Part shown: in pieces, positions 1-64,000 of the stretch
Layout of the letters: each line of letters starts with the position of its first letter
Numbering within the stretch: the first letter of the stretch is position 1
Assembly (NCBI RefSeq): GCF_002218025.2
Contig: NZ_AP018680.1
Coordinates: forward strand, 1,984,001-2,048,000
From: Vibrio casei
GTDB taxonomy: Bacteria > Pseudomonadota > Gammaproteobacteria > Enterobacterales > Vibrionaceae
Length of the DNA stretch: 64,000 bases
Direction: 5' to 3'
Translations under genes and position numbers: made by a program
The notes under the pieces: model-generated
The model's database searches: none
Told to the model about the DNA's origin: nothing
Seen by the model: the letters and a program-made list of their open reading frames with translations, nothing else

Positions 1-231
1 TGTTTTTTGGCAAATGGTTACCCCTAAAATAGCGGCGAGCACCACTACGATACAATAAAGCACAACCGGTAATTGCACCAAAAGTAAGTAAAAAGGCAAA
101 GAAGCTAATGTTCCCATCGTGCCAGGAACAATTTTTGATAACCCACTGCCAAATCCCACCGCCAATAAATGCCAAGGGTTTGATAATTTAATACGAGAGC
201 GGGGATCCACCATTCCTGTTTGCTGCGACAT
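1..231 (-). CDS. pgpA: phosphatidylglycerophosphatase A, partial (C-terminus outside window)
   Basis: Only the first 77 codons are visible; the gene runs off the left edge. It starts at an ATG whose complement lies at 229-231. The visible N-terminus has NPWHLLAVGFGSG followed by KIVPGTMGTLASLPFY, the hallmark start of PgpA, an inner-membrane phosphatase that removes phosphate from phosphatidylglycerophosphate in phosphatidylglycerol synthesis. Hydrophobic stretches follow, consistent with membrane segments. It lies 29 bp downstream of thiL on the same strand, the usual nusB-thiL-pgpA order in gammaproteobacteria, so it is probably the last part of the rib-nusB-thiL transcription unit. Confidence 0.9.
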   Translation of the reverse strand, partial: MSQQTGMVDPRSRIKLSNPWHLLAVGFGSGLSKIVPGTMGTLASLPFYLLLVQLPVVLYCIVVVLAAILGVTICQKT

Positions 232-260
232 GATTGTGCCTTTATTTCTAATATAAAAGA

Positions 261-1268
261 TTAATTAAAATGATCAAAACCTTGCTGTATCGATGCTTCT
301 TCTTCGTTCGAAATAATGGCATCGTTACGTAAGAATTTGATTAAATGAGTCGATGATTCATTCGCTTCATCACGCGCGATGATCTGACCGATACAATGCG
401 CTTGAGTGTTACTTCTAGTCTGTAATGCTTCAAATATCGCTTTATTTTTTTGAGGGACGGTAAAGCACAATTCATACTCCTCACCGCTACACAGCGCAAC
501 ATGGTGAGCGCGTGTCTCGATACCATCATAAAAAGCAATTAATTCAGAAGATATAGGGAGTTTATCTAAATGCACTTTAGCGTTGACGCATGATGCTTTA
601 AGAATATGCTTAATATCAGAAATCAAACCATCGGAAATATCAATACAGCTGGACGCGACACCAAGCAAAGATTGTGCGAAATCTACTCTCGATTCGGCTC
701 TAAAGTGTCTATTTATTAGGGTTTGTGCAAATGGCTTAATCAAATTATGTTCATCTAATATAGCGTCAAGACCAGCATGACTATCACCTAAAGTACCGCT
801 CACATAAATCCAATCCCCTACTTTAGCACCACTACGAGTAAGCGCTTGACCGTAAGGAACAAAACCTTGAATAGTAAAGGTAATGGTTAATGGTCCCTTG
901 GTTGTGTCTCCGCCTATCAACTGTAAATGATGAGCATCCGCTAGCGCAAACATACTGTCGCAAAAAGACTCTAACCACGCTTCATCAAGTTCTGGCATCG
1001 AAATCGCCATTGAAAGCCAAGCGGGAGTCGCTCCCATTGCAGCCAAGTCACTAATGTTGGACATCAACGCTTTATACGCCACATCGCTAGGATCTGCATC
1101 ATGAAGAAAATGGGTGCCTAGCACCACAGTATCAGTACTGACTGCAAGCTGATAGCCTTGAGGTACCGTGAGTAATGCACAATCATCCCCTAACGCTATC
1201 TGTACATCACTACGGTTTGGCTGACGAGCAGCAAAGTATTTGTCAATTAGATTAAATTCACCAGACAT
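261..1268 (-). CDS. thiL: thiamine-monophosphate kinase
   Basis: ThiL phosphorylates thiamine monophosphate with ATP to thiamine diphosphate, the last step of cofactor synthesis, in the cytoplasm. The 335-residue product has normal length and shows the PurM/ThiL-type signatures: GDDCA at residues 27-31 (metal/nucleotide binding), STDTVVLGTHF at about 44-54 and NISDLAAMGATP at 71-82. It sits between nusB (100 bp upstream) and pgpA (29 bp downstream) on the minus strand. A hairpin with a T run lies in the nusB-thiL gap, so part of the transcription may stop before it. No TPP riboswitch was seen. Confidence 0.96.
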   Translation of the reverse strand: MSGEFNLIDKYFAARQPNRSDVQIALGDDCALLTVPQGYQLAVSTDTVVLGTHFLHDADPSDVAYKALMSNISDLAAMGATPAWLSMAISMPELDEAWLESFCDSMFALADAHHLQLIGGDTTKGPLTITFTIQGFVPYGQALTRSGAKVGDWIYVSGTLGDSHAGLDAILDEHNLIKPFAQTLINRHFRAESRVDFAQSLLGVASSCIDISDGLISDIKHILKASCVNAKVHLDKLPISSELIAFYDGIETRAHHVALCSGEEYELCFTVPQKNKAIFEALQTRSNTQAHCIGQIIARDEANESSTHLIKFLRNDAIISNEEEASIQQGFDHFN

Positions 1269-1322
1269 AGGGCATCGCTGTTAGTAAAAATGAAAAGTGG
1301 ATATAGGTCGGAAATAGTATAC

Positions 1323-1350
1323 AAAAAAGGCCAGCACATGGCTGACCTTT
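1323..1350 (-). terminator. hairpin with T run between nusB and thiL
   Basis: On the minus strand AAGG-T-CAGC pairs with GCTG-G-CCTT around a 5-base loop, followed by six T. This looks like an intrinsic terminator or attenuator downstream of nusB; thiL begins about 55 bp further on, so readthrough or a local promoter is needed for thiL. Confidence 0.6.
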
Positions 1351-1368
1351 AAGGCAGAAAAATAAAGA

Positions 1369-1836
1369 TTATTTTTTGCGAACGTGAGGTGCCGCTTTAT
1401 CAAGCACACCATTAATAAACTTATGGCTGTCTTCTGCTGCGAATACTTTTGCAAGTTCAATCGCTTCGTTGATCACCACTTTATAAGGTACATCATCACG
1501 CTTGGTCATTTCGTACATCGCAAGACGAAGTAAAGCCAATTCCATCATGTCCAAATCTTGCATTGGACGAGATAGATAAGGACGTAACTTACTGTCTAAT
1601 TCCATATTAGCATTCACAACACCAGACAATAGGTCTTGGAAATAAGCCACATCCGTTTCTGGTGCTTTTAAGCTTGGTTCTAAAGCATGATTTTCTTCTT
1701 CATCATACTTTCCACCGGTTAGAAATTGATGTTCAATTGTGGCCACATTTTCTTTAGTGACCTGCCAAGAGTATATTGCTTGTAGTGCGAATTGACGTGC
1801 ATTACGACGTGCGGCTGGTTTCACGCGAGCCCCCAT
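1369..1836 (-). CDS. nusB: transcription antitermination factor NusB
   Basis: NusB binds boxA RNA with S10 (NusE) and supports rRNA antitermination. The 155-residue protein begins with the basic segment [25 protein letters not shown], typical of the RNA-binding N-terminus, and has the conserved all-helical NusB fold motifs [27 protein letters not shown] and [14 protein letters not shown] in the C-terminal half. It follows ribH by 21 bp on the same strand, the conserved ribH-nusB-thiL arrangement. An acidic insert (residues about 43-58, [13 protein letters not shown]) makes it slightly longer than the E. coli protein (139). Confidence 0.96.
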
Positions 1837-1857
1837 AAGGAATTAGATTGCAAAAAA

Positions 1858-2325
1858 TTAGTTAATTTCATTTAGAACGTTGATCATCTCAAGTGCGCTA
1901 AGAGCAGCTTCTTGCCCTTTGTTACCAGCCTTGGTACCTGCGCGTTCAATCGCTTGATCGATGGTATCGACTGTCAATACACCAAATGCTACTGGAAGAG
2001 AGTATTCCAAAGACACTTGTGCAAGACCTTTATTACATTCACTGCACACGTAATCAAAATGCGGTGTACCACCACGAATAACCGTGCCTAAAGAAACAAT
2101 TGCATCAAACTTTCCAGTTTTTGCTACACGTTGAGCAATTAATGGAAGTTCAACAGCACCAGGGCAACGAACAACAGTAATGTTGTCATCGCTTACTTGG
2201 CCATGACGCTTCAATGTGTCAATCGCACCTGAAAGTAAACTTTCGTTAATAAAGCTGTTAAAACGAGAAATAACGATAGCAATTTTTGCATTCGGAGCGG
2301 CAAAAGCACCTTCGATTACTTTCAT
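1858..2325 (-). CDS. ribH: 6,7-dimethyl-8-ribityllumazine synthase
   Basis: Lumazine synthase condenses 5-amino-6-ribitylaminouracil with 3,4-dihydroxy-2-butanone 4-phosphate, the penultimate riboflavin step. The 155-residue length is typical. Visible motifs are SRFNSFI at 20-26 (substrate pocket), PGAVELP at 55-61 and [10 protein letters not shown] at 84-93 with the catalytic His89. It lies between ribB (upstream) and nusB (downstream). The symbol ribE is also used for this gene in older E. coli nomenclature. A perfect 14-bp palindrome lies about 50 bp upstream of the start. Confidence 0.96.
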
Positions 2326-2373
2326 AAGTTATCCTTTAACTGTTTTCTAGGGAGTGAGAATCGGCGGATTCTA

Positions 2374-2387
2374 TCACAAATTTGTGA
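2374..2387. repeat. 14-bp perfect palindrome upstream of ribH
   Basis: TCACAAATTTGTGA is a perfect inverted repeat in the 170-bp gap between ribB and ribH, roughly 50 bp ahead of the ribH start. The half-site order is opposite to a CRP site (which is TGTGA-N6-TCACA), so it is not a standard CRP box. It could be an operator for another dimeric regulator or chance; nothing else in the gap was recognised. Confidence 0.35.
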
Positions 2388-2495
2388 GCAATATCTATTG
2401 GTAATTCATTTATCCTCTGCCTTCAGTTTTATCCATGACTGATTATTGGAATAAAAGTGGCTTTGCAGGGCGAGAAATGAAATGGCGAGTATCGG

Positions 2496-3605
2496 CTATT
2501 CTGTTACATAATCCACAACATTTAAGCCAAAACCTGATAATGCGTGATAACGTTTATCTGACGACGATAGCAAACGCATGTCCTTCACACCTAAATCAGC
2601 TAGAATTTGAGATCCAACACCGACACGTCTTGATGTGCCTTGTTTTTTCGCCATCACTGGAGCCGTCGCATTATCTTGTTGCTCAAACATCTTCACTTTA
2701 TGGATAATAAATTCTGGCGTTTCTTCTTTACCAAGAATGATCAAGACTCCACCGTCTTGGTTAATTCTTTGCATAGCGGCATCTAATGACCAACTACGAT
2801 CGCTAGAGCGATTTGAATGCAGTAGGTCAGTAAAAGTATCTTGCAAATGAACGCGCACCAAGCAAGCATTATCAGTCACATTACCTTTACGCAGAGCATA
2901 ATGGATTTGATTATCAATAGTGTCTCGGTAAGTGACTAAATCAAACTCACCAAACTCAGTGGGTAGTTTACATTCCGCCACGCGTTCAATTGTTGTTTCA
3001 GTATTATTACGGTATTCAATTAAATCCGCGATAGTGCCCAATTTAATTCCGTGCTTTTCGGCAAAGACTTCAAGATCAGGACGACGCGCCATCGTGCCAT
3101 CATCATTTAAGATTTCAACGATAACAGAAGCGGGCTCTAGGCCTGCCAAACGAGCTAAATCACAACCGGCTTCAGTATGTCCAGCGCGAGTTAATACGCC
3201 ACCTTCTTGTGCCGCTAGCGGAAAAATATGACCAGGTTGAACTAGGTCTGCCGCTTTAGCATTTTTAGCGACAGCCGCCTGTACGGTAACCGCACGATCA
3301 GAGGCTGAAATTCCAGTAGTGACACCTTCAGCAGCTTCAATTGAAACCGTGAAATTCGTTGTGTACTGTGCATTATTGTCCTGAACCATCGGAGGCAAAC
3401 CGAGGTCGTGGCAACGCTGTTTGGTCAACGTCAAACAAATAAGCCCACGTCCATGAGTCGCCATAAAGTTAATCGATTCTGGCGTGATATGTTCTGCCGC
3501 CATAATAAGATCGCCTTCATTTTCACGATCTTCATCATCCATCAAGATAACCATTTTACCTAAACGGATATCGTCAATAATTTCTTTTGAGCTGCTAATT
3601 GGCAT
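2496..3605 (-). CDS. ribB: 3,4-dihydroxy-2-butanone 4-phosphate synthase with degenerate GTP cyclohydrolase II-like domain (RibBX type)
   Basis: The N-terminal domain (residues about 1-200) is an intact DHBP synthase, converting ribulose 5-phosphate to the four-carbon riboflavin precursor: [16 protein letters not shown] at 23-38, THGRGLICL and [13 protein letters not shown] are present. The C-terminal 165 residues align with GTP cyclohydrolase II but lack the zinc cysteine cluster: where RibA has the C-x10-C-x-C stretch, this protein reads [15 protein letters not shown] with no cysteine. Such hybrids have been described in Proteobacteria as RibBX, with GTP cyclohydrolase II supplied by a separate ribA. 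Automatic annotation will often call it bifunctional ribBA. It lies 33 bp after ribE in the riboflavin cluster. Confidence 0.9.
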
Positions 3606-3638
3606 ACTGATTTCCTATTACTTTGGGTATAGATAGAA

Positions 3639-4298
3639 TTAAGCGAAACCATTTTTCTGCAATAAATCCATTGTAATACGTGATTCTGGAATGGCAGTAT
3701 CTTCTGATTTCCTAGTAATTAAACGCTCTAAATAACGTGCAATTACATCCACCTCTAAGTTCACTTTATGCCCAACAACGAAACTGTCTACCGTGGTTTC
3801 TTGTGAAGTATGCGGCACAATGGTGATCTTAAAGCTGTCTTTACGTACATCATTGACCGTTAAGCTAATACCATCAATAGTCACAGAACCTTTTTCCGCA
3901 ATGTAGCGAGATAAGTGGCTTGGCACTTCTATCCAATATTCCATCGCTCGACCAACAGGTTGTCGGTCGACAATTGTCCCAACATCATCGATATGCCCAG
4001 AAACGATATGCCCACCAAATCGTGTTGACGGCAGCATAGCCTTCTCAAGATTGACCTTGTCACCAACTTGGTATTGGGTGAATCCGGTTCGTTTTAAGGT
4101 CTCAAGTGACAAATCGGCACTATAGCTTCGCTGATCAAACTGAACCACCGTTAAGCATACGCCATTGGTTGCAATACTGTCGCCTAAATGGACATCAGAC
4201 ATATCAAGTTTGCCAGCATCCACCGTGATAGTGACATCTTCACCTTTGGGGATAATAGCTGAAATGGTTCCTACTGCTTCTACAATGCCTGTAAACAT
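3639..4298 (-). CDS. ribE: riboflavin synthase alpha subunit
   Basis: Riboflavin synthase dismutates two molecules of dimethylribityllumazine into riboflavin and the pyrimidine precursor. The 219-residue protein has the two tandem lumazine-binding barrels: MFTGIVEAVG at the N-terminus with NGVCLTV near 45-51, and the second repeat beginning near FGGHIVSGHIDDVG (about residue 94) with DGISLTVNDV near 142-151. Called ribC in E. coli nomenclature. It is followed by ribB and preceded 9 bp upstream by ribD, so the three are surely co-transcribed. Confidence 0.96.
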   Translation of the reverse strand: MFTGIVEAVGTISAIIPKGEDVTITVDAGKLDMSDVHLGDSIATNGVCLTVVQFDQRSYSADLSLETLKRTGFTQYQVGDKVNLEKAMLPSTRFGGHIVSGHIDDVGTIVDRQPVGRAMEYWIEVPSHLSRYIAEKGSVTIDGISLTVNDVRKDSFKITIVPHTSQETTVDSFVVGHKVNLEVDVIARYLERLITRKSEDTAIPESRITMDLLQKNGFA

Positions 4299-4307
4299 AA
4301 TTTCTCT

Positions 4308-5480
4308 TTATTTTTTCACTATTTTGGCAGTTAGGCGAATATCCGCCCCGACCATACGTAAATCGGTAATGTCTAAATCAATGGCCTCTTTCATTGATGT
4401 TAATCCCATTATTTGAGTTAACCCACAGCCATCAGTTCCCATTAATTTAGGAGCAATATAGATAATGAGCTCATCGACTAAATCTTGCTTTATCAAACTG
4501 GCAGCTAAAGTAGCCCCTGCTTCAACCCAAATATGGTTAATATTTTGATCTTTCGCGAGTTGTTTAAATAAAAACGGCAAATCAAATTGATCATCATTTA
4601 ATTCAGCTTCGATAACTTGAGTATCAACAACCTTATTAGATGCCGCTTTTGTCTCCATATCATATATAGAGCCTTGCTTGGGATGAACTAGTAAACGTTC
4701 ACCATCCGTATTAAAAAGTTTCAGTTCATTCGTCGGTTTTTTAAGCAAATCACCACGACGATTTAAAATAACCCGCACGGGTTGGCGAACGTGATTAATG
4801 TCATAAATAGCTTGTACAGATTGAGGTAAATCATCCCAGCGGACATTAAGGGAAGCATTATCATCAAGTACCGTCTTGGCAGTTGATAAGATAGCACCTG
4901 CTTTTGCTCGGTAGTGCTGAACATCTTGTCTTGCTTTAGCGCCAGTAATCCATTGGCTTTGACCATTGCTCAGCGCCGTTTTACCATCGACACTCGCCGC
5001 CAATTTAAGTTGAACAAATGGCATACCAGTTTGCATCCATTTAATGAATCCAGGGTTTAATTGCCAAGCATCTTGTTCTAGCAAGCCCACGTCAACTTGA
5101 ATACCTGCTTCTCGCAACATTTGAATACCACGACCAGCGACTTGAGGGTTGGGATCTTGCATCGCACAAACCACACGCCTTATTTTGGCTTTGATTAACG
5201 CTTCTGCGCAAGGTGGTGTTCTTCCATAGTGAGAACAAGGTTCTAGCGTTACATACGCCGTTGAGCCTTCCGACAACTCACCAGCTTGACGTAATGCATG
5301 CACTTCAGCATGAGGCTCCCCCGCTTTTAAATGCGCGCCTTTTCCGACTACATTGCCATCATGAACAATCACACAACCAACATTAGGATTTGGTGAGGTG
5401 GTATATATACCTTGCTTTGCTAAATGAATAGCCAAAGACATCATTTGATGATCAATCGCAGAAAATAAAACTTGAGTCAT
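4308..5480 (-). CDS. ribD: bifunctional diaminohydroxyphosphoribosylaminopyrimidine deaminase / 5-amino-6-(5-phosphoribosylamino)uracil reductase
   Basis: RibD performs the deamination and the NADPH-dependent ribose reduction of riboflavin synthesis. I chose the ATG at 5478-5480 (MTQVLFSAID) because GGAAG sits 5 bases ahead of it; a longer frame reaches 5504 but without a better site. The deaminase domain shows the zinc ligands HAE at 57-59 and PCSHYGRTPPC with Cys82 and Cys91. The reductase domain follows from about residue 150, with KLAASVDGKTAL and QWITG motifs. Length 390 residues is slightly above the usual 367. It is 45 bp downstream of nrdR, a common linkage. Confidence 0.95.
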   Translation of the reverse strand: MTQVLFSAIDHQMMSLAIHLAKQGIYTTSPNPNVGCVIVHDGNVVGKGAHLKAGEPHAEVHALRQAGELSEGSTAYVTLEPCSHYGRTPPCAEALIKAKIRRVVCAMQDPNPQVAGRGIQMLREAGIQVDVGLLEQDAWQLNPGFIKWMQTGMPFVQLKLAASVDGKTALSNGQSQWITGAKARQDVQHYRAKAGAILSTAKTVLDDNASLNVRWDDLPQSVQAIYDINHVRQPVRVILNRRGDLLKKPTNELKLFNTDGERLLVHPKQGSIYDMETKAASNKVVDTQVIEAELNDDQFDLPFLFKQLAKDQNINHIWVEAGATLAASLIKQDLVDELIIYIAPKLMGTDGCGLTQIMGLTSMKEAIDLDITDLRMVGADIRLTAKIVKK

Positions 5481-5524
5481 CGTGCTTCCAATTCTCATTA
5501 TCAAACTCGAAAGTAGTCTTGTTG

Positions 5525-5974
5525 TTAATCTTCAAGACGAGCGATTTCTTCACCAAATTCACGAATATCTTCAAAGCTACGATACACCGAAGCAAAACGA
5601 ATATACGCAACTTTATCCAACGTTTTTAATTGATCCATCACAAAATTACCGATCATTTCACTCGGGACTTCACGCTCCCCCGTTGCACGTAGTTGAGATT
5701 TAATATGGCTGATAGCCAATTCAACGGCATCAGCACTCACTGGGCGTTTTTCTAAAGAACGTTGTAAACCGCCAATCATTTTGTCTTCATCAAAAGGTTC
5801 ACGATTACCATTGGATTTTATCACTTTAGGCATAACCAATTCAGCGCTTTCAAATGTGGTAAATCGTTCGCTACACGCTAGGCATTGACGACGACGGCGA
5901 ACTTGGTGTCCATCCGCGACTAACCGTGAATCAATCACTTTGGTGTCATTTTCAGAACAAAATGGACAGTGCAT
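5525..5974 (-). CDS. nrdR: transcriptional repressor NrdR
   Basis: NrdR is an ATP/dATP-sensing repressor of ribonucleotide reductase genes. The start at 5972-5974 (MHCPFC) has GAGGGAGAAAAC directly upstream, better than an extended frame to 6031, and gives 149 residues, the usual length. The N-terminal zinc ribbon has Cys3, Cys6, Cys31 and Cys34, with the basic stretch VRRRRQ between; the ATP-cone domain follows (about 49-139). It heads the rib cluster on the minus strand. Two direct repeats of 14 bp spaced exactly 20 bp lie 65-100 bp upstream. Confidence 0.96.
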
Positions 5975-6040
5975 GTTTTCTCCCTCAATATAAATTTCAT
6001 CGGTTAGATTTCCTTTGAAAGACGATCCCATCTAACTATT

Positions 6041-6074
6041 TTTCAACCCACTAATACTCTTTTCAACCCACTAA
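6041..6074. repeat. two 14-bp direct repeats with a 20-bp period upstream of nrdR
   Basis: TTTCAACCCACTAA occurs at 6041-6054 and again at 6061-6074, exactly two helical turns apart. They are 67-100 bp upstream of the nrdR start and in the divergent gap before the lipoprotein gene at 6311. They do not resemble the AT-rich NrdR box. A tandem regulator site is possible. Confidence 0.5.
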
Positions 6075-6310
6075 CTTGTGGTTTATTAGTATGGCTTTAG
6101 TTTATCCGAAATGATAAAAGTAAGCGATAACCCACCCACAAATTCAATCACTTCTATTTTAATCTTAGAACGAACAGAATAATTATTGCACTAAAGTTGA
6201 GCGAAATCGGCTATGAGGTTACACTTAAAGCAGAGTTCTGTGATCGACCATTTACGATCATTCAAATTTCCATCCGGTCATATAAGCGGATGAATATAGG
6301 AAGTATAACC

Positions 6311-6640
6311 ATGAAATATTTAGGTCTAGCCGGATTGCTCGTTATTACATTAGCAGGCTGTTCATCTCCCACTCAAGAAGACAGCTATTTAGATGCTTCT
6401 TTCCAGCTTTGTAATACTGACGTGAAGGTCTTCTCAACAAGTGATGACGGTAAAGTGCGCATTGTCTGCGCAGATGGCTCTAAGTTTGCAATGGATAACG
6501 CTAAAACGCTAGACACCATGCAAGACTTAAACGCGTCATATTGTTCTGGTGGTGGTCTAGGTCAATTTAACGAAAGCAGCCGTTACTACATGTTCAAATG
6601 TAAATCAGGTTCTATGATTAGCATTAATAAGAAAGACTAA
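6311..6640 (+). CDS. small putative lipoprotein, function unknown
   Basis: A 109-residue protein. The start at 6311 is chosen because AGGAAG precedes it and because it begins a classical lipoprotein signal: MKYLGLAGLLVITLAGC, with lipobox LAGC and acylated Cys17. An upstream frame to 6197 lacks a signal peptide. The mature part of about 90 residues contains four more cysteines (in LCNTD, IVCAD, SYCSGG and FKCKSG) that could form two disulphides in the periplasm. I do not recognise the family. It is a single gene between divergent nrdR and convergent prfC. Confidence 0.75.
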   Translation: MKYLGLAGLLVITLAGCSSPTQEDSYLDASFQLCNTDVKVFSTSDDGKVRIVCADGSKFAMDNAKTLDTMQDLNASYCSGGGLGQFNESSRYYMFKCKSGSMISINKKD

Positions 6641-6679
6641 TCCTCTTTACAATCATTGAGGCAGTACCAAGCTTCCATG

Positions 6680-6714
6680 AAAAAACGCCAACCATTTAAA
6701 TAATGGTTGGCGTT
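6680..6714 (-). terminator. strong terminator hairpin between the lipoprotein gene and prfC
   Basis: AACGCCAACCATT (6684-6696) pairs perfectly with AATGGTTGGCGTT (6702-6714). On the minus strand it is followed by six T, so it ends prfC transcription; it can also slow transcripts from the convergent lipoprotein gene. Confidence 0.8.
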
Positions 6715-6776
6715 AATAAAAATAAACGCAGCAGGTAATACCGCGCTTTAATTTGTTTTCTTCACTGCATAGTAAA

Positions 6777-8357
6777 TTAATGTTCGCGAGTCGCGTGGAA
6801 CTCAATATCAGGGAAACGTTCTTTCGCTAAGTTTAAGTTCACCATAGTTGGTGCAACATAAGACAAGTTATCCCCGCCATCTAACGCAAGGTTAGTTTGG
6901 TTCTTACGCTTAAATTCATCCAATTTTTTCTCATCCGAGCATTCAACCCAACGAGCGGTAGCAACATTCACACCTTCATATATTGCTTCAACGTTATATT
7001 CCGATTTTAAACGAGCCACAACTACATCAAACTGAAGCACACCCACCGCACCAACGATTAAGTCGTTATTTTGCAGAGGACGGAAAACCTGTACAGCACC
7101 TTCTTCAGACAACTGCACTAAACCTTTAAGCAACTGCTTTTGCTTTAATGGATCGCGCAAACGAATCCGGCGGAACAGCTCTGGGGCAAAGTTAGGAATA
7201 CCAGCAAACTTCAATGATTCACCTTGTGTGAAAGTATCACCAATTTGAATAGTGCCATGGTTATGCAAACCGATAATGTCTCCCGAATAAGCATGTTCTG
7301 CACGCGCTCGGTCACCAGCCATAAAGGTTACGGCATCCGATATATTCACCATTTTACCAGTACGAACATGGTTCATCTTCATGCCCTGAGTATAAGTACC
7401 CGATACAATACGCATAAAGGCAATACGGTCACGGTGTTTTGGATCCATATTGGCTTGAATTTTAAACACAAAACCGGTGAATTTTTCTTCCGTTGCTTTC
7501 ACTGTTCGCTCATTTGCTTCACGAGCCAACGGTGCTGGCGCCCATTCAGTCAAGCCAGTAAGCATATGATCCACACCAAAGTTACCTAAAGCGGTACCAA
7601 AAAAGACTGGCGTTAATTCACCTTTTAAAAACAATTCTTGGTCAAATTCATGTGCAGCGCCAATGACTAGCTCTAAGTCTTCACGTAATTGTTCCGCAAT
7701 ATCAGTGCCAATCGCGACATCAAGATCAGGGTTATCTAAGCCTTTAATACTGCGAACTTCTTGAATTGTAGACCCTTGACCAGTGGCATATAAAATCGTT
7801 TCGTCACGATGGATGTGATAAACACCTTTAAACTCTTTACCACTTCCAATAGGCCATGAAATAGGCGCACATGCCATTTTCAGTTCGCTTTCCACTTCAT
7901 CCAACAAATCCATAGGATCACGCGTATCACGATCACATTTGTTCATGAAGGTTACAATTGGTGTATCACGCAGACGCGTGACTTCCATTAGCTTACGAGT
8001 ACGATCTTCGACACCTTTTGCCGCATCAATCACCATCAAGCAAGAATCCACCGCGGTTAAAGTGCGGTAAGTATCTTCCGAGAAATCTTCATGTCCAGGG
8101 GTATCAAGAAGGTTCACCAAGCAATCGTTATAAGGAAATTGCATCACCGAAGTAGTAACCGAAATACCACGCTCTTTTTCCATTTCCATCCAGTCAGATT
8201 TTGCATGCTGGTTTGAGCCACGACCTTTAACCGTACCGGCTTTTTGTAAAGCGTTTCCGAATAACAATACTTTTTCAGTAATGGTTGTTTTACCCGCATC
8301 CGGGTGAGAGATGATCGCAAACGTACGACGCTTGCCAACTTCAGAAAGGAAAGACAT
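6777..8357 (-). CDS. prfC: peptide chain release factor 3
   Basis: RF3 is a GTPase that recycles RF1 and RF2 from the ribosome after termination. The 526-residue length is canonical. GTPase motifs are visible: G1 HPDAGKTT at 18-25, the G3 DTPGHEDF, and G4 NKCD; the RF3-type start [13 protein letters not shown] and [20 protein letters not shown] switch segment are also present. It is a single-gene unit with its own terminator downstream; about 120 bp separate its start from rimI, which runs in the same direction upstream. Confidence 0.97.
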
Positions 8358-8476
8358 GAAGGAAACCTTATCAACTGTTTAGCTTATCGCTGCTCAATCA
8401 CAGCAAAATAATTGGGTCACAAAAGTGAGATGGGCGAATTATACGCAAAAATGACGATAACTCTAGTGTGGGGGAA

Positions 8477-8977
8477 TCATGAAAACGGATTAAAACCACT
8501 ATCGAGTAATAAGTTCATAATAATAGCGTCTTCTTTACCATTTTTTGACGTTTGAGATGGGTAATAATTTACTCGGCGATCCATCTCGTTAAAGCCAAGC
8601 GACTCATAGAGATGATAAGCCCCTGTATTACTGGCTCTCACTTCAAGCCAAATACTTTCCGCCTCAGCGTCTTCACTGTGATCAATTAAATGTTGTATTA
8701 ACATACGACCATAGCCTTTACCTTGCAGAACAGGATCCACCGCGATCGTCAGTAACGTGACTTCTCCAACGACATTTTGACTGTAATAGTAGCCAACTAA
8801 CGTTTGGTTGAGCCATAAACCAAACTGGTTCTTGCTGGAATTAGGACTATTTTGATAAGTAAGATCTCGAATCATATTTTGTGACCACGGGTGACTATGT
8901 GCTTGTTGCTCAATCGCCCATACTGCATCAATATGATCGACAGCCAAAGGTAAAATTTGAAGACTATTTTGCGTCAT
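8477..8977 (-). CDS. rimI: ribosomal protein bS18 N-alanine acetyltransferase
   Basis: A GNAT-family acetyltransferase of 166 residues; RimI acetylates the N-terminal alanine of ribosomal protein S18. The acetyl-CoA loop reads QGKGYGRMLIQHL and the C-terminal part has the RimI-type LEVRASNTGAYHLYESLGF and YY motifs. I chose the ATG at 8975-8977 (MTQNSLQ); a longer frame to 9025 is open but lies inside holD. The start overlaps the 3' end of holD by 14 bp, the conserved holD-rimI arrangement that suggests translational coupling. Confidence 0.92.
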   Translation of the reverse strand: MTQNSLQILPLAVDHIDAVWAIEQQAHSHPWSQNMIRDLTYQNSPNSSKNQFGLWLNQTLVGYYYSQNVVGEVTLLTIAVDPVLQGKGYGRMLIQHLIDHSEDAEAESIWLEVRASNTGAYHLYESLGFNEMDRRVNYYPSQTSKNGKEDAIIMNLLLDSGFNPFS

Positions 8978-9374
8978 AAGAACAAATCTGTTGCCAAAGA
9001 TCTCGGCGATTTTGAGTGTTACCATGGATATCTTGCAACGGTGGCGAAGATAATTGATTTACACCATCAAGCATAACGTTAGCCTCACAACCAGAAAACC
9101 ATATCCAAGTAAGCGAATGTTTTTCAAGTGTTGCTAACTGAGGAGGCGTCACATGCAGTGCTTGTTCTGGTTTTAATTGCATACTGCTTAACACCTTAAT
9201 AAACAGTGTCGCATCAGGGCCTTGAGGAAGGTTCTCAGACACCAATAATAAAGCACAAGAAGAAGGAAGTACGAAACCTGGGGCTTGATATCCTTGTAAG
9301 CGTTCTGGGTGTACAAGCTCCCAAACAGGGATAGCCATTTCTTGTAAATATTGCTGTTCACGAAGATTTAGCAT
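8964..9374 (-). CDS. holD: DNA polymerase III psi subunit
   Basis: HolD (psi) links the clamp-loader through chi to SSB. The 136-residue protein begins NLREQQYLQEMAIPVWELVHPERLQGY-like, the conserved psi N-terminus that binds the tau/gamma complex, and has PLLL/ALLLVSE and LTWIWFSGC in the chi-binding body. Located directly upstream of rimI as in E. coli. It follows the yhbS-like gene by 6 bp, so the three form an operon. Confidence 0.9.
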   Translation of the reverse strand: MLNLREQQYLQEMAIPVWELVHPERLQGYQAPGFVLPSSCALLLVSENLPQGPDATLFIKVLSSMQLKPEQALHVTPPQLATLEKHSLTWIWFSGCEANVMLDGVNQLSSPPLQDIHGNTQNRRDLWQQICSYDAK

Positions 9375-9380
9375 AATGAC

Positions 9381-9896
9381 TCAATTCACGTTAAATTCTG
9401 GACTGTATTCTATCAAACCTGCTTTCCCATCAAAAGCATCATCAGCAAGGGCTAACGCTTGAAACGCACCAGCTTGATAGATATCCATTGAATTATAAAT
9501 CGATAAAAATCCCATCGATTCACCATCCTTAAATCCAAATCGTGAATAATAATTGGGGGCGCCTAAAACAAAACAAGCCGAATAGCCAAATTCATACAAT
9601 GACTCTAGGCCAGATTTAATCAAGGCCTCAGAAATACCTTGCCCGCGATATTCTTCTTTTACCGCAATAGGTGCCAGTCCTTGCCAACCAAAGTCATCAC
9701 CATTAAGGGTAACCGGGGTAAATAAAACATGACCAATGACTTCACCATCATCAGAACAAGCGACTAATGATAAAGTAAACCGACTATTTTCGCGTAATGA
9801 GCGTACTAATTTTGCTTCTGCCGACGTTGGAAAGGTTTGGCGTAACAAGGCATCAATCGTTAAGATATCAGCAGGAGCTTCGGTACGAATTAGCAT
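9381..9896 (-). CDS. GNAT-family N-acetyltransferase, YhbS-like
   Basis: 171 residues with GNAT motif A IAVKEEYRGQGISEALIKSGL (acetyl-CoA binding) at about residues 77-97 and a C-terminal YYSRFGFK motif typical of the YhbS branch (COG3153). Substrate unknown. AAAGGGGAA is placed well ahead of the ATG at 9894-9896. It is the first gene of the yhbS-holD-rimI unit; a yhbS-like gene is next to ubiT/yhbT also in E. coli, so the neighbourhood is conserved. Confidence 0.85.
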   Translation of the reverse strand: MLIRTEAPADILTIDALLRQTFPTSAEAKLVRSLRENSRFTLSLVACSDDGEVIGHVLFTPVTLNGDDFGWQGLAPIAVKEEYRGQGISEALIKSGLESLYEFGYSACFVLGAPNYYSRFGFKDGESMGFLSIYNSMDIYQAGAFQALALADDAFDGKAGLIEYSPEFNVN

Positions 9897-10022
9897 GATT
9901 CCCCTTTAGAGTCGTCAATAAGATAAAAATAGAGATGAATTCTATACTGAAACCATCTTTGAATGTCATTTTTATTATCTAAACTGGGCTCTAATTTAAA
10001 GAACGGGAGCTAGATAAACTTT

Positions 10023-10544
10023 TTACACCGTCAGTGTTTCAAGAACTTTGTGTTTATTGTATTTCATGCCTTTATCGACAAATTCAGCCAATTGATTTAA
10101 TAACAAAGTTAATGGCTTAGGTAATAACTCTAAATCAATGCTATCCATTAAATTTTTGACTTCCAATCCAAGTTCGGTATCCCCTTCAATTTTCAAGCGA
10201 CGTTGAAAGAATAAAGTATCGGGATCTTCTTTACGGCCGGCAATTAAGATCAAGTCATTTAAACAGCCCGAAAAACTCGCATCTTCGGCTTGCGGGCCAT
10301 CCGAGACGATAAGTTTGTCACCTTTAAAGCTGATCATCCAAGACAGATTAAGGTCACTGATCTCAACTTTTAACCAACGGTCTTGTAAAAATTCAAAATC
10401 ACCATCTTCTAATGCTTCATGGAATACTTGCTGTAAAGCCTCCAATAGAACTTTACTTTGGAGACGCTGTGGCAAAAGTTGAACCGGTTTTTTTAATACA
10501 CGTGCCGCACTGACAACCATGTGAGAACGAATAGCTGAAAACAT
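10023..10544 (-). CDS. ubiT: ubiquinone biosynthesis accessory factor UbiT (SCP2 domain)
   Basis: A 173-residue SCP2 sterol-carrier-type protein (YhbT). UbiT is known to carry lipid intermediates for the oxygen-independent ubiquinone pathway together with UbiU and UbiV. The SCP2 core spans about residues 40-145 (ISDLNLSWMISFKG, then LIVSDGPQAEDASFSG, then FFQRRLKIEGDTELGLEVKNLMD). GAGGGAGTTATT precedes the start. It is divergent from ubiU across a 246-bp gap that must hold both promoters, as in E. coli. Confidence 0.93.
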   Translation of the reverse strand: MFSAIRSHMVVSAARVLKKPVQLLPQRLQSKVLLEALQQVFHEALEDGDFEFLQDRWLKVEISDLNLSWMISFKGDKLIVSDGPQAEDASFSGCLNDLILIAGRKEDPDTLFFQRRLKIEGDTELGLEVKNLMDSIDLELLPKPLTLLLNQLAEFVDKGMKYNKHKVLETLTV

Positions 10545-10790
10545 AATAACTCCCTCAATATATTCGCTTACTGTAATAAAGACTGAAAAAGCGTCTCTGC
10601 GTTAAATCAAGAAATATAGATTTAATGTTATAAATACCCACTAATTGCTTAGTCCCTACCCCTTTATGACACTTTTTTACAAAATGCGCCGACCAAGCAT
10701 TATTGATCGCAGCAAACCTGCCTTATATCAATTTCCTGCCATGCAAACTGCCTAAAATACGTTATAAATTCAGAATATAAGGTTTAAAGG

Positions 10791-11804
10791 ATGGAACTTC
10801 TTTGCCCTGCTGGAAATTTACCAGCACTCAAAACTGCCATAGATTGTGGTGCAGATGCGGTTTATATTGGCTTTAAAGATGACACCAATGCACGTCATTT
10901 TGCCGGGCTCAATTTTAGCGGCAAAAAACTCGATAAAGCGGTTCAATATGTTCATGATAATAATAAAAAAATTCATATCGCGTTGAATACTTTCGCACAT
11001 CCCTATGGGTTCAATCGCTGGACCGATGCAGTAGACCAAGCCGCCGCTCTTGAAGTGGATGCATTAATAGTGGCAGATATTGCACTACTAGAATACGCCT
11101 CGACCCAATACCCTGAAATGGAGCTGCATTTATCGGTGCAAGCTTCGGCGACGAATAGCGCAGCTGTGGCTTTTTATGCCAATAATTTTAATGTGAAACG
11201 TGTGGTTCTACCGCGGGTATTATCCATTCATCAAGTGAAGCAACTTTCTCGAAGTATCCCTGCCAATGTTGAGCTTGAAGTGTTCGCTTTTGGTAGTTTG
11301 TGCATCATGGCAGAGGGACGTTGCTACTTGTCATCTTACATGACAGGTGAATCGCCAAATACCGTGGGGGCTTGTTCACCGGCAAAATATGTCCGTTGGC
11401 AAGAGACTGATTTAGGGCTTGAATCACGACTTAATAGCATTTTGATTGATCGTTATACGAAAGGTGAGAATGCAGGTTATCCAACATTATGTAAAGGTCG
11501 TTTTGATATCAACATTACTGGTGAAAATCAGCGTTACCATGTATTAGAAGAACCCACCAGCCTTAATACCTTATCTATGCTGCCTGAGTTATTTGCTGCC
11601 AATGTGGCTTCAGTCAAAATAGAAGGTCGCCAACGTAGCCCGGCTTATGTAGAGCAAGTGACTCGAACTTGGCGCGCCGCCATTGATCGCTACTTAGCCA
11701 ATCCAGATACCTATCAGATTGAACCACAATGGGATGTGACGCTCGCCAATGTTTCAGAAGGAACGCAAACCACGCTTGGTGCGTATCACCGTAAATGGCA
11801 ATAA
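10791..11804 (+). CDS. ubiU: oxygen-independent ubiquinone hydroxylation protein UbiU (U32 family)
   Basis: A U32 'peptidase'-family protein of 337 residues (YhbU). UbiU and UbiV form a 4Fe-4S heterodimer that hydroxylates the ubiquinone ring without O2, using prephenate as oxygen donor. Four cysteines at 171, 178, 195 and 234 (SLCIMAEGRC, GACSPAK, TLCKGRF) correspond, two residues shifted, to the cluster ligands of the E. coli protein (169, 176, 193, 232). RBS is AAAGG just ahead of the ATG. ubiV follows with an 11-bp gap, so they are co-transcribed. Confidence 0.95.
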   Translation: MELLCPAGNLPALKTAIDCGADAVYIGFKDDTNARHFAGLNFSGKKLDKAVQYVHDNNKKIHIALNTFAHPYGFNRWTDAVDQAAALEVDALIVADIALLEYASTQYPEMELHLSVQASATNSAAVAFYANNFNVKRVVLPRVLSIHQVKQLSRSIPANVELEVFAFGSLCIMAEGRCYLSSYMTGESPNTVGACSPAKYVRWQETDLGLESRLNSILIDRYTKGENAGYPTLCKGRFDINITGENQRYHVLEEPTSLNTLSMLPELFAANVASVKIEGRQRSPAYVEQVTRTWRAAIDRYLANPDTYQIEPQWDVTLANVSEGTQTTLGAYHRKWQ

Positions 11805-11815
11805 GGAATGAATAC

Positions 11816-12706
11816 ATGAGCAATAATACCGACATGAAATACTCTCTTGGCCCACTACTGTACTTTTGGCCAAAATGCGATGTAGAACATTTCTACCAGC
11901 AAGCACAACAAAGCCAAGCAGATATTATTTATCTGGGTGAAACCGTCTGTTCAAAACGTCGAGAGGTAAAAGCCAAGCATTGGTTTGATATCGCAAAAGC
12001 ATTAACCAATTCAGGTAAGCAGGTCGTGTTATCAACCATGGCTCTAATCGAAGCACCAAGTGAAGTCAATGTCATGAAGAAATACATCGATAATGGTGAC
12101 TTCGTAATTGAAGCTAATGATGTGTCTGGTATTCAATTAGCCAGCGAAGCTAAAGTACCATTTGTGGTTGGCCCTTCGGTGAATGCCTACAATGCTCAGA
12201 CCTTAAAACTATTTTCTAAGCAAGGTATGATCCGCTGGTGCATGCCGGTGGAGTTATCCCGAGATTGGCTCAACAACGTACTCAATCAATGTGATGACAT
12301 TGGTATTCGTAACCAATTTGAAATCGAAGTATTCAGCTATGGTTATTTGCCATTGGCTTACTCTGCTCGCTGCTTTACTGCAAGGGCAGAAAACAAAGCT
12401 AAAGACGATTGCGAAACCTGCTGCATTCACTATCCAACCGGTATCCAGGTGAACAGTCAAGAAGGCCAAGAGATATTTAACTTAAATGGTATCCAGACTC
12501 AGTCTGGCTATTGCTATAACCTAGGTAATGATTTGCAAAGCATGAAAGGATTAGTTGATATAGTTCGATTAAGCCCATTAAGCATTGAAACATTAGAAAC
12601 TTTGGCACAATTCAAGTTGAATGAACAAAGTAAAAATACGATTCAAACCAATTCAAAAAGCTGTAATGGCTATTGGCATCAAGTCGCAGGGTTAACCCTA
12701 ATCTAA
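11816..12706 (+). CDS. ubiV: oxygen-independent ubiquinone hydroxylation protein UbiV (U32 family)
   Basis: Partner of UbiU, U32 family (YhbV), 296 residues from the chosen ATG at 11816, which has AAGGA eight bases upstream; an ATG-like start at 11834 would give exactly the E. coli numbering. Cysteines 45, 186, 199 and 203 (GETVCSKRR, SARCFTA, DDCETCC) correspond to the E. coli cluster ligands 39, 180, 193 and 197 with a constant shift of six; Cys202 is extra. A bidirectional terminator lies 25 bp after the stop. Confidence 0.94.
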   Translation: MSNNTDMKYSLGPLLYFWPKCDVEHFYQQAQQSQADIIYLGETVCSKRREVKAKHWFDIAKALTNSGKQVVLSTMALIEAPSEVNVMKKYIDNGDFVIEANDVSGIQLASEAKVPFVVGPSVNAYNAQTLKLFSKQGMIRWCMPVELSRDWLNNVLNQCDDIGIRNQFEIEVFSYGYLPLAYSARCFTARAENKAKDDCETCCIHYPTGIQVNSQEGQEIFNLNGIQTQSGYCYNLGNDLQSMKGLVDIVRLSPLSIETLETLAQFKLNEQSKNTIQTNSKSCNGYWHQVAGLTLI

Positions 12707-12730
12707 ACGGCATTATTCTTATCTTTCTAA

Positions 12731-12764
12731 AAGCAAAAAAGGATATTCATACCCTTTTTTGCTT
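12731..12764. terminator. bidirectional terminator between ubiV and nlpI
   Basis: AAGCAAAAAAGG (12731-12742) pairs with CCTTTTTTGCTT (12753-12764). Both strands have the T-rich stem arm, fitting convergent ubiV and nlpI. Confidence 0.8.
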
Positions 12765-12773
12765 CAGATCAGA

Positions 12774-13772
12774 CTAAGAACTTAATGTTGGCACTTGATA
12801 GCTCGGCGTCGGACGGGCTTTTACTTCTGGTGGATTATTCGGCTCTTGCCCTTTAGTGACAGGCGAATCGGCCTGATTCTGAACTGCTTCTTTCTCTCTT
12901 TCGGTCTGAATTGCTTTAAAAATACGACCAAGTTCTAAAAATGCATAACGGTGCTCTGAGAACTCATACACATTAAGTGAAATCGATAATTTATAAAGCG
13001 CGATCGCATTCGAATACTGCCCTTCATATTGATATTTTTTCGCCAAATAAAAATAAAGCTCCGTCAGCTTTTGTGCCAACTCAACATTGCTTTTTGTGTT
13101 AGCCGCAACAGACTGTAATGCTTCATTTTCATTCATTTTATCTAAGGTCACTCCAACCAATAACCAACCCCATTGGTCATCTCTACCTTGATAACGTTGC
13201 TCCAAATCTAACTTAGCCTGTTCAACGCCACTTTGTTCACGTTGGATATAATATAGCCATAAAGCGCGGTACGGATCCGATGGGTCTTGATCATAATTCT
13301 TCGTCATATCTTGCAAAGCAAGGCCGTATCGTTCTGCATAGTAAAGAGCAATGGCTCTATTTCTCTGAGCGTAATCGTTATCAGGATCAAGTTCTAAGCT
13401 TGAATCAAATGCATCAAACGCTGAGTCATAATCGCTCATTTGGGTGAAATATACACCCAATACATTAAACACTTCTGACTGTGCAGGGTTTAGCTTTAAT
13501 GAACGTTCATAATCTAAACGGGCTAAATCAGCTAAGCCAACACTATCAAGATAACGTCCACGTTCAGCAAACATTTGCGCGCGAACATTTTGAGCAACCT
13601 CTTTACGCTGCAATAATTGATTAAGCCGTGCGATTTGTAACTCTTGTTGAATAGAAGGTTGTAAAGGAATGGCTAATGGTGGGTATACCCAAGTCGAATT
13701 GGAACCACCTTGATTGGCACAGCCCATCAAGAAAAAGACCGTAGCGAGACCTACCCATTTAAAATATTTCAC
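12774..13772 (-). CDS. nlpI: lipoprotein NlpI (TPR protein)
   Basis: An outer-membrane lipoprotein; in E. coli NlpI is an adaptor that scaffolds peptidoglycan hydrolases and the protease Prc. Lipobox FLMGC gives acylated Cys18. Several TPR-like helices follow (for example YERSLKLNPAQSEVFNVLGVYF and AFDSSLELDPDNDYAQRNRAI, residues about 85-145). At 332 residues it is about 40 longer than the E. coli protein (294); the excess is a Pro/Gln/Glu-rich low-complexity tail after residue about 295. It lies downstream of pnp, the conserved pnp-nlpI order, but a pnp terminator intervenes. Confidence 0.93.
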   Translation of the reverse strand: MKYFKWVGLATVFFLMGCANQGGSNSTWVYPPLAIPLQPSIQQELQIARLNQLLQRKEVAQNVRAQMFAERGRYLDSVGLADLARLDYERSLKLNPAQSEVFNVLGVYFTQMSDYDSAFDAFDSSLELDPDNDYAQRNRAIALYYAERYGLALQDMTKNYDQDPSDPYRALWLYYIQREQSGVEQAKLDLEQRYQGRDDQWGWLLVGVTLDKMNENEALQSVAANTKSNVELAQKLTELYFYLAKKYQYEGQYSNAIALYKLSISLNVYEFSEHRYAFLELGRIFKAIQTEREKEAVQNQADSPVTKGQEPNNPPEVKARPTPSYQVPTLSS

Positions 13773-14020
13773 TAATTTAACACTCCTTTACAGCACAAGC
13801 ATGGCTTACGCTCGAGAAAACTGTGGCTGCATTCATTAACTTAAATTCAATATACACGTTGTCTTATCCTCTAACCACTTCAATCTTGATGGTAGATATA
13901 TTTTAGTGACAAATAAGAGTATCACTATAGTCGAATGCACTAAAGAAAGTCAGATTATAGATACCAATACAAAGTATAAACTTAAAAATAGCCGAAATTA
14001 AAATACGAAAATATAGCCAT

Positions 14021-14047
14021 AAAAAAAGAGGAGCCTAAGCCCCTCTT
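14021..14047 (-). terminator. pnp terminator
   Basis: On the minus strand GAGGGGC, loop TTAG, GCTCCTC followed by seven T, 24 bp after the pnp stop. The rest of the 300-bp pnp-nlpI gap (13773-14020) shows no other structure or ORF and must hold the nlpI promoter. Confidence 0.85.
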
Positions 14048-14070
14048 CTATTCATCGATACTAACGAAAA

Positions 14071-16185
14071 TTACTCAGCAGTCGGTTCTGCTGGCGCTTC
14101 GGTTGTTTCAACGGCTTCTTTCATACTTAGACGAACACGGCCTTGACGGTCGATTTCAAGTACTTTCACTTGAACTTCTTGACCTTCAGTTAGGTAGTCA
14201 GCCACTTTCTCGATACGCTTATCAGCGATTTGAGAAATATGTACTAGACCATCTTTACCAGGAAGAATCGTTACGAATGCACCAAAATCAGCAAGACGAG
14301 CAACTTTACCTGAGTAAATGCGGCCCACTTCCACTTCTGCAGTGATTTCTTCGATACGACGAATCGCTTCTTTGGCAGCTTTGCCTTCAGTCGCAGCAAT
14401 CTTGATTGTACCGTCGTCATCAATTTCAATCGTTGTGCCAGTCTCTTCAGTAAGCGCACGGATCACAGCGCCACCTTTACCGATCACGTCTTTGATTTTC
14501 TCAGAGCTGATCTTCATGGTGTAGATGCGTGGAGCAAATTCAGAAATCTCTTCACGAGCACCAGAAATCGCTTCATCCATTACAGAAAGGATGTGCTTAC
14601 GAGCGCCCTGCGCTTGGTTAAGCGCAATTTGCATGATTTCTTTAGTGATACCTTCGATTTTGATATCCATTTGCAGCGCAGTGATACCTTCGTTAGTACC
14701 CGCTACTTTAAAGTCCATGTCACCAAGATGATCTTCGTCGCCTAGGATGTCAGAAAGAACAACGAAATCATCGCCTTCTTTCACAAGACCCATAGCGATA
14801 CCCGCAACAGAAGCTTTAATTGGAACACCTGCATCCATAAGTGCAAGAGAAGTACCACAAACAGACGCCATTGAAGACGAACCATTTGATTCAGTAATTT
14901 CTGACACAATACGTACTGTGTATGGGAATTCTTCAACTGAAGGCATTACCGCAGCAATACCGCGTTTTGCTAATTTACCATGGCCAATTTCACGACGCTT
15001 AGGAGAACCAACAAAGCCTGTTTCACCTACACAGTATGGAGGGAAGTTGTAGTGTAGAAGGAAGTGGTCTTTCTTCTCACCTAGTAAGCTGTCTATGATT
15101 TGTGCATCACGTTGCGTGCCAAGCGTTGCAGTAACTAGCGCCTGAGTTTCACCACGAGTAAACAAAGAAGAACCGTGTGTACGAGGAAGAACACCAGTGC
15201 GAACATCTAGTGCACGAACCATGTCTTTTTCACGGCCATCGATACGTGGTTGGCCTGCAATAATGCGGCTACGTACGACATTTTTTTCCAAATCATGGAA
15301 AATTGCGTGAATTTCTTTTGGATTAAGCTCTTCGTTTTCAGCTAAAAGTGTTGCTTTAACTTCATCACCAATATGATGGATACGATCATAACGCGCCATT
15401 TTCTCAGTGATTTGGTAAGCTTCAATTAGCTGAGTTTCTGCTAATTCAGCAATTTTTGCTTTTAACTCTGTATTTTCAGCCGGTGCAGTCCAGTTCCAAG
15501 ACGGAGTGGCAACTTCAGCAGCAAATTCGTTGATAGCAGTAATGACCGTTTGTTGTTGGTCGTGACCATAAACAACCGCTGCTAGCATTTCTTCTTCTGT
15601 TAGGTTGTCAGCTTCTGATTCAACCATTAGCACTGCACCTTCAGTACCCGCAACCACTAGGTCTAGTTTAGAAGATTCAAGTTCAGTTTGGCTTGGGTTA
15701 AGTACTAGCTCGCCGTTGATGTGACCAACACGCGCTGCACCGATTGGACCATTAAATGGCACACCAGAAATCGCTAATGCAGCAGAAGTTGCGATCATAG
15801 TGATCATATCAGGTTGAATGTCTGGGTTTACAGAAACCACAGTCGCAATCACTTGAACTTCGTTTTTAAATGCATCCGGGAAAAGTGGACGAATTGGACG
15901 GTCAATTAGACGGGCTGTTAATGTTTCGCCTTCAGATGGACGACCTTCACGCTTGAAGAAACCACCCGGAATTTTACCCGCGGCGTAAGTACGCTCTTGG
16001 TAGTTAACTGTTAGTGGGAAGAAGTCTTGACCTTCAACTGCTTCTTTTTTCGCAACAACAGATACGAATACAGAAGTGTCATCCATGCTTGCCATTACAG
16101 CAGCAGTTGCTTGGCGAGCCATTACGCCAGTTTCTAAAGTAACGGTATGGTTACCGTACTGGAATTTTTTTACGATTGCTTTCAC
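14071..16185 (-). CDS. pnp: polyribonucleotide nucleotidyltransferase (PNPase)
   Basis: PNPase degrades RNA 3'-5' phosphorolytically and is part of the degradosome. The 704-residue protein has two RNase PH domains (start [20 protein letters not shown]; second core near [16 protein letters not shown]), a KH domain (about 555-615, [20 protein letters not shown]) and an S1 domain (about 620-690, [18 protein letters not shown]). The start is a GTG at 16183-16185 with AAGGA seven bases ahead; E. coli pnp also uses a non-ATG start. A long leader hairpin upstream suggests RNase III/PNPase autoregulation. Confidence 0.97.
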
Positions 16186-16247
16186 GTAAAGATCCTTAAA
16201 TTAATAATTTCAAAGTATATAAATACCCTGTATGACTACTTTACCAA

Positions 16248-16330
16248 TCGCGACTAATAGCAGACTTTTCTTATGCGTAACTCACGAAGCGGTTCGAGGG
16301 AGGTACTGAAAAGGATGTTATTAGTCGCGA
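16248..16330 (-). promoter_or_regulatory. pnp 5' leader hairpin, probable RNase III/PNPase autoregulation element
   Basis: TCGCGACTAATA (16248-16259) is a perfect 12-bp inverted repeat of TATTAGTCGCGA (16319-16330), and pairing continues imperfectly inwards (CTTTTC with GAAAAG). The base of the stem is about 60 nt ahead of the pnp start. In E. coli a long pnp leader stem is cut by RNase III and then used by PNPase to repress its own translation; position and size here fit that role, which I infer rather than see. Confidence 0.75.
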
Positions 16331-16510
16331 CCTTCATGGTCGACATCGGTGACTGTAAAGTTAATCAACAGAGGTTTGTTTACATGTTAATAAATGGAGT
16401 ATTCATTAACGAAAACAAACGAGACGTAGTATAAACCACTTAGAGGTAAATGTCTTATTTCGGCGGTAGATAATATCTATCAGCAATGAGATTGGCCAAA
16501 TTACAAGTAC

Positions 16511-16537
16511 AAAAAAAGGAGCCGAAGCCCCTTTTTT
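16511..16537 (-). terminator. rpsO terminator
   Basis: On the minus strand GGGGC, tetraloop TTCG, GCTCC followed by seven T; UUCG-capped intrinsic terminator about 110 bp after the rpsO stop. The other unexplained parts of the 450-bp rpsO-pnp gap (16331-16510, 16538-16638) contain no supported ORF. Confidence 0.88.
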
Positions 16538-16638
16538 ATCAAGTATCTGTCTATTTCTCTTCGCTTGTTGAAGTTCAAGCAAGCAGCAAATCAATAAAAC
16601 AAATGCTTTCTAATCTTGGTATTAAACCAAACGACGAA

Positions 16639-16908
16639 TTAACGACGTAGGCCAAGACGCTTGATTAGTGCGAAGTAACGATCTAGGTTTTTACCTTTTA
16701 GGTAATCTAGAAGTTTACGACGACGAGAAACCATACGTAGTAGACCGCGACGGCTGTGGTGATCGTGTTTGTGATCAGCGAAGTGACCTTGTAGGTGGTT
16801 GATAGAAGCAGTAAGTAGTGCTACTTGTACTTCTGGTGAACCTGTATCGCCTTCAGCTTGTGCGTATTCTGCAACGATTGCTGCTTTAGTTTCTGCATTC
16901 AGAGACAT
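16639..16908 (-). CDS. rpsO: 30S ribosomal protein S15
   Basis: uS15, 89 residues, binds 16S rRNA helices 20-22. Canonical features: [22 protein letters not shown] and [22 protein letters not shown] in the rRNA-binding helices. GGAGAGCATT precedes the ATG. It sits between truB and pnp as in other gammaproteobacteria; in E. coli S15 represses its own translation by a pseudoknot at the start. Confidence 0.98.
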
Positions 16909-17060
16909 AATGCTCTCCTAATAAGAGTGAGTGTATAAATGTGTCAGCCAATCTCTGATTCAGCCAACACGCGAAGCGCGGATTATAAGGAAAGAAAACA
17001 TCAAGAGCAAGCCATTTCAACCTAGCCTATTCTTTTATTTTTAACCCGTTATTGTTCCGC

Positions 17061-18014
17061 TCAGCTTTCCGCCTCTTGATGACGAAAAACAACTAAACGT
17101 TTAGGGGCTATGCGCCCATCATCGTCAATATGGGCAATACCGAGAAAGATTCGTTCTTTCCCCATCGTCATACGAACAATACCTTCTGTTGGTGCGCCCG
17201 CAATCTGCACCGGTTGACCATGTTGAACATGATCGGCCATCACTTCATTCATGTTTACTTCAGGCAAATCTTGCACAGCGGTATCCATCGGCAACAACAA
17301 AGGATCAAGCAATTCACGTGGCTCAATATTTTGCTCTTTTGCTTGTTCCATTAAGGCTTCAAGTTGCTCTAAAGTCACCATTCGGCTCGCAGGATAATGT
17401 GAAACACCAACACGACGAAGGTAAGTCACATGAGCGCCACAACCTAACATTTCACCGAGATCATCAGTGATAGTTCGGATGTAAGTGCCTTTTGAGCAAT
17501 GTACTTCCATTTCAACTTCATTACCATCAAAGCGAATAAGCTCAATTTCAAACACGGTAATTTTTCTTGATTCGCGTGGTACTTCAATACCTTTACGCGC
17601 ATATTCATACAAAGGCTTACCTTGGTATTTTAATGCTGAAAACATCGATGGAATTTGGTCAGTGGTACCACGAAATTTGGCAATACAACGTTCAAGTAAG
17701 CCTCTATCGACTTTAACTTCACGGGTCTGTACTACTTCACCATCAGAATCGGATGTATTAGTTCGCTCACCTAATTTAGCAACAACACGATAACGCTTAT
17801 CTGAATCTAATAAAAATTGAGAAAACTTAGTTGCTTCGCCTAAACAAATTGGCAGCATACCTGTTGCTAAAGGATCAAGCGCACCGGTGTGTCCTGCCTT
17901 CTCTGCAAAGTAAAGTCTCTTCACCTTTTGCAGCGCATCATTGGAGCTAATACTTGTTGGCTTATCCAGCAACAAAACGCCATCAATAGGACGACCACGA
18001 CGTCTACGTGCCAT
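17061..18014 (-). CDS. truB: tRNA pseudouridine(55) synthase TruB
   Basis: TruB makes pseudouridine 55 in the T loop of tRNAs. 317 residues; the catalytic motif [15 protein letters not shown] contains Asp47, and [20 protein letters not shown] is the family's second signature. A C-terminal PUA-like extension ends the protein. Its ATG shares one base with the rbfA stop (TAATG), so translation is coupled. Confidence 0.97.
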
Positions 18015-18415
18015 TACTCTTCTCCTTCGTCCTCACGACCGGCATCTTTTTTACGCTGGTTATCTTTGCTCACAACTTCACTGACTAAGTTAGACATTCT
18101 CATGCCTTCCGTTAATGTATTATCGTAAGTAAAGCGGACTTCTGGCGTTAAACGTAAACGAATACGCTTACCTAGCGTCATACGAACGGCAACTTCGTGC
18201 TCTTTCAATGCTTCAAGGCTAGACTCTGGCGTTTGCTCACCGACACATAGGAAGGTCACAAATACTTTAGCGTAAGCTAGGTCACGTGACACTTCTACAT
18301 CGGAAATGGTCACCATGCCGATACGTGAATCACGTACATCACGCTGAAGGATTGACGCTAATTCTTTTTGTAATTGTTGTGCAACACGTTGTGCACGGCT
18401 AAATTCTTTTGACAT
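18014..18415 (-). CDS. rbfA: 30S ribosome-binding factor RbfA
   Basis: RbfA helps 30S maturation and cold adaptation. I take the ATG at 18413-18415 ([15 protein letters not shown]); a GTG four codons upstream is possible but the purine-rich GAGAAAAG lies between the two and favours the ATG. 133 residues with the KH-like core [17 protein letters not shown] and a charged C-terminal tail ([13 protein letters not shown]). Between infB and truB as usual; a GC-rich hairpin lies 50 bp upstream. Confidence 0.95.
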
Positions 18416-18465
18416 ATCTTTTCTCACATCTGTTCACTCAAATTTTGAGTGTTTCTACAGAAAGA

Positions 18466-18490
18466 ATGGGGAGCACATAATGCTCCCCAT
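18466..18490 (-). promoter_or_regulatory. hairpin in the infB-rbfA spacer
   Basis: ATGGGGAGCA (18466-18475) pairs perfectly with TGCTCCCCAT (18481-18490) around CATAA. It is not followed by a real T run on the minus strand, so it is more likely an mRNA processing or stabilising stem or a weak attenuator than a full terminator. Confidence 0.55.
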
Positions 18491-18542
18491 GGTGTATTAA
18501 ACAACCTTTCGTCATATACCTTTGAAAGGTAACGAAACTTGA

Positions 18543-21260
18543 TTAATCAAGAGTACGCTTGATCTCAACGATTTCGAATACTTCGATTTGGTCACCAGCG
18601 CGAACATCATTATAGTTCTTAACGCCGATACCACATTCGTAACCGTTACGTACTTCTTGAACATCATCTTTAAAGCGACGTAGAGATTCTAGCTCACCTT
18701 CGTAAATAACGATGTTGTCGCGAAGAACGCGGATTGGGTTGCTACGCTTGATAACACCTTCAGTCACCATACAACCAGCGATTGCGCCAAGTTTAGGTGA
18801 TTTGAACACGTCACGAACTTCAGCAAGACCAATGATCTCTTGCTTGAATTCAGGAGCAAGCATACCGCCCATCGCTAATTTCACTTCGTCAATCAATTGG
18901 TAAATGATTGAGTAGTAACGCAGATCTAAACTTTCATTTTCAACAGTACGGCGAGCAGATGCATCAGCACGAACGTTGAAGCCAAGCAAGATAGCGTTAG
19001 AAGCTGCTGCAAGTACGGCGTCAGTTTCAGTAATACCACCAACACCAGAACCTACGATGTTCACTTTTACTTCATCAGTAGAAAGTTTACGTAGAGAATC
19101 GGCAATCGCTTCAACAGAACCTTGAACGTCTGCTTTAAGCACAACGTTAAGTTCAGCAACTTCACCTGCTTCCATGTTAGAGAACATGTTTTCAAGTTTC
19201 GATTTTTGTTGGCGAGCAAGTTTCACATCACGGAATTTACCTTGACGATAGTTTGCTACTTCACGCGCTTTACGCTCATCACGTACCACTGTGGCTTCAT
19301 CACCAGACGCTGGAACACCTGATAGACCAAGGATCTCAACAGGGATAGATGGGCCAGCAGATTCGATGTCTTTACCATTCTCATCGCGCATTGCACGAAC
19401 GCGGCCATATTCTTGACCACAAAGAACGATATCACCTTTACGCAATGTACCCGCTTGAACCAATACAGTCGCCACAGGACCACGGCCTTTATCAAGACGT
19501 GATTCAACGACAACGCCAGATGCCATGCCATCAGTAACCGCAGTAAGCTCTAGAACTTCTGATTGAAGTAGAATTGCTTCTAGTAGACCATCAATGTTGG
19601 TACCCACTTTCGCTGAAATGTGAACGAACATGTTTTCGCCGCCCCATTCTTCAGGAATAACATCGTATTGAGCTAGCTCATTTTTAACGTTATCAGGGTT
19701 TGCGCCTTCTTTATCGATTTTGTTTACTGCAATAATCAAAGGAACGCCTGCCGCTTTTGCGTGCTGGATTGCTTCAATTGTTTGTGGCATCACGCCATCG
19801 TCAGCTGCAACAACAAGTACAACGATATCTGTCGCTTGAGCACCACGAGCACGCATTGAAGTAAATGCGGCGTGTCCTGGAGTATCCAAGAAGGTAATCA
19901 TACCGTTTTCAGTTTCAACGTGGTATGCACCGATATGCTGAGTAATACCACCCGCTTCGCCAGAAGCAACACGGCTGCGACGAATGTAATCAAGCGTCGA
20001 TGTTTTACCGTGGTCAACGTGACCCATTATAGTAACAACAGGAGCACGAGAAACCGCTTCAGTTGTGTCATCACGATCAGATAGGATAGCTTCTTCTAAT
20101 TCATTTTCTTTACGAAGAATAACTTTGTGACCCATTTCTTCGGCAACTAATGCTGCTGTTTCTTGGTCAATCACTTGGTTAATAGTCGCCATTGCGCCCA
20201 TCTTCATCATAGTTTTAATGACTTCAGTACCTTTAACTGACATTTTATTTGCCAATTCAGAGACCACAATCGTTTCACCTATAACAACATCAGATTTAGC
20301 AACGGTAGCCGACTTATCGAAACCATGTTGCATCGATGTTGGTTTAGCAAGCTTACCTTTACGGTTGTTGCGACCACCACGAGCATTGCGCCCATTACCA
20401 GCCGATCGTTCTTCTTCTTTTTTCGCTGGTTTCTTCTTCTTACGACGACTAGCTTCACTGCGACGGTCTGCCTCATCTTCAGCAGCTCGAGCATGGACAT
20501 TTGTCGTAACATGGTAATCAGAGTTTTCAGATTCTTTCTTCTTCTTCTCTTCTTCCGACCAGCGAACTTCGTTTTCTTCTGCTAATTTACGTGCTTCTTC
20601 AACCAATTTTTGAGCTTCTTGTTCTGCTTTACGTTGAGCTTCTTCTTCCTGACGACGTTTCAGTGACTCTGCTTCTTTTTTAGCGGCGTCATGTTGCGCT
20701 TTTTCTTCAGGAGAACGTTTAGCGGCAACTTTAGCTTCTTCAGCTTTAGCTTTATCCGCTATTTCACGTTTAGCTTTTTCTTCAGCCTCACGTTTTGCTT
20801 TTGCTTCTGCATCAGCTTTTGCTTTTGCTTCTGCATCAGCTTTTGCTTTTGCTTCTGCATCAGCTTTTGCTTTTTCTTCTGCTGCACGAACTGCGATTTC
20901 TTCCGCTTCACGAGCGGCTTGCTCTTCAGCTTCTCGCTTCGCTTCATCTTCAGCAGAAGAACGCTTCACATAAGTGCGTTTCTTACGAACTTCAACTTGT
21001 ACTTCTTTACTTTTACCACCGCCAGCAGCAACACTTAATGTACTTTTGGTTTTACGTTGTAAAGTCAAACGAGTTGGTTCGGAATCGCCAGATGTGCTGC
21101 CATGTTCTTTTTTAAGATGCGTAAGAAGCTGCTGCTTTTCTGCATCTGTAACATTGTCTGTACTGGTCTTTTTCATACCAGCATCAGCAAGTTGTTCTAC
21201 CAAGCGTTCAACTGGGGTCCCAATTTCGTCACTTAGTGCTTTCACTGTCAGTTCTGTCAT
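18543..21260 (-). CDS. infB: translation initiation factor IF-2
   Basis: IF-2 is the GTPase that brings initiator tRNA to the 30S subunit. 905 residues: N-terminal IF2 domain ([19 protein letters not shown]), a long Ala/Glu/Lys-rich linker (about 100-300) with three tandem copies of AKADAEAK, then the G domain with GHVDHGKT at 413-420, DTPGHAAF and NKID, and the C-terminal fMet-tRNA-binding domain. AAGGAG precedes the ATG. It follows nusA by 21 bp in the conserved rimP-nusA-infB operon; its initiator tRNA partner gene lies 2.3 kb upstream. Confidence 0.98.
20791..20878 (-). repeat. 24-bp tandem repeat inside infB
   Basis: A 24-bp unit beginning GCTTTTGCTTTTGCTTCTGC (plus strand) occurs at 20791-20814 (one base change), 20815-20838 and 20839-20862 (identical), with a partial fourth copy to 20878. 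It encodes AKADAEAK repeats in the IF-2 linker and is a likely site of copy-number variation between strains. Confidence 0.9.
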
Positions 21261-21281
21261 ACTGCTTTCTCCTTGCTGAAA

Positions 21282-22769
21282 TTATTCTTCGTCGCCAAAC
21301 CAGCAAATATTACGTGCGGCCATAATTAATTCGCCTGCACGTTCTTCTGTTAAGCCTTCAATGCCTTCTAGATCATCAATGCCTTGGTCAGCTAAATCTT
21401 CTAAAGTTACTACGCCTTTAGCCGCAAGTTTGAACGCTAATTCACGCTCTAAACCTTCTAAAGCCAATAGGTCTTCAGCTGGTTCTAAACCATCAAGTGA
21501 TTCTTCTTGAACAAGGGCTAATGTGGTCAGTGCATTTTTCGCACGAGCACGCAGCTCTTCAACCAACTCTTCTTCAAGTCCATCAATTTCAAGTAATTCA
21601 TTCACAGGTACATATGCGATTTCTTCTAATGTAGAGAAACCTTCTTCCACAAGCATTTCAGCAAAATCTTGTTCGATATCAAGATGCTTCATGAAGTTTT
21701 CGATAGCAGCTACCGATTCTTCCTGATGCTTATTCTTAAGGTCTGCCACTGTCATTACATTCAATTCCCAGCCAGTAAGCTGAGAAGCTAAACGAACATT
21801 TTGACCACTACGACCAATTGCTTGAGCTAAATTATCCGCTTCAACAGCAATATCCATTGAATGCGTATCTTCATCAACAATGATTGAAGCAACATCCGCA
21901 GGTGCCATCGCATTGATAACAAACTGTGCTGGATTATCATCCCAAAGCACGATATCAATACGCTCACCGCCAAGCTCACCAGAAACGGCTTGAACACGGG
22001 CACCACGCATACCAACACACGCACCAACAGGGTCAATACGACGGTCGTTGGTTTTTACTGCAATCTTAGCGCGAGAACCAGGATCGCGAGCCGCTGCTTT
22101 CAATTCAATCAGTTCCTCACCAATTTCTGGCACTTCAATACGGAAAAGTTCAATCAGCATTTCAGGCTTAGAACGCGTTAAGAATAATTGAAAACCACGC
22201 GCTTCTGGTTTAACTGCGTATAAAAGACCACGAATACGGTCACCTGGACGTAAATTTTCACGAGGAAGCTGATCTTCACGTAAAATAACAGATTCTGCGT
22301 TATTGCCAAGATCAACAATAACTGCATCACGTGTTGCTTTTTTCACTACACCTGTAACCAACTCACCTTCATTATCGATAAATTGCTCTACAATTTGTGC
22401 GCGCTCAGCTTCACGTACTTTTTGCACGATAACTTGTTTAGCCGTTTGAGTAGTAATACGGTCAAATGTAACTGACTCCATATCATCTTCAATATAGCCT
22501 CCAAGCTCGATAGTTTCATCATCGTATTGAGCAGCTTCAATTGAAATTTCTTTCGTTGGAAATTCAACTTCTTCTACAACCAACCAACGACGGAAAGTGT
22601 CGAAATCACCGGTTTTACGGTCAATCTCAACACGCACTTCAATCTCGTGTGGGCTTTTCTTTTTTGTTGCCGTAGCTAAAGCAGTTTCTAATGCTTCAAA
22701 AATACGCTCACGGGGAACCGCTTTTTCATTCGAAACAGCTTCAACAACCGCTAAAATTTCTTTATTCAT
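21282..22769 (-). CDS. nusA: transcription termination/antitermination factor NusA
   Basis: NusA binds RNA polymerase and modulates pausing, termination and antitermination. 495 residues: N-terminal polymerase-binding domain, S1 domain (about 135-200, [21 protein letters not shown]), two KH domains ([11 protein letters not shown] and [15 protein letters not shown] regions) and two C-terminal helix-hairpin repeats ([38 protein letters not shown]). AAGAGG precedes the ATG. It lies 18 bp after rimP. Confidence 0.98.
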
Positions 22770-22787
22770 GTTTATGCCTCTTCAGAC

Positions 22788-23243
22788 TTAAAATTTTGGT
22801 ATCAAGTTAGCTTTAGAAATATTACTTAAAGCAAATTGTTCTTCTTGGCCATCGACATCTAAAGTCACAATTTCACCATCAATAGCCGAAATAATGCCTT
22901 TCCATTTACGACGGTTATTCATCGCCATTTTTAAAACCAAATTAACATCATGTCCAATAAACTGTTGGTAATGAGCCGCTTTGAATAATGGGCGCTCCAA
23001 ACCAGGAGAAGAAACCTCTAAGTTGTAAGCCACAGTAATTGGATCTTCGACATCCATTACAGCACTCACTTGGCGACTAACTTCGGCACAGTCATCAACA
23101 TTAATGCCATTTTCATGGTCAATAAAAACACGTAAAGTTGAGTGTTCACCAGCTCGGATAAACTCCAAGCCAACCAATTCATACCCAGAAGCAGCGACTG
23201 GCGCCTCTAGAAGTTCGGTTAATTGTTTTTCTAAACCCGTCAT
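22788..23243 (-). CDS. rimP: ribosome maturation factor RimP
   Basis: RimP assists 30S subunit assembly. 151 residues with the conserved [22 protein letters not shown] and [11 protein letters not shown] motifs of the family. GGAGAATTTA precedes the ATG. First protein gene of the rimP-nusA-infB operon; two terminator-like hairpins separate it from the tRNA-fMet gene upstream, so it must have its own promoter or depend on antitermination. Confidence 0.96.
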
Positions 23244-23332
23244 TAAATTCTCCGGAAATGAAACCTCCCAAAATTCACTAATGTCACCGTAAATATATTG
23301 AGATAAAGCTTAAAGCCGATCGTCCAGAAACA

Positions 23333-23351
23333 AAAAAAGGGCATAAAGCCC
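23333..23351 (-). terminator. terminator-like hairpin upstream of rimP
   Basis: On the minus strand GGGC, loop TTTAT, GCCC and then seven T. It lies about 90 bp ahead of rimP and 200 bp after the tRNA-fMet gene, so it may attenuate readthrough into the rimP operon or end a leader transcript. Confidence 0.6.
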
Positions 23352-23425
23352 AATTCAAATACCATGCATTCTACAAATAAACCTTAAATTGCCACATTAA
23401 TAGCGAATCTAAGTATGCAGATAAT

Positions 23426-23452
23426 AAAAAACCCCGAATTTCGGGGTTTTTT
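23426..23452 (-). terminator. terminator of the tRNA-Leu/tRNA-fMet unit
   Basis: AAAAACCCCGAA pairs with TTCGGGGTTTTT (CCCCGAA/TTCGGGG stem) with a T run on the minus strand, about 108 bp downstream of tRNA-fMet. Confidence 0.8.
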
Positions 23453-23559
23453 ATTGCTGGACCCTGATATTGTTAAACTAAAGCTTAGCTTAGCTTAACT
23501 GTGTTTAAAGTCAGACTTTAAACACTAAAACTTGTAAAAGTAGATCTTATTTAAAAGAT

Positions 23560-23636
<77 letters not shown>

Positions 23637-23706
23637 TCCGATTTACTTTCTAATTCTGAGGCGTATTATACTCGCTAGATTAGACATTACAAGCTTTACA
23701 CAACAA

Positions 23707-23791
23707 TGGTGCCGAGAGGGGGACTTGAACCCCCACACCATAAGGCACTAGCACCTCATGCTAGCGTGTCTACCAATTTCACCATCTCGGC
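23707..23791 (-). tRNA. tRNA-Leu (GAG)
   Basis: An 85-nt class II tRNA on the minus strand with CCA encoded (TGG at 23707-23709). Acceptor GCCGAGA pairs with TCTCGGC; the anticodon arm CTAGC-ATGAGGT-GCTAG gives anticodon GAG; the variable arm (TGCCTTATGGTGT region) is long as expected for leucine. Same order as E. coli secG-leuU-metY. Position 32 is A and can pair with U38, unlike E. coli leuU where both are U. Confidence 0.96.
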
Positions 23792-23827
23792 AATATTATT
23801 TACTTACGTCTTAAAATAAAAAAACAA

Positions 23828-24175
23828 TTACTGAGGAATTTCATCATTACTCTTAGGAGCAGGAATTTCATCAGTTAAAACTTCATTTTTTAAATCAGTC
23901 TTTTGCTCAACATTTACATTTGGAATTGCAAATTTTGATTCATGCTTAGCAGTTGAAAGATTACCTAACACTAAACTAATAATAAAAAATATAGTTGCAA
24001 AAATTGCAGTCGATCGAGTTAAAAAATTACCTGATCCACCAGAGCCAAATACAGTATTTGATGCTCCAGCCCCGAAAGAGGCTCCCATATCTGCGCCTTT
24101 ACCTTGCTGAATTAATACTAGGCCAATTACACCAAGCGCAGCCAGAAGATAAATCACAAGTAGAACTGTTAACAT
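23828..24175 (-). CDS. secG: preprotein translocase subunit SecG
   Basis: SecG is the small accessory subunit of the SecYEG channel. I chose the ATG at 24173-24175 (MLTVLLVIYLLAALG), preceded by AGGTGGAAAA, over an extended frame to 24235. 115 residues with two membrane segments (about 3-22 and 51-72) and the conserved loop QQGKGADMGASFGAGASNTVFG-type motif. The tail after residue 75 is polar. Directly upstream of the tRNA-Leu and tRNA-fMet genes and downstream of glmM as in E. coli. Confidence 0.96.
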   Translation of the reverse strand: MLTVLLVIYLLAALGVIGLVLIQQGKGADMGASFGAGASNTVFGSGGSGNFLTRSTAIFATIFFIISLVLGNLSTAKHESKFAIPNVNVEQKTDLKNEVLTDEIPAPKSNDEIPQ

Positions 24176-24339
24176 TTTTCCACCTATGTATGAATTTTTT
24201 GAGTTGATAGGTTGAAACAACCAACGACAACGCACCTCCCTAATGAGGCGCAGTGATACTAACTAAAGCGAAACAGACTGACAAGAGAAAGTTATCAAAA
24301 AAATGTAACTTGCAGCCTGAACGATTAAAAAAAACACAA

Positions 24340-24377
24340 AAAAGGTTAGGTCAGTATCTTATTTGTAAATACTGACC
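24340..24377 (-). terminator. probable glmM terminator
   Basis: GGTCAGTAT (24349-24357) pairs with ATACTGACC (24369-24377); on the minus strand six T follow after a five-base gap. Weaker geometry than the other terminators here. Confidence 0.55.
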
Positions 24378-24391
24378 ACTAATTTTTCTTT

Positions 24392-25729
24392 TTAGCAGCT
24401 CTCTTTAACCTTATCAGCGATGGCATTTGCCGAAGATTCAACTAACTGAGCGTCTTCGCCTTCTACCATGACTCGAATTAATGGTTCGGTACCTGACTTA
24501 CGCAGAAGAACCCGCCCCTTATTTCCAAGTAATTTTTCCACTTCAGATACAGAATCTAGAACCATTTGATTTTGTAGCGGGTCGGTATCCCCTGCAAAAC
24601 GGACATTGATCAATACCTGAGGATAAAGCGTCATGCCTGATGCTAAAGCGTTTAGTGATAATTTACTCCCAACAACCGAAGCAAGCACTTGTAGAGCAGC
24701 AACAATAGCATCACCCGTTGTTACTTTATCCAGTAAAATGACGTGGCCGGAGTTTTCAGCACCAATCTTCCAATTATTTTCAAGTAATTGCTCCATAACA
24801 TAGCGATCACCCACTTTTGAACGGACAAATGGAATACCAAGCTGCTTTAGCCCATTTTCCATTCCTAGGTTCGTCATAAGCGTACCAACAACCCCACCTT
24901 TCAACTCACCTCGGCGTAGTGCATCACGAGCAATAATATAAGCAATTTGATCACCGTCGACTTTATTCCCTAGCTCATCGACCATGATAATTCGATCGCC
25001 ATCACCATCAAAAGCTAGGCCAAGATCAGCTTTCTCTTCCAATACCTTTGCTTGTAAAGCACGTACATCAGTAGCCCCCACTTCATCATTAATATTAAGC
25101 CCATTTGGCTCACACCCCATGGTAATGATTTCAGCACCAAGTTCAGTAAAGACATTCGGGGCAATATGGTAGGTTGCACCATGTGCACAATCGACGATAA
25201 TTTTTAAATTTTTAAGGCTTAATTCATTAGGAAAGGTACTTTTGCAAAATTCAATATAACGGCCAGCGGCATCAACCATTCTTTTTGCTTTACCCAATAG
25301 TGCAGATTCAACACACTCAATATCTTTTTCAAGCTCTGCTTCAATCGCCAGCTCGATTGAATCCGGTAATTTTGTTCCTTCTGAAGAAAAAAACTTAATT
25401 CCATTATCATAATATGGGTTATGCGATGCCGAGATTACGATCCCAGCTTCCGCACGAAAGGTTTGTGTAAGGTAAGCAACAGCAGGTGTTGGCATTGGGC
25501 CAGTAAATATAGCCTTTAAGCCAGCGGCAGCTAATCCCGCTTCCAGTGCTGACTCAAGCATATAGCCGGAAATACGTGTGTCTTTTCCTATAATAACTTG
25601 CTTAGTGCCTTGCTGAGCCAGAACACGCCCAGCGGCCCAACCAAGCTTTAACATAAAATCAGGTGTTATTGGGAACTGACCAACTTTTCCACGAACCCCA
25701 TCAGTACCAAAATATTTTCTTGTTGACAT
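24392..25729 (-). CDS. glmM: phosphoglucosamine mutase
   Basis: GlmM interconverts glucosamine 6- and 1-phosphate for UDP-GlcNAc synthesis. 445 residues; the phosphoserine loop [11 protein letters not shown] holds Ser102, the Mg loop is FDGDGDR, the sugar-binding loop is GAENSGH and the phosphate-binding end is [14 protein letters not shown]. It lies 76 bp after folP on the minus strand, the conserved ftsH-folP-glmM-secG order. Confidence 0.98.
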
Positions 25730-25805
25730 AACTTGTCCTTTTCAGCAAATAAGATAGCTTTACTCGACATCTGCAATATGAAAGCAAATCGTTAAAGCAT
25801 CAAAA

Positions 25806-26639
25806 TTAATTTATATTGGAGTTAATCATATTCAGCACACGCATAGCATCTTGAGTCTCAGCGACATCATGAACTCGAATAATTTGAGCACCTTTTTGTG
25901 CCGCAATTGTCGCACACACAACACTGCCGACTACACTCTCCGCCGGTGTTTTTTCCAGTAACTTAGAAATCATCGATTTACGAGACATTCCAGCAAGAAT
26001 AGGTAAACCATATTGATGGAATTTTTCTAAATTCGCTAGCAGATGATAATTATGCTCTAAACTTTTACCAAAGCCAAAACCTGGATCTAAAATAATGTTT
26101 TTCTTATCAATTCCAGATTTTTCACAAACGTTAATCCGTTCCTCTAGAAAATCACACACATCCTGTAATACGTCATCATAAACAGGGCTTTGTTGCATTG
26201 TCCTAGGTTGACCTTGCATGTGCATTATGCACACAGGTAGATTTGACGACACTGCAACATCAAGCGCTCCCGGTTCACGTAATGCACGTATATCATTAAT
26301 GATATCGATACCATTAATGATCCCTTCTTGCATAACAGCTGCTTTACTTGTATCAAGAGAAATCCACACATCAAAGTGCTTCTTAATTGCACGAACGAGA
26401 GGAATAACTCTTTCTACCTCATCATTAACAGAAACATCTTGAGCTCCAGGTCGGGTTGACTCCCCCCCCACATCAATAATTGTCGCTCCAGATAAAATCA
26501 TTGACTCAACTTTTCCCATTGCTTTATCTAAATGATTGAACTTGCCACCATCAGAAAATGAATCTGGTGTCATATTCAATATACCCATAATTTGGGGGGT
26601 TCGGAGGTCAAGAACTTTTCCATTTGCACTCAATAACAT
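25806..26639 (-). CDS. folP: dihydropteroate synthase
   Basis: DHPS joins p-aminobenzoate to the pterin diphosphate in folate synthesis and is the sulfonamide target. 277 residues with the pterin-binding signatures MGILNMTPDSFSDGG (about 18-32) and VGGESTRPGA (about 57-66), IILDPGFGFGKSLEHN and the C-terminal IIRVHDV. Lies between ftsH and glmM; an ftsH terminator is in the upstream gap. Confidence 0.97.
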   Translation of the reverse strand: MLLSANGKVLDLRTPQIMGILNMTPDSFSDGGKFNHLDKAMGKVESMILSGATIIDVGGESTRPGAQDVSVNDEVERVIPLVRAIKKHFDVWISLDTSKAAVMQEGIINGIDIINDIRALREPGALDVAVSSNLPVCIMHMQGQPRTMQQSPVYDDVLQDVCDFLEERINVCEKSGIDKKNIILDPGFGFGKSLEHNYHLLANLEKFHQYGLPILAGMSRKSMISKLLEKTPAESVVGSVVCATIAAQKGAQIIRVHDVAETQDAMRVLNMINSNIN

Positions 26640-26711
26640 ATTGAATCATCTCATTGATAAGGTGGTATTAATTGGGATTATTTGTCGAATAAAACTTTTT
26701 ACCCTGAATAG

Positions 26712-26737
26712 AAAAAGCCCTGACATTATCAGGGCTT
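26712..26737 (-). terminator. ftsH terminator
   Basis: AAGCCCTGA and TCAGGGCTT form the stem; five T follow on the minus strand, about 20 bp after the ftsH stop. Confidence 0.75.
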
Positions 26738-26755
26738 AATATGAATTATGGCAGA

Positions 26756-28696
26756 TTAAGATTCTTTATTTTTATCATCGCCTTCTTCTAAATCTTGGTC
26801 TTTGCTTGGAGTAGAAGAGTCAGACTTCACTTCCTCTTTGCTTTCAGATTGATCCGCTTTATCTTTTGCATCATCAATCCATCCTTGTGGTGCGCGGATG
26901 GTTTCACTGCGATTCATTAAGTCGTCAATCTGCCCAGCATCAATGGTTTCATATTTCATCAATGCATCTTTCATTGCATGCATAATATCCATATTATCTT
27001 CTAGAATTTGTTTTGCTCTTACGTAATTTCTATCAATGATAATACGAATTTCTTGATCAATTAAGCGAGCGGTATCGTCGGACATATGTTTCGCCTTTGA
27101 CATACCACGCCCCATAAAGACTTCACCTTCTTCCTCAGCGTACAAAAGTGGGCCAAGTTTGTCAGAAAAACCCCATTGAGTTACCATCTTACGAGCGATA
27201 TCAGTGGCACGTTCAATATCATTTGAAGCTCCTGTTGATACCTTATCCTCGCCATAAATGAGTTCTTCAGCCAAACGTCCACCGTATAAACTTGAGATCA
27301 TCGACTCTAGATGCTGACGATTCATACTGACGCGATCTTGCTCAGGCAAATACATAGTGACACCCAATGCACGACCACGAGGAATAATGGATACCTTGTA
27401 AACAGGATCATGTTCTGGAACTAACCGACCAACAATCGCATGGCCAGCTTCGTGATAAGCAGTTGATGCTTTAGTGTCTTCCGTCAATACCATCGAACGG
27501 CGCTCTGCACCCATCATGATTTTGTCTTTTGCTAATTCAAATTCAACCATGGATACATTACGTTTGTTACCGCGAGCGGCAAACAATGCAGCTTCATTCA
27601 CTAAGTTAGCAAGATCAGCACCTGAGAAACCAGGTGTACCACGTGCAATCAGAGATGGTTCAACATTTTCAGCTAGAGGCACCTTACGCATATGAACTTT
27701 TAGTATTTGCTCGCGACCACGTACATCAGGTAAGCCAACAACAACTTGGCGGTCAAAACGACCAGGACGAAGTAGCGCTGGATCTAATACATCCGGACGG
27801 TTAGTTGCAGCAATCACAATAATACCTTCATTGCCTTCAAAACCATCCATCTCAACCAACATTTGGTTCAGTGTTTGTTCACGTTCATCATGCCCACCGC
27901 CAACACCTGCGCCACGTTGGCGACCTACGGCATCAATTTCATCGATAAAAATGATACAAGGCGATGCTTTTTTCGCTTGTTCGAACATATCACGAACACG
28001 AGAGGCACCAACCCCCACAAACATTTCGACGAAATCAGAGCCTGAGATACTAAAGAATGGTACTTTCGCTTCACCAGCAATGGCTTTTGCTAATAAGGTT
28101 TTACCCGTACCTGGAGGACCAACAAGTAAAACACCTGTTGGAATTTTACCTCCCAACTTTTGGAATCGACTTGGATCGCGTAAGTAGTCCACTAATTCTT
28201 TAACGTCTTCCTTAGCTTCATCACAACCGGCCACATCGGCAAAGGTTGTTTTGATTTGGTCTTCACCCATCATTCGAGCTTTGCTTTTACCAAATGACAT
28301 AGCGCCTTTACCACCGCCGCCGCCTTGCATTTGACGCATGAAGAAAATCCAAACCCCGATAAGTAGAATCATAGGGAACCAAGAAATGAAAATAGTGCTC
28401 AGCAAACTTTGCTGCTCAGGCGGTGTGCCTGTCACTTTTACATTTTGATTAATCAGATCGTCGAGAAGCTTACTATCGTAAACCGGCATATAAGTTACAT
28501 TGCGAGAGTTATCAGTTCGAACAAAGGTAATTTCCCTATCTTTGAACTTTGCTTCGCGAACTTGGCCTTGACCAACGTCTTTTACAAAGGATGTATAATC
28601 AATCGCTTTTCCGTTACTGTCCCCAGGCCCAAAGCTCTGGAAAACTGACATCAAAACTACGGCGATTACTAGCCACAAAATTAAATTTTTTGCCAT
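26756..28696 (-). CDS. ftsH: ATP-dependent zinc metalloprotease FtsH
   Basis: A membrane-anchored AAA+ protease that degrades LpxC, sigma-32 and misassembled membrane proteins. I chose the ATG at 28694-28696 ([10 protein letters not shown]), the conserved start, rather than one three codons upstream. 646 residues: membrane segments at about 5-22 and 102-120, Walker A GPPGTGKT at 193-200, Walker B IDEID at 251-255, [22 protein letters not shown] and the zinc motif HEAGH at 415-419. An acidic C-terminal tail ends it. It lies 50 bp downstream of rlmE, as in E. coli. Confidence 0.98.
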
Positions 28697-28748
28697 GTCA
28701 CTCAAGGTGTCAGCCTCTCGATCACTATTAATAATTAAAAGTAGATTA

Positions 28749-29378
28749 CTACAGTTTATAACCTGTAGCTACGATATAAACCTCGCGTGAACGGGCACGC
28801 GAAGAATCTGGTTTGCGAATTTTAACGGTTTTGAACATATCACGTACATCTTTAACGTACTGATCAAAACCTTCTCCTTGAAACACTTTAACTACAAAAC
28901 TACCATCTTGGGCTAGAACTTGTCGACACATATCCAATGCCAGTTCAACTAAGTACATACCTCTAGGTTGGTCTACAGCAAGGTTTCCACTCATATTTGG
29001 AGCCATATCAGACATCACAACATCTACCATATCAGGTTGAATGCGTTCTAGTAAGGCTTCTAAAACCGTTTCTTCGCGGAAATCACCTTGAAGAAAGCTA
29101 ACACCTACAATTGAATCCATAGATAAAATGTCACAAGCTATTACTTGTCCATTATCTCCAACAATTCCAGCTGCATATTGAGACCATCCACCAGGAGCTG
29201 CGCCTAAGTCAACGACAGTCATCCCAGATTTTAATAACTTGTCTTTTTCTTGTATTTCTTCAATTTTAAAAATAGCCCTAGAGCGATAACCTTTTTTTTG
29301 AGCTTCCGCTACATACTTGTCGTCAAAGTGCTCTTGTAACCAACGACCAGAGCTGGCCGAATGTTTTTTCTTACTCAT
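28749..29378 (-). CDS. rlmE: 23S rRNA (uridine(2552)-2'-O)-methyltransferase
   Basis: RlmE (FtsJ/RrmJ) 2'-O-methylates U2552 in the A loop of 23S rRNA. The ATG at 29376-29378 ([13 protein letters not shown]) has AGG eight bases ahead and gives 209 residues, the standard length. SAM-binding motif [15 protein letters not shown], catalytic SDMAPNMSG (Asp) and VVKVFQGEG (Lys) are visible. Divergent from yhbY across about 150 bp and co-directional with ftsH, the conserved yhbY/rlmE-ftsH arrangement. Confidence 0.97.
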
Positions 29379-29529
29379 TGAATACCTAATGATTGGGTTA
29401 ACACTTCTGCTATTAACCACAAATGCAGAAATTCTAACAGAAACTATTTACGGAAATTATAGTCTTCCAGAATAGATGGCGTTAAAATAGATGTTTTCAA
29501 CCCTTATACTATAAAAAAATGGCCGCATA

Positions 29530-29826
29530 ATGAACCTAAGCACCAAACAAAAGCAGCACTTAAAAGGACTAGCCCACAGTTTAAAACCTGTCGTGCTAAT
29601 GGGCGCAAATGGATTGACTGAAGCTGTTCTTGCGGAAATTGAGCTTGCTCTTGACCACCACGAACTGATCAAGGTAAAAGTTGCCTCTGAAGACCGCGAA
29701 ACCAAGATACTGATTATAGACGCGATTGTTCGTGAAACTAAAGCAGAAAAAGTACAAACTATCGGTAAGGTACTAGTTTTATACCGTCAAAGCGAGCAAC
29801 GTAAAATCGAAATACCTCGTAAATAG
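29530..29826 (+). CDS. yhbY: ribosome assembly RNA-binding protein YhbY (CRM domain)
   Basis: A 98-residue CRM-domain protein associated with pre-50S particles. It shows the family's LKGLAHSLKPVVLMGANGLTEAV and the VKVA...E loop, ending with VQTIGKVLVLYRQS. Divergent from rlmE, convergent with greA with a shared terminator. Confidence 0.95.
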   Translation: MNLSTKQKQHLKGLAHSLKPVVLMGANGLTEAVLAEIELALDHHELIKVKVASEDRETKILIIDAIVRETKAEKVQTIGKVLVLYRQSEQRKIEIPRK

Positions 29827-29872
29827 TTAGCTTTAAAGCACTTACCAGCTACAAATTGACTTAAAAAGAAAC

Positions 29873-29900
29873 AAAAAGGCCGCTAATTGCGGCCTTTTTT
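29873..29900. terminator. bidirectional terminator between yhbY and greA
   Basis: AAAAAGGCCGC, loop TAATT, GCGGCCTTTTTT: a symmetric stem with T runs on both strands, between the convergent genes. Confidence 0.88.
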
Positions 29901-29931
29901 GATTCTACTTTAATTATAAAAACTTATATAA

Positions 29932-30405
29932 TTAAATATATTCAACCTTGGTGATTTCAAAATCTTTCTCACCACCAGGTGTCGCGATAACCACTTCATC
30001 GCCTTCAAACTTCCCAATAAGACCACGGGCAATGGGAGAGCTAACCGAAATTTTTCCCGATTTAATGTTTGCTTCATCATCACCAACGATTTGATATTTA
30101 ACTTCTTTATCTGTATCTACATCTAGAAGTGTTACCGTTGTCCCAAAAATAATTTTGCCTGTATTGTCCATTTTAGAAACATCAATAACCTGGGCAACAG
30201 ATAACTTATACTCGATATCTCTGATTTGAGCTTCGCAAATACCTTGCTCTTCGCGTGCTGCATGATACTCAGCATTTTCCTTTAAGTCACCAAGCTCACG
30301 AGCTTCCGCTATCGCTTGAGAAATTAGCGGGCGTCGCTTCAATAATACTTCTAATTCAGTTCGTAGTTCTTGCTCACCACGAATTGTCATTGGAACTTTA
30401 TCCAT
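29932..30405 (-). CDS. greA: transcription elongation factor GreA
   Basis: GreA enters the RNA polymerase secondary channel and triggers cleavage of backtracked RNA. The ATG at 30403-30405 ([14 protein letters not shown]) has GAGG ahead and matches the conserved start; 157 residues. The N-terminal coiled coil carries the acidic tip [17 protein letters not shown] and the C-terminal domain has [16 protein letters not shown]. In E. coli greA follows carB at a distance; here it is next to yhbY and the porin gene. A leader hairpin lies about 55 bp upstream. Confidence 0.97.
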
Positions 30406-30457
30406 TTTAAACCTCACTCCAACCCTACTCAATAAGAGCGGACTTTGGACAATAAAG

Positions 30458-30483
30458 ACCCACTCAACAAAAGCTGAGTGGGT
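30458..30483 (-). promoter_or_regulatory. hairpin in the greA 5' leader
   Basis: ACCCACTCA (30458-30466) pairs perfectly with TGAGTGGGT (30475-30483), followed on the minus strand by a moderately T-rich CTTTATTGT. It starts about 55 bp ahead of greA. In E. coli the greA leader is prematurely terminated to give the small RNA GraL; this hairpin could play the same part, but I infer that from position only. Confidence 0.5.
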
Positions 30484-30955
30484 TACGTTAGAATAACTTG
30501 TGGCAACAGTGTAAATAAAGTTATCGGCTCAGTCACTCTAAAAGTTAGATATCTATCACACTTTACTGAAATTATTAGTTTTTTTGAGATGCATATCAAT
30601 AACTAATCAACCACTAAAACACAATATCACAAATAAAAAACATAAAAAATTCAAAAAACCAAAGGAATTAAATACACACAAGAACAAATCATAAAAACTT
30701 GAATTTAAACAAAATAATAATAATCACCCACAAAAAAAAATGATTAGACATAACGTTTTTAGATATTTTTATATCATTTGACTATTGAAACAGGGAACTT
30801 TTAGCGTACAACGTTGAAGAGACGAACTATATGCAAGCTTATGTATTTTGGCTAAATTATAGTGAGTGTTATGCAAGCTTATGCATAATCACATAAGAGA
30901 GTTGTTAAATCGCTCCTTCATTTAATGGAAAGCAAATTCAGTTAGGATTATTACC
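30484..30955. other. AT-rich intergenic region, greA/porin divergent promoters
   Basis: About 470 bp with no supported ORF. The part 30590-30780 is strongly AT-rich with many A tracts, as expected of an H-NS-bound or bent upstream region of a major porin. Two near-identical 16-bp elements lie at 30831-30846 and 30871-30886. Confidence 0.6.
30831..30886. repeat. two 16-bp elements with a 40-bp period in the porin promoter region
   Basis: ATGCAAGCTTATGTAT at 30831-30846 and ATGCAAGCTTATGCAT at 30871-30886 differ at one base and are spaced 40 bp start to start (about four helical turns). Each is nearly self-complementary about AGCTT. They lie 70-125 bp upstream of the porin start and are good candidates for paired sites of a regulator. 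Confidence 0.6.
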
Positions 30956-32020
30956 ATGAACAAAAAATTACTTGCTCTTGCAGTGGCCGCTGCTTCAGTT
31001 TCAACTGCAGCATCAGCAGCAACAATTTATCAAGACGACACTTCAACCCTAAACATGGGCGGTCGTGTAGAAGTTCGCGCAAACTTTTCTGATGCCAATA
31101 AATCTGTTGATGCTAATAATGGCGTTCGTGATGGCAAAGATGACAATATCTATGAAGACAAATCACGTGTACGCTTTAACTTAGGTGGCGAACAAAAACT
31201 AAACAATGATATCTCTTTCATCGGTTTCGCTGAATGGGAAATCACCGAAAACAGCGACCCAGAAGGTTATGATGCACAAATTAACACTCGTTACATGTAT
31301 GGTGGCGTACAATCTCAAAAATTTGGTGGTTTAACTTACGGTCACCAAGATAACGCCTTCACGTACCTAACTAACTTCACCGATAATGCTGAAGTATTCA
31401 GTGGTTACATCAACGAAAATAACGTTGCAACTGCTGACCGTGCTAATAACGTATTACGTTATGCTTTCAGCACTGAAAGACTGACTATCCAAGCCAGTGC
31501 ACAAGCTGATTCAGATTCAGATGGTAGCACATTAACTCAAAATGCAGATGGCTTTGGTGTTATCGGTGCATACAAACTAACTGACACATTAGAAGTTGGT
31601 TTAGGTTATGCCCAAACTGATGCTAACAATGCGGGTGACGATCGTATCAGCACTGGTGATAACAACACTTACACAGTAGCAGCTCGTTATACTAGCAATG
31701 GTGTTTTATTAGCAGCAACATATGAGGGCGGTAAAGTTGCTCGCTCTTCGACTGACGAATCAGATTTCGATGCTGCTGATGCTTACCTAGGTTATACATT
31801 TGATGACAACAACGTAAACATGACGTACAACTACTTCAATGCTGACAAAACCTCTTTCAATGAATACAATGTTAACAACATTGCACTTGAGTACGCTCGT
31901 TACTTCGGTAATGCAACCGTATACGGTGCATACGCATTCAACCTTCTTTCAGATGGCGATGCAGCGACTAACAACCAAACTGAAGATCAATTCCAAGTTG
32001 GTTTCCGTTACGCATTCTAA
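30956..32020 (+). CDS. ompU: OmpU-type outer-membrane porin
   Basis: A general trimeric porin of the Gram-negative porin family, 354 residues. A signal peptide (residues 1-21, MNKKLLALAV then alanine-rich, cleavage after ASA) is followed by a mature protein starting ATIYQDD. Alternating amphipathic strands, repeated GGR/GG and Asn/Asp-rich loops, and the terminal aromatic RYAF needed for BAM insertion are all visible. GGATTATTACC precedes the ATG. The position next to greA is where Vibrio ompU lies; the exact orthology is inferred. Strong expression is likely given the optimal codons and a terminator. Confidence 0.85.
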   Translation: MNKKLLALAVAAASVSTAASAATIYQDDTSTLNMGGRVEVRANFSDANKSVDANNGVRDGKDDNIYEDKSRVRFNLGGEQKLNNDISFIGFAEWEITENSDPEGYDAQINTRYMYGGVQSQKFGGLTYGHQDNAFTYLTNFTDNAEVFSGYINENNVATADRANNVLRYAFSTERLTIQASAQADSDSDGSTLTQNADGFGVIGAYKLTDTLEVGLGYAQTDANNAGDDRISTGDNNTYTVAARYTSNGVLLAATYEGGKVARSSTDESDFDAADAYLGYTFDDNNVNMTYNYFNADKTSFNEYNVNNIALEYARYFGNATVYGAYAFNLLSDGDAATNNQTEDQFQVGFRYAF

Positions 32021-32056
32021 TCTAACTGTTACCGGTTAAATTAGCGTAAATCTTTA

Positions 32057-32090
32057 AAACGCCTACTTATTTAAGTGGGCGTTTTTGTTT
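32057..32090 (+). terminator. porin gene terminator
   Basis: AAACGCCTACTTA pairs with TAAGTGGGCGTTT (one G-T pair), followed by TTTTTGTTT on the plus strand, 37 bp after the stop. Confidence 0.85.
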
Positions 32091-32127
32091 ATACTGCCAG
32101 CCTAATTTCTTTTCATGGATGGTACTT

Positions 32128-33537
32128 ATGCGCTTGCCGCTTATTGTTACGAGCCTTCTTATTTCGGTTATCTCCCCTCTTTCTTCGAGCTTCGCCGCTC
32201 CAATAAAGCCGCATTTTCCAAACAGTGAAATTTTACCACCAAGTACAAGAGTTGGCTTAATTGCCAAATCCCCCAGCTCAACTTTACTTTACCAAAACAA
32301 GGATATGCTGTTCCCACCAGCCAGCACACTAAAATTAGTCACCGCTCTTGCTGCTAAACTAGAGTTAGGCGACACATTCCGTTATACCACTCAACTAGAA
32401 AAAGAGGATAACAATCTCATATTACGTTTTAGTGGCGATCCAAGCTTAACCACAAAAGACCTTGAAAAATTATTCGACCAAGCTGAAATCAAACAAATTA
32501 AGGGTGATTTGATTATTGATCAGACTGCTTTTACTGGTTACGAAAAAGGCGTGGGCTGGCCGTGGGATATCTTAGGTGTTTGTTATAGCACACCTTCTAG
32601 CGCCATCAGTGTAGACGGCAACTGTGTAATGGCTTCAATTTATACCAACGCAAATGGCACTACTCGCGTCTTCACGCCTCCTCACCAGCCTGTTGTCGTC
32701 AGTACTAATGCTAAAGCCGTCACTCGCCAGCAGCAAAAAGATCGCTATTGCGATTTAGATTTATCAGCCACACAAACGAATCACTACCAACTTTCGGGCT
32801 GTTTAGTGAAACAAGATAACCCACTACCACTTAATTTTGCAGTACAAAACCCTTTTTTATATTCTTCCGCAATTTTGCATAACACGCTTGAAAAAAAAGG
32901 CATTAAACTGGCTGGAACAATCAAGCTAGCACCACAGCCCTCTACATTTGGTAAGCCTGTCGCATTTCATCATTCAGAACCGCTACCTGTACTACTCGAA
33001 CATATGCTGAAAGATTCTGATAACTTATATGCGAATAACTTGTCGAAAACATTAGGTGCTCATTATTTTAAACAAGCAGGATCATTTAAAAATGGCACTG
33101 AGGCAATTAAACAAATCTTAAAGAAAAAAGCAAAGATAAACCTTGAAGACTCTATTTTAGAGGATGGATCGGGGCTATCTCGTAACAATCGAATGACACC
33201 ACAACAAATGTATTCCATTTTAAAATACATTAAAGCTCAAGATCATAAATTGAACCTAATTATTTTAATGCCAAAATCAGGTGAGAATGGCACCTTAAAA
33301 TATCGTTCGAGTATGACTAAAGCGCCAGTTAAAGGACAAGTCATAGCCAAAAGCGGTTCTTTGTTTGCCACTCATAATATGGCGGGTTTTGTTCTTGATG
33401 AACTAGGGGCTCCATCAACCATATTTGTCCAATACATCACGGATTACCATCCACAAAAAAACACCAATTTAATTTCACCATTGACTCGATTTGAACAAGA
33501 GCTTTATCAAAATTTAATAAAATCCACCAAGGAATAA
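32128..33537 (+). CDS. dacB: D-alanyl-D-alanine carboxypeptidase/endopeptidase (PBP4)
   Basis: Periplasmic class C low-molecular-weight penicillin-binding protein that trims and cuts peptidoglycan cross-links. I chose the ATG at 32128 (MRLPLIV); an ATG at 32119 is in frame. A signal peptide covers about residues 1-24. Active-site motifs are SxxK as Ser66-Thr-Leu-Lys69 in PASTLK, SxN as SDN in KDSDNLYANN, and the third box reads KSG (AKSGSL) where most homologues have KTG. The large inserted domain II typical of PBP4 lies between the first two motifs. 469 residues is normal. Convergent with carB. Confidence 0.94.
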   Translation: MRLPLIVTSLLISVISPLSSSFAAPIKPHFPNSEILPPSTRVGLIAKSPSSTLLYQNKDMLFPPASTLKLVTALAAKLELGDTFRYTTQLEKEDNNLILRFSGDPSLTTKDLEKLFDQAEIKQIKGDLIIDQTAFTGYEKGVGWPWDILGVCYSTPSSAISVDGNCVMASIYTNANGTTRVFTPPHQPVVVSTNAKAVTRQQQKDRYCDLDLSATQTNHYQLSGCLVKQDNPLPLNFAVQNPFLYSSAILHNTLEKKGIKLAGTIKLAPQPSTFGKPVAFHHSEPLPVLLEHMLKDSDNLYANNLSKTLGAHYFKQAGSFKNGTEAIKQILKKKAKINLEDSILEDGSGLSRNNRMTPQQMYSILKYIKAQDHKLNLIILMPKSGENGTLKYRSSMTKAPVKGQVIAKSGSLFATHNMAGFVLDELGAPSTIFVQYITDYHPQKNTNLISPLTRFEQELYQNLIKSTKE

Positions 33538-33634
33538 GCTAGAATAAAAGGGCATATAGCAATAGTGAACACTTACATCAGAAAGTCGTTCAATATTAGA
33601 CCATTATTTTAAACCGCTTTTTTTATGATAATAA

Positions 33635-33668
33635 AAAGCCGACATCAAGTGATTGATGTCGGCTTTAT
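33635..33668. terminator. bidirectional terminator between dacB and carB
   Basis: AAAGCCGACATCAA (33635-33648), loop GTGA, TTGATGTCGGCTTT (33653-33666): a perfect 14-bp stem with A/T flanks on both sides, serving the convergent genes. Confidence 0.9.
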
Positions 33669-33683
33669 TTGTTTTAATTTATT

Positions 33684-36600
33684 TTACATTAATGATGCTT
33701 TTACTTGCTCATGAAGTTCTTGAACAGACGTAACTGTTTTACGATTATCTTCTGAATGAGCCATACAAGTGGCAAATGCTGCATTAAGCGTCGTTGTATA
33801 ATTCACTTTTTCTTGAAGCGCACCACGACGCAGCACTTTTGAATCTTCAATAGCTTGACGTCCAGCGGCAGTATTAACTATGTAGGTGTATTCATTATTC
33901 TTGATACGGTCAAGAATATGAGGACGACCTTCATGTACTTTATTCACCAAGCGAGGGTTAATACCCGCTTCGCCTAAGACAACAGCCGTACCGTGAGTTG
34001 CATCCAACTGGTAGCCTAGTTTGATTAACTGCTTGGCAACTTCAACCACACGCTTTTTATCTTCTTCACGAACAGATAAAAGTGCACGCCCCCCTTCTGG
34101 ATAAATATTACCAATGCCTAGTTCTGCTTTAGCAAACGCTTGAGCAAAGGTTTTACCGACACCCATCACTTCACCAGTTGAGCGCATTTCTGGACCCAAT
34201 AAAGGATCGACACCTAAGAACTTGTTAAAAGGCAATACAACCTCTTTAACTGAATAATATGGTGGAATGATTTCTTTAGTGAAACCTTGCGATGCCAGTG
34301 ATTGACCCGCCATAACGCGAGCTGCAATCTTAGCTAATGGTGCACCAGTTGCTTTTGAAACAAATGGAACTGTACGAGCAGCACGCGGGTTAACTTCAAT
34401 TAGATATACTTGGCCATCTTTAACTGCAAACTGAGTATTCATCAATCCACGAACGCCTAGTTCAAACGCCAGCTTTTCAACTTGCTCACGCATGACGTCT
34501 TGGATTTCTTGGCTTAATGTATAAGCTGGCAATGAACATGCTGAGTCACCTGAGTGAACACCGGCTTGCTCAATGTGTTCCATGATGCCACCAATAACAA
34601 CTTGTTCACCATCGCAAATCGCATCGACGTCGACTTCAACCGCATCATCTAAGAATAAATCCAGAAGTACTGGCGATTCATTCGATACGCTCACTGCTTC
34701 ATTGAAGTAGCGACGTAAATCTTGCTCGTCATATACGATTTCCATCGCGCGACCACCAAGTACATACGACGGACGAACCACTAGCGGATAACCAATTTCA
34801 CGTGATTTCTCAATCGCTTGTTCCATTGTTGTTACGGTAGCATTTTCAGGCTGTAACAGCCCTAAGCGGTCTACCGCTGTTTGGAAACGCTCACGGTCTT
34901 CAGCACGGTCAATTGCATCTGGGCTAGTACCAATAATTGGCACACCAGCCGCTTCTAATGCACGAGCTAGTTTCAGAGGCGTTTGACCACCGTACTGAAC
35001 GATCACGCCTTTTGGCTTCTCAATGCGTACAATTTCAAGCACATCTTCCAGAGTTACTGGTTCGAAGTATAAGCGGTCTGACGTATCATAATCGGTAGAA
35101 ACGGTTTCAGGGTTACAGTTCACCATGATGGTTTCATATCCGTCTTCACGTAACGCAAGCGATGCATGAACACAGCAATAATCGAACTCAATACCTTGAC
35201 CGATACGGTTTGGACCACCGCCCAATACCATGATTTTATCGCGGTCAGTTGGATTTGCTTCACATTCTTCATCGTATGATGAGTACATGTACGCGGTATC
35301 TGACGAGAACTCAGCTGCGCAAGTATCCACACGCTTATAAACCGGGTGGATATTGTATTGCTCGCGAGCACGACGAATTTCGCTTTCGGCTACACCAAGT
35401 AGTTTCGCTAAACGCGCATCACCGAAGCCTTTGCGCTTCATTTTACGTAATACTTCTTCGTTTAGACCCGCGTAACCGCCAGCTTTAACTTCTTCTTCCA
35501 GTTTCACTAGCTCTTCGATTTGAACTAGGAACCAACGGTCAACATTAGTTAGATTGAATACACCATCCACTGACATGCCAGCACGGAATGCATCAGCGAT
35601 GTACCAAATACGGTCACAACCCGCTTCTTTCAATTCTTGGCGGATCTTAGTCAATGCATCTGGTGCATCTAAATCGACCATTTCATCAAAACCATCACGA
35701 CCAACTTCTAGGCCACGTAATGCTTTTTGTAGTGATTCTTGTTGGTTACGGCCAATTGCCATTACTTCACCAACCGACTTCATTTGAGTGGTTAGACGGT
35801 CATTGGCACCGGCAAATTTCTCAAAGTTAAAACGAGGAATCTTAGTCACAACGTAGTCGATGGTTGGTTCAAATGATGCTGGAGTTGCACCACCAGTGAT
35901 GTCATTCATTAACTCATCAAGCGTATAACCAATCGCCAGTTTTGCTGCGATTTTAGCAATTGGGAAACCTGTTGCTTTAGAAGCAAGTGCAGATGAGCGA
36001 GATACACGTGGGTTCATTTCGATGATAACCATACGGCCATCTTTCGGGTTGATACCAAACTGTACGTTTGAACCACCTGTTTCAACACCAATTTCACGTA
36101 AAACCGCTAAAGAAGCGTTACGCATTAATTGGTATTCTTTATCAGTTAAAGTTTGAGCGGGAGCAACGGTAATTGAATCACCAGTGTGAATACCCATCGC
36201 ATCAAAGTTTTCAATCGCACATACGATGATACAGTTATCCGCTTTATCGCGAACCACTTCCATCTCGTACTCTTTCCAACCGATCAATGATTCATCAATA
36301 AGCAACTCGTGAGTTGGCGAAAGGTCAAAACCACGATGACAGATCTCTTCAAATTCTTCTTTGTTATACGCGATACCACCACCGCTACCACCCATAGTAA
36401 ATGAAGGGCGGATGATGCAAGGGAAGCCAACCATATCGAGAACTTTATAAGCTTCTTCCATCGTTTTGGCCGTGTCCGCACGTGGACACTCAAGACCAAT
36501 AGACTTCATCGCTTTATCGAAACGAGAACGGTCTTCTGCTTTATCAATTGCATCCGCGGTTGCACCAATCATTTCCACGCCGAACTCTTCAAGTACGCCA

Positions 36601-36914
36601 TGTTTTTCAAGATCCAACGCGCAATTCAATGCAGTTTGTCCACCCATAGTTGGTAATACTGCATCAGGGCGTTCTTTTGCGATAATATTACGAACGACTT
36701 CCCAATGAATCGGCTCGATGTAAGTTGCATCAGCCATTTCTGGGTCGGTCATGATGGTCGCTGGATTCGAGTTCACAAGAATAACGCGATACCCTTCTTC
36801 ACGCAGGGCTTTACAAGCTTGTGCGCCAGAGTAGTCAAATTCACAGGCCTGACCAATAACAATTGGACCAGCCCCTAAAATCAGAACACTTTTTATGTCA
36901 TTACGTTTTGGCAT
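33684..36914 (-). CDS. carB: carbamoyl-phosphate synthase large subunit
   Basis: CarB makes carbamoyl phosphate from bicarbonate, ammonia (from CarA) and two ATP, for arginine and pyrimidines. 1076 residues: two homologous ATP-grasp halves (first near GSGGGIAYN, second near LGGRAMEIV), each preceded by a pre-ATP-grasp fold ([19 protein letters not shown] and [19 protein letters not shown]), and a C-terminal MGS-like allosteric domain (about 935-1076). 13 bp downstream of carA on the minus strand. Confidence 0.98.
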
Positions 36915-36927
36915 TCTCTGACTCCGA

Positions 36928-38067
36928 TTACGCTTTATGAGTTTTGATTAATTCGATGAAATGGTCAAACAGTGGCGCTGCATCATGTGGACCAGGGCTT
37001 GCTTCTGGATGCCCTTGGAAACTGAAAGCCGGCTTGTCTGTGCGATGAATCCCTTGCAAAGAACCATCGAACAGTGACTTATGTGTGGCGCGTAACGTTT
37101 CAGGTAATGTCGCTTCATCTGCTGCAAAACCGTGGTTTTGAGAGGTAATCATTACAACATTACGCTCTAAATCTTTAACCGGATGGTTGGCACCGTGGTG
37201 ACCAAACTTCATTTTGATGGTTTTCGCCCCAGAAGCAAGCGCAAGAATTTGGTGCCCTAAACAAATGCCGAACACTGGAAGATTCTTATCTAAGAATGTC
37301 TTAGTAGCTTCAATAGCATAGGTGCATGGTTCTGGATCCCCTGGGCCATTTGATAAGAACACACCGTCAGGATTTAACGCTAATACTTCTTCTGCTGAAG
37401 TTTCAGCGGGTACCACCGTTAAGTGACAGCCACGGTCAACCAACATACGTAAGATATTACGCTTCGCACCAAAGTCATAAGCAACAACGTGAAAAGGTAA
37501 TTCAACGTCAGATTTTGCTTCTGGTAACCCACCAGTTAGTGTCCAAGAACCTTGCTTCCAAGAATACGCTTCTTTAGTTGAAACCACTTTTGCTAAATCC
37601 ATGCCTTTAAGACCTGGAAATTCTTTTGCTTTAGCAAGTGCAAGAGCTTCATCTAAATTATCACCAGCCACAATACAACCGTTTTGAGCGCCTGTTTCAC
37701 GCAAAATACGGGTAAGTTTACGTGTATCAATATCGGCTATACCAACAATATTTTGAGATTTAAGGTATTCAGAAAGTGTTTGTTCACTGCGGAAGTTTGA
37801 AGCGATAAGAGGAAGATCACGGATAACTAAGCCTTGAGCGTGAATTGCTGAAGATTCTTCATCTTCTGAGTTAGTTCCGGTATTGCCAATATGGGGATAA
37901 GTAAGAGTAACGATTTGCTGAGAATAAGAAGGATCAGTGAGGATTTCTTGGTACCCCGTCATCGAGGTATTGAAAACAACTTCTCCTACGGCTGAACCAT
38001 CTGCTCCAATGGATTGACCGTGGAACACTGTCCCATCTTCTAGGACTAACAGTGCGGAATTACTCAA
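36928..38067 (-). CDS. carA: carbamoyl-phosphate synthase small (glutaminase) subunit
   Basis: CarA hydrolyses glutamine and passes ammonia to CarB. 379 residues; class I glutamine amidotransferase triad Cys269 (GICLGHQ), His353 and Glu355 ([10 protein letters not shown]). The start codon is TTG (complement at 38065-38067): [11 protein letters not shown] follows, and GGAGG sits five bases upstream, so the start is well supported; no in-frame ATG fits the family's conserved N-terminus. The upstream region holds a poor match to an arginine (ArgR) box at about 38088-38102 which I do not rely on. Confidence 0.97.
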
Positions 38068-38477
38068 GATAACCTCCAGAATAAATATGCATAAAAATTG
38101 TATAAGCTTTCGCTTTCATCTTACCAAATGACCATAAATATGGATTTTAGATAAATTGGCGCTATTCTAGAGATGCATGAGATATGTGTCAACAAACACT
38201 GAAAAAGAAATTGCACATTTACCCTCACTTATTCATTATTTTCACCAAAAGGATAAAAACATACATTAAACATCCCTTTTTCACTCTATTTATTGAAAGT
38301 ATTTCTTTTTAATTTTAATCTGGTCTTCTTTTAACCACAAAAAAACAAACTCATCTAAAAAGCGAAAAATAACGCTACATAACCTAAACTTTCAGGCATC
38401 AAAAACAAAAAAGCAAAAAAAACCAATGTTTATACAAGACTACTCAATAACGCAATCGATCACTAAAACATATAGAT
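38068..38477. other. long intergenic region upstream of carA, no gene seen
   Basis: Together with the dapB terminator, about 550 bp separate carA from dapB. It is AT-rich and contains no supported ORF. It must hold the carAB promoter(s), which in E. coli are tandem and controlled by pyrimidines and arginine; I could not identify individual sites with confidence. Confidence 0.6.
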
Positions 38478-38511
38478 AAAAAAAACCGCAGAAATTTATT
38501 ACTGCGGTTTT
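38478..38511 (-). terminator. dapB terminator
   Basis: AAAACCGCAG (38482-38491) pairs with CTGCGGTTTT (38502-38511) around a 10-base AT loop; eight T follow on the minus strand. About 110 bp after the dapB stop. Confidence 0.8.
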
Positions 38512-38620
38512 GATTATTTTTTACGTTATAAACAAATTAGGTATAACCAAAAGTGAATATTAGTGCGTTTTTATTAATAGATAAACATACCTAACTGAAC
38601 GTTTGCCTCACGCTTAAGTA

Positions 38621-39448
<828 letters not shown>

Positions 39449-39573
39449 TTAACGATGCTGGCAATGTAGCGTGTTTAGGTTGGGAATTAAAGTGGAAAAA
39501 TAAACGGAGTCACCTCGCTTCTCACCACTAGAGTGAAGAGTCGCAAGAAAAATAGAAATGAAAAGTTAACCGT

Positions 39574-39604
39574 AAAAAAACGGGTCCCAAAATGGGACCC
39601 GTTT
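39574..39604 (-). terminator. rplS (rpsP operon) terminator
   Basis: AAACGGGTCCCA, loop AAA, TGGGACCCGTTT, with seven T on the minus strand, 22 bp after rplS. Confidence 0.92.
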
Positions 39605-39626
39605 ATCTTTGAGAACGCAGCGTGCG

Positions 39627-39980
39627 TTACTTCTTAGTCAACTTCTCTTTGATACGAGCTGACTTACCAGAACGCTCACGTAGGTAGTACAACTTGGCAC
39701 GACGTACTGCACCACGACGCTTAACTTCAATGCTATCAACCATTGGAGAGTGAGTTTGGAATGCACGCTCTACACCTTCACCGTTCGAAATTTTACGAAC
39801 TGTAAATGCAGAGTGAAGACCACGGTTACGCTTAGCGATAACAACGCCTTCGAATGCCTGTAGACGCTCACGGTCGCCTTCTTTTACTTTAACCTGAACT
39901 ACAACAGTGTCACCTGGTGCAAATGCAGGAATGTCTTGTTTCATTTGCTCTTCTTCAAGAGCCTTGATGATATTACTCAT
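39627..39980 (-). CDS. rplS: 50S ribosomal protein L19
   Basis: bL19, 117 residues, located at the 30S-50S interface. Conserved [39 protein letters not shown] core and the basic C-terminus [26 protein letters not shown] are visible. Last gene of the rpsP-rimM-trmD-rplS operon, 41 bp after trmD. Confidence 0.98.
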
Positions 39981-40021
39981 GTGTCTATTTCCTAGATTAA
40001 ACTGATACTAAATTTATTAGG

Positions 40022-40783
40022 CTAGTTGCTTTTCTCTTTAGAAGAAAATGGCTGCTCTTTTATGAACTGCGCCAGCAATAATTCCTGTTCGTCAGTCAGA
40101 GCTAGGTTTTCCAGAAGCTCTGGTCTTCTAAGCCAAGTACGGCCCAGCGATTGCTTTAATCGCCAGCGACGAATGTCCTCATGATTACCGGAAGTCAGTA
40201 CCGATGGCACTTTCTCACCATTTAACACTTCTGGACGCGTATAGTGCGGACAATCCAACAAACCATTTGCAAAAGAATCTTCTTCTGCTGACGTGAAATC
40301 TCCCAATACTCCCGGAACAAACCGAGAAACAGAATCAATCAATGTCATGGCTGGGATCTCGCCACCTGTCATCACAAAATCACCAATTGACCATTCTTCG
40401 TCAACATAGGTTTTTATGATGCGCTCATCTACCCCTTCGTAGCGGCCACAGATCAGAATTAAATTCTCATTCGTTGCCAATTCTTCGACACCTTGTTGAT
40501 CGAGTTTTCGACCTTGAGGTGACAAGTAGATGACTTTCGCCTTACCCGGTGAGGCTTGCTTTGCTTCATTAATGGCATCGCTCAAAGGCTGAACCATCAT
40601 TAACATGCCAGGACCACCACCGTAAGGTCTATCATCAACAGTGCGATGTTTATCATGAGTGAAATCGCGAGGATTCCATGACTCTAATGATAAAAGACCT
40701 TTTTTTACCGCTTGACCAGTAACACCAAACTCAGAAACCGCTCGGAACATATCTGGAAACAGGCTAATTATGCCAATCCACAT
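40022..40783 (-). CDS. trmD: tRNA (guanine(37)-N1)-methyltransferase
   Basis: TrmD methylates G37 next to the anticodon, preventing frameshifts. A SPOUT knotted methyltransferase of 253 residues: [12 protein letters not shown] start, [33 protein letters not shown] and [11 protein letters not shown], which form the knot and SAM site. It is 28 bp after rimM. Confidence 0.98.
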
Positions 40784-40811
40784 TGCGTTACTCGCTTATC
40801 TTGTTGGGTGT

Positions 40812-41345
40812 CTAGAATCCAGGATCCCAGTCAACTTCGATCCGTTGAGCTTCGCGATCAACTTTCTTGATCACTTGCTCTTCAAGAAACGGGATTAATC
40901 GTTCCTTTTGGCCAAAAGCATCTTTTAAATTCGCTTTCACAACCAAAACATCATTCGAGCCAGTTTCCATTAAGTCAGTGACTTCACCAAGGTGATAACC
41001 TTTAGTATTAAAAACTTGCATACCGAACAATTCGCGCCAGTAGAATTCCTCTTCTGACAGTTCAGGCAATGAAACAGGGTCGATCAAAATTTCAACATTC
41101 GCATAAAGCTGAGCTTCTTCGCGGACATCTATGCCTTCAAGTTTACACACATAACCATTGTTATGACGTTTCCAACTATCGACATTAACTTTAACCAACT
41201 CACCCTTTTGTTTAATAAACCAAGGGGCGTAATCAAAAATATTTTCGCCATTGTCGGTATAGGAAAAAACTTTAAGCCAACCACGAATGCCGTAAGAAGA
41301 ACCAAGCTTACCTACTACAATTTTTTCGTTTTGTTGTGAACTCAT
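40812..41345 (-). CDS. rimM: ribosome maturation factor RimM
   Basis: RimM binds S19 during 30S head assembly. 177 residues: N-terminal RimM domain with [21 protein letters not shown] and a C-terminal PRC-barrel ([39 protein letters not shown]). Between rpsP and trmD in the conserved operon. Confidence 0.97.
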
Positions 41346-41409
41346 TGTTTTGACCCTTAACCTTTACAACTCAATTGTGTACTAATTAGATAATGAACAA
41401 AACTCAGCA

Positions 41410-41658
41410 TTAAGCTGCTTTTTGTGCATCTTTAACTAATTTAGCAACACGATCAGATACAGATGCGCCTTGACCAACCCAATGGTTAACGCGATCGAGG
41501 TCTAAACGAAGACCTTCTTCTTGACCTTGAGCAGTAGGGTTAAAGAAACCTACGTTTTCAATGTAGCGACCAGTTGCTGCACAACGGCTGTCAGCTACAA
41601 CGATTTGATAAAATGGACGCTTTTTAGCGCCGTGACGTGCCAAACGAATGGTTACCAT
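41410..41658 (-). CDS. rpsP: 30S ribosomal protein S16
   Basis: bS16, 82 residues from the ATG at 41656-41658 ([20 protein letters not shown]), preceded by AGAGGACGAC. A longer frame to 41703 has no support. It shows the canonical [20 protein letters not shown] start and FFNP motif. First gene of the rpsP-rimM-trmD-rplS operon; promoter in the 170 bp upstream. Confidence 0.98.
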
Positions 41659-41831
41659 GTCGTCCTCTTTTGCTTTCTCAATAATTAAATTAGCCCCAAA
41701 CATTATTCTTTGCTATTTAAAGGAAAGAACTTACTTGGGGCCTCGTGCCAAAATAAAGCCCCCGAATTCTACTCTTTTCAAGTCAGAATGCAAGGACAAT
41801 CACATTTTTACTCTAGTTCAAAAGTAATATT

Positions 41832-43304
41832 TTATTTTCTTATAAAGGGTTCAAAACAATCTAGAGAATAAGATTGTCTCATGAGATCATAGGCCTGCTG
41901 AATGTCGATAGCAATAGGATGGTTCTCTTCATAGAATTTCACTTTATTTCTTAACTGACACCAAGCAACCCCAGTACCATTTCCAAATGGTTTATCTTCA
42001 ATAAGATCAAAAGCCTGAGAGGCCGACAAATATTCAATAGCTAATATATAAAAAACGTTGCTCACAGCTCTATGTAATTGTAATGCTGAGGTTTCACCAA
42101 AACTTAAATGATCCTCTTGCATTCCAGAGGTTAAATAATTTTCAATGACACAGGGTTGGGCTAATTTTTTTGTATCACAAGCAAGTGACGCAGCACTATA
42201 TTGAGCAATCATCAAGCCAGATTTAACACCACTTTCAGGTGTTAAAAATGCGGGTAAATAACTAGTATGTGGAGTGACTAATCTAAAAACTCTCCGCTCA
42301 CTGATCGCCCCCCATTCGCTTACTGCAATCGATAACATATCACACGCCATCGCGACGGACTCACCGTGTGGATTAGCTTGAGAAACGACTCTATAATTGT
42401 CATTGTCATAAATAACAATAGGATTATCAGAAACTGAATTTAATTCGTTTTGTATTTGCTGAGCGGCTACAGATAATTGATCTCGGCAAGCACCATGAAC
42501 CTGAGGAATAGATCGAACACTTAACGCATCTTGTAAATGCCTACCTAGATTAGAAGAAACAACACCACTACCTTCAAGCAAACTTCGAACATTTCGGCCA
42601 GTGGTTTGCATTCCTTTATGTTTCTTCTTACCAAGAACAGATGCATCAAATGCAGTTAGTTGCCCTGATAATGCCTCAACACTCATTGCCGAGACAATGT
42701 CAGCCCAGTCAGCTAACTGGGTAACCGCATCCAATTCAAGGCAAGCTAATCCTGTCATTGCCACAGTTCCATTCACTATACATAGGCCATCTTTAGCGCC
42801 CAATTGGACAGGTTCGATGCCACGTTGAAAATAAACCTCTTTCGTAGGTAGAGTATCCCCCTCATGATTCACTTCACCCTCCCCTATTAATGACAAACCA
42901 ATATGAGCCATATGACTAAGGTAACCAACAGAACCCGCTGAAGGTACAACTGGAGTAATATCATTATTTAAAAGGTAAATGAGGCGCTTAACCACCGAAG
43001 GGTTTACACCAGAACAGCCATGGCTAAAATTAATTACCGCGCAGCACATGATAGCTCTAACCTGCTCTGTTTTTAAGGGCTCACCAACCCCTGCAGCATG
43101 GCTCATTAAGGTATACCATGAAAGCTTCTGTAACTGAGAAGAATCTAAGGCCACGTGACACAAAGCACCTAAACCAGTATTAATTCCATAATGTGGTATA
43201 CCAGAATTTGCAATGGACTCTACTACCGATCGGGTATTTTTGATCCCTTGCCAAATATCATCAGAAAGATACAACTTAGATTTTTTCTTAGCAACATCCA
43301 CCAC
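41832..43304 (-). CDS. HAL/PAL-family lyase homologue lacking the MIO triad; candidate ergothionase/hercynine trimethylamine-lyase
   Basis: A 490-residue member of the aromatic ammonia-lyase superfamily, distinct from HutH at 51516. It keeps Tyr39 in YGINTG, VNGT at 177-180, SDNP at 292-295 and QED at 396-398. Where HutH reads [14 protein letters not shown], this protein reads GSVG-YLSHMAH (124-134): spacing to the next GEG shows a clean loss of the three residues that cyclise into MIO. The loop tyrosine of QDPYSLR is Leu261 (QDALSVR), while the arginine stays. Ergothionase is a known superfamily member that eliminates trimethylamine, a far better leaving group than ammonia. Start is GTG with a weak ribosome site, so the N-terminus is uncertain. 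It follows the BCCT gene by 49 bp, behind a HutC box. Substrate is inferred; a pseudoenzyme is the alternative. Confidence 0.75.
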   Translation of the reverse strand: MVDVAKKKSKLYLSDDIWQGIKNTRSVVESIANSGIPHYGINTGLGALCHVALDSSQLQKLSWYTLMSHAAGVGEPLKTEQVRAIMCCAVINFSHGCSGVNPSVVKRLIYLLNNDITPVVPSAGSVGYLSHMAHIGLSLIGEGEVNHEGDTLPTKEVYFQRGIEPVQLGAKDGLCIVNGTVAMTGLACLELDAVTQLADWADIVSAMSVEALSGQLTAFDASVLGKKKHKGMQTTGRNVRSLLEGSGVVSSNLGRHLQDALSVRSIPQVHGACRDQLSVAAQQIQNELNSVSDNPIVIYDNDNYRVVSQANPHGESVAMACDMLSIAVSEWGAISERRVFRLVTPHTSYLPAFLTPESGVKSGLMIAQYSAASLACDTKKLAQPCVIENYLTSGMQEDHLSFGETSALQLHRAVSNVFYILAIEYLSASQAFDLIEDKPFGNGTGVAWCQLRNKVKFYEENHPIAIDIQQAYDLMRQSYSLDCFEPFIRK

Positions 43305-43353
43305 ATTAATCTATTTCCACTCATCCCCATTAAAATAAGTATCAGAAATAGAA

Positions 43354-44931
43354 TTACTCATTAATCCATTCTCCTTGAGTTGACTTACTTTTTTGTTTAT
43401 CACTAGGATCAATAATGAGAATCCGTATGCTTGCCATTACAATCAAAACAAATAAAAATAAAACCGTAAAACCACCCGCTGCGGCTAAATATTTGATCCC
43501 ATCCACTCCCTGAGCCCCTCCAGCAAAGGCAACCATAATATAAGCAATCACACTGATCGCTACACCCCAAATGATTTTCAGTGCTTTGGGCGACTCCTCT
43601 TCTGCTGTTATGTCTTTGGTACAAATAGAAGCTATCGTTGAAGACATTGAATCCGCAGAGGTTGCAAATGAAATAATCAAAGTAAAAATAGCAAGAGGAA
43701 CTAAAATCACTGATAAAGGCAGATGTTGCAAAAATCCCCACAGACCAGAAACCGCACCATTTTCTTTAATAATCCCTACCAAATCTAACGCCCCCGTTAG
43801 CTGCCAATTAATAGCAGCACCACCCCATATTGCAAACAATGTAATACCAAAAACAGACGGTAATACCCAGTTAATCAAAAGAAACTCACGAATAGTTCGA
43901 CCATAAGAAATTCGAGCAAGAAATAACCCCATTAATGGTGCATAAGCAATCCAAATAGACCAATCATACATTGTCCACCATGTAACCAAAGCCTCTCCGC
44001 CAGACTCTTTAGTATCAAAAGACCAACGGAAAAAATGATCAAGCCAGTAACCAATACTGGTTGTGGAAAGGTTTAAAATATAACTAATAGGTCCTATCGC
44101 AAAGATGACGAGAACAAAAGTATAAAAAATATAAGCGTTAATTGAAGAAAGAAACTGGATTCCTTTTTGTAAACCAGATACAGCTGATGTGATAAAAATT
44201 AAGCCAATAACAACAGTTAATCCTAGCCATACCATAGGAGAAGAAGGGAGCCCATATTCAGATTCAATCCCAGAACTAATCAAAGTTAAACCCGCGCCAA
44301 GCGACGATGCCAAACCTAATGCAATAGCCAGCACTGAAATAACATCCACCAAAGAGCGAACAAAAATACTTTTTTCATGTTTGCCCAGAATAGGAATCAA
44401 TGTTGAAGAAATCGCAAATGGTTTCTTTTTGTTGTAATGCATATACCCAATCATCAACCCTACAATCGAATACATCGCATAAGGAATAAAGCTCCAATTA
44501 TGAAATGAACGGGCCAAGGCGAATACAGCCGACTCTCCTGAACCGGCTGTAAAATTTTGATTCGCAATTTCTCCATAAATATTACCTACATAAATAATAG
44601 GTTCATTCACTGAATAGGTCACAATCCCTGTTGCAATTCCCCCAGTCAATGCCATAGCAAAATTTGATGCTAGAGAAAATTTAGGCTTAGCTTCACTACC
44701 TCCTAAACGGATCCTTCCAACATCGGAACAAAAAACATAAATAATCACCCCAAGCGTCGTAACTGCAAGTAATTGATATAACCACGCAAAGTCAGAAAGA
44801 GAAAAATAGAAAATATCTTTCGCTACAGCCACCAGCATTTCATTGTTAAATAACCCAAGCAATACAGAAATAAGAACAACACCAGCAGCTGGTATAAATA
44901 CGCTCATTTTTAAACTTTTATTGTTACTCAT
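43354..44931 (-). CDS. BCCT-family (betaine/carnitine/choline) transporter
   Basis: A 525-residue membrane protein with about 12 hydrophobic segments. The BCCT signature is visible as WTMYDWSIWIAYAPLMGLFLARISYGRTIREF (about residues 320-350), and the TM3 glycine-rich stretch ending in NEP (GGIATGIVTYSVNEP) matches the usual G-rich...EP motif in divergent form. The ATG at 44929-44931 is preceded by AAGGAATGATC. The family carries trimethylammonium compounds. The downstream partner is a histidine-lyase homologue and a HutC box lies 60 bp upstream, so a histidine betaine (hercynine, ergothioneine) is the inferred substrate. Could instead be a carnitine or glycine-betaine carrier. Confidence 0.88.
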   Translation of the reverse strand: MSNNKSLKMSVFIPAAGVVLISVLLGLFNNEMLVAVAKDIFYFSLSDFAWLYQLLAVTTLGVIIYVFCSDVGRIRLGGSEAKPKFSLASNFAMALTGGIATGIVTYSVNEPIIYVGNIYGEIANQNFTAGSGESAVFALARSFHNWSFIPYAMYSIVGLMIGYMHYNKKKPFAISSTLIPILGKHEKSIFVRSLVDVISVLAIALGLASSLGAGLTLISSGIESEYGLPSSPMVWLGLTVVIGLIFITSAVSGLQKGIQFLSSINAYIFYTFVLVIFAIGPISYILNLSTTSIGYWLDHFFRWSFDTKESGGEALVTWWTMYDWSIWIAYAPLMGLFLARISYGRTIREFLLINWVLPSVFGITLFAIWGGAAINWQLTGALDLVGIIKENGAVSGLWGFLQHLPLSVILVPLAIFTLIISFATSADSMSSTIASICTKDITAEEESPKALKIIWGVAISVIAYIMVAFAGGAQGVDGIKYLAAAGGFTVLFLFVLIVMASIRILIIDPSDKQKSKSTQGEWINE

Positions 44932-44990
44932 GATCATTCCTTAACCATTTACTCTATGCATATTTATAAAAACACATCTCATACAATAAA

Positions 44991-45000
44991 TGTATATACA
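44991..45000. promoter_or_regulatory. HutC-type operator upstream of the BCCT/lyase unit
   Basis: TGTATATACA, perfect palindrome (extended ATGTATATACAT), 60 bp ahead of the BCCT start. Identical to the three other copies in this cluster and close to known HutC targets (TGTATATACA-like cores) in Klebsiella and Pseudomonas. Confidence 0.8.
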
Positions 45001-45095
45001 TAAAGGAAACATTTCCATAACATGTGTGTAATTAGTTTTAAAAGAAGAGTATCGCTCACAAAACAATCAGTAATTGAGACATTTATCACCTTAAA

Positions 45096-45105
45096 TGTAT
45101 ATACA
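45096..45105. promoter_or_regulatory. HutC-type operator upstream of hutC
   Basis: TGTATATACA, 106 bp ahead of the hutC start and 105 bp from the box at 44991. A degenerate half-site (TGTATAAATATATA) follows at about 45112. Suggests autorepression of hutC and shared control of the divergent BCCT unit. Confidence 0.8.
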
Positions 45106-45211
45106 AAAAGATGTATAAATATATATCTGGAAGAAATGGCAAATTAAAAGTACAGTTTACTTATTAATAATACTCAATATTATTTTAGACACACCATACC
45201 TCGGGGGTTAT

Positions 45212-45919
45212 GTGGCTCAAAACATTCCAAGATATAAACAGATCAAGCAGCATATTCTCGAACGCATACGTAACAATGAATACCCATTGAATCACAAGAT
45301 CCCAACCGAGAACGATCTCGCCAACCAATTTCAAGTCAGTCGAATGACTGCGCACAAAGCGATCCGTGATTTGGTTCAAGAAGGTTATTTAGTTCGTAAG
45401 GCTGGTTTAGGTTCCTTTGTCGTCGAACCAAAAGCCGAATCACCTTTGACAGGGGTGAATAATATTGCGGATGAAATTACAAGCCGTGGGCATCAATACC
45501 ACTGCGATATTTTAAAATTAGAAGAAATACTTGCAGATGATGAAATTGCTTTGCAAATGGGAATGCGACTGGGAGTATTGGTATTCCATTCCTTAATCAT
45601 TCACTATCAAGACGATACTCCTATCCAAGTTGAGGAACGTTTTGTCAACCCATTACTAGCACCGTCTTATTTAGAAAATGATTTTGAATCTGTCACTCCG
45701 AATGCATTTTTAGTGAAACATTGCCCATTGTCCGATCTTGAGCATACCGTTGAAGCAAGCTTTGCTCCAAAGCAAGTTTGTCAATGGCTAGCAATGGAGC
45801 AGACGATGCCTTGTTTACTTGTCACAAGACGAACATGGTCACAACAACAGCTAGTCAGCTTTGCTCGATTATGGCATCCAGCTGATAAATATAAGCTACG
45901 TTCTGCAATTAAGCTTTAA
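45212..45919 (+). CDS. hutC: histidine utilisation repressor HutC (GntR family)
   Basis: 235 residues: N-terminal GntR winged helix (about 5-70, RYKQIKQHILERI; ENDLANQFQVSRMTAHKAIRDLVQEGYL) and a C-terminal UTRA ligand domain (about 90-230, with VEERFVNPLLAPSYLENDF). HutC proteins repress hut genes and release DNA on binding urocanate. The start is a GTG at 45212 with GGGGG upstream. Divergent from the BCCT gene and convergent with yjiH; four TGTATATACA boxes surround the cluster. Confidence 0.94.
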   Translation: MAQNIPRYKQIKQHILERIRNNEYPLNHKIPTENDLANQFQVSRMTAHKAIRDLVQEGYLVRKAGLGSFVVEPKAESPLTGVNNIADEITSRGHQYHCDILKLEEILADDEIALQMGMRLGVLVFHSLIIHYQDDTPIQVEERFVNPLLAPSYLENDFESVTPNAFLVKHCPLSDLEHTVEASFAPKQVCQWLAMEQTMPCLLVTRRTWSQQQLVSFARLWHPADKYKLRSAIKL

Positions 45920-45952
45920 CCATGCCCCCTCACACAATAAAATCTTGATGAT

Positions 45953-45981
45953 AAAATAGCCCATAATAGAGGGCTATTTTT
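45953..45981. terminator. bidirectional terminator between hutC and the YjiH gene
   Basis: AAAATAGCCC (45953-45962) pairs with GGGCTATTTT (45971-45980), with a T run on each strand; lies between convergent genes. Confidence 0.8.
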
Positions 45982-45992
45982 CAACTAATGAT

Positions 45993-47302
45993 TTAAGGCG
46001 CTATTAACATTCCGACGGGAATGGCTAAAGCAAGACTTAAGAAAGCACGTATAAACCACACCCAAACCAAGGTACTAATTTTTAAAGGTATTTTTGTTGA
46101 TAAAATGCATGGGATTGATGCAGAAAAGAACAAAACAGACGAAACACTCACCACACCCGCGGCAAAACGAGCCACAAAATCAGCCTCTGTCATCAATAAG
46201 GCTGGCAAAAACATTTCAGCTAATCCGGAAGCGGTAGCTTTGGCCAATAACATGCCTTGGTCAACATTGTAGACCCAAGTAATCGGATAAAACACATAAC
46301 CAATGATATCAAAGGCCATTGTGTATTTTGCCACCAGTAAACCAATCAATCCAACCGACATAATAGAAGGTAAAATACTGATGGTCATAATCAAACCATC
46401 TTTTAAATTTTCAAAAACACTTTGCGCTAATGGTGGAGATTTTCGAGCCACTTCCATTCCTTCTTGCCACGCAGTTTTCAAACGACTTCCCGCTTGGCCT
46501 TCTGGCTCGTGAAATTCAGAATGGTCATCCATGTTAGATAATGGTGGTAAACGAACGGTAATGGCCGTCACAATAAAAGTGATCACTAAAGTCAGCCAAA
46601 AGTAGGCATTCCAAACAGACATCAAATCGAGTGTTTTTGCTACTATGATCATAAAAGTGGCAGAAACAGTAGAAAATCCTGTTGCAATAATAGCCGCTTC
46701 CTTGGCGGAATAATAACCAGAAACATAAACACGGTTAGTGATAAGTAATCCGATTGAATAACTTCCCACAAAAGAGGCTACCGCATCAATAGCGGATCTC
46801 CCTGGCGTTTTCCAAACTGGACGCATCATCTTTTGTACTAATATTCCAATGCATTCAAGTAACCCATAACTGACCAAAAAGGCTAAAAAAACCGCACCTA
46901 TTGGCACTATCAAGCCAACAGAAACCACCAATTTATTAAACAAAAATGGGAGCATTCCTGGTTCCTGCAAAGCAACGGGGCCTAATTTAGTGATCGCTAA
47001 AATCGCTGCTACTAAACCTAGCCATTTCAACACCAAAAATACTTTTGATGTTGTACTATTACGCCACTCTCCTGTTACCAATGGATAGATCGCACCGGCC
47101 GCCACCATAACAACAGCGTAAACATTCACCCCTGTTGAACCTAATAAAGACTTCAAAAAAGTCACCATATGATCTAACGGTATACTCGTTATCCCACTAA
47201 TATTAATAGGGATGAAAAAAATGAAGATCCCTATTGCACTAAAAAAATCATGCGAAATGCCGACTTAACATCAAAACGTTGCTTCAAGCTTACTTGCTGC
47301 AT
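45993..47302 (-). CDS. YjiH-family nucleoside-recognition membrane protein, frameshifted near the 5' end
   Basis: A polytopic membrane protein with the Gate/nucleoside-recognition fold (YjiH family), often found with hut genes; substrate unknown. The intact-looking part runs from 47168 to 45993 (391 residues, MVTFLKSLLG). A better start is the ATG at 47300-47302, preceded by AAGGAG: MQQVSLKQRFDVKSAFRMIF reads into a T7 run (47241-47247) and hits TAG at 47231-47233. Adding one T restores FSAIGIFIFFIPINISG...IPLDHMVTFL, the expected first membrane segment, giving about 436 residues. So there is a one-base deletion, a slippage site, or a sequencing error. A HutC box lies 31 bp upstream of the ATG. 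Confidence 0.8.
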
Positions 47303-47332
47303 ATTGACTACTCCTTGTTCAATCACTTTTAA

Positions 47333-47342
47333 TGTATATACA
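47333..47342. promoter_or_regulatory. HutC-type operator upstream of the YjiH gene
   Basis: TGTATATACA, 31 bp upstream of the inferred YjiH start (47302) in the divergent yjiH-hutI gap, so well placed to block its promoter. Confidence 0.8.
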
Positions 47343-47446
47343 TATGGTATTAATTGTTATTAATGTGTTTCATATATGTGATCTAATTCATAATGTTCAT
47401 CATGAACCCTATCTTTAACTTGTATATCCAAAGAAAAAAAACTATT

Positions 47447-47456
47447 TGTATATACA
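47447..47456. promoter_or_regulatory. HutC-type operator upstream of hutI
   Basis: TGTATATACA, 38 bp ahead of the hutI start, 114 bp from the box at 47333. A one-mismatch copy (TGTATATCCA) lies at 47421-47430. Confidence 0.82.
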
Positions 47457-47493
47457 TTGATTATGCAATGCTAGATTGGTAATGGAGAAGACT

Positions 47494-48690
47494 GTGAAAA
47501 CGACATGGATCAACGCCCGAATCTTTGACGGTGATCGGGAATTACCCGAACTAATGGCACTGACAATTCAAGATTCTTTAATTTTGAATTTGATTCCAAT
47601 GAGCCAAATTTCAAAGGCGTCATTCTCGACCTCCTCTGACACTCTAATTGATCTTCAAGGTCTACTGATCACACCAGGGTTGATCGATAGCCACACTCAC
47701 CTAGTCTTTGCGGGTAATCGCGCTAATGAGTTTGCTGCTCGTTTGGAAGGGAAAACCTACGCCGAGATAGCGACGCAAGGCGGTGGAATAATGAGCACGG
47801 TCAAAGCTACACGTGAAGCCAGCGAAGAACGGTTATTAGCGTTGGCTCAACAACGCCTTAATTGTTTTATCGCCGAAGGCGTAACGAGCATTGAAATAAA
47901 ATCAGGTTATGGATTAGATGTTGATAGTGAACTTAAACTACTACGCGTAGCTCGAAAGCTTGCTGAAAATAATCCTATTCGCATACAAACAACATTACTG
48001 GGCGCTCATGCCTTACCTCCTGAATTTAAAAATGCGCCTGATGACTACATCGACCTCGTCTGCGAGACAATGATTCCACAGGCCGCCGATCTCGGTTTAG
48101 CCGATGCCGTAGATGTATTTTGTGAAGGCGTAGGATTTACAGTAGCTCAATGTCAAAAAATTTATCAAGCAGCAGCAAAACATGGTCTTGCGATTAAAGC
48201 CCATACAGAACAATTGTCTAACTTATCGGGTAGCCAAGCAGCCGCCGAAGCTGGAGCATTGTCGGTTGACCATATCGAATACTTAGATGAACAAGGCATT
48301 AAAGCCATGGCGCAACATGGCACAGTCGCCACATTACTTCCCGGTGCGTTTTATATTTTAAAAGAAACACAAAAACCTCCAGTGGCGCTATTACGCCAAT
48401 ACCAAGTTCCAATGGCGATTGCCAGTGATGCCAACCCCGGAACCTCCCCCATAATGAGTTTGCGCTTAATGTTAAATATGGCGTGTACCCTCTTTGAACT
48501 TACCCCAAATGAGGCCTTACAAGGCGTGACGAGCAACGCAGCACAAGCTCTGGGTCTTGCTCAAATCACTGGAACAATAAAACCCGGCATGCAAGCGGAT
48601 TTATGTATTTGGGATACCACCACCTCAGCCGAACTATCTTATTCCATTGGTTTGCCAACGCTAAAACAGCGTATTTTTGCAGGGAAATAA
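47494..48690 (+). CDS. hutI: imidazolonepropionase
   Basis: HutI opens imidazolonepropionate to formiminoglutamate, third step of histidine breakdown. I chose the GTG at 47494 ([13 protein letters not shown]) because GGAGAAG lies just ahead; an ATG at 47482 and a TTG at 47476 are in frame but lack a site. 398 residues, amidohydrolase fold: metal ligands [12 protein letters not shown] (His67, His69), [23 protein letters not shown] and SDANPGTSP. First gene of hutIGUH behind a HutC box; its end overlaps the hutG ribosome site. Confidence 0.96.
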
Positions 48691-48691
48691 T

Positions 48692-49657
48692 ATGTCTAAT
48701 CAAGACTTATCTTCAAATTATCAAGAGAAAAGAGAATTTCAATGGGCAGGGCGAATAGATCCTGAAGCCAATAGCTTACGTTGGCATCAAGTTATTAAAC
48801 CAGTTATTTCAGCTGCTGAAAACGGTTATGCTCTCATTGGTTTTTGTTGTGATCTGGGCGTGTCGCAAAACAAAGGAAGAATTGGGGCGGCACTTGCGCC
48901 CAATGCTATTCGCCAAGCTCTGGCTAACTTATCTTATATTCAAAAAAAACCGTTATATGATGCAGGAAATGTTCATTGCTTAGCTAATCAACTCGACCAG
49001 GCTCAAGCTGAACTGGGTAACCAAGTTCAAACGCATCTAGAAAGTGGTCATTTCCCTATTATTTTAGGTGGTGGCCATGAGGTGGCTTATGGTTCATGGT
49101 TGGGCTTTAGTCAATATCTTCAAGCTCAGCATTCAAAAATAGCGCCTAAAGTGGGCATCATAAATTTTGATGCTCATTTTGATTTACGCGATTCGAGCCA
49201 TGTCCACTCTTCAGGTACACCCTTTCATCAAATCGCTTATCAAAGTAAAGCGCTGAACTGGCCATTTCATTATGCTTGTTTAGGCGTGAGCCAAGCTTCT
49301 AACACTCAAGCCTTATTTAATACCGCTGATTCCTTGGGTGTATTAGCCATTCAAGACCATTTAATGACTACCCATAACTTATTCCAAATAATGACTCAAA
49401 TTACTGAATTTATTGATCAATGTGATCACATTTATCTCACTGTCGATATGGATGTTTTTCCAAGTTCACAAGCTCCGGGCGTTAGCGCACCAGCCGCATG
49501 TGGCGTAGGCATTGAAATTATCGAGCCTTTACTTCGACATATAAAAGCGACGCAGAAATTGCGTTTATTTGATATTGCCGAATTAAATCCAAACTTTGAT
49601 CGAGACCACCAAACGGCAAGACTCGCTGCTCGTCTCATCCACACATTAACACTGTAA
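48692..49657 (+). CDS. hutG: formimidoylglutamase
   Basis: HutG hydrolyses formiminoglutamate to glutamate and formamide. Ureohydrolase (arginase) family, 321 residues from the ATG at 48692, which is one base after the hutI stop and has AGGGAA upstream. Binuclear Mn ligands are visible in GGGHE (126-130), NFDAHFD (158-164) and TVDMDVF (250-256). Hydrolysis to formamide, not the two-step deiminase route, is therefore used here. Confidence 0.95.
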
Positions 49658-49668
49658 AAGGAATTATT

Positions 49669-51393
49669 ATGTCTTCTACTTCAACCTTATCAACACCTCA
49701 GTTATCTGCTGATTTACGTCATGATCCTTCTCGCCACATTGAAGCACCAACCGGCATCAATAAAATTTGTAAAAGCTGGCTAACCGAAGCAGCCTATCGC
49801 ATGTTGCATAATAATTTGCATCCCGATGTTGCAGAGCGCCCAGAAGATCTTGTCGTTTATGGAGGAATTGGTCGAGCAGCACGTGATTGGAATTGCTTTG
49901 ATCGTATTGCGGAAGTTCTAACTCGCTTAGAAGATGATGAAACGTTAATGGTGCAATCAGGTAAACCTGTCGGCGTTTTTAAAACCCATGAAGATGCTCC
50001 TCGAGTATTAATTGCCAACTCAAACCTTGTTCCCCACTGGGCCAACTGGGAGCACTTTAATGAGCTCGATAAGAAAGGATTGATGATGTACGGGCAAATG
50101 ACCGCTGGCTCTTGGGTTTACATCGGATCGCAAGGGATTGTTCAAGGCACTTATGAAACCTTCGTTGCCATTGCAAAGCAACATTTTGATGGTAATAGCC
50201 AAGGCCGCTGGATTTTAACGGGTGGTTTAGGTGGCATGGGCGGTGCTCAACCCCTTGCCGCGACGATGGCAGGGTTTTCTATGATTGCAGTTGAATGTGA
50301 TGAAACTCGTATAGATTTTCGTATTCGAACTGGTTATGTAGACAAAAAAGCCACCAGTCTCGATGAAGCATTAGCCATGATCGAACAAGCGAAACAAAAC
50401 AATATACCAATTTCCGTCGGTCTATTGGCCAATGCAGCAGATGTCTTTGCACAGTTAGTCGAACAAAACATCACGCCAGATGTCGTTACCGATCAAACTT
50501 CAGCTCACGATCCTCTTAATGGCTACCTTCCACAAGGCTGGAGCATGGAAGATGCAAAAAAAATGCGTTTGAAAGATGAAGCTAAAGTCGTCAAAGCAGC
50601 AAAACAATCCATGGCGATACAAGTTCAAGCTATGTTGGATCTGCAAGCCAAAGGCGCCGCTACTCTAGATTATGGTAATAACATTCGTCAAATGGCATTA
50701 GAAGAAGGTGTAACGAACGCCTTTGATTTCCCTGGCTTTGTTCCCGCTTACATACGCCCATTGTTCTGTCAAGGTATTGGCCCGTTCCGTTGGGTTGCGT
50801 TATCTGGCGACCCAGAAGATATTTATAAAACGGATGCGAAAGTAAAAGAGCTGATTCCAGATAATCCACATTTGCATAACTGGTTAGATATGGCTCGTGA
50901 ACGCATCCAATTCCAAGGCTTACCCGCACGTATTTGCTGGGTTGGCTTAAAAGATCGTGTTCGCTTAGGTCTTGCCTTTAACGAAATGGTGAAAAATGGA
51001 GAATTAAAAGCGCCAATCGTTATTGGACGAGATCATCTTGATTCAGGATCAGTAGCCAGTCCAAATCGTGAGACAGAATCTATGATGGATGGATCTGATG
51101 CCGTATCCGATTGGCCATTATTAAATGCATTGTTAAACACCGCTGGCGGTGCAACATGGGTTTCTTTGCATCACGGTGGTGGTGTTGGCATGGGCTTTAG
51201 TCAGCATTCTGGTGTCGTGATTGTTGCAGATGGCACCGACAAAGCCGCCGCTCGATTAGGCCGTGTTCTGGTAAATGATCCTGCCACAGGTGTTATGCGC
51301 CATGCTGATGCCGGTTATGATATTGCGATAGATTGTGCGAAAGATCAGAACCTTGATTTACCCATGTTAAATAATAGGGTTACGCTAAAGTAG
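49669..51393 (+). CDS. hutU: urocanate hydratase
   Basis: Urocanase adds water to urocanate to give imidazolonepropionate using a tightly bound NAD as electrophile. 574 residues, slightly long because of a variable N-terminus of about 20 residues. NAD-binding [10 protein letters not shown] at 185-194, YGQMTAGSW at 141-149 and the conserved [10 protein letters not shown] with the active-site cysteine are visible, as is HHGGGVGMG near the C-terminus. 11 bp after hutG with AAAGGAATTATT ahead of the ATG. Some homologues act on thiourocanate; nothing visible distinguishes that here. Confidence 0.97.
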
Positions 51394-51420
51394 TCAATAA
51401 TAAAGAACAATATTCATAGT

Positions 51421-51491
51421 GTTTGAAGTTGCAAGTCAACTCTGTAACTTCAAACCAATAAGTCTATTCGCTCAGGTCATTAAGGTGACCT
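51421..51491 (+). promoter_or_regulatory. two hairpins in the hutU-hutH spacer
   Basis: GTTTGAAGTT (51421-51430) pairs perfectly with AACTTCAAAC (51446-51455), extending by a G-T and two more pairs; then AGGTCA (51474-51479) pairs with TGACCT (51486-51491) followed by a T-rich stretch. The 122-bp spacer is the only sizeable gap inside hutIGUH; the stems could be processing or partial termination sites that lower hutH expression or protect its mRNA. Confidence 0.5.
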
Positions 51492-51515
51492 TTCTTATTT
51501 TATAAGGAACATGAA

Positions 51516-53072
51516 ATGAACCCATTTATTATCCAACCGGGGCAAGTATCACTCGCTCAATTACGCCATACGAGCTTCAATTCCATCACCATAGAATTGG
51601 ATAAATCCGCCGAAGCCAACATTAATGCTAGCGCTCAAGTCGTCAACACGGTGGTCCAGCAAGGACGCACCGTCTATGGCATCAATACTGGTTTTGGCCT
51701 ACTAGCAAATACAAAAATTGAAGCTAAAGATTTAGAAGTTCTACAACGAAGTATTGTGTTATCTCATGCGGCTGGTATCGGCGAACTGATGCAAGATGCA
51801 ACAGTTCGTTTAATGATGATATTAAAAATTAACAGCCTCGCTCGCGGTTTTTCTGGTATTCGCCTTGAGGTTATTAACGCGCTGATTCAATTGGTGAATA
51901 AAGAAGTCTATCCTTGTGTGCCACAAAAAGGATCTGTCGGTGCATCTGGCGATCTAGCACCATTAGCACACATGAGCACCGTATTATTAGGCGAAGGCCA
52001 AGCTCGCCATCAAGGTCATATTATTTCAGGTCAAGAAGCCTTAAAAATCGCAGGATTATCCCCAATAACCTTAGCGCCTAAAGAGGGATTAGCATTACTC
52101 AATGGTACTCAAGCATCAACGGCTTTCGCTTTAGAAGGCTTATTTGCCGCTGAAGATTTATTTGCATCCGCAACGGTGTGTGGTGCGATGTCAGTAGAAG
52201 CCGCATTAGGTAGCCGACGCCCATTTGATCATCGTATTCACCAAGTTCGTGGGCATCAAACGCAAATAGACAGTGCTGCTGCGTTTCGTCATCTATTAGG
52301 CCATGAGAGTGGTATTGGTCACTCTCATGAAAACTGTGAGAAAGTTCAGGATCCATATTCATTACGCTGCCAACCACAGGTAATGGGAGCTTGTCTTGAG
52401 CAAATTCGTAATGCCGCCAAAGTGATTGAAATTGAATCCAATGCCGTTTCAGATAATCCATTGGTTTTTATTAATGAAGATAACATGGAAGACAACGACA
52501 TTATCTCGGGTGGAAATTTCCATGCAGAACCAATTGCAATGGCGGCGGATAACCTCGCCTTAGCGATTGCTGAAATAGGCAGCTTATCAGAACGTCGTAT
52601 GGCACTACTCATCGATTCAGCACTCAGTAAACTACCGCCATTTTTAGTCAATAATGGCGGTGTTAACTCAGGATTTATGATCGCTCAAGTGACAGCAGCA
52701 GCGTTAGCCAGTGAAAATAAAACATTCGCTCACCCTGCATCTATAGACAGTTTACCCACCTCAGCGAACCAAGAAGATCATGTTTCAATGGCGACATTTG
52801 CCGCTCGTCGGTTAAGAGATATGAGCACCAATACTCGTGGGATTTTAGCTGTTGAATACTTAGCCGCTGCACAGGGATTAGATTTTAGAGCACCTTATCT
52901 TTCATCGCCCTCAATTGAGAAAGCAAAACAATTGCTGAGAGAAGTCGTGCCATTTTATGATAAAGACCGTTACTTCTCACCCGATATAGAAAGTGCCAAT
53001 TCATTGTTAGCACAAGGCATTCACCATGCCCTGATGCCAGTTGGTTTACTGCCCAGTATTAAGTCGATTTAA
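51516..53072 (+). CDS. hutH: histidine ammonia-lyase
   Basis: HutH removes ammonia from histidine to make urocanate. 518 residues. All catalytic parts are present: Tyr54 in YGINTGFG, the MIO triad Ala143-Ser-Gly145 in [33 protein letters not shown] with the loop tyrosine, SDNPLVF and the ANQEDHVSM glutamate. TAAGGAACATGAA holds the ribosome site. Last gene of hutIGUH, after a 122-bp structured spacer; a bidirectional terminator follows. It serves as the internal control for the MIO-less homologue at 41832-43304. Confidence 0.97.
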
Positions 53073-53109
53073 ATAATAACTGTCACTGATTAAAAGTGTA
53101 TATAAGATA

Positions 53110-53141
53110 AAGGCCGAACAATGGAATGATTGTTCGGCCTT
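53110..53141. terminator. bidirectional terminator between hutH and ffh
   Basis: AAGGCCGAACAAT (53110-53122), loop GGAATG, ATTGTTCGGCCTT (53129-53141): a perfect 13-bp stem between convergent genes. Confidence 0.85.
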
Positions 53142-53172
53142 CTCTAAATTGAATGATCGTAATTAGAGGAGA

Positions 53173-54552
53173 TTAGCGGCCAAAACCACCCATTCCGCCC
53201 ATACCACCACCGCCCATCATACCTTGCATGTTACGCATCATGCCTTTCATGCCACCTTTTTGCATTTTCTTCATCATCTTCTGCATTTGGGTGAATTGTT
53301 TTAGCATGCGGTTTACATCTTGTACTTGAGTACCAGAACCTGCAGCAATACGTTTTTTACGTGAACCTTTGATAAGTTCAGGATGTTCGCGCTCTTTCAT
53401 TGTCATAGAGCTGATCATCGCTTCCATTTGGCTGAACATTTTATCATCAACTTGATCTTTTACATTAGCAGGAAGGTTCCCCATTCCCGGCATTTTACTC
53501 ATCATGCCTGCCATCCCGCCCATATTTTTCATTTGTCCAAGCTGTTCACGGAAATCTTCAAGATCAAAGCCTTTCTTTTGCTTGAATTTTTTCGCCATTT
53601 TTTCAGCTTTTTCTTTATCGACATTACGTTCAAGATCTTCGATTAAAGAAAGGACATCACCCATGCCTAAAATACGCGAGGCAACACGATCAGGGTGGAA
53701 AGCTTCTAATGCGTCCGTTTTTTCACCAACACCTAAGAATTTAATAGGCTTACCAGTGATATGACGAACCGATAAAGCAGCACCACCACGAGCATCACCA
53801 TCAACTTTAGTTAGGATAACACCCGTTAATGGCAGAGCATCACCAAAAGCTTTCGCTGTATTCGCAGCATCTTGTCCGGTCATCGCATCAACAACGAACA
53901 GTGTTTCGACTGGTTTTATCGCTTGGTGAAGAGATTTGATCTCCGCCATCATATCTTCATCAATAGCTAAACGACCAGCGGTATCAAGAATCACGACGTC
54001 ATAGAATTTCTTCTTTGCGTGGTCAATGGCCGCATTAGCAATATCAATCGGTTTTTGATCCGCACTCGAAGGGAAGAAATCGGTGCCGACTTCGTTCGCT
54101 AAAGTTTCAAGTTGTTTAATCGCCGCAGGGCGGTAAACATCAGCAGAAACAACCAACACTTTTTTCTTATCACGCTCGGTCAATAACTTAGACAGCTTAC
54201 CAACACTGGTCGTTTTACCTGCACCTTGCAAGCCGGCCATTAAAATCACTGCTGGCGGTTGCGCCGCAAGATTTAGAGCTTCATTCGACTCGCCCATAAC
54301 AGATTCAAGCTCAGCCTGAACTATTTTAATGAATTCTTGACCTGGGGTCAGTGATTTAGAAACTTCAATGCCAACAGCACGCTCTTTTACTTGCTTTACG
54401 AAATCACGGACAACCGGCAATGCGACATCAGCTTCAAGCAATGCCATGCGAACTTCGCGCAATGTATCTTTGATGTTGTCTTCTGTTAATCGGCCTTTAC
54501 CGCTGATATTTTTCAGCGTACTGGACAGTCTTTCGGTTAAATTATCAAACAT
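53173..54552 (-). CDS. ffh: signal recognition particle protein Ffh
   Basis: Ffh (SRP54) binds 4.5S RNA and signal sequences and delivers inner-membrane proteins to FtsY. 459 residues: N domain, G domain with GLQGAGKTT at 107-115, DTAGR and TKVDGDARGG, then the methionine-rich M domain (about 300-459) with SGTQVQDVNRMLKQF and a Gly/Met-rich tail. In many Vibrio genomes ffh lies upstream of rpsP; here the hut island and its neighbours lie between them. Confidence 0.98.
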   Translation of the reverse strand: MFDNLTERLSSTLKNISGKGRLTEDNIKDTLREVRMALLEADVALPVVRDFVKQVKERAVGIEVSKSLTPGQEFIKIVQAELESVMGESNEALNLAAQPPAVILMAGLQGAGKTTSVGKLSKLLTERDKKKVLVVSADVYRPAAIKQLETLANEVGTDFFPSSADQKPIDIANAAIDHAKKKFYDVVILDTAGRLAIDEDMMAEIKSLHQAIKPVETLFVVDAMTGQDAANTAKAFGDALPLTGVILTKVDGDARGGAALSVRHITGKPIKFLGVGEKTDALEAFHPDRVASRILGMGDVLSLIEDLERNVDKEKAEKMAKKFKQKKGFDLEDFREQLGQMKNMGGMAGMMSKMPGMGNLPANVKDQVDDKMFSQMEAMISSMTMKEREHPELIKGSRKKRIAAGSGTQVQDVNRMLKQFTQMQKMMKKMQKGGMKGMMRNMQGMMGGGGMGGMGGFGR

Positions 54553-54973
54553 GATTGTGCCTAAATAAACATTCTAATGTCGTTGAGAATAGCGGATAGC
54601 TACTAAATGGGTTGCGAAACCTAACAATGCAACTGATATTATGTGTTTTATTGCTACTTTATTGCTTAAATCGGTATTTTTTCGATATCCAAAGCCATTA
54701 AAGTGACAATGCAATAACAAACAAATGCAATAACAAGTAAACCTATCCATAAACCTGTTGTTTCAAATAAGACGGATATATATTGGGTAACAGTATACCG
54801 AGGCTATAGCCATGTTTCACTGACTTTCATTATATTGTCTATTTTTTCTTCTTTTATACTGCGAATATTCCATCATGAAATGCTAGTATGAGTTTTTTAG
54901 ACTCAGATACGAAACCATACATAGCCCCTGCAGAAAGAGCGAGTTATAATCTATCATTCAATGGATTTATTAA
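54553..54973. other. divergent ffh/ypjD intergenic region
   Basis: About 420 bp without a supported gene. It contains two copies of AATGCAATAACAA (54708-54720 and 54724-54736) of unclear meaning and an AT-rich stretch that must hold both promoters. Confidence 0.5.
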
Positions 54974-55777
54974 ATGAGTAATATGGAAAACCTGCTTTCA
55001 ATTATCGCTGTTATTTTTTACTTTTCAGCAACTTGTATGATCGTCCCAGGACTCGTACACAGTTCTGGCATCCGTATAAAACTGGTTTTCACGCTTGCGA
55101 TTCTCGCCATTATTACTCATGGATGGTTAATCAGCGATCTAATTCTCAATCCAAACGGACAAAATTTAAGCATTTTAAATGTTGCATCATTAATCGGTTT
55201 CATTATTTGTTTGGTATTAAGCATTTCAATGTGGAAAACCCGATTGTGGTTCTTACTTCCAGTTGTATATAGCTTTGCAGCCATTAATTTAGCCGCCGCC
55301 ACATTTTTACCCAGTACTTTCATGACCCATTTTGAAGGCAAAATAGAGTTGCTTATCCATATTAGTATTGCATTATTTGCGTATTCAACACTCATGATTG
55401 GCGCCTTATTCGCTCTACAATTAGCTTGGCTTGATTATCAATTAAAAAGTAAGAAATCCATCATCATTAATCCTAACTTACCCCCTTTAATGATGGTTGA
55501 ACGTCATTTATTCAAAATCATTTTGATCGGCACGTTATTGCTCACTGCAACGTTAATTACCGGGGCTATTTATGTAGAAGGTATGTTCGCACCGCCAAAT
55601 GCACATAAAGCAGTACTCTCTTTTATTGCTTGGGTTTTATACTGTATTTTATTATGGGGGCACTACCAAAAAGGTTGGCGAGGAAGAAAAGTATTATGGC
55701 TTTCTATTTCAGGTGCCACGGTATTAACACTCGCCTATTTTGGCAGTCGTTTCGTCCGAGAAATAATTTTACACTAA
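54974..55777 (+). CDS. ypjD: cytochrome c assembly (CcsA)-family inner-membrane protein YpjD
   Basis: A 267-residue polytopic protein with about eight hydrophobic segments, resembling the YpjD/CcsA (CcmC-like) family. Conserved pieces are HGWLISDL, LLIHISIALFAYSTLMIGALFALQLAWLDYQLK and the GAIYVEGMFAPPNAHKAVLSFIAW segment. The WGxFWxWD haem-handling motif of true CcsA is absent; the role is unknown. ypjD-corB (yfjD) next to ffh is conserved in E. coli and Vibrio. No strong ribosome site; a start three codons later (54983) is possible. Confidence 0.87.
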   Translation: MSNMENLLSIIAVIFYFSATCMIVPGLVHSSGIRIKLVFTLAILAIITHGWLISDLILNPNGQNLSILNVASLIGFIICLVLSISMWKTRLWFLLPVVYSFAAINLAAATFLPSTFMTHFEGKIELLIHISIALFAYSTLMIGALFALQLAWLDYQLKSKKSIIINPNLPPLMMVERHLFKIILIGTLLLTATLITGAIYVEGMFAPPNAHKAVLSFIAWVLYCILLWGHYQKGWRGRKVLWLSISGATVLTLAYFGSRFVREIILH

Positions 55778-55867
55778 TTAGTCTGTGCTTAATTCACCCT
55801 ATCTATTGACAGGGTAATCAGATTTCGTCATAACTGCTGTGTCTAATAATCAAAGGAAAACCTAAGT

Positions 55868-57151
55868 TTGGGTGATATATCAACAGGGCTACTTTTTGCT
55901 CTACTTGCAATTTTAATCCTTATCTCTGCCTACTTCTCGAGCTCAGAAACAGGCATGATGTCGCTAAACCGTTATCGTTTACGACATTTAGCGAACCAAG
56001 GCCATAAAGGGGCTAAGCGTGTAGAAAAACTGCTTGAAAGACCAGACCGTCTCATCGGTCTCATTTTAATCGGTAATAATCTCGTCAACATCTTAGCTTC
56101 AGCCATCGCAACCATCATTGGTATGCGTTTATATGGCGACTATGGTGTCGCCATTGCAACAGGAGTACTGACCTTAGTCATTCTTGTTTTTGCAGAAATT
56201 ACCCCAAAAACGCTAGCGGCGCTTTACCCTGAAAAAGTTTCTTATGCCAGCAGTATCTTACTACGCTTATTAATGAAGGCGATGGCACCTTTGGTTATTA
56301 TGGTGAACTTAATTACCAATGGCTTACTGCGTTTGCTTGGTATTAAAGCCGATGAACCGACAGGCGATCATCTAAGTTCGGAAGAACTTCGTACTGTAGT
56401 AAATGAAGCGGGTAGCTTAATTCCTCGTCGCCACCAAGATATGCTGATCTCTATTTTGGATCTAGAGCATGTTACGGTTAACGATATCATGGTGCCTCGT
56501 AATGAAATCACTGGCATTGATATTAATGACGACTGGAAATCTATTGTTCGACAATTAACTCACTCGGCTCATGGACGAGTAGTACTTTACCGTGACCATA
56601 TTGATGAAGTGGTGGGTATGTTGCGTTTACGTAAAGCTTATCGATTGATGCTTGAGAAAAATGAGTTTAATAAAGAAACCTTATTACGCGCAGCCGATGA
56701 AGTGTATTTTATTCCTGAAGCAACGCCGTTAAATGTGCAAATGCTCAAATTCCAACGCAATAAAGAACGTATTGGTATGATTGTCGATGAGTATGGCGAC
56801 ATTATTGGTCTCATTACATTAGAAGATATTTTAGAAGAGATTGTCGGCGAATTTACCACCTCAATGTCTCCTAGCCTCGCGGATGAAATAACCCCGCAAA
56901 GTGATGGCAGTTATTTAATCGAGGGTAGTGCTAACGTTCGAGATATTAATAAAGGCCTTAACTGGAAGTTACCGACTGATGGCCCAAGAACCCTAAATGG
57001 TTTGATTCTAGAGCATTTAGAGGATATTCCAGAGAGCTATCTTAGTATTGAAATAGCCAATCATAAAATGGAATTAATTGAAATTGCTGAAAATAAAATC
57101 AAATTGGTAAAAGTTTACCCTTCTAAAAAGAAAGTGAAAAAAAACCACTAA
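55868..57151 (+). CDS. CNNM/CorC family (HlyC/CorC, YfjD/CorB-type) membrane protein
   Basis: 427 residues: DUF21/CNNM transmembrane domain (about 1-180, AYFSSSETGMMSLNRYRLRHLA), a CBS pair (about 195-330, VNDIMVPRNEITGI; GMIVDEYGDIIGLITLEDILEEIVGEF) and a C-terminal CorC_HlyC domain. The family is linked to magnesium/cobalt efflux or resistance. The start is TTG at 55868 with AAGGA ten bases ahead; the next Met (in GMMSL) would cut the first membrane helix. 90 bp after ypjD, probably the same transcript. Confidence 0.9.
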   Translation: MGDISTGLLFALLAILILISAYFSSSETGMMSLNRYRLRHLANQGHKGAKRVEKLLERPDRLIGLILIGNNLVNILASAIATIIGMRLYGDYGVAIATGVLTLVILVFAEITPKTLAALYPEKVSYASSILLRLLMKAMAPLVIMVNLITNGLLRLLGIKADEPTGDHLSSEELRTVVNEAGSLIPRRHQDMLISILDLEHVTVNDIMVPRNEITGIDINDDWKSIVRQLTHSAHGRVVLYRDHIDEVVGMLRLRKAYRLMLEKNEFNKETLLRAADEVYFIPEATPLNVQMLKFQRNKERIGMIVDEYGDIIGLITLEDILEEIVGEFTTSMSPSLADEITPQSDGSYLIEGSANVRDINKGLNWKLPTDGPRTLNGLILEHLEDIPESYLSIEIANHKMELIEIAENKIKLVKVYPSKKKVKKNH

Positions 57152-57187
57152 GCTCTTTTTTAAAGTCTATTTTCAACAATGCATAAA

Positions 57188-57217
57188 AAACGAGAAACGG
57201 TTAGTCGCTTCTCGTTT
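57188..57217. terminator. bidirectional terminator between the CorB-type gene and luxS
   Basis: AAACGAGAA pairs with TTCTCGTTT (with an inner CG/CG step), flanked by A/T runs, between convergent genes. Confidence 0.75.
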
Positions 57218-57248
57218 CTTATTTGATAAAAGCATAAAACAAACGCTT

Positions 57249-57767
57249 TTAATCGACTTTAAGCTCTTGCAACATGGCATCTGGTAGCGCAAGGTCATCA
57301 TTCTTATTCACGCTGATTCCTGCTGCGATAATGTCTTTTGCGATCTCTTGTGCTTCCGTTAAAGAGTGCATTGAATAAGTACCACATTGGTATTCATTCA
57401 ATTCAGGGATTTTATTTTGATCTTTAACTTTAAGTACATCTTCCATTGCCGCTAACCAAGAATCGGCAACCTGTTGTTCACTTGGTGTACCGATCAAACT
57501 CATATAAAAACCAGTACGACAACCCATTGGTGAAATATCAATAATCTCAACATTTGAGCCATTCAAGTGAGATCGCATAAAACCAGCGTAAAGATGCTCT
57601 AAAGTATGGATGCCTTTTTCTGACAAGATATTCTTATTGGGAATGCAAAAACGTAAATCGAATACAGTAATGGTATCCCCTTTTGGTGTTTGCATGGTCT
57701 TCGCGACACGTACCGCAGGTGCTTGCATACGTGTGTGGTCAACGGTAAAACTGTCTAATAGAGGCAT
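57249..57767 (-). CDS. luxS: S-ribosylhomocysteine lyase (AI-2 synthase)
   Basis: LuxS cleaves S-ribosylhomocysteine to homocysteine and DPD, the precursor of autoinducer-2, in the activated methyl cycle. 172 residues; the metal site HTLEH at 54-58 and Cys128 (YQCGTYS), and the catalytic Cys83 (GCRTGFYM) are present. It is the third gene of gshA-lipoprotein-luxS, 41 bp after the lipoprotein gene, with GGAGAAACAGCA ahead of the ATG. Confidence 0.98.
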
Positions 57768-57808
57768 TGCTGTTTCTCCTAATGTAATACATCACAGTTC
57801 GTTTCTAT

Positions 57809-58423
57809 TTAAAAAAACCAGCTGCGGTTATCGTCTAATTCGGCTTTGCATTTTTTGAGCTGCCAGCCATAATTTCTTGCGGTTTGTTCAACACGCCTTG
57901 CCACTTTAAGTAAGTTCGGCTTGCGCGTATAAGTCTTTCGCTTAAAGCCACCTCGGCCATCATGGTACGCTAAATATTGGCTATAAGTGTCCCACTTTGA
58001 AATCCCTAATGTTTTCTGGCTACCATCGATATACCAACCAATAAACATAATAGAATCACCAAAGTCATCTCGTGATGACCACGAACTAACTTGATCTTGA
58101 TACTCAGACCACACGGGATCTTGTGCTTGTGCATAGCCATAAGCGCTACTAACACGTCCCCAGGGAATGAAACCAAGGGCATAATACCTTGGTGGTTTTG
58201 CATTTCCAATATAGGCACTTTCTTGTTTCATAAAGGCCATGGATATTTGAATAGGAACGCCAAACTCATCTTGCATCTCAAGTGCATCATCATACCAATC
58301 AGGATACTGGCGAAAAATTTCACATAGATTATCTTGATTGCTTGGCGGTGGTGTTGCACAACCTGATAATACAATTAGGCTAATAACACTTAGGAGAATT
58401 TGCCACAACCACCGCTCTTTCAT
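57809..58423 (-). CDS. lytic transglycosylase (SLT)-like lipoprotein
   Basis: 204 residues with a lipoprotein signal ending LSGC (acylated Cys22). The body has the lysozyme-like SLT signatures in variant form: MKQESAY with the putative catalytic Glu (about residue 68), AYGYAQA in place of GLMQ, and YLAYHDGRGG in place of the YNAG/YHAG box. It probably acts on peptidoglycan from the outer membrane. It starts 3 bp after the gshA stop and is followed by luxS, so the three are co-transcribed. Activity is inferred. Confidence 0.82.
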   Translation of the reverse strand: MKERWLWQILLSVISLIVLSGCATPPPSNQDNLCEIFRQYPDWYDDALEMQDEFGVPIQISMAFMKQESAYIGNAKPPRYYALGFIPWGRVSSAYGYAQAQDPVWSEYQDQVSSWSSRDDFGDSIMFIGWYIDGSQKTLGISKWDTYSQYLAYHDGRGGFKRKTYTRKPNLLKVARRVEQTARNYGWQLKKCKAELDDNRSWFF

Positions 58424-58426
58424 ATT

Positions 58427-60010
58427 TTATGTTTTCACTAAATAAGAGAAATATTGCCCAAGAAAATCATCAAAGCTTTGTTGATCAGACTCTTCTATCT
58501 CTTTTTGTTCAATAAGGGAGCGAATAACTTCTTGTTCCATCATAGCTTGGTTATAAACCTGATATTGATGTGAGAGCAACTCATCACGATATTGCAGGCC
58601 AAGTTCATTCCCTACTTTACCAATACCACCAGCTTGCTTTATATCATCAAGTAAACGGCCTGAAATGGTCAATTCAGGATTATCAATCCAAGTCACTAAG
58701 GTCGAGCAAACATCTTGGTAATCCGTACTACCATGAGCTTTATCCATTTCGATTGCAATTTGGTTCAGTTGCTCAAACATCAACTTACCCCAATATTGCA
58801 ACGAATTAGAGTCTTGATCACAACATAGCTTAAACTCTAAACCTGGTTTACGGCCTTCTAAAATAATGTTAGTCCAGTTACTACGCCAGCACTCTAAATC
58901 ACCTTCTTTCATTGGCTCAGAATCTTTCATTCCGCACCAAGCAACAAATAAATCTAAGAAAAGAACCTGTTGTTTAGACACACCAATTGGGCTGAAGGGA
59001 TTAACATCTAATGAACGAACTTCGATATATTCCACACCACCACGCTTTAATGCTTCAGAGGGTTTCTCGCCATTTTTAGCAACTCGCTTAGGTCGGATAG
59101 GTGCATATAACTCATTTTCAATCTGTAAAACATTGCTATTAAGTTGACGATGCTCACCGTTCACTTTTACTCCTAATTGAGCAAAACGTTCTGATGGCTT
59201 ATTCATTGCATTTTGTAAGCCAGTTAGATATTCATCTAAGCTATTGAATCCTATTTTCAGATCACTTTGTGCACTATTGGTATAACCTAAATCACTTAAT
59301 CGTAATGCTGTGGCATAAGGTAAATAAAGGGTTTTACCTATATTGTCAAAATCAAGCCCCGTTTCACGCCCTTGAATAAAAGAAGGACACAATGCAGGTG
59401 AAGCTCCAAATAGATAAGGAATAATCCAACCAAAACGGTAATAGTTACGAATTAAACCAAAATAACCTTCCGATTTACTATCCGCTCTTTCTTGCTCAGT
59501 TTGCTCACCATAAAGGCTATCCCAATAACTGTCAGGGAAAGAAAAATTAAAGTGTACGCCAGAGATAATCTGCATCAAACTTCCATAGCGATGCTTTAAC
59601 CCTTGGCGATATAAGTTTTTCATGCGGCCAACATTTGATGTTCCATATTCCGCTAACGGAATCTTATCTTCATCACTCACATAACACGGCATCGACATGG
59701 GCCACAATTTCTCATTCCCCATTTTAGTCATAGTAAAATGATGCACATCTTTTAATTGATTTAGCAATTCATCAACATCATTAGAAACTGGTGTAATAAA
59801 TTCGAGTAAAGATTCTGAAAAATCCGTTGTTATCCATTGATTGGTTAAAGCCGAACCTAAGTCTTTAGGGTGAGGTGTTAGGGCAAGGTTATCATCAAGG
59901 TCGTATCGTAAAGCTTCACGCTCAATTCCGCGGCCAAATTGCTTAAAAGTCTGAGGATTACTTGCAACTTGCTGAAGTCGTGCAGAAAAGTCGGTCAAAA
60001 TAGCACTCAC
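58427..60010 (-). CDS. gshA: glutamate-cysteine ligase
   Basis: GshA joins glutamate and cysteine, the first step of glutathione synthesis. 527 residues, proteobacterial type 1: [14 protein letters not shown] start near residue 28, [43 protein letters not shown] and [15 protein letters not shown] motifs are all visible. First gene of the gshA-lipoprotein-luxS unit. Confidence 0.97.
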
Positions 60011-60057
60011 TTATTGTGGTTTGAGATCCGAGTAGGATAGTCATTCTTGAAGAGAAA

Positions 60058-60081
60058 TACCATCAGGAAAGCCTGATGGTA
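60058..60081 (-). terminator. probable terminator of the M16 peptidase gene
   Basis: ACCATCAGG, loop AAAG/CTTT, CCTGATGGT; on the minus strand followed by ATTTCTCTT, only moderately T-rich. About 60 bp after the peptidase stop and 50 bp before gshA. Confidence 0.55.
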
Positions 60082-60140
60082 ATATTAAAAAACAAGACAC
60101 ACGAATAAAAACACGTGCACCCTAAGCATATTTATGGGCA

Positions 60141-63008
60141 TTAACGCTTAACTTCAAGGGGCTGAATAGGAATTCCTAATTTTTTTAGCTCCGGCGTTAA
60201 ACGTTTAGCATCTCCCACCACAATGATCTGATAATCTTGTGGTTGAAACCATAACTTAGCGGCATTATCTAGTGTTAGCTTATCAACGGTTTGTAATATC
60301 TGGGTTTTTTTTACAATATAATCATCGGGTAAAGAATACTCTAGAATAGATGATAACAAACCTGCTTTTTGAGAGGGCGTTTCATACTTCAAAGCATCCT
60401 GTTGGCCTACCGCTTGTCGCATAAAATTAAGCTCATCGTCTGTCATCCCTTTCTCGCTGTAGTTTTCCATTTCCTGAATAAACTCATGAATAGATGCTGC
60501 GGTTGCATCGGCTCTAACTTGAGCACTAAACAAAACTAACCCTGTTTCTTTAGTCCCATAAACGCCACCACTTGCACCATAGGTATAACCTTTATCTTCA
60601 CGTAAATTTTGGTTTATACGGCTATTAAAATTCCCTCCCAAATTATAATTTGAAAGCTGAGTTAGATACATTGGTCCCGTGGCATCATATGGCATACCAA
60701 TACGAGCAAGACGAACAATACTTTGAGGGGCATTTGGTTGATCAACTAAATAAATACGTTGTGTTTTCGGCTCATTAATATTGCCAATAGTAATCATTTC
60801 CGGTGATTGGCCTTTTGATTTCCAACGCTGCAAAAATTCAAGACTTTGCTTGGTTTGAGTCGTATCGATATCACCGACCACCACAACATTCGAACCATCA
60901 GGAATATAATGCGTGTTATAAAATTGCTGAATATCTTTTAGTGTTAAACCATTAATAGAGGTAATGGAACCATCACCGTCACGACTGAATAAAGTATCTT
61001 TATAAAGCACTTGTTTAGTAGCTTGAGAAGCGAGCCAAGAAGGCTGTTGATGTGAATACACCAAGTTTTGAATACTTTGATTTTTTATACGTGAAAAGTC
61101 ACTGGCATTAAATGCGGGTTGAAACAGCATTTCATCAGCAATAGATAATGTTTTCTCCAGGTTTTTGGTCAACGAAGTAATAACGAGACTCGACTGATAA
61201 CCGCCTGATGAAAAATGGATACTACTGCCTAGCTGATCAAGTTTCTGCTGGAGCGCTTCACTAGAGTTTAGCTTAGTTCCTTCATTCAGCATTTGAGCCG
61301 TAAGATCCGCTAGTCCTTCTTTTCCTTTAGGAACATAACGGTTACCAGCAGGAAATGAAATTTTAATCGCAACCGTTGGGGTTTCACTCGTTTGTGTACC
61401 TAGCACTTTAATGCCATTCTCTAAATCAAAGCGATATAGTGGAGGCATTGTACCTGACACAGCATCCGATACAGGAGGTACAACTGAGCGGTCAAAGTTA
61501 TCTTTCGGCTCTCTGATCTCTAATTGATCATCGGTAATTTTAGGATAACTAGGTAAATCTCTTGTAGGAGGTGTGTAATTTGCTTTTTTCACAGCCAATT
61601 GAGTCTGTGTTTTAGGAACAACACTTAACACCACTTTGTGTTTCTCACCCACAAATTGCTTATAAGCATCCTCGACAGATTTAGGCGTCACAGCTCGTAA
61701 CTCCTCAAGATCCGTTTGTAAACGATCGGGTTGCCCATAAAAAGTCTGATTAGAAGCCAGTTGAGATACTTTACCACTCACACTTTGCAGAGCATAAATA
61801 GTGCCTGCTTCGGCTTGCCCTATAATGGCATCAAGTTGTTCTTGCTTTACACCATTTACTTTTACGCCATTTAAAGCTTGTAATAAATCTTGATAAATAG
61901 GCGTTAAGTTACCCTTTTTACCCGAATCTCCCATTGCATAGACATATAAAGTACACGAAAGCTCTGCACAATCTTGGAAGGCTCCTGCATCAATCGCTTT
62001 TTGAGTCTTAACTAACTTTTGGTACAAAATACTGTTTTTACCATCGCCTAAAATAGACGCAAGTGCATTCACTGAAGCTTCTGATTGGTCACCGCGAAAT
62101 TGAGTAGGGAAAGCCATCATCACCATTGGTTGGCGAATTCTATCTTCTAGAGTGATAAAACGGTCTTGAGATAATGTAACGGGCTGCTTAGGAGCGATAT
62201 CCACCTCTGGGCCTTTTGGTATGCTTCCAAAATACTTATTTACCCAAGCTAATGTTTTAGCCTCATCAATATCACCACCAATAGTCAGTACCGCATTATT
62301 AGGACCATACCAACGTAAGAAAAAAGCTTTAAGATCATTCACGTCCACTCGGTCTAAATCTTGTACATACCCAATTGTTTGCCATGAATAAGGGTGATTT
62401 TTAGGGTATAGCGCTTCCCCTATTTTTTCATAAACCAATCCGTATGGGCGGTTGTCATAATTTTGCCCACGTTCGTTTTTAACCGTATCTCTTTGAATTT
62501 CAAATTTACGTTGAGAAACAGCATTCACTAAAAAGCCCATGCGATCAGACTCTAACCACAACATTTTTTCTAATTGGTTCGAAGGTACTGTTTCAAAGTA
62601 GTTCGTACGGTCACGATTGGTTGTACCGTTGAGTGTCCCACCCGCTTCTGTGACAATTTTGAAATGTTGCTGATCACCCACATGCTCAGATCCTTGGAAC
62701 ATCATATGTTCAAAGAAATGAGCAAAACCTGAACGACCTATTTTCTCTCTAGCCGATCCAACATGATAAGTCACATCAACATGAACAAGTGGGTCAGAGT
62801 GATCGGGGGAAAGAATAACGGTTAATCCATTATCTAATTGATATTTTGAGTATGGAATAGATGCCGTTCCGGCCTCTGAAGATTTAGATTCAATAAAACG
62901 AACTCCTTGAGGAAGGAGCTCTGACGGTTTATTCAAGTTATCTTCGCTGGTAAATAACGAACAGCCAGCAAGCACCGAAAGGCATAAACCCATAGCCAGA
63001 TTTTTCAT
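60141..63008 (-). CDS. M16-family zinc metallopeptidase lipoprotein
   Basis: 955 residues, pitrilysin/insulinase superfamily. Lipobox VLAGC gives acylated Cys16, placing it in the periplasm on a membrane. The first M16 domain has the inverted zinc motif HFFEH at 97-101 and a downstream conserved Glu (in NERGQNYDNRPYG region); two M16_C domains and a second, inactive M16 domain (from about residue 515, FDLENGIKVLGTQTSETPTVAIKISF) follow. Related to the PqqL-type lipoprotein peptidases. Substrate unknown. Its stop is adjacent to the yqaA frame (yqaA ends at 63009, one base ahead of its start). Confidence 0.93.
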   Translation of the reverse strand: MKNLAMGLCLSVLAGCSLFTSEDNLNKPSELLPQGVRFIESKSSEAGTASIPYSKYQLDNGLTVILSPDHSDPLVHVDVTYHVGSAREKIGRSGFAHFFEHMMFQGSEHVGDQQHFKIVTEAGGTLNGTTNRDRTNYFETVPSNQLEKMLWLESDRMGFLVNAVSQRKFEIQRDTVKNERGQNYDNRPYGLVYEKIGEALYPKNHPYSWQTIGYVQDLDRVDVNDLKAFFLRWYGPNNAVLTIGGDIDEAKTLAWVNKYFGSIPKGPEVDIAPKQPVTLSQDRFITLEDRIRQPMVMMAFPTQFRGDQSEASVNALASILGDGKNSILYQKLVKTQKAIDAGAFQDCAELSCTLYVYAMGDSGKKGNLTPIYQDLLQALNGVKVNGVKQEQLDAIIGQAEAGTIYALQSVSGKVSQLASNQTFYGQPDRLQTDLEELRAVTPKSVEDAYKQFVGEKHKVVLSVVPKTQTQLAVKKANYTPPTRDLPSYPKITDDQLEIREPKDNFDRSVVPPVSDAVSGTMPPLYRFDLENGIKVLGTQTSETPTVAIKISFPAGNRYVPKGKEGLADLTAQMLNEGTKLNSSEALQQKLDQLGSSIHFSSGGYQSSLVITSLTKNLEKTLSIADEMLFQPAFNASDFSRIKNQSIQNLVYSHQQPSWLASQATKQVLYKDTLFSRDGDGSITSINGLTLKDIQQFYNTHYIPDGSNVVVVGDIDTTQTKQSLEFLQRWKSKGQSPEMITIGNINEPKTQRIYLVDQPNAPQSIVRLARIGMPYDATGPMYLTQLSNYNLGGNFNSRINQNLREDKGYTYGASGGVYGTKETGLVLFSAQVRADATAASIHEFIQEMENYSEKGMTDDELNFMRQAVGQQDALKYETPSQKAGLLSSILEYSLPDDYIVKKTQILQTVDKLTLDNAAKLWFQPQDYQIIVVGDAKRLTPELKKLGIPIQPLEVKR

Positions 63009-63458
63009 CTACATCAATCCTTTAAATAACATGGCAAGGAAAACATAACGACATCCTTTACCTACACCAATAGCCAGCAAACAAAGCCAACTATTCATTC
63101 GTAGCCAACCGGCAGCCACACATAATGGATCACCCACAATCGGTACCCAACTCATCAATAAAGCCCAGTAACCATAGCGTTGAATCCATGCTTCTAGTTG
63201 TAGACCTTTATTTTGCTTTAATGTTCGATTTGGTAAAAATACCCCTAAATAATAATTAGTCATTCCCCCCAATGTATTGCCTAGGGTTGCGATAGCAATC
63301 ACGGATAGCAATCGACTGTTTTCTAGATTTAAAGCAGCGTATAAACTTAACTCTGAACTTCCAGGAAGCAATGTTGCACTCAGAAACCCCGAAAAGAATA
63401 AAACCAACAAAGGATCATTCGTGAAAAAGACAGACCATTGTTGATAAAGTTCAGACAC
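63009..63458 (-). CDS. yqaA: YqaA-family (DedA/VTT superfamily) membrane protein
   Basis: 149 residues, four to five hydrophobic segments. It shows the SNARE-associated/VTT-type features LPGSSELSLYAAL and GNTLGGMTNYYLGVFLP, then SWVPIVGDPLCVAAGWLRM with the conserved G-D-P and arginine. Related DedA proteins are membrane lipid or proton-linked transporters; the role of YqaA is unknown. It abuts the M16 gene downstream. Nine bases upstream lies the stop of a truncated oxidoreductase gene. Confidence 0.88.
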   Translation of the reverse strand: MSELYQQWSVFFTNDPLLVLFFSGFLSATLLPGSSELSLYAALNLENSRLLSVIAIATLGNTLGGMTNYYLGVFLPNRTLKQNKGLQLEAWIQRYGYWALLMSWVPIVGDPLCVAAGWLRMNSWLCLLAIGVGKGCRYVFLAMLFKGLM

Positions 63459-63466
63459 TAGAAACG

Positions 63467-63605
63467 TTACACTTGCATATCAAGCAAGATTTTTCCTCTT
63501 GCATGACCATTTGCCACTTTCACATGCGCATCGGCAACCTTATCCATTGCAAAACATTGTTCAACTTCAATTTTCAACATTCCTGCACTAACCCTCTCTG
63601 TCAGA
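63467..63605 (-). pseudogene. 3' fragment of a zinc-type alcohol dehydrogenase/quinone oxidoreductase gene, cut by an IS element
   Basis: Reading the minus strand from the stop TAA at 63467-63469 backwards gives LTERVSAGMLKIEVEQCF, then AMDKVADAHVKVANGHARGK, then ILLDMQV. This is the typical C-terminus of MDR-family oxidoreductases (G-x-LK-x-E, AHxxVxxGHARGKIVL). The similarity ends at about 63602, where sequence of an IS3-type element begins, so the gene is broken and only about 45 codons remain on this side. Confidence 0.7.
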
Positions 63606-64000
63606 CTAGTTGTCGCGCTTAATATTCAACCATTAAACAGAGGGCGTGGAGTAACAATGAAACATTATTCAGCGCAAAGCAAAGAGTCGGCTCTTCAGAA
63701 GATGATGCCTCCAAATAATATAGCAATAGCCCAATTATCAATCGAGATGGGGATTGGTGAATCAACCTTGTATAATTGGCGAAAACAAGCAATTGATAAG
63801 GGGCATTTAGTGCCAGGTGATGGAAAGAATGCTGAGCAGTGGTCATCAGCAAATAAATTCTCAGTCGTGTTGGAAACAGCCTCTTTAAATCAAGCTGAGT
63901 TAGCGGAATATTGTCGAGGCAAAGGTCTTTATGTGGAACAAGTATCGGCTTGGCGAAATGCGTGTATAGATGCAAACGCTAACGTTAAAGAGCAAGAAAA
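63597..64000 (+). mobile_element. IS3-family insertion sequence, left part (runs off window)
   Basis: The oxidoreductase fragment stops abruptly near 63597-63605 and is followed by a 50-60 bp leader and an IS3-type orfA on the opposite strand. The exact left terminal repeat cannot be fixed without the right end; it probably begins within TGTCAGACTAGTTGTCGCGC (63597-63616). Orientation: transposase plus strand. Confidence 0.65.
63657..64000 (+). CDS. IS3-family transposase OrfA, partial
   Basis: Starts at the ATG at 63657 (GTGGAGTAAC upstream holds GGAG) and is open to the window edge, 114 codons. The N-terminus MKHYSAQSKESALQKMM is followed by a helix-turn-helix IAIAQLSIEMGIGESTLYNW (about 24-43) and WRKQAI, then a second segment WSSANKFSVVLETASLNQAE and AEYCRGKGLYVEQVSAWRNA, characteristic of IS3-group OrfA proteins with a long second HTH. 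The OrfB integrase (DDE) must lie beyond the edge. Confidence 0.82.
   Translation, partial: MKHYSAQSKESALQKMMPPNNIAIAQLSIEMGIGESTLYNWRKQAIDKGHLVPGDGKNAEQWSSANKFSVVLETASLNQAELAEYCRGKGLYVEQVSAWRNACIDANANVKEQE

Follow-up and report, generated by a model that had tools for sequence, protein, structure and literature searches.

The hut cluster studied here lies in the genome of Vibrio casei; within the window (the whole stretch of 64,000 nucleotides that was analyzed) it comprises genes for the repressor HutC, a Gate-domain membrane protein, and HutI, HutG, HutU and HutH, together with an adjoining pair of genes for a lyase of the histidine ammonia-lyase (HAL) superfamily and a BCCT-type transporter (Table 1). 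The lyase matched the profile PF00221 in a Pfam search and remained below both NCBIfam cut-offs for hutH (TIGR01225, 473.3 vs. 539.15; NF006871, 488.6 vs. 524); the transporter matched PF02028 with 394.7 bits (cut-off 27) and fell below the cut-off of TIGR00842 (312.5 vs. 407.55). The adjacency of the two genes and the placement of the transporter in a family of the quaternary-ammonium type agree with the first-pass annotation, made from the sequence alone. Counterparts of the Gate-domain gene, at 54–76% identity, were found by tblastn in 9 of the 14 BCCT-type loci described below and in L094.

Table 1. Features of the lyase-transporter pair and the neighboring hut cluster, in window positions.
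Feature	Position	Strand	Remarks
MIO-less HAL-superfamily lyase, proposed hercynine trimethylamine-lyase	41832-43304	-	490 aa from GTG
In-frame extension upstream of the lyase start	43305-43361	-	ATG 43361; stop codon 43313-43311
BCCT transporter, lyase-linked subfamily	43354-44937	-	527 aa; PF02028; motifs FHNWSFIPYA, WTMYDWSIWIAYAP, GGIATG
Operator-like palindrome ATGTATATACAT, upstream of the BCCT gene	44990-45001		
Operator-like palindrome ATGTATATACAA, between the BCCT gene and hutC	45095-45106		
HutC repressor	45212-45919	+	TIGR02018 288 bits, cut-off 220
Gate-domain membrane protein	45993-47168	-	PF07670
Operator-like palindrome, between the Gate-domain gene and hutI	47332-47343		
Operator-like palindrome, just upstream of hutI	47446-47457		
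HutI	47476-48690	+	counterparts by tblastn
HutG	48677-49657	+	counterparts by tblastn
HutU, sole urocanase found in the genome	49669-51393	+	PF01175
HutH, ordinary MIO histidine ammonia-lyase	51516-53072	+	NF006871 763.6 bits, cut-off 524

Exact copies of TGTATATACA occurred four times in the window, at 44991 and 45096 in the gap between the BCCT gene and hutC, and at 47333 and 47447 between the Gate-domain gene and hutI. In the 4.14 Mb genome, WTGTATATACAW had five sites, vs. one for the reversed pattern, and four of the five were in two hut intergenic regions; these exact genome-wide counts rule out a chance operator. The fifth site (C2:353899; L159 5900) falls within a peptidase-like reading frame and is therefore probably a chance match, so that a second hut-regulated gene at this site was discarded. 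With two mismatches allowed, eight sites were found in the window vs. 4.2 expected, and at least eight appeared in 6 of 100 shuffles; since this excess is not clearly significant, the operator claim relies on the exact matches. One operator site between hutC and hutI was present in all six lyase-less loci of the same genus that were examined. The earlier proposal that the lyase-transporter pair shares its operator with the hut genes is upheld by these exact matches to a putative site, and induction of the entire hut cluster by the module is plausible from this shared putative operator, with urocanate as the presumed inducer that would lift HutC.

Alignment with the local HutH confirmed that the lyase has lost the MIO triad: 13 residues separate GSVG from GEG, vs. 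16 in HutH, in a stretch that is otherwise gapless, and Tyr39, Asn178, Leu261, Arg264 and Glu397 are as the first reading had them. A plain duplicate of HutH is ruled out by this loss. In HAL numbering (residue roles follow PMC11432326), the window lyase has Leu in place of Tyr280. In three overlapping sets of aligned rows, MIO loss and Leu280 coincided in 334 of 334 MIO-less rows, the T. denticola ergothionase included, all of which also kept Tyr53, Gln277, Arg283 and Glu414; Tyr280 was present in 67 of 67 HutH rows; and Ser82, His83 and Asn195 were kept in 203 of 203 rows, and Gln413 in 202, within the clade of the window lyase (clade a). The lyase of locus L178, added later to the comparison, has Val at position 280. 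The clade-a signature, present in the window lyase, combines Tyr at HAL 142 (203/203 clade-a rows), a three-residue gap immediately after it, and QDAL (120/120 among the best 120 relatives listed). Confidence in the predicted structure of the lyase is low precisely around the MIO-less loop and in the segment 390–400, which contains Glu397.

Clade a is large and mostly annotated as histidine ammonia-lyase in Pseudomonas, Halomonas, Oceanimonas and Zobellella; one of its Pseudomonas clusters alone holds 1326 sequences. A transporter gene lies directly upstream of the lyase gene (within 400 bases) in 79 of 80 named loci, and the 80th is cut off by the end of its contig. The upstream gene encodes HutV of HutXWV in 61 loci, a BCCT protein in 14, another ABC ATPase in 3, and HutTu in one, where HutTu stands behind an ABC transporter of the other type; betaine-type carriers (HutXWV and BCCT) thus precede the lyase in 75 of 80 loci, the ABC families having been checked with Pfam on a single representative per type (OpuAC in L112, SBP_bac_3 in L105). 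The nearest solved relatives of HutX are glycine-betaine-binding proteins. Hut genes occur in 64 of the 80 loci, and none were seen in the other 16 within the stretch examined; the gene order hutU-BCCT-lyase-(hutH or hutI) recurs in 13 of the 14 BCCT loci. Among loci outside the named set, the lyase of clade-a locus L156 is preceded by a LysR gene and lacks an upstream transporter gene, L157 (clade a) has a different ABC transporter, and clade-b locus L150 has HutXWV. An amino-acid-type ABC transporter takes the place of the betaine-type carrier in L105 and L160 (by Pfam) and, judging from reading or annotation, in L152 and L161, and on a Priestia megaterium plasmid a MIO-less lyase follows hutU-hutI-agmatinase-like genes and two MFS transporters.

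The lyase and its BCCT partner are probably a hercynine-utilization module added to the hut cluster, and the lyase is a probable hercynine trimethylamine-lyase. The BCCT protein would import hercynine (N,N,N-trimethyl-L-histidine), from which the lyase would expel trimethylamine without MIO: the conserved Tyr (HAL Tyr53) may abstract the beta proton, the carboxylate would be held by Arg264 and Gln258, and the imidazole and polar groups by His69, Glu397 and Asn178, as in HAL. Trimethylamine leaves readily even without activation, so neither the MIO electrophile nor Tyr280 would be required, and Tyr128 and Leu261 may occupy the place that these two vacated; the product urocanate would enter HutU-HutI-HutG. 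The carrier argument for hercynine draws on transporter family and not on a measured ligand. In the Vibrio casei genome, no protein of the EgtD family of hercynine synthesis (PF10017) and no convincing trimethylamine mono-oxygenase was found, the one weak PF00743 match covering 43 of 532 positions. No published hercynine trimethylamine-lyase or HutH1 substrate was recognized in the literature surveyed, a weak negative with few subscription journals covered.

Whether the window copy itself works is a separate matter, compatible with any of the substrates considered here. The first-pass annotation had missed both the wide spread of the lyase family and an in-frame stop upstream of the lyase: a longer frame, whose ATG overlaps the end of the BCCT gene by 8 bases, is interrupted at codon 17, 9 bases ahead of the GTG start, so that this copy appears shortened, newly damaged or misread. 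The close relative P0001 (98% identity over 490 aa) is open at this position, and differences to it are denser in the extension (3/19) than in the remaining frame (11/490; Fisher p 0.012 in a post hoc comparison). A recent pseudogene in an otherwise active clade is a possible, if somewhat doubtful, reading for the window copy only; the other 490 codons are open and nearly identical to P0001, re-initiation is plausible at a GTG 6 bases past the stop codon, the structure predicted without the extension is confident over its first 20 residues, and the stop codon may be a sequencing error. At E 1e-120, a search of 227 genomes of the genus detected the lyase in its own genome and in no other. If the lyase were a paralogue that had lost activity and taken on a structural or regulatory role, the disappearance of MIO and of Tyr280, each of them important to HAL, would be accounted for; this is very improbable, since Tyr53, His83, Asn195, Gln277, Arg283 and Glu414 are invariant in all 203 clade-a rows, unlike a decayed site.

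The first reading had left hercynine and ergothioneine side by side as substrates; hercynine fits best, and an ergothionase, forming trimethylamine and thiourocanate for HutU or another enzyme, is unlikely. The expected likeness to ergothionase was found in part: MIO loss, Leu280, Tyr53, Gln277, Arg283 and Glu414 are shared, whereas Asn195, His330 and Gln413 are replaced by Ser, Glu and Ile in the T. denticola enzyme and clade a retains the HAL residues. The clades were covered unevenly (clade a, best 120 relatives plus 80 loci; b, 6 rows of the alignment; d, the best 120 of one query). In the tree, clades a and b form their own branch (100/99) outside the T. denticola ergothionase group; this enzyme, on a long branch that leaves its exact place unsure, joins clade d and L178 in another (100/99). 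Trees that included a tyrosine-lyase outgroup pointed to MIO having been lost twice, but a constraint keeping every MIO-less row in one group passed the AU test (p-AU 0.121), and a later tree without this outgroup placed them on one side (97/85). The ergothioneine pathway includes a second, diverged urocanase for thiourocanate. On the ergothionase side, L178 and L187 carry a diverged urocanase (44–45% identical) adjoining the MIO-less lyase; in contrast, a search of the whole Vibrio casei genome found one PF01175 protein and no second urocanase. The retained imidazole-site residues of HAL and this single urocanase favor hercynine, and the presence of hut genes around the lyase in 64 of 80 loci also speaks against ergothioneine. 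The name "ergothionase" was absent from the truncated names of the best 120 proteins in either of two relative listings; the ergothioneine reading would gain if the ergothionase of Burkholderia sp. HME13 belonged to sister clade b. It is also rather unlikely that the enzyme acts on some other derivative of histidine that carries a good leaving group, with urocanate still the product. The hut embedding pins the product better than the substrate, and the amino-acid-type ABC and MFS transporters noted above fit this alternative; the prevalence of betaine-type carriers, extending to the clade-b locus L150, argues against it, and plain or ring-methylated histidine would retain ammonia as a poor leaving group.

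Beyond this locus, the chances are about even that hercynine catabolism is widespread and unrecognized, that the MIO-free lyase makes the hut pathway betaine-degrading in many Proteobacteria and perhaps on Priestia plasmids, and that it has repeatedly paired with carriers of several families (BCCT, MFS and two types of ABC). CaiT exchanges substrate for product, and by analogy the BCCT-type carrier may exchange hercynine for trimethylamine. If true, hutH1 of the well-studied Pseudomonas hut locus would gain a function, a large set of genes now labeled "histidine ammonia-lyase" would be reannotated, bacterial hercynine use would be explained, and another bacterial source of trimethylamine would be named.

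The MIO-less lyase shares fold, most active-site residues and 35–38% identity with HutH, and differs from it by lacking Tyr280 and the Ala-Ser-Gly that yields MIO. The T. denticola ergothionase (PDB 6s7j/6s7q) likewise has the HAL fold without MIO; its loop is one residue shorter than that of HAL, whereas the clade-a loop is three residues shorter. Pseudomonas clade members in the named hut loci are 53–57% identical to the window lyase, with the same MIO-less loop, and follow hutXWV in hut clusters, as PMC8871633 describes for strain SBW25; hutH1 is assigned to the clade by this Pseudomonas gene order and, for SBW25, by that description. Their partner is HutXWV, and that of the window lyase a BCCT protein. 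According to the same source, P. fluorescens HutH1 is dispensable for growth on histidine, and HutXWV takes part in histidine uptake, a role that counts against the hercynine reading. In a 2025 paper (PMC12772324), PA5093 is named hutG and its deletion causes a growth defect on histidine and urocanate; by PA7 gene order PA5093 could be the lyase, and this defect would then be at odds with hercynine as substrate.

The transporter, finally, belongs with BetP, TmaT and CaiT to the BCCT family. All 15 lyase-linked BCCTs share motifs that are absent from four other BCCTs compared (one of them partly aligned), and have an Asp in TM8. Alignment to BetP, at its aromatic box positions, indicates a W/Y/Y/W box in which the BetP aromatics are kept or swapped for Tyr; the lyase-linked proteins differ from BetP, TmaT and CaiT by Asn and Asp beside this box and by an altered glycine stretch.

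The first-pass annotation had described a histidine-lyase homolog devoid of the MIO triad beside a BCCT transporter at the hut cluster, and this was confirmed: the two genes are adjacent, and in the alignment with the local HutH, which scores well over the HutH cut-offs, the Ala-Ser-Gly triad is missing as three residues that form the sole gap in that stretch. The pair is divergent from hutC, which is followed by a gene for a Gate-domain membrane protein and then by hutI-hutG-hutU-hutH.

Coordinates of the transporter and lyase genes in the window
Feature	Position	Strand	Remark
BCCT transporter	44937-43354	-	first of two minus-strand genes
HAL-superfamily lyase	43304-41832	-	downstream of BCCT

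The listed lyase ORF begins with a GTG 6 bases past an in-frame stop codon; its database relative P0001 starts 19 residues earlier. The corresponding longer frame in the window (43311-43361) has an ATG that overlaps the 3' end of the BCCT gene by 8 bases, and an in-frame stop at codon 17; P0001, 98% identical to the window protein across the 490 residues, is open in this front part. The first-pass annotation had overlooked this upstream stop. Differences from P0001 amount to 3/19 in the front part and 11/490 in the rest (p 0.012, in a post hoc comparison on data already seen). Given the stop and the denser differences, translation of the window copy may re-initiate at the GTG, the gene may have been disrupted recently, or the stop may reflect an error in the sequence. 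A structure model built from the GTG is confident over its first 20 residues and weak at residues ~121-130 and 390-400, the active-site loops.

The operator-like palindrome TGTATATACA occurs four times in the window, twice in the BCCT-hutC region, and five times in the 4.14-Mb genome; the fifth exact copy (L159:5900, equivalent to G000:C2:353899) lies within a peptidase-like reading frame. Six same-genus hut loci, selected from a larger set found in the genus, all have the order hutC-hutI-hutG-hutU-hutH, one palindrome between hutC and hutI, and neither lyase nor BCCT gene. Since the lyase was found in 1 of 227 genomes of the genus, it was most likely acquired.

The triad is absent from all of the best 120 database relatives, where a single Pseudomonas cluster represents 1326 sequences. 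A scan of named genomes yielded at least 556 relatives, of which the best 80 were retained as loci. The lyase is immediately preceded in these, at most 400 bases away, by HutV of the betaine-type ABC transporter HutXWV (61), a BCCT (14), the ATPase of another ABC transporter (3), HutTu behind such a transporter (1, L132) or the contig end (1, L101); Pfam places HutX of L112 in OpuAC and the L105 and L160 binding proteins in SBP_bac_3, and all other loci were assigned by tblastn. Hut genes occur within the examined stretch in 64 of the 80 loci; the others are one Paracoccus BCCT-lyase pair and 15 Pseudomonas loci (among L095-L149) with stand-alone LysR-hutXWV-lyase units and no hut genes nearby, and therefore HutC control of lyase units is not universal. 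The order hutU-BCCT-lyase was found in 13 of the 14 BCCT loci, followed by hutH (9) or hutI (4). Counting against the rule, the lyase of the clade-a locus L156 (50% identity) is preceded by LysR rather than by a transporter. The sister clade b takes in Burkholderia and Paraburkholderia (120 listed relatives, all without the triad) and Rhizobium (L161); its partners are HutXWV in L150 and another ABC transporter in L151-L154, and no transporter partner was found in L155. MIO-less lyases also stand behind ABC genes in L160 (Burkholderia pyrrocinia plasmid pBPJTT), L161 and L162 (Erwinia), with SBP_bac_3 binding proteins (assigned by Pfam for L160 and from annotation for the other two) and an adjoining hutC or cytosine-permease-type gene. 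In the Gram-positive Priestia megaterium, a plasmid lyase annotated as hutH (L163:6944-8482) is likewise MIO-less; its gene belongs to a plasmid-borne hut cluster, where it is preceded by hutU, hutI, a gene of the agmatinase family and two MFS transporters.

Fifteen lyase-linked BCCTs share FHNWSFIPYA, WTMYDWSIWIAYAP and GGIATG; these motifs are missing from BetP, TmaT and an unlinked BCCT encoded in the window genome (among its five BCCTs, a second unlinked one aligned only partly, and two more lay outside the comparison). The upstream carriers, mostly of betaine and sometimes of amino-acid type, together with a single lyase whose product must suit the hut pathway, point to hercynine.

Whether the substrate is hercynine or ergothioneine, both proposed by the first-pass annotation, was weighed by phylogeny and urocanase content. 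Clades a and b form their own branch (100/99), and the Treponema denticola ergothionase groups with clade d and the L178 lyase (100/99), its exact place unsure given the long branches; the T. denticola enzyme is the ergothionase placed in this tree, and the possibility that the Burkholderia ergothionase falls elsewhere counts against hercynine. In L187, the gene after an ergothionase-side lyase encodes a urocanase relative with only 44-45% identity to the window HutU, a divergence that we take to be expected of a thiourocanate enzyme; the window genome has one urocanase. The separate branch and the lone urocanase therefore favor hercynine, which is probably the substrate judging from sequence, and that part of the earlier reading gained support at the expense of ergothioneine; we hold with greater confidence that the protein is some MIO-free lyase yielding urocanate. 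The MIO-less lyase and diverged urocanase at L187:8842-11984, in a genome from the family of G304, form a candidate ergothioneine operon; as read from the translations, a peptide-type ABC transporter precedes the pair and a rhodanese-like protein follows it. The MIO-less lyases of clade-d type in L164 (Rhizobium johnstonii pRL12) and L165 (Paracoccus aminophilus pAMI4) bear the annotation hutH and adjoin genes for CoA-transferase, an SDR-type dehydrogenase and MaoC, joined in pRL12 by a regulator resembling HutC and a binding protein for glycine betaine; as a guess, they possibly act on another aromatic betaine, e.g., hypaphorine.

Our literature search found no paper naming a hercynine lyase. 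In published work, hutH1 of Pseudomonas fluorescens SBW25 is reported as dispensable on histidine (PMC8871633), ergothionase is a MIO-less trimethylamine-lyase (PMC13405746), and PA5093 is called hutG (PMC12772324). The HutV-lyase-HutI order at the PA7 locus (L130) suggests that the gene adjoining hutI there is the MIO-less lyase, and that PA5093 could be its counterpart.

In HAL, Tyr53 is the base and Arg283 the carboxylate anchor. The active-site alignment comprised 334 MIO-less rows from overlapping sets (203 of clade a including the window protein, 6 of clade b, 124 of clade d and the T. denticola ergothionase) and 67 HutH rows, not counting the numbering row, the Pseudomonas putida HAL mutant Y280F. 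Position 280 is Leu in 334/334 MIO-less rows and Tyr in 67/67 HutH rows (Val in the L178 lyase, outside the 334), and Tyr53, Gln277, Arg283 and Glu414 are conserved in all 334; the HAL roles of these five residues follow PMC11432326. Clade a retains Ser82, His83 and Asn195 (203/203) and Gln413 (202/203), replaces Phe329 with Pro (198/203), and has Tyr where MIO began. We read its pocket as a putative HAL pocket for unmodified imidazole, minus the ammonia-expelling electrophile. From the observed signature, neighbors, operator and clade we infer the substrate-level steps: the upstream carrier would import hercynine, trimethylamine as leaving group would make MIO dispensable, and the urocanate produced would feed HutU and release HutC; the altered glycine stretch of the BCCT allows the guess that it might exchange hercynine for trimethylamine. 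The T. denticola ergothionase retains Ser82 and His83 but differs in Ser195, Glu330 and Ile413; clade d has lost Asn195 throughout (124/124) and carries Arg at position 83 in 121/124 rows.
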